This document shows, piece after piece, positions 1 through 9,611 of a DNA stretch of 9,611 nt (within the stretch, counting starts at the first letter, position 1; each line of letters opens with the position of its first letter). This DNA is from Candidatus Mcinerneyibacteriota bacterium (GTDB lineage Bacteria; AUK180; JAQVHJ01). The stretch lies in the NCBI GenBank assembly GCA_030630935.1, contig DAOVMD010000082.1, positions 1-9,611 on the forward strand, written 5' to 3'. A model generated the notes under the pieces. That model was given only the letters and a program-made list of their open reading frames with translations, was not told where the DNA came from and made no database searches. The translations under genes were made by a program, and so were the position numbers.

Positions 1-138
1 AAAATACTTACTTGTGATAGGAGATATCCAATCACCACAATGAAAAACTGCTTCAACTTTATTGTCATTGAATAGTTGAACTGCCATTGTAATATTCGGC
101 ATATTTTCATGTGTATCTGAAATGATTCCAATTAACAT
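1..138 (-). CDS. YfcE/MJ0936-type metallophosphoesterase, N-terminal fragment
   Basis: The first 46 codons of a gene that continues past the window edge. It begins with a hydrophobic beta strand leading into SDTHEN (D8, H10), and a second metal-binding block HCGDW follows at residues 33-37 (G35, D36). D-x-H then GD is the signature of calcineurin-like metallophosphoesterases, and the spacing and 'GIISDTH' opening match the small YfcE/MJ0936 phosphodiesterase group. These are cytoplasmic enzymes that hydrolyse phosphodiesters with two divalent metals; the substrate cannot be told here. The start ATG is 10 bases after the kinase stop on the same strand, so the two genes are probably cotranscribed. 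An AAGG at 152-155, inside the kinase end, may serve as a somewhat distant ribosome binding site. The remaining metal ligands lie outside the window. Confidence 0.82.
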   Translation of the reverse strand, partial: MLIGIISDTHENMPNITMAVQLFNDNKVEAVFHCGDWISPITSKYF

Positions 139-148
139 ATTAAGTGCA

Positions 149-1684
149 CTACCTTGGTCGTTTCTTGAGATTTACCCTGACCTTTGAGTCCTTGTCACTC
201 TTGGAAAATTTAACTCTTTTCGCACCGATTAAATCAGGATATTTCTTGATTTTTATTATGACATTTCTATTTACAGGAATGAAAATTTTACTTGGTGTCT
301 TTTTTTGTGTGTTCCGTCCGTTTATAAAAATATTCCCCCCGGATGGAGTTGAGAATATCCAAATTGCTACTCGATTAGAGGTGTCAATAGGTGTAGGTGT
401 TGGAGCTGGTGTTGGAGTTGGAGCTGGTGCAGGAGCAGGAGCAGGTACTGCAGGACGATTCAGAAGATTAAGATTAAATGGATCAAGAACTACAACTAAA
501 ATCCCTGCAGTAATTAGTATTACAACAAAGATTAATCCGAGGATGAGAAAAACGGGTGCTTTTGATTTCTTCTTTTTTGGAATAGGTTTTTGTATATGAT
601 GTTTTACTTTTGGAACGCTTGCCCGTTTCTGTATCTCATCACGTTGCTTTTTTAAATTGATGATTTTTGATTCAATTTCTGAATTGTCCGGGTCAAGTAC
701 AAGTGCAAGTTCAAATTCTGTAATTGCATCTTCAATCTTTTCACCGCCAATATTCATGTAATACATGCCTTTTGCAATGTGATCTTTAGCTTGTTTTTCT
801 TTTAATTTTAGTGTATAACCATTCGGGTCTTTTATGAATTTATTGAGGTCTTTACTCGTGAAGTATAAATTGTGTTTTTCCATGAACTTTTGAATATCAT
901 CCAATAATTCACTAACATGTAAATATCTCTTTTCAAGATCCTTCTCCAATGTTTTCATTACTATATCACTTATTTCCTTTGGAACTGTCTCATTAATTTC
1001 ATAAACAAACTTAGGTTTATAACTTAAAATTTTTGTAATGACTGAGGTGTAATTTTCCCCGTCAAAAGGTTTTACTCCTGCAGCCATCTCATAAAACATT
1101 ACTCCAAGTGAAAAGATATCTGTTTGTTGAGTTACTTTTTTTCCCGCAGCTTGCTCCGGAGACATATAAGCCGGAGTACCGATTAAGGAGCCGGTTACGG
1201 TAACTGAAGTAAATTGTTTTGCCTGAGCTAACCCGAAATCAGTAAGCTTAACCTTACCCTCAGAAGTTATCATTACATTACCAGGTTTAATATCCCTATG
1301 AACAATCCCTTTTGAATGTGCATGCTCTAAACCTTTCGCAACCTCTGAAATGATAAATAAAGTAATTTCAAGAGGAAACTTTGCAGTTTTATCTTTTAAA
1401 TCTTTTAAACTTCCACCATCAATAAATTCTAAAGCAATAAAAAAAGAATTATCTTCCTTACCAAAATCAATTATCTGAACTATGTTTTCGTGATTCAGGA
1501 GAGCTGAAGCCTTTGCTTCCCGGTCAAATCGGGTGATAAAGTTTTCATTAGTAACAAGATGTGGATGTAGTTCCTTAATGACTACATAACGATCCAGGGA
1601 TTTTTGGATACCTTTATATATCGTAGCGGTACCCCCCTGACCTATCTGCTCAAGGACTTCAAAGTTTTTTATTGTTCTTCCCAT
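149..1684 (-). CDS. PknB-type membrane Ser/Thr protein kinase with TPR-like segment and extracellular PEGA domain
   Basis: A 511-residue Hanks-type kinase that phosphorylates Ser/Thr of unknown target proteins. All catalytic motifs are intact: glycine loop GQGGTA (15-20), ATP-binding K37 in VVIKEL, catalytic loop HRDIKPGN (129-136, base D131), DFG (149-151), and activation segment GTPAYMSPE ending at E177. The kinase domain spans about 8-268. A helical, TPR-like stretch (about 297-352) follows, then a Lys-rich stop-transfer region (about 359-376), one membrane helix (377-400), a Pro/Ala/Thr linker (411-433) and a PEGA domain (about 438-508) with the typical STPSGGNIFING start. The topology is cytoplasmic kinase and outside sensor or anchor domain. 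The start ATG has GAGGT upstream and a consensus promoter. It lies divergent from metG and directly upstream of a metallophosphoesterase. The kinase call is secure; the signal it senses is unknown. Confidence 0.96.
   Translation of the reverse strand: MGRTIKNFEVLEQIGQGGTATIYKGIQKSLDRYVVIKELHPHLVTNENFITRFDREAKASALLNHENIVQIIDFGKEDNSFFIALEFIDGGSLKDLKDKTAKFPLEITLFIISEVAKGLEHAHSKGIVHRDIKPGNVMITSEGKVKLTDFGLAQAKQFTSVTVTGSLIGTPAYMSPEQAAGKKVTQQTDIFSLGVMFYEMAAGVKPFDGENYTSVITKILSYKPKFVYEINETVPKEISDIVMKTLEKDLEKRYLHVSELLDDIQKFMEKHNLYFTSKDLNKFIKDPNGYTLKLKEKQAKDHIAKGMYYMNIGGEKIEDAITEFELALVLDPDNSEIESKIINLKKQRDEIQKRASVPKVKHHIQKPIPKKKKSKAPVFLILGLIFVVILITAGILVVVLDPFNLNLLNRPAVPAPAPAPAPTPTPAPTPTPIDTSNRVAIWIFSTPSGGNIFINGRNTQKKTPSKIFIPVNRNVIIKIKKYPDLIGAKRVKFSKSDKDSKVRVNLKKRPR
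386..454 (-). repeat. Hexanucleotide-type tandem coding the Pro/Ala/Thr linker of the kinase
   Basis: The plus strand reads as imperfect GGAGCT/GGTGTA-type hexamers, which on the minus strand code alternating Pro-Ala then Pro-Thr residues (411-433). Such repeats expand and contract by slippage, so linker length probably varies between strains. It lies between the membrane helix and the PEGA domain and would act as an extended stalk. Confidence 0.7.
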
Positions 1685-1720
1685 AAATATTACCTCGTTG
1701 TGTTTTTTTATTTAAAGAAA

Positions 1721-1749
1721 ATTATATCATTTTTAGTATAAAATGTCAA
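1721..1749 (-). promoter_or_regulatory. Consensus sigma-70-type promoter for the kinase gene
   Basis: On the minus strand TTGACA (1749-1744), a 17-base spacer and TATAAT (1726-1721) match the housekeeping consensus at all 12 positions. Transcription would start near 1714, giving a leader of about 30 bases that contains GAGGT before the ATG at 1684. This is prediction from sequence only. Confidence 0.75.
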
Positions 1750-1793
1750 ATCATTTCTCTTAATTAATTGAAAAGAATTTTTATGTGAATTCG

Positions 1794-1821
1794 TTGAATT
1801 TTCTTTAGATTCAAGTATAAT
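1794..1821 (+). promoter_or_regulatory. Candidate upstream promoter for metG-psd
   Basis: TTGAAT (1794-1799), a 16-base spacer and TATAAT (1816-1821). It would start transcription near 1828, about 100 bases before the metG ATG. The region is AT-rich, so a chance match is possible. Confidence 0.45.
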
Positions 1822-1852
1822 CTCAAAAAGCAGAAACAATAATAAAAATTAC

Positions 1853-1881
1853 TTGATTTTTTTAAAGATTTCTATTATAAT
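1853..1881 (+). promoter_or_regulatory. Candidate proximal promoter for metG-psd
   Basis: TTGATT (1853-1858), a 17-base spacer and TATAAT (1876-1881), predicting a start near 1888 and a leader of about 43 bases. With the candidate at 1794-1821 it would make a tandem promoter pair. No T-box-like structure is evident in the short leader. Confidence 0.42.
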
Positions 1882-1930
1882 AGGTAAGTTAATAAGATAT
1901 TATGTAAATTCAATAATTAAGGTTAATATT

Positions 1931-3460
1931 ATGAAAACATTTTATATTACTACTCCATTATATTATGTTAATGCAAAATTGCATATTGGTCATTCATATA
2001 CAAGTATTGCAGCAGATGTAATTGCACGTTTTAAAAGGATGACCGGGTTCGATGTTTTTTTTCTGACTGGTTCAGATGAGCACGGACAAAAGATTGAAGA
2101 ATCCGCAATAAAATTGGGGATTACACCACAAGAGCTTGCAGACAGAAGTGTTGAGAATTTTAAAGAGATTTGGAAACTTTTTAATGTCAGTTACACAAAA
2201 TTTATCAGAACCACAAATGAGTATCATGAGAAAACAGTTTTGAATTTATTTAACAAATTACTTGAGAAAGGCGATATTTATAAGGGTGTTTATAAAGGTT
2301 TATATTGTGTTCCTTGTGAATCATTCTGGTCAGCTTCAAGGTTAAAGAATGGGAAATGTCCCTCTTGCGGAAGAGAAGTTGAAGATCTTGAAGAAGAGAA
2401 TTATTTCTTTAAAATTTCACAATATATAAATATGTTACTAAAATATATTGATGAGCACCCTGATTGTATTCAACCGGAAAACAGAAAGAACCAGGTACTT
2501 TCTGTATTAAACGAAGGTATTCAGGACCGTTCTGTATCCAGGTCTTCGGTTGAATGGGGGATTTCTGTTCCGAATGACCCGGAGCATGTGATTTGGGTCT
2601 GGTTTGATGCATTGATTAATTATATATCGGGTATTGGTTATCCTAATGATCTTGAGATGTTTAAAAAATACTGGCCTGCAGATATTCACTTTATTGCAAA
2701 GGATATTCTTTGGTTTCATTCTATACTCTGGCCAATGATGCTCTTAGCTGCAGATATTGAATTACCAAAGAAAGTTTTTGCACATGGTTTTTGGAGTTTT
2801 CGTGGTGATAAAATGTCAAAATCAAAAGGTAATGTTATTGACCCCATTGAACTTGCTAATGAATATTCTTCTGATGCTATCAGGTATTTCCTTCTTGCTG
2901 AAGTACCATTTGGGAAAGATGGAGATTTCTATATGGAAACTTTTATTAAACGAATTAACTCAGACCTGGCAAATGACTTTGGAAATCTGTTAAATAGAAC
3001 ATTAACAATGGTGGAGAAATATTTTGATGCTTTAATTCCTGAACCAGGCGAAAATGAAGATTTAGAAGATGCAATTACAGAACTAAGGAAGACAGTTTTT
3101 CAGAAATATGAAGAAGGCTTTGAAGTATTAGAGTACTCAGAAATTCTGAGGGATATTTGGAAATTAATTCAAAGATTAAATAAATATATTGATGAAACTT
3201 TACCATTTCAACTAGCAAAAGATGAATCTAAACGACCTCGGCTAAGAACGGTTTTATATAATTTATGTGAGAATTTAAGAATCATATCAGTTTTAATTTA
3301 TCCGTTTATGCCCGATACTTATAGAAGAATTCAGAAACAGCTTGGATTAAAACCGCAGGATATCCCTGAATTATCTTCGGAATTTGAGTGGGGCGGGTTA
3401 AAACCTGGAATAAAACTTGGGAAGAGGGAAGTTTTATTCCAAAGAATTAAGGAAGATTAA
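1931..3460 (+). CDS. metG: Methionyl-tRNA synthetase
   Basis: Charges tRNA-Met with methionine using ATP, in the cytoplasm. The 509-residue product starts FYITTPLYYVNAKLHIGH, the classic MetRS N-terminus with the HIGH signature at 18-21. A single zinc knuckle is formed by C126, C129, C143 and C146. The KMSKS loop is at 294-298 and is followed by the all-helical anticodon-binding domain. The protein ends at the conserved WGGLKPG...LFQRI segment, so it is the short form without the C-terminal tRNA-binding (EMAP/OB) domain. The reading frame stays open to an ATG at 1853, but that extension would lie over a candidate promoter and lacks the family start; ATG 1931 has AAGG upstream and is preferred. 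psd follows after one base, indicating one operon. All key motifs are intact. Confidence 0.97.
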   Translation: MKTFYITTPLYYVNAKLHIGHSYTSIAADVIARFKRMTGFDVFFLTGSDEHGQKIEESAIKLGITPQELADRSVENFKEIWKLFNVSYTKFIRTTNEYHEKTVLNLFNKLLEKGDIYKGVYKGLYCVPCESFWSASRLKNGKCPSCGREVEDLEEENYFFKISQYINMLLKYIDEHPDCIQPENRKNQVLSVLNEGIQDRSVSRSSVEWGISVPNDPEHVIWVWFDALINYISGIGYPNDLEMFKKYWPADIHFIAKDILWFHSILWPMMLLAADIELPKKVFAHGFWSFRGDKMSKSKGNVIDPIELANEYSSDAIRYFLLAEVPFGKDGDFYMETFIKRINSDLANDFGNLLNRTLTMVEKYFDALIPEPGENEDLEDAITELRKTVFQKYEEGFEVLEYSEILRDIWKLIQRLNKYIDETLPFQLAKDESKRPRLRTVLYNLCENLRIISVLIYPFMPDTYRRIQKQLGLKPQDIPELSSEFEWGGLKPGIKLGKREVLFQRIKED

Positions 3461-3461
3461 T

Positions 3462-4112
3462 ATGCTGAAATTTAGAAAAGAAGGCTTAGTTTATATAGTG
3501 ATCTCCGGTTTGATAATTACGTTTTTCTTTTTAGTCGGAATACGATATACCAATTTCCTTTTCTTTATAATAGCCGGAATAATGATAATTCCTGCAGTTT
3601 TTATTATTTATTTTTTTAGAGATCCGGAACGTTATCCCGATACTTCAGGGGAGTATGATTATATCTGCCCTGCTGATGGTGAGATTCTTTTAATTGACGA
3701 GATAAATGATGAGGTTTTCCTTAAAGAAAAAGTTAGAAAAATAAGTGTTTTCATGAATATATTTAGTGTCCACGTTAATCGAAGTCCAATTGATGGGAAA
3801 TTAGTTAAACTGGTTTTTAATCCGGGTATTTTCCTACCTGCTTTTCGAGATGCGGCATCAGTGAAAAATGAAAGAGTTGATTTTTTTATAAAAGGAAGAA
3901 CTTGCAATACGAGAGTATCCTTAATTTCAGGGATTATTGCAAGAAGGATAGTGCCGTTTGTTCAAATGAATCATAACCTAAAGAAAAAAGAAAGAATAGG
4001 AATGATAAAATTTGGGTCACGGGTTGATTGTTATTTACCTTTAGATTTTAAAGTTCATGTTCAGAAAGGTGATAAAGTTTTTGCTGGGAAAACTCTTTTA
4101 GCATCAAAATAA
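3462..4112 (+). CDS. psd: Phosphatidylserine decarboxylase, short form, pyruvoyl-dependent
   Basis: Converts phosphatidylserine to phosphatidylethanolamine at the membrane. The 216-residue proenzyme has two N-terminal hydrophobic segments (about 8-27 and 31-51), the family motif FFRDPER (51-57), ADGE (71-74), SVHVNRSP (102-109) and the self-cleavage site FGSR (184-187). By comparison with characterised enzymes, D72, H104 and S186 would be the autoprocessing triad, and S186 becomes the pyruvoyl group after cleavage between G185 and S186. The size and FGSRV site match the short 'archaeal-type' group rather than the roughly 300-residue E. coli form. AAGGAAG at 3449-3455, inside the end of metG, is a good ribosome binding site for ATG 3462, one base after the metG stop, so translation is likely coupled. 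The usual partner, phosphatidylserine synthase (pssA), is not next to it here. Confidence 0.92.
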   Translation: MLKFRKEGLVYIVISGLIITFFFLVGIRYTNFLFFIIAGIMIIPAVFIIYFFRDPERYPDTSGEYDYICPADGEILLIDEINDEVFLKEKVRKISVFMNIFSVHVNRSPIDGKLVKLVFNPGIFLPAFRDAASVKNERVDFFIKGRTCNTRVSLISGIIARRIVPFVQMNHNLKKKERIGMIKFGSRVDCYLPLDFKVHVQKGDKVFAGKTLLASK

Positions 4113-4193
4113 AAAGAAACAAAAAAACAAAAAAAAGAAAATTTAACATGGACTTTAACGAGACTTACAAAAAATAATTTAAAAACGTTAGAG

Positions 4194-4236
4194 TGTCATT
4201 GCGAGGATTGAACGAAGTGAATGACGTGGCAATCTC
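4194..4236 (-). repeat. Dispersed 'TGTCATTGCGAGG' family repeat, copy 1
   Basis: The piece begins TGTCATTGCGAGGATTG and ends GGCAATCTC. Its reverse complement matches the 3' ends of the two 127-bp direct repeats (GAGATTGCCAC...CGCAATGACA), with a slightly longer middle. This type of intergenic repeat occurs in many unrelated bacterial genomes; its mobility mechanism is not evident here. Confidence 0.7.
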
Positions 4237-4295
4237 ATTTTTTACAGGACAAAAGAAAACAAAAAACAAAGATAAAATTAAGAAATATTTTAACA

Positions 4296-4320
4296 GGGAT
4301 GTACGGGATGTACGGGATGG
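4296..4320 (+). repeat. 9-bp tandem repeat GGGATGTAC
   Basis: Two full units and a partial third (GGGATGTAC, GGGATGTAC, GGGATGG) directly follow TTTAACA. Short and non-coding; no function visible. Confidence 0.55.
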
Positions 4321-4348
4321 GAAAAAATAAACAATTGTTGATGTATTC

Positions 4349-4449
4349 ATTCAAAAACAAACGAATTGTATCCCAAACAAAGTAGGGGTTAACGGCGTTA
4401 ACCCGAATCATTTGAATATAATTCTTCGACATAATCAGGGAATAAACTT
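4349..4449 (+). repeat. Structured repeat element A, copy 1
   Basis: An outer stem pairs ATTCAAA (4349-4355) with TTTGAAT (4411-4417). An inner stem pairs GGGTTAAC (4386-4393) with GTTAACCC (4397-4404) around a GGC loop. Core 4363-4449 aligns without gaps to 5015-5101 with 77 of 87 bases equal. Differences inside stems are compensated in the other copy. It may be a non-coding RNA, an RNA-level signal or a DNA palindrome of a small mobile element; no promoter was identified immediately upstream. Confidence 0.7.
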
Positions 4450-4551
4450 ATTAACTTCTTAGGACACAGAGAAAGGTAAAACAAAAATAAAAAAAGAATT
4501 TTAACAGGGACTATATGAGATTTGTAATTGGCTTATATATATTGTTTTTAA

Positions 4552-4589
4552 TTGTTTAAAACTAAAGGTGCTTAAAGATTCAATTGAAT
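4552..4589 (+). repeat. Degenerate repeat B, copy 1
   Basis: Aligns without gaps to 4930-4967 with 31 of 38 bases equal, sharing GTGCTTAAAGA-like sequence. It ends in a small palindrome, TCAATTGA, which in the other copy is TCTATAGA. Confidence 0.5.
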
Positions 4590-4704
4590 GTAAAAATATA
4601 TAAACAGTGAACTTAAGAGTAAGTAACCACGTAGGGTTCCCTATTAAAAAACTAACGAGAACTTTTTTTAAAGAATGGGAAAAATGAAGGATATTTGAAA
4701 TATT

Positions 4705-4733
4705 CAGTAGGGGCGACCGGTCGGGCGCCCTGA
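4705..4733 (+). repeat. AGTAGGGG-headed GC-rich palindrome, copy 1
   Basis: Reads AGTAGGGG, then a self-complementary core containing GACCGGTC, then GCGCCCTGA. It stands out as a GC-rich island in AT-rich surroundings and matches copies at 8053-8082 and, inverted, at 8149-8176. Confidence 0.65.
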
Positions 4734-4929
4734 CCATAAGAAATAAAACACCCATACGATAAAAAAGATAACAACAAAAAGAAGAAAATAAAAAACAAAG
4801 AAAATCACCGCCCCGAAGTAAATCCGGGGTAAACTCCGGACGCAGAGAAAAATAAAAACAACAAAAGCAAAAAAAATATTAACCACTGAACACACTGAAC
4901 ACGCCGCTATATTATAGATTACAATATAC

Positions 4930-4967
4930 TTGTTTAGAACTACTGATGCTTAAAGAATCTATAGAAT
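4930..4967 (+). repeat. Degenerate repeat B, copy 2
   Basis: Second copy of the 38-base piece at 4552-4589, with 7 differences. Two of these (A to T and T to A within the terminal palindrome) preserve its symmetry. Confidence 0.5.
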
Positions 4968-5005
4968 ACAATTTGTATTTGGTTAAATTGACAAAGGCTT
5001 ATTCC

Positions 5006-5101
5006 AAGTCCAAAGAATTGTATCCCAAACAAAGTAGGGGTCAAGGGCCTTGACCCGAATCGTTTGGACTTAATTCTTCGGCATAATCAGGGAAGAAACT
5101 T
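5006..5101 (+). repeat. Structured repeat element A, copy 2
   Basis: The outer stem pairs AAGTCCAAA (5006-5014) with TTTGGACTT (5063-5071), nine pairs. The inner stem pairs GGGTCAAG (5038-5045) with CTTGACCC (5049-5056) around GGC. The single-stranded 22 bases at 5015-5036 are identical to copy 1. Relative to copy 1 the 7-base spacer between outer left arm and core is absent. It lies about 150 bases upstream of the lipoprotein promoter, in the same orientation. Confidence 0.7.
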
Positions 5102-5247
5102 TATAATCACCGAAGACGTGGAGAAAGGTAAACAAAAGGAAAAAGTCTTTTTATAATTGATATTTTTATATAGCATCGTAAGAATGTAAATGCTAATCCG
5201 TTCTTCCTTCTTCATTGTTGCGTCAAGCGAAACTATAATTAAACCTA

Positions 5248-5276
5248 TTGACTTTTTAGGGTTTATCCTTTATAAT
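5248..5276 (+). promoter_or_regulatory. Strong sigma-70-type promoter for the lipoprotein operon
   Basis: TTGACT (5248-5253), a 17-base spacer and TATAAT (5271-5276): 11 of 12 consensus positions at the ideal distance. Predicted start near 5283, giving a leader of about 27 bases that carries AGGAGAG before the ATG at 5310. Confidence 0.75.
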
Positions 5277-5309
5277 ATTAATATGATTAGATAAATCAGG
5301 AGAGTTAAG

Positions 5310-6281
5310 ATGAAGAAGAGATATCTTAGTAAACTAAGTTTAGTGTTTTTGTTTTTACTGATTATTTTTACAACACTGGGTTGTTCAAAAATGAGTGATG
5401 AAGAGAGGATTAATTTATATAAAAAGGAAACATATAAATTTCTTGATGAACATCAAGATTATTTTGTAAATCCTGAAACAACCCTAAAAGCAGAAGATAT
5501 GATTAAAGCTTACAATCCAACGGATGATGAATGTTTAGGAATTCAAAGTCAAAATTTATCTAAAATAGATATTGAAAAATTTACATTAGATTTTAAAATA
5601 GAAGATTATGCTGATAAAAATGATTTTTTACTTGAATTAGTATTGTTTTTTCATCTTACTAAAAAATGGGAAGCCACTTTATCAAAAGAAGATATTATAA
5701 TGACAAAAATTATGCCAATATTAAAAGGATCTGATATTAAATTAAAAATGCGCTGGATTTCATATTTAACAGAGTCATTACTTAGTATTCATAATGAAAA
5801 ACTTCCTTTTAAAGAAGAGAATAGGTATATGGTGATGGATTTTTTAATTGAGATTGTTTCAGATAAAAGTAATCCAGTTCTATGTAGATATTTAACTGCA
5901 CGTGCTTGGGAAGCAGGGGAAAATAGAGAAGAAGAAATATATAAAGTATTTAATATCTTACTTCAAGATGAAATTATATTTGAAAAAATGGGAACATTAT
6001 TGTGGTTTTTAAGAAAAGAAGCTCCAAAATTATATGATATGATGTTTTCCATTTTGGAGAAGAGAGAGAAATATTCGGATAAAATTATTTTAGGATCATT
6101 AGGGTTTTTCTTTAGAGATTCAGTTAATTTTCGCAATGATATAAAGGGAAGTAGGAGAAAAAGAATTAAAAAAATATTGAATGAAATATTAAAAGGAAAT
6201 GAAAACAATATTTTAAAAAATAAATCCGAGTTAATTAAATTAAATATAAAGGAAAATGAAAAAGAAGGAAAGTACAAATGA
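5310..6281 (+). CDS. Predicted lipoprotein of unknown function, alpha-helical
   Basis: I do not recognise the family. The 323-residue protein starts MKKRYLSKLS, followed by a hydrophobic stretch (about 9-22) and TTLGC. C25 is the likely lipidated cysteine, although T22 at -3 is not the ideal lipobox residue. The mature part looks largely helical, rich in Lys, Glu, Ile and Leu, with no cysteine pattern or catalytic motif; helix pairs at about 100-270 could suggest a HEAT-like solenoid, but this is a weak impression. The last 45 residues are very basic. AGGAGAG at 5298-5304, five bases before the ATG, fixes the start, and a strong promoter lies just upstream. The first 17 bases of this gene are identical to the first 17 of the second lipoprotein gene downstream. 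Codon use is very AT-rich (AAA, ATA, TTA, GAT), more so than in metG. Confidence 0.82.
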   Translation: MKKRYLSKLSLVFLFLLIIFTTLGCSKMSDEERINLYKKETYKFLDEHQDYFVNPETTLKAEDMIKAYNPTDDECLGIQSQNLSKIDIEKFTLDFKIEDYADKNDFLLELVLFFHLTKKWEATLSKEDIIMTKIMPILKGSDIKLKMRWISYLTESLLSIHNEKLPFKEENRYMVMDFLIEIVSDKSNPVLCRYLTARAWEAGENREEEIYKVFNILLQDEIIFEKMGTLLWFLRKEAPKLYDMMFSILEKREKYSDKIILGSLGFFFRDSVNFRNDIKGSRRKRIKKILNEILKGNENNILKNKSELIKLNIKENEKEGKYK

Positions 6282-6346
6282 AAAAAGTAAAGCGAAACAC
6301 AGACATTCGAAGAATAAGTGGTTCCGTGGGCAGGAACCCTTTATGA
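6278..6346 (+). CDS. Possible 22-codon leader-like ORF between the two lipoprotein genes
   Basis: Its ATG overlaps the stop of the preceding gene as ATGA and has AAGGAAAG five bases upstream, a good ribosome binding site. It would encode a basic peptide beginning MKKVKRNTDIRR and stops with TGA at 6344-6346, which overlaps the GAGG ribosome binding site of the next gene. The arrangement would let ribosomes run continuously from the first lipoprotein to the second. Its 3' half is a palindrome (6320-6338). No known family is recognised and it may be chance; the start context is the only support. Confidence 0.33.
   Translation: MKKVKRNTDIRRISGSVGRNPL
6320..6338 (+). repeat. Inverted repeat GGTTCC-N7-GGAACC before the second lipoprotein
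   Basis: A perfect 6-bp stem with a 7-base loop, ending 15 bases before the ATG at 6354 and just upstream of its ribosome binding site. It could modulate translation of the downstream gene, or be a remnant of a dispersed palindrome. There is no T-run after it, so it is not a typical terminator. Confidence 0.45.
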
Positions 6347-6353
6347 GGTTTGT

Positions 6354-7949
6354 ATGAAGAAGAGATATCTATTATGGAGTGTGTTTTTTGTAATTGCGAG
6401 TGTATTGATATTTTCGTTTTTAAATAACGGGTGTTCGAATACAAAATCGACGAACATATCCCAGGTAAAAAATGAGAAAAAATTAAAGTATCCGGAATGG
6501 CCAGGATTGGATGAGAAGATTGAAAAATATAATAAATTAGTCGAGGGTTCTCCTCCTGAATTAAACGCAACGAGCCTTTTTAAAATGGGAGTTGAAAAAG
6601 AAGACATAAAATGGCATTTCGTGATTTATTTAGATTTGGATTTATCAGAAAATGAAATACAAAATGTAATTGAGGAGATTAATAAAAAAGGTGGAAAGAT
6701 TTACAAGAATATACAAAACCGATCTCTATATATTACTATTTTAAGTATGGAGAGGTTTAAAGATTATTATAATTATTTAAATTCTTTAAAGAAGACTGAT
6801 AAAAGAATAAGATACTTTTATATGAATGATTTAATTGAATATTCATGTTATCACTACTCTCCAATTGATAACACTACTCATATAATATTCAATGAAATTT
6901 TATCAGATGAAGAAAAGAAGGTTTTTGCAAAAAAATATAATTTAAAATTTAAAGAAGGAAATTATTTCAAATTTAATCCAGGACGAGATTTCATTAAGGC
7001 TTATGTGAAAATGTTTGAAGACCCACTTGTAAAAAGGGTTGCTCTCAATGATCTTTATGCTATTAAATCTCTACAAATACAAGAACCTGTTGATACTGAT
7101 TTTAAAAACAAACTTCAGTGGTCTTTAAAATCAAAAAATGATAAAGAACAAAAAGATGAAATTAAGGATAATGGTGATTTGAAGTATCCCGAATGGCCGG
7201 GATTGGATGAAAAGATTGAAGAATATGAAGAAGTTATTAAAGGTGGTAAGAAAGTATATTCAAAAGATTATACAAATTTAGCACGTTTAAAAATAGAACC
7301 TGAAGATATTAAATGGCATTTATGTATTTATGTAATTGGCATAAGAGGTAGTGATAAGTATTTATTTAAAAAAGAGTATTATTTCCCGATAGAAATAGAT
7401 AATTTAATAAAAAGAATTGCGAAGGAAAATAATTGTGAAATACATAAAATAAGTAAGATTTATGGGAGTAGAAAGTATTACATAACTATTAAGAATTATA
7501 AGAAGGAAGAATTAAGAAGATATTATGATCTTTTTAAAATACATAAAGAAATGATAGAAATCAAAACAGATTATCCTAAAAGAATAAGAACAATTAAACT
7601 ACCTTTAATAGGAAGAGTTAGGGTTTATGTTAATTCACTAATAGAATTTAGTATTGGACATCATAGGCCAATTGATATTACAGAAATTCCTATTCGTTTT
7701 TACGATAATGTTACCGAAGAAAAGATTAAGCAGTTTATGAAAAAATATAATATAAAAAGATATAAGAAAAAAACTTTAGGTAAAAATAGGTATGCAGTAT
7801 ATTATAAAGGCAAAGACGAGGATTTTGTAAAATTTTATGTTTCAATTCAGGAAGATCCTATTGTAAATTATGTATCTCTATATGGTTGGGCAAAAGTAAA
7901 ATCATGTAGTGATCAATATTACTATAAACAATGGTATTTAGCGCAATAG
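6354..7949 (+). CDS. Predicted lipoprotein with two tandem copies of a subtilase-propeptide-like region
   Basis: A 531-residue exported protein: MKKRYLL, hydrophobic stretch (about 8-23) and NNGC with C27 as likely lipid site. The body is two homologous halves. Half 1 (44-258) and half 2 (276-528) both start LKYPEWPGLDEKIE and share EDIKWH, LIE-F/Y-S, PID and FEDP/QEDP blocks. Each half ends with a strand-helix-strand-strand-helix-strand-like segment (174-240 and 443-515) resembling peptidase S8 propeptides (I9-like), including the EDPxVxxV element, then a QW(S/Y)L stretch like the first residues of a mature subtilase. No Asp/His/Ser protease domain follows; translation stops at Q531. It may be an inhibitor or chaperone-like lipoprotein, or a remnant of a protease. 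GAGG at 6345-6348 supports ATG 6354 over an in-frame ATG at 6318. Confidence 0.82.
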   Translation: MKKRYLLWSVFFVIASVLIFSFLNNGCSNTKSTNISQVKNEKKLKYPEWPGLDEKIEKYNKLVEGSPPELNATSLFKMGVEKEDIKWHFVIYLDLDLSENEIQNVIEEINKKGGKIYKNIQNRSLYITILSMERFKDYYNYLNSLKKTDKRIRYFYMNDLIEYSCYHYSPIDNTTHIIFNEILSDEEKKVFAKKYNLKFKEGNYFKFNPGRDFIKAYVKMFEDPLVKRVALNDLYAIKSLQIQEPVDTDFKNKLQWSLKSKNDKEQKDEIKDNGDLKYPEWPGLDEKIEEYEEVIKGGKKVYSKDYTNLARLKIEPEDIKWHLCIYVIGIRGSDKYLFKKEYYFPIEIDNLIKRIAKENNCEIHKISKIYGSRKYYITIKNYKKEELRRYYDLFKIHKEMIEIKTDYPKRIRTIKLPLIGRVRVYVNSLIEFSIGHHRPIDITEIPIRFYDNVTEEKIKQFMKKYNIKRYKKKTLGKNRYAVYYKGKDEDFVKFYVSIQEDPIVNYVSLYGWAKVKSCSDQYYYKQWYLAQ

Positions 7950-8052
7950 TGTGCCGGCCTATGACTTATGACTTGGGTAATAGGGTTCCGGTCTTTTATA
8001 TCTCATATTAAAATTAATCATCTTTGAAATCTCAGAAAGATAAGAGTAAAAT

Positions 8053-8082
8053 CAGTAGGGGCTACCGGCCGGTCGCCCTGAT
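8053..8082 (+). repeat. AGTAGGGG-headed palindrome, copy 2
   Basis: Head AGTAGGGG, then a stem GGGCTACCGG/CCGGTCGCCC with one mismatch in ten pairs, then TGAT. Copy 3 lies about 70 bases away in opposite orientation. Confidence 0.68.
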
Positions 8083-8148
8083 TAAAAGAACTTAATCCTC
8101 CCATATCGAACATATCAAATCTTTACGGGATACTTGGTTCATACGATA

Positions 8149-8176
8149 AGGGCGCCCGGCCGGTAGCCCCTACTGC
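8149..8176 (-). repeat. AGTAGGGG-headed palindrome, copy 3 (inverted)
   Basis: The reverse complement reads CAGTAGGGGCTACCGGCC then GGGCGCCCT. With copy 2 it forms a large inverted repeat around 8083-8148, which could pair as one long hairpin in single-stranded DNA or RNA. Confidence 0.68.
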
Positions 8177-8212
8177 ATTTCTCATAAGAATCGTACATGA
8201 TTCAGATTGGAG

Positions 8213-8250
8213 GCACAGCCTCTTTGATAGAAAGCACAGCCTCTTTGATA
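8213..8250 (+). repeat. Tandem 17-mer at the left edge of direct repeat D
   Basis: GCACAGCCTCTTTGATA occurs at 8213-8229 and again at 8234-8250, a 21-base period. The second unit runs into the 127-bp repeat, so the end of that element is duplicated here. The first unit also forms a small hairpin with upstream bases (GAGGC-ACA-GCCTC, 8210-8222). Confidence 0.7.
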
Positions 8251-8368
8251 ATGACCCAGAACCACGCACTTTGTTAGGGTATCTGGGCGCTGCATTCAGG
8301 CGTTCTTTCCCTGCAAGCAGGGTTTATAAAAGAGATTGCCACCGTCACTACGTTCCTTCGCAATGACA
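8242..8368 (+). repeat. 127-bp direct repeat D, copy 1, flanking the toxin-antitoxin operon
   Basis: Matches 9367-9493 over 127 bases with 5 differences and no gaps. It contains a CCCAGA/TCTGGG inverted repeat (8255-8260 with 8282-8287), a perfect CCCTGC-AA-GCAGGG hairpin (8309-8322), and ends in the GAGATTGCC...CGCAATGACA family repeat. The two copies bracket hepT-mntA in the same orientation. Confidence 0.85.
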
Positions 8369-8405
8369 AAATGGAGTTGAATGAAGGCAACAGTCATAAT
8401 ATTAC

Positions 8406-8426
8406 AAAGCAATTTATTGCTTTTTT
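8406..8426 (+). terminator. Weak terminator-like hairpin with T-run
   Basis: AAAGCAA pairs with TTGCTTT around TTTA, and three further Ts extend a six-T run. The stem is AT-rich with only two G-C pairs, so termination would be weak. It lies 457 bases downstream of the lipoprotein stop on the same strand. Confidence 0.3.
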
Positions 8427-8439
8427 ATATATTTCGTAG

Positions 8440-8493
8440 ACCCGGGTTTTAACCCGGGTATTGAATGCCCCACACACCCGGGACTTCAGTCCC
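8440..8493. repeat. Pair of GC-rich perfect hairpins
   Basis: ACCCGGGTT-TT-AACCCGGGT (8440-8459) and GGGACT-TC-AGTCCC (8480-8493) lie 20 bases apart, with ACACCCGGG between them. Both are of the kind of dispersed intergenic palindrome seen in many bacteria. No adjacent gene suggests a regulatory role. Confidence 0.6.
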
Positions 8494-8669
8494 ATTATGG
8501 TTAACTCTGTTCTCTGAGGGGTAGAATTTGAATATCGAACACCGATTAACGATTTTAGATTTAAGAATTAATATAATAGGAATAAATTCCTCTAGTGGTG
8601 AAGGTTTTTAGTTGGAAGTTAGAAATGAATAGTGAGAAATAATGAAACTTGATTTTTTTGGAGTTAAAA

Positions 8670-9011
8670 TTATTTTTCGTTTTCTAAGATTATATTAAAA
8701 TGAGATTTAAGAAGGGGGATATCTTTTTTTACTGTATTCCAGACAATATCAATGTCTACACCGAAATAATCATGTATGACTTTATCTCTCATTCCTGCCA
8801 TCTGCTTCCAGGGGACATTGCTGTATTTTTGTTTAAATTCATTGGTTAATCTTTTAGCTGCTTCGCCGATTATTTCAATTTCTCTTATAACGGCTGCTTG
8901 CATCATTTTATTCTCTTTAAACTGTTCTTTATGTACATTTTGAGTGTATTCTTCTATCCTTAAAACTGCATCAAGGATATGTTTAAGATAAATGTTATTG
9001 TTTTTTTTCAT
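8670..9011 (-). CDS. hepT: HepT-like HEPN-domain RNase toxin (DUF86)
   Basis: The 113-residue product is an all-helical HEPN protein with the RX4HXY active-site motif at R75-H80-Y82 (RDKVIHDY), as in HepT toxins, which act as RNases when dimeric. The GEAAKRL segment (49-55) and NVPWKQMAGMRD are typical of the family. Its ATG overlaps the stop of the nucleotidyltransferase gene by four bases (ATGA), and AAGG lies about ten bases upstream, so the two are translationally coupled. In characterised HepT/MntA pairs (type VII toxin-antitoxin), the antitoxin adds AMP to the tyrosine of this motif, here Y82. The length is close to the family norm and nothing appears broken. No terminator was seen after the stop at 8670. 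Confidence 0.93.
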   Translation of the reverse strand: MKKNNNIYLKHILDAVLRIEEYTQNVHKEQFKENKMMQAAVIREIEIIGEAAKRLTNEFKQKYSNVPWKQMAGMRDKVIHDYFGVDIDIVWNTVKKDIPLLKSHFNIILENEK

Positions 9012-9292
9012 TGATAAATTACCTTCATCTCTTTTTTTATAGAATCGATAAGATAAGGACTGATTGAATTTTCTGTAAGCAAGTCTACCTTACGACCCAG
9101 GGATGCATAGAGTTCCTGCTCTATTCCTACGATTTCCAACAAACTTATTTCACCGATAAATTCTACAATTATGTCAATGTCACTTACAGGGGTCTGTTCA
9201 TCCCTGGCATAGGAACCAAATATAGAAATCTTCTTAACCCCATGCTTTTTTAAAATAGAAATTATCTCTTCATATATTTTTTCTTTTTTCAT
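9008..9292 (-). CDS. mntA: MntA-like minimal nucleotidyltransferase antitoxin
   Basis: A 94-residue minimal nucleotidyltransferase. The defining GSX10DXD motif is intact: G26-S27, then ten residues, then D38-I-D40. D70 in RKVDLL is the third acidic residue expected for metal and nucleotide binding. In known pairs this protein neutralises HepT by adding AMP groups to its active-site tyrosine. It precedes hepT and overlaps it by four bases. The start is fixed because an in-frame TGA lies 18 bases upstream and no other start codon lies between. There is no ribosome binding site upstream, and a promoter -10 box ends only nine bases before the ATG, which suggests a leaderless or near-leaderless mRNA. 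The operon sits between 127-bp direct repeats. Confidence 0.93.
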   Translation of the reverse strand: MKKEKIYEEIISILKKHGVKKISIFGSYARDEQTPVSDIDIIVEFIGEISLLEIVGIEQELYASLGRKVDLLTENSISPYLIDSIKKEMKVIYQ

Positions 9293-9301
9293 AACAGTAT
9301 A

Positions 9302-9330
9302 ATTATATCATAAAACAATATGATTTGCAA
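9302..9330 (-). promoter_or_regulatory. Promoter of the mntA-hepT operon, start-proximal
   Basis: On the minus strand TTGCAA (9330-9325), a 17-base spacer and TATAAT (9307-9302). Only TATACTGTT separates the -10 box from the ATG at 9292, so transcription would start at about G9295 or at the ATG itself. Confidence 0.68.
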
Positions 9331-9366
9331 GAAAATTAGAAACGAGTCAATCTTAGAGTACCGGCT

Positions 9367-9493
9367 TCTTTGATAATGACCCAGAACCACGCACTTCGTT
9401 AGGGTATCTGGGCGCTGCATTCAAATGTTCTTTCCCTGCAAGCAGGGTTTATAAAAGAGATTGCCACAGTCACTACGTTCCTTCGCAATGACA
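9367..9493 (+). repeat. 127-bp direct repeat D, copy 2
   Basis: Same orientation as copy 1 and offset by 1125 bases. The five differences include four transitions (T8272/C9397 and GGC/AAT at 8298-8300 versus 9423-9425) and one C/A change near 8334/9459. The CCCTGC-AA-GCAGGG hairpin is unchanged (9434-9447). Flanking sequences differ on both sides. Confidence 0.85.
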
Positions 9494-9525
9494 CTCAAAC
9501 GGTTGGATGTTGTAAAGACAATATT

Positions 9526-9543
9526 TGTCATCGCGAGAGCAAT
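9526..9543 (+). repeat. Partial 'TGTCAT-CGCGAG' family end, inverted to repeat D
   Basis: TGTCATCGCGAGAGCAAT resembles one end of the repeat at 4194-4236 and is inverted to the CGCAATGACA end at 9484-9493. It may be a truncated copy. The rest of 9494-9611 shows only a short GGGTTY tandem. Confidence 0.45.
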
Positions 9544-9557
9544 TATTTATATTTTCA

Positions 9558-9581
9558 GTTCGGGTTCGGGTTTGGGTTTGA
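9558..9581 (+). repeat. Short GTTCGG/GTTTGG hexamer tandem
   Basis: Four imperfect hexamers, GTTCGG twice then GTTTGG and GTTTGA. Only three GGG runs are present. No function visible. Confidence 0.5.
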
Positions 9582-9611
9582 GACGTTATTTGTAAGACAC
9601 TCCCCATCAGG

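Follow-up and report, generated by a model that had tools for sequence, protein, structure and literature searches.

Dispersed hairpins with compensated stems in a Mcinerneyibacteriota genome as probable GTAG-tagged REPs

Introduction

The GTAG-tagged REPs form a super-family of 24 families, including the REPs of Escherichia coli, Pseudomonas and Stenotrophomonas (Di Nocera et al. 2013, PMC3733652), and in its published families dimers and conserved spacers occur, as do subfamilies whose stems carry alternative, mutually complementary residues (PMC3733652). A rule established for REP searches places GTAG or GTGG 0–2 nt 5′ of a stem of 7–20 bp closed by a 2–5 nt loop (PMC6006769). For TnpA-REP enzymes, cutting and rejoining beside the hairpin was shown in vitro (PMC8266576).

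Here we consider two copies of a structured repeat in a 9,611-nt stretch of Candidatus Mcinerneyibacteriota DNA (contig DAOVMD010000082.1, hereafter the window), which a first-pass annotation had read either as an undescribed non-coding RNA or as a small mobile palindromic element. Both copies conform to the REP rule: no nucleotide separates GTAG from the 8-bp stem, which is fully paired and closed by a 3-nt loop. We explain them as GTAG-tagged REPs (probability about 0.75), that is, non-autonomous DNA elements with GTAG directly 5′ of an 8-bp stem, a 3–4 nt loop and a body of ~100 nt, which would have been spread by a HuH Y1 transposase. As a kind, such elements are not undescribed: a catalogue of GTAG-tagged REPs appeared in 2013 (PMC3733652). 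The case illustrates that finding compensated stems in two dispersed copies is not sufficient to infer an RNA.

Results

Two copies in the window

The gapless match between positions 4363–4449 and 5015–5101 is borne out, with 77 of 87 positions equal, whereas 15 shuffles of this intergenic stretch gave no match better than 49. The repeat extends further, at 78% identity, over 4349–4492 and 5001–5144. Within it, the inner stem described earlier is real and carries two fully compensated pairs between copies 1 and 2. Three further features of the window had not been annotated: the foot of the hairpin carries an unpaired GTAG, another hairpin, the third, lies at 4707, and those at 8055/8150 form an inverted pair (Table 1).

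The outer stem fared differently. ATTCAAA in copy 1 (4349–4355) is homologous to ATTCCAA in copy 2 (5001–5007), and the GTCCAAA (5008–5014) that had been taken as its copy 2 counterpart lies 7 bases out of register, so that the outer-stem differences are not compensatory at homologous pairs. Consequently, only 4 of the 10 core differences, all of them in the inner stem, are compensated at homologous pairs, and not the six originally counted. Correctly aligned, 4 of the 7 pairs are Watson-Crick in copy 2, and 2–6 of the 7 in five other copies. Seven aligned copies sharing these flanks had 72.9% of outer-stem cells paired against 71.1% when shuffled (166/500, not significant), with a weak covariation that was also not significant (44/500 shuffles), and the unshifted register beats slid registers. 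The outer stem as a compensatory structure is therefore rejected, given the wrong register and the lack of significant covariation. The first-pass annotation had expected its structural reading to fail if more copies showed uncompensated stem changes; this is what the outer stem shows and what the inner stem does not.

Table 1. Repeat features located in the window (positions are those of the whole stretch).
Feature	Coordinates	Strand	Basis
Copy 1 REP core: GTAG tag (4382–4385) and hairpin GGGTTAAC-GGC-GTTAACCC (4386–4404)	4382–4404	+	
Copy 2 REP core: GTAG tag (5034–5037) and hairpin GGGTCAAG-GGC-CTTGACCC (5038–5056)	5034–5056	+	
Left module A, copy 1: ~42 conserved nt directly 5′ of GTAG	4340–4381	+	Pattern matches and conservation profile
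Left module A, copy 2	4992–5033	+	Pattern matches and conservation profile
Right module 3, copy 1: GAATC...TAATTCTTCGACATAATCAGGGAA, then weaker tail	4405–4492	+	
Right module 3, copy 2	5057–5144	+	
Third GTAG hairpin, GGGCGACC-GGTC-GGGCGCCC, with A-G mismatch; different left flank, right module 4	4707–4730	+	
GTAG hairpin, left half of BIME-like inverted pair, GTAG outside	8055–8078	+	
GTAG hairpin, right half of the inverted pair with 8055	8150–8173	−	

Other features were seen in the same window. At 8436–8459, GTAGACCCGGGTTTTAACCCGGGT combines GTAG with a palindrome directly 3′ of it, of another stem type. A 130-nt repeat, 95% identical between 8239–8368 and 9364–9493, represents a second dispersed repeat family; its CGCAATGACA end matches an inverted piece near 4190 (4183–4204), and a GGCAATCTC piece often adjoins module A on the left in other contigs. 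Two adjacent ORFs of 94 and 113 aa (8670–9292, minus strand) resemble, by eye, a putative MNT-HEPN (nucleotidyltransferase/HEPN) toxin-antitoxin pair. Finally, 5310–6281 and 6318–7949 are lipoprotein-like ORFs with no Pfam match, the latter with an internal duplication.

Copy number, location and relatives

The assembly to which the window belongs comprises 3.16 Mb in 471 contigs and is 80% complete. With copy 1 as the query, 44 blastn matches were returned from it, and across its many contigs the pattern GTAGGGG-N8-22-CCC was counted 157 times, the reversed control 25 times. The GTAG hairpin family is thus present well over 100 times in this genome, with shuffled flanks. Considering ORFs of at least 100 aa from simple ORF calling, with no curated genes, 46 of 50 scored copies are located outside ORFs. 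In the sister genus of the same family, whose assembly is 72% complete, the GTAGGGG hairpin framework has 116 matches versus 39 for the control, and recognisable versions of both flanks can be aligned. This GTAG-REP family, found in both family genera examined, is added from an uncultured lineage.

The whole element has no match in the five other genomes of the class, and the element pattern with left module A returned 0 records in GTDB contigs, a collection from which its own and near genomes may be missing. Other GTAGGGG hairpins with matched stems are found in two further genomes (G006 and G022), and literature searches with the core sequence gave unrelated matches only. Many dispersed copies, the GTAG tag, the extragenic location, inverted pairs and the sharing with a sister genus all agree with the proposal of a small mobile palindromic element.

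The palindrome is kept while its sequence changes

The stem question was answered by direct pair counts on a detailed set of 88 copies whose 19- or 20-nt hairpin is intact, in which the five variable stem pairs (positions 4–8) provide 440 cells. Common to all intact copies is a GTAG followed directly by GGG-palindrome-CCC, and alternative complementary stem residues occur among subfamilies. The set comprises 44 different hairpins and 11 different perfect stems, the perfect stems being found in 45 of the 88 copies. At positions 4–8, Watson-Crick pairs occupy 393 of the 440 cells, other mismatches 46 and G-T a single one; shuffling arms between copies gave a mean of 269 Watson-Crick cells and a maximum of 301, and since the copies are related these counts show that palindromes are kept and are no counts of independent events. 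The 22 distinct 19-nt hairpins collected from the two genera have 97.2% of their cells paired and reach a covariation score of 0.406; shuffles gave 0.138 (0/500), and slid partners never exceeded 0.042.

Matched changes on both arms could also arise from replication errors, when a polymerase switching template within a quasi-palindrome copies one arm onto the other, in a REP that may no longer move. Such correction explains both the paired changes and the missing G-T intermediates without any enzyme, and the 45 perfect stems speak for it. However, many of the 46 mismatches (A-G in 22 copies, T-C in 10) have become fixed throughout subfamilies, which indicates that correction would be inefficient, and neither dispersal nor the exchange of flanks is explained. 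We regard this account as unlikely; palindrome correction during replication is nevertheless the main rival for the stem changes, and it may act alongside REP spread.

RNA stems normally change through G-U. The lack of G-T among changed stem pairs points to DNA rather than RNA, an argument and not a proof given that independent mismatch events are few (about a dozen by our estimate). A structured non-coding or cis-acting RNA, spread as a regulatory unit with its fold under selection, would account for the covariation of the inner stem, and the minus strand of both copies does fold better than shuffled sequence (z −3.6 and −3.7), an effect that a strong palindrome produces in large part by itself. 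Against it, the larger fold of copy 1 on the plus strand is no better than shuffled (z −0.84), G-T is as rare in the variable stem cells as counted above, the outer stem is not conserved, the flanks are exchangeable and the strand of a copy does not strictly follow that of the genes next to it. No Rfam family was found on the copies, either at the gathering score or at E up to 1. RNA is in our assessment a very unlikely explanation, and the two elements are most likely not a new RNA. Elsewhere in the window, a PreQ1 riboswitch match (4627–4661) scored 21.7 bits versus a cut-off of 39 and was set aside as sub-threshold and probably due to chance.

Short, non-coding, palindromic and dispersed elements also recall a MITE of a DDE-type transposon, a terminator or an attC-like site, the least probable readings of all, in view of a conservation profile that only fades ~42 nt left of GTAG with no terminal inverted repeats recognised on the ~100-nt unit, of GAATC instead of a T run directly 3′ of the hairpin in both window copies, and of copies that are scattered and not arranged in cassette arrays.

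A mosaic of modules

The left neighbour of the hairpin is either module A or one of several other sequences, which often end with CA; on its right, the hairpin is joined to at least four modules. The module A sequence GNATTGTNTCCCAAAC matched 60 times with one mismatch allowed, versus once for the control, and right module 3 is found at 13 places in the examined loci of the genome. Module A combines with seven stem classes (one of them mixed) and four right modules, and 85 copies present 41 distinct left/stem/right combinations. These combinations are not entirely random (permutation p ~0.0005–0.001 for every pairing of left, stem and right), as would result from common descent together with exchange. 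In about seven copies (L286, L287, L294, L149, L105, L315, L154), module A and GTAG, mostly GTAGGGG, lead into an entirely different hairpin, often CATTGTTTGC-TCTC-GCAAACAA-CAG, followed by other repeats.

Both the mosaic and the kept palindrome could be accommodated by the GTAG-REP reading. Once in single-stranded form, e.g., as lagging-strand template, the GTAG strand would fold, and an enzyme of either the TnpA-REP/RAYT or the IS200 kind, a HuH Y1 transposase, would cut beside the hairpin and join the piece elsewhere, spreading copies through the genome. Loss of stem pairing would end mobility, so that surviving stems would stay palindromic, and rejoining at the hairpin feet would swap flanks and give rise to a mosaic. 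A bolder version, possible but in our view doubtful, treats left modules, hairpins and right modules as interchangeable parts, joined at the hairpin feet by an enzyme unlinked to the repeats; the family would then evolve by cassette-like shuffling of single-stranded DNA ends and not by whole-unit copying. The mosaic and the near absence of G-T make the single-stranded-DNA model of REP spread testable between close strains.

Candidate Y1 transposases

Three Y1 transposase genes are found in the genome. No GTAGGGG hairpin lies near them (0 of 3 loci) or near those of the sister genus (0 of 7) in assemblies that are 80% and 72% complete, and since repeats also break contigs, a linked Y1 gene could be missing from these assemblies; relaxed hairpin scans near Y1 genes returned weak, unrelated stems only. 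Given that this flanking hallmark is lacking, we file the repeats as GTAG-REPs and not as a REPtron. The best resident candidate, a 290-aa Y1 protein encoded on contig C338, has an HTH_23-like stretch at its C-terminal end, just under the Pfam cut-off.

Y1 is present in 30 of the 41 genomes compared for GTAG hairpins, which makes a hairpin/Y1 correlation uninformative. In the distant genome G022, a GTAG hairpin lies within ~0.1–1.2 kb of 3 of 9 Y1 loci, which is suggestive only. One locus of that genome (L322) harbors two identical GTAG hairpins (1772 and 1837) ~200–260 bp away from a domain of Y1 transposases, which recalls a REPtron.

Comparison with known systems

With the GTAG-REPs, the repeats share an unpaired GTAG at one end, a short stem with a 2–4 nt loop, high copy number, extragenic location, dimers and subfamilies with alternative complementary stem residues. 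They differ in that a longer conserved body, whose left and right modules are exchangeable, surrounds the hairpins, in that G-T pairs, often seen in the published families (PMC3733652), are almost absent, and in that no REP-flanked RAYT gene was found.

Some copies, and only some, also resemble BIMEs: hairpins occur in inverted pairs with GTAG outside, as at 8055/8150 and in other contigs (e.g., C70 and C94), the 8055/8150 pair being ~95 bp apart with a conserved spacer, and hairpins are combined with other repeats in a mosaic. Unlike in BIMEs, most module A copies are single, and mosaicism goes as far as replacing the stem while the flanks on either side stay the same.

Strand-specific recognition of GTAG and hairpin, with cleavage at CT or CA beside the hairpin, would be shared with the TnpA-REP/RAYT systems of E. 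coli, Stenotrophomonas and Marinomonas REPtrons (PMC8266576), as a proposal, whereas the resident Y1 proteins do not reach the NCBIfam cut-off for RAYT. With TIRYT, or TnpA-Y1 subclass 2.1 (PMC3733652, PMC6006769), the C338 protein shares the HTH_23-like C-terminal stretch and its gene the flanking 23-nt inverted repeat. These terminal repeats are unrelated to the GTAG hairpins and a class with similar C-terminal features was reported as not REP-associated (PMC6006769), so the protein is a candidate mobiliser only.

Point by point, the anatomy fits GTAG-REPs, to which the repeats are assigned by that anatomy. The kind of element is ordinary, its lineage is unusual and the mosaic is unusually clear.

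Follow-up and report, generated by a model that had tools for sequence, protein, structure and literature searches.

The gene at positions 6354–7949 (+) raises the question of what a protein may do that resembles the propeptides of subtilases and ends where the protease should begin. It lies in a window of 9,611 nucleotides from a Candidatus Mcinerneyibacteriota bacterium, which constitutes contig C201 of a 3.16 Mb assembly in 471 contigs (80% complete), and encodes a product of 531 aa followed by a TAG stop codon, here called P0001. A preliminary description had interpreted P0001 as a duplicated lipoprotein made of two propeptide-like halves, and had suggested either a protease inhibitor or folding helper in trans, or the stump of a lost protease. 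All features of the gene given below are located on the plus strand.

The duplication holds. The two halves align over 253 columns with 36% identity and 51% positives (E 5e-31), and every sequence block named in the preliminary description could be located in them. Their Smith-Waterman score of 306, while the highest of 1000 shuffles is 81, places the duplication far beyond chance; when the LKYPEWPGLDEKIE block, representing the conserved leader, is left out, the halves still score 214 versus 84 in shuffles. Half 1 (6483–7130) comprises an LKYPEWPGLDE leader and two predicted ferredoxin-like subdomains, the C-terminal one at 6825–7073, and extends to a QWSL motif (7116–7127). Half 2 (7179–7946) has a second leader and again two subdomains according to the halves alignment and the structure model, located at 7305–7631 and 7632–7901, and ends on QWYL (7929–7940); it has no second signal peptide. 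The N-terminal ferredoxin-like subdomain of each half is absent from the preliminary description. The blocks occur in half 1 and half 2, respectively, at residues 44 and 276 (LKYPEWPGLDEKIE), 83 and 317 (EDIKWH), 160 and 429 (LIE-x-S), 170 and 439 (PID), 222 and 500 (EDP-x-V), and 255 and 526 (QWSL/QWYL). Hence, the offset of 232 residues reported earlier is correct for the first block in the leader only; further on it amounts to 234–278, with 278 at EDP-x-V, because half 2 has insertions. The stop codon said to follow directly after QWSL/QWYL is likewise a property of half 2, where it comes two residues later (QWYLAQ), while half 1 reads through QWSL into half 2. An assembly as fragmented and incomplete as this one, with many dispersed repeats and paralogues, might in principle have joined two paralogues into an apparent tandem. 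We consider such an artefact very improbable: the frame is open across the junction of the halves, half 1 is only ~89% identical in DNA to its paralogue on contig C308, and identity within the repeated block reaches only 86% over 58 bp.

At the N-terminus, the sequence has a signal peptide up to Cys27 (FSFLNNGC; 6354–6434), which is common to the paralogues. Inspected by eye, it consists of a hydrophobic stretch and Cys27, with unusual residues at positions -3/-2 (N-N-G-C); the paralogue on C229 carries LLQSC. A lipoprotein signal with a plausible, if atypical, lipobox is probable, and P0001 is probably membrane-anchored. The signal is shared by P0001, by its relatives on C308, C336, C128, C242 and C66, and by an unrelated gene on C182. 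At the DNA level, the first 120–176 bases (signal and leader) are ~75–82% identical between several otherwise divergent genes. This shared 5' block covers 6352–6530 of the window and 4116–4235 of locus L016, and is also found in the unrelated gene on C182, which encodes a PQQ-propeller protein; it appears as if 5' ends had been exchanged between genes.

Common family collections do not reveal the identity of the halves. Scans of Pfam and NCBIfam assigned P0001 to no family (one chance match at E 0.1), and a sequence profile compared with the PDB yielded nothing beyond chance matches. Inhibitor_I9 (PF05922), the profile proposed earlier for this check, is not matched by P0001 above its curated cut-off, nor is it matched anywhere in the genome. 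The prodomain type that does fit is the fervidolysin-like one. As a reference set, 30 loci matching PF22148 (fervidolysin-like prodomain) were taken from relatives, with the sequences cut before the junction to the enzyme. The C-terminal subdomain of the family aligns with these prodomains in hhalign at 91%, with E 1.1e-6 and a score of 38.05, and the register is kept between the first and the last strand. Column shuffles of this comparison score 16.2 at most, and 0 out of 200 reach 38.05. An ACT alignment, used as a control from another family of the same fold, gave 0.1% and a score of 8.2, and ACT homology was therefore rejected. When the junction is included, hhalign reports 97% with an end-to-end alignment that covers the PNDP...QW motif. 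The comparison thus supports a relation of P0001 to the fervidolysin-like prodomain type. The N-terminal subdomain scores 20.1 versus 16.8 in shuffles, yet reaches only 6.5% in hhalign, and we do not call it a prodomain. Outside this genome, a 277-aa open frame at locus L064 (G046, C7) matches the fervidolysin-like prodomain at E 3e-4 and has no visible S8 motif; possibly, it represents another prodomain-only protein in a distant bacterium.

Structure prediction is in agreement with this assignment at low confidence. Both models were built from window sequences only, with two alignment rows each. In the model of half 2 (half 1 as second row; pLDDT 52.6, pTM 0.56) two ferredoxin-like subdomains follow each other, and a Foldseek search with the whole model returned common ferredoxin-like folds (ACT, RRM, ribosomal S6), none of them at E <= 0.001. 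The model of the half 1 C-terminal subdomain (paired with its half 2 counterpart in the second row; pLDDT 54.1) gave Foldseek matches at E ~0.5 or worse. Using VIA-align, the same low-confidence model retrieved prosubtilisin E (3whi; Z 5.7, 4.0 Å, 63 residues), 3cnq, 1spb and 1scj, as well as POIA1 (1v5i; 5.3), the furin-bound PC1/3 prodomain (9fid; 5.3) and PCSK9 (2p4e; 4.7). These S8 propeptides, at Z 4.7–5.7 and hence below 8, share the list with other chains of ferredoxin-like fold, ribosomal S6 among them, which reach the same Z. The model agrees with the sequence evidence for an S8 prodomain and would not stand alone. Between profile and model, the likeness to subtilase propeptides seen in the preliminary description is upheld.

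The full-length homologue that the description proposed to look for, one that includes a catalytic domain, is present in the same genome. It is encoded on the minus strand of contig C336 (locus L011, 4563 to 1), with a frame still open where the contig ends, and exhibits a P0001-like signal, the LKYPEW leader, both subdomains, PNDP at residue 281 and QWYL at 296. After QWYL, the protein continues into an S8 domain with Asp328, His399, the oxyanion Asn497 and Ser570, and a PF00082 match at 3.4e-14; homologues of P0001 thus do not always end where P0001 ends. The pro-region directly N-terminal to PF00082 is 32% identical to P0001 residues 268–519. QWYL of half 2, the start of the mature enzyme, corresponds to C336 residues 296–299 before Asp328, and QWSL of half 1, aligned with the same motif, would be a remnant of the prodomain/catalytic-domain junction. 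P0001 itself has no catalytic Asp/His/Ser domain, its frame ending after QWYLAQ. In view of the C336 homologue, P0001 almost certainly represents two S8 subtilase pro-regions without a protease. It shares with the PF22148/PF05922 pro-regions the predicted ferredoxin-like C-terminal fold, the order of strands and helices, the PNDP...QW junction and, in C336, the S8 domain that follows; it differs from them by the missing Pfam match, the two copies, the extra N-terminal subdomains and the absence of a catalytic domain. In the genome, the complete protease turned up a single time, on a broken contig. Directly upstream of it, L011 4802–5206 (minus strand) holds the tail of a second copy, 95% identical, whose beginning lies off the contig, and the full-length enzyme may therefore be tandemly duplicated. 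The C336 protease also matches the PrtP model weakly (7.2e-11), far below the cut-off of that model.

The point at which the catalytic domain was lost can be located for half 2. The stop codon TAG (7947–7949) coincides with the initial three bases of TAGGGTGCCGGCCTATGACTTATGACT, a dispersed repeat that covers 7947–8060 (+), has the left end TAG(G)GTGCCGGCCTATGACTTATGACT and shows 16 matches in the genome. The copies displayed begin at the same base and have unrelated flanks. A stop that is carried by a repeat and falls at QWYL suggests that half 2 is a protease gene cut at the prodomain/catalytic junction, and we regard a truncated protease as the best reading of this half. As half 1 retains QWSL, a catalytic domain was probably present in the ancestor of this half as well. 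Taken as a whole, P0001 is likely to have arisen by truncation of protease copies, and the repeat-borne stop is direct evidence for the origin as a stump of a lost protease that the preliminary description had offered as one option. Downstream of six prodomain-only or shortened members, a search for a relic of the catalytic domain gave nothing convincing (best E 0.017). A further copy of the repeat lies 24 bases past the stop of the C128 paralogue.

Such an origin leads to the question whether P0001 is anything more than debris. Subtilase copies may have lost their catalytic domains by repeat-associated rearrangement and remained open, yet functionless. The stop codon at the edge of a dispersed repeat fits this explanation, as do QWSL and QWYL, which have no obvious use absent a protease. 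Moreover, the pro-region family is plainly decaying in places, since the C242 member has an internal deletion that removes the middle of the pro-region and the C66 member carries a frameshift. There is also no orthologue in relatives to show that the tandem form is conserved: homologues of P0001 were found neither in 97 other genomes by single-sequence search, nor in 6 other genomes of the phylum by profile search, nor in the wider contig collection genome_contigs. On the other hand, 531 codons of an AT-rich frame have stayed without a stop, and several prodomain-only copies keep the entire pro-region. The paralogue on C308 consists of the prodomain part only (236 aa) and is 85% identical to P0001 half 1 over residues 1–241; further prodomain-only paralogues are located on C128 (292 aa) and C229 (234 aa). 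In a tree of six domains, only the pair of half 1 and C308 is well supported. This pair shows dN 0.082 and dS 0.235 (ratio 0.35), a synonymous excess at Fisher p 1.4e-4, no stops, and an indel that is in frame. Approximately 6.8% of random changes would create a stop, while none is found among the 71 changes between half 1 and C308; under neutrality, the chance of zero stops is 0.7%, or 8% if only half of the changes occurred on the window lineage. The constraint favours maintenance, although it could partly predate the loss of the catalytic domain. Weighing both sides, we hold a functionless remnant to be possible, but not the likelier outcome.

The remaining features of the window can be described briefly. 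Upstream, 5310–6281 encodes a signal-bearing protein of 323 aa with no Pfam or NCBIfam match. This lipoprotein has three paralogues (C251, C62 and C29; 33–35% identity), which are located beside different genes; an operon with P0001 was discarded, as no conserved link exists. Downstream, 8670–9292 (minus strand) carries a HepT-like ribonuclease (PF01934) beside a small nucleotidyltransferase (PF18765), a layout that corresponds to a HepT/MntA toxin-antitoxin pair. The pair is flanked by a direct repeat of 130 bases (8239–8368 and 9364–9493; 95% identical).

As far as function is concerned, we propose the following scenario. Duplicates of a C336-type protease gene would have lost their catalytic part, in half 2 exactly where the dispersed repeat supplies the stop, and a second pro-region copy would have been added in head-to-tail order, with a single probable lipoprotein signal in front of both. 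The product would be exported and lipid-anchored, and its C-terminal prodomains would bind the C336-type protease in trans at the membrane, as a separated prodomain does. P0001 would then be an anchored inhibitor or folding helper of that enzyme. C308 and C128 end near the usual prodomain end, as judged from the alignment, which would suit a product-like inhibitor, whereas half 2 extends beyond it. As the best explanation of the whole, from protease-derived tandem pro-regions to an anchored protein acting in trans on a C336-type enzyme, this scenario has in our view an even chance of being right. The trans-acting role taken by itself, which is argued by analogy, falls somewhat short of that. 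Only tentatively do we extend it to an entire family of anchored prodomains, one of them doubled, which would have been cut from the cell's own surface protease and would control or fold the protease that remains.

The analogy draws on several studied proteins. When provided in trans, the separated CspB prodomain of Clostridium rescues folding of the enzyme and blocks its active site (PMC3567191), which is the mechanism proposed here, although the CspB prodomain normally lies within its enzyme. The propeptide of pernisine inhibits the enzyme to which it belongs tightly and selectively (PMC10580911). SUB1 is inhibited by the stand-alone protein SUB1-ProM, and stand-alone propeptides are potent inhibitors (PMC6993865). 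P0001 resembles this propeptide mimic and TgMIC5 (PMC6993865), as well as the stand-alone I9 inhibitors POIA1, yeast proteinase B inhibitor and Arabidopsis SPI-1 (MEROPS I9), in having a propeptide-like domain without a protease of its own; a candidate cognate subtilase is present in the genome. Those proteins are eukaryotic and are described as mimics of propeptides, whereas P0001, a putative inhibitor, comes from a bacterium, is tandem and probably lipid-anchored, and shows its derivation from a protease gene. The known stand-alone propeptide inhibitors are described as having no significant similarity in sequence to genuine propeptides and as possible products of convergence (PMC6993865). 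P0001 can also be likened to dentilisin of Treponema denticola (PrtP-PrcA-PrcB; PMC8167434), in which separate lipoproteins are accessory to an acylated subtilase; dentilisin is encoded in an operon, while the prodomain-only genes are scattered here. No subtilase gene adjoins that of P0001. This lack of linkage would also fit a pro-region recruited to a purpose unconnected with proteases, such as surface binding or scaffolding, and so would the N-terminal subdomain without a clear prodomain match. I9-like domains are reported to have found other uses in plant DAG-like proteins (PMC5515838). Since the C336 protease has the full N-terminal region as well, that subdomain included, we consider recruitment unlikely.

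A stand-alone subtilase propeptide is already known as a kind of protein. In the open literature searched, we found no tandem prodomain in a bacterial lipoprotein, which does not prove its absence; the tandem, probably lipid-anchored bacterial form together with its parent enzyme was not met there. If P0001 is only a remnant, the locus is a case of ordinary gene decay beside repeats. One genome holds an enzyme with its pro-region, copies without the catalytic domain and decayed copies, with one truncation point readable in the DNA. Such a set of genes would allow the step from a protease to a stand-alone prodomain to be tested directly.
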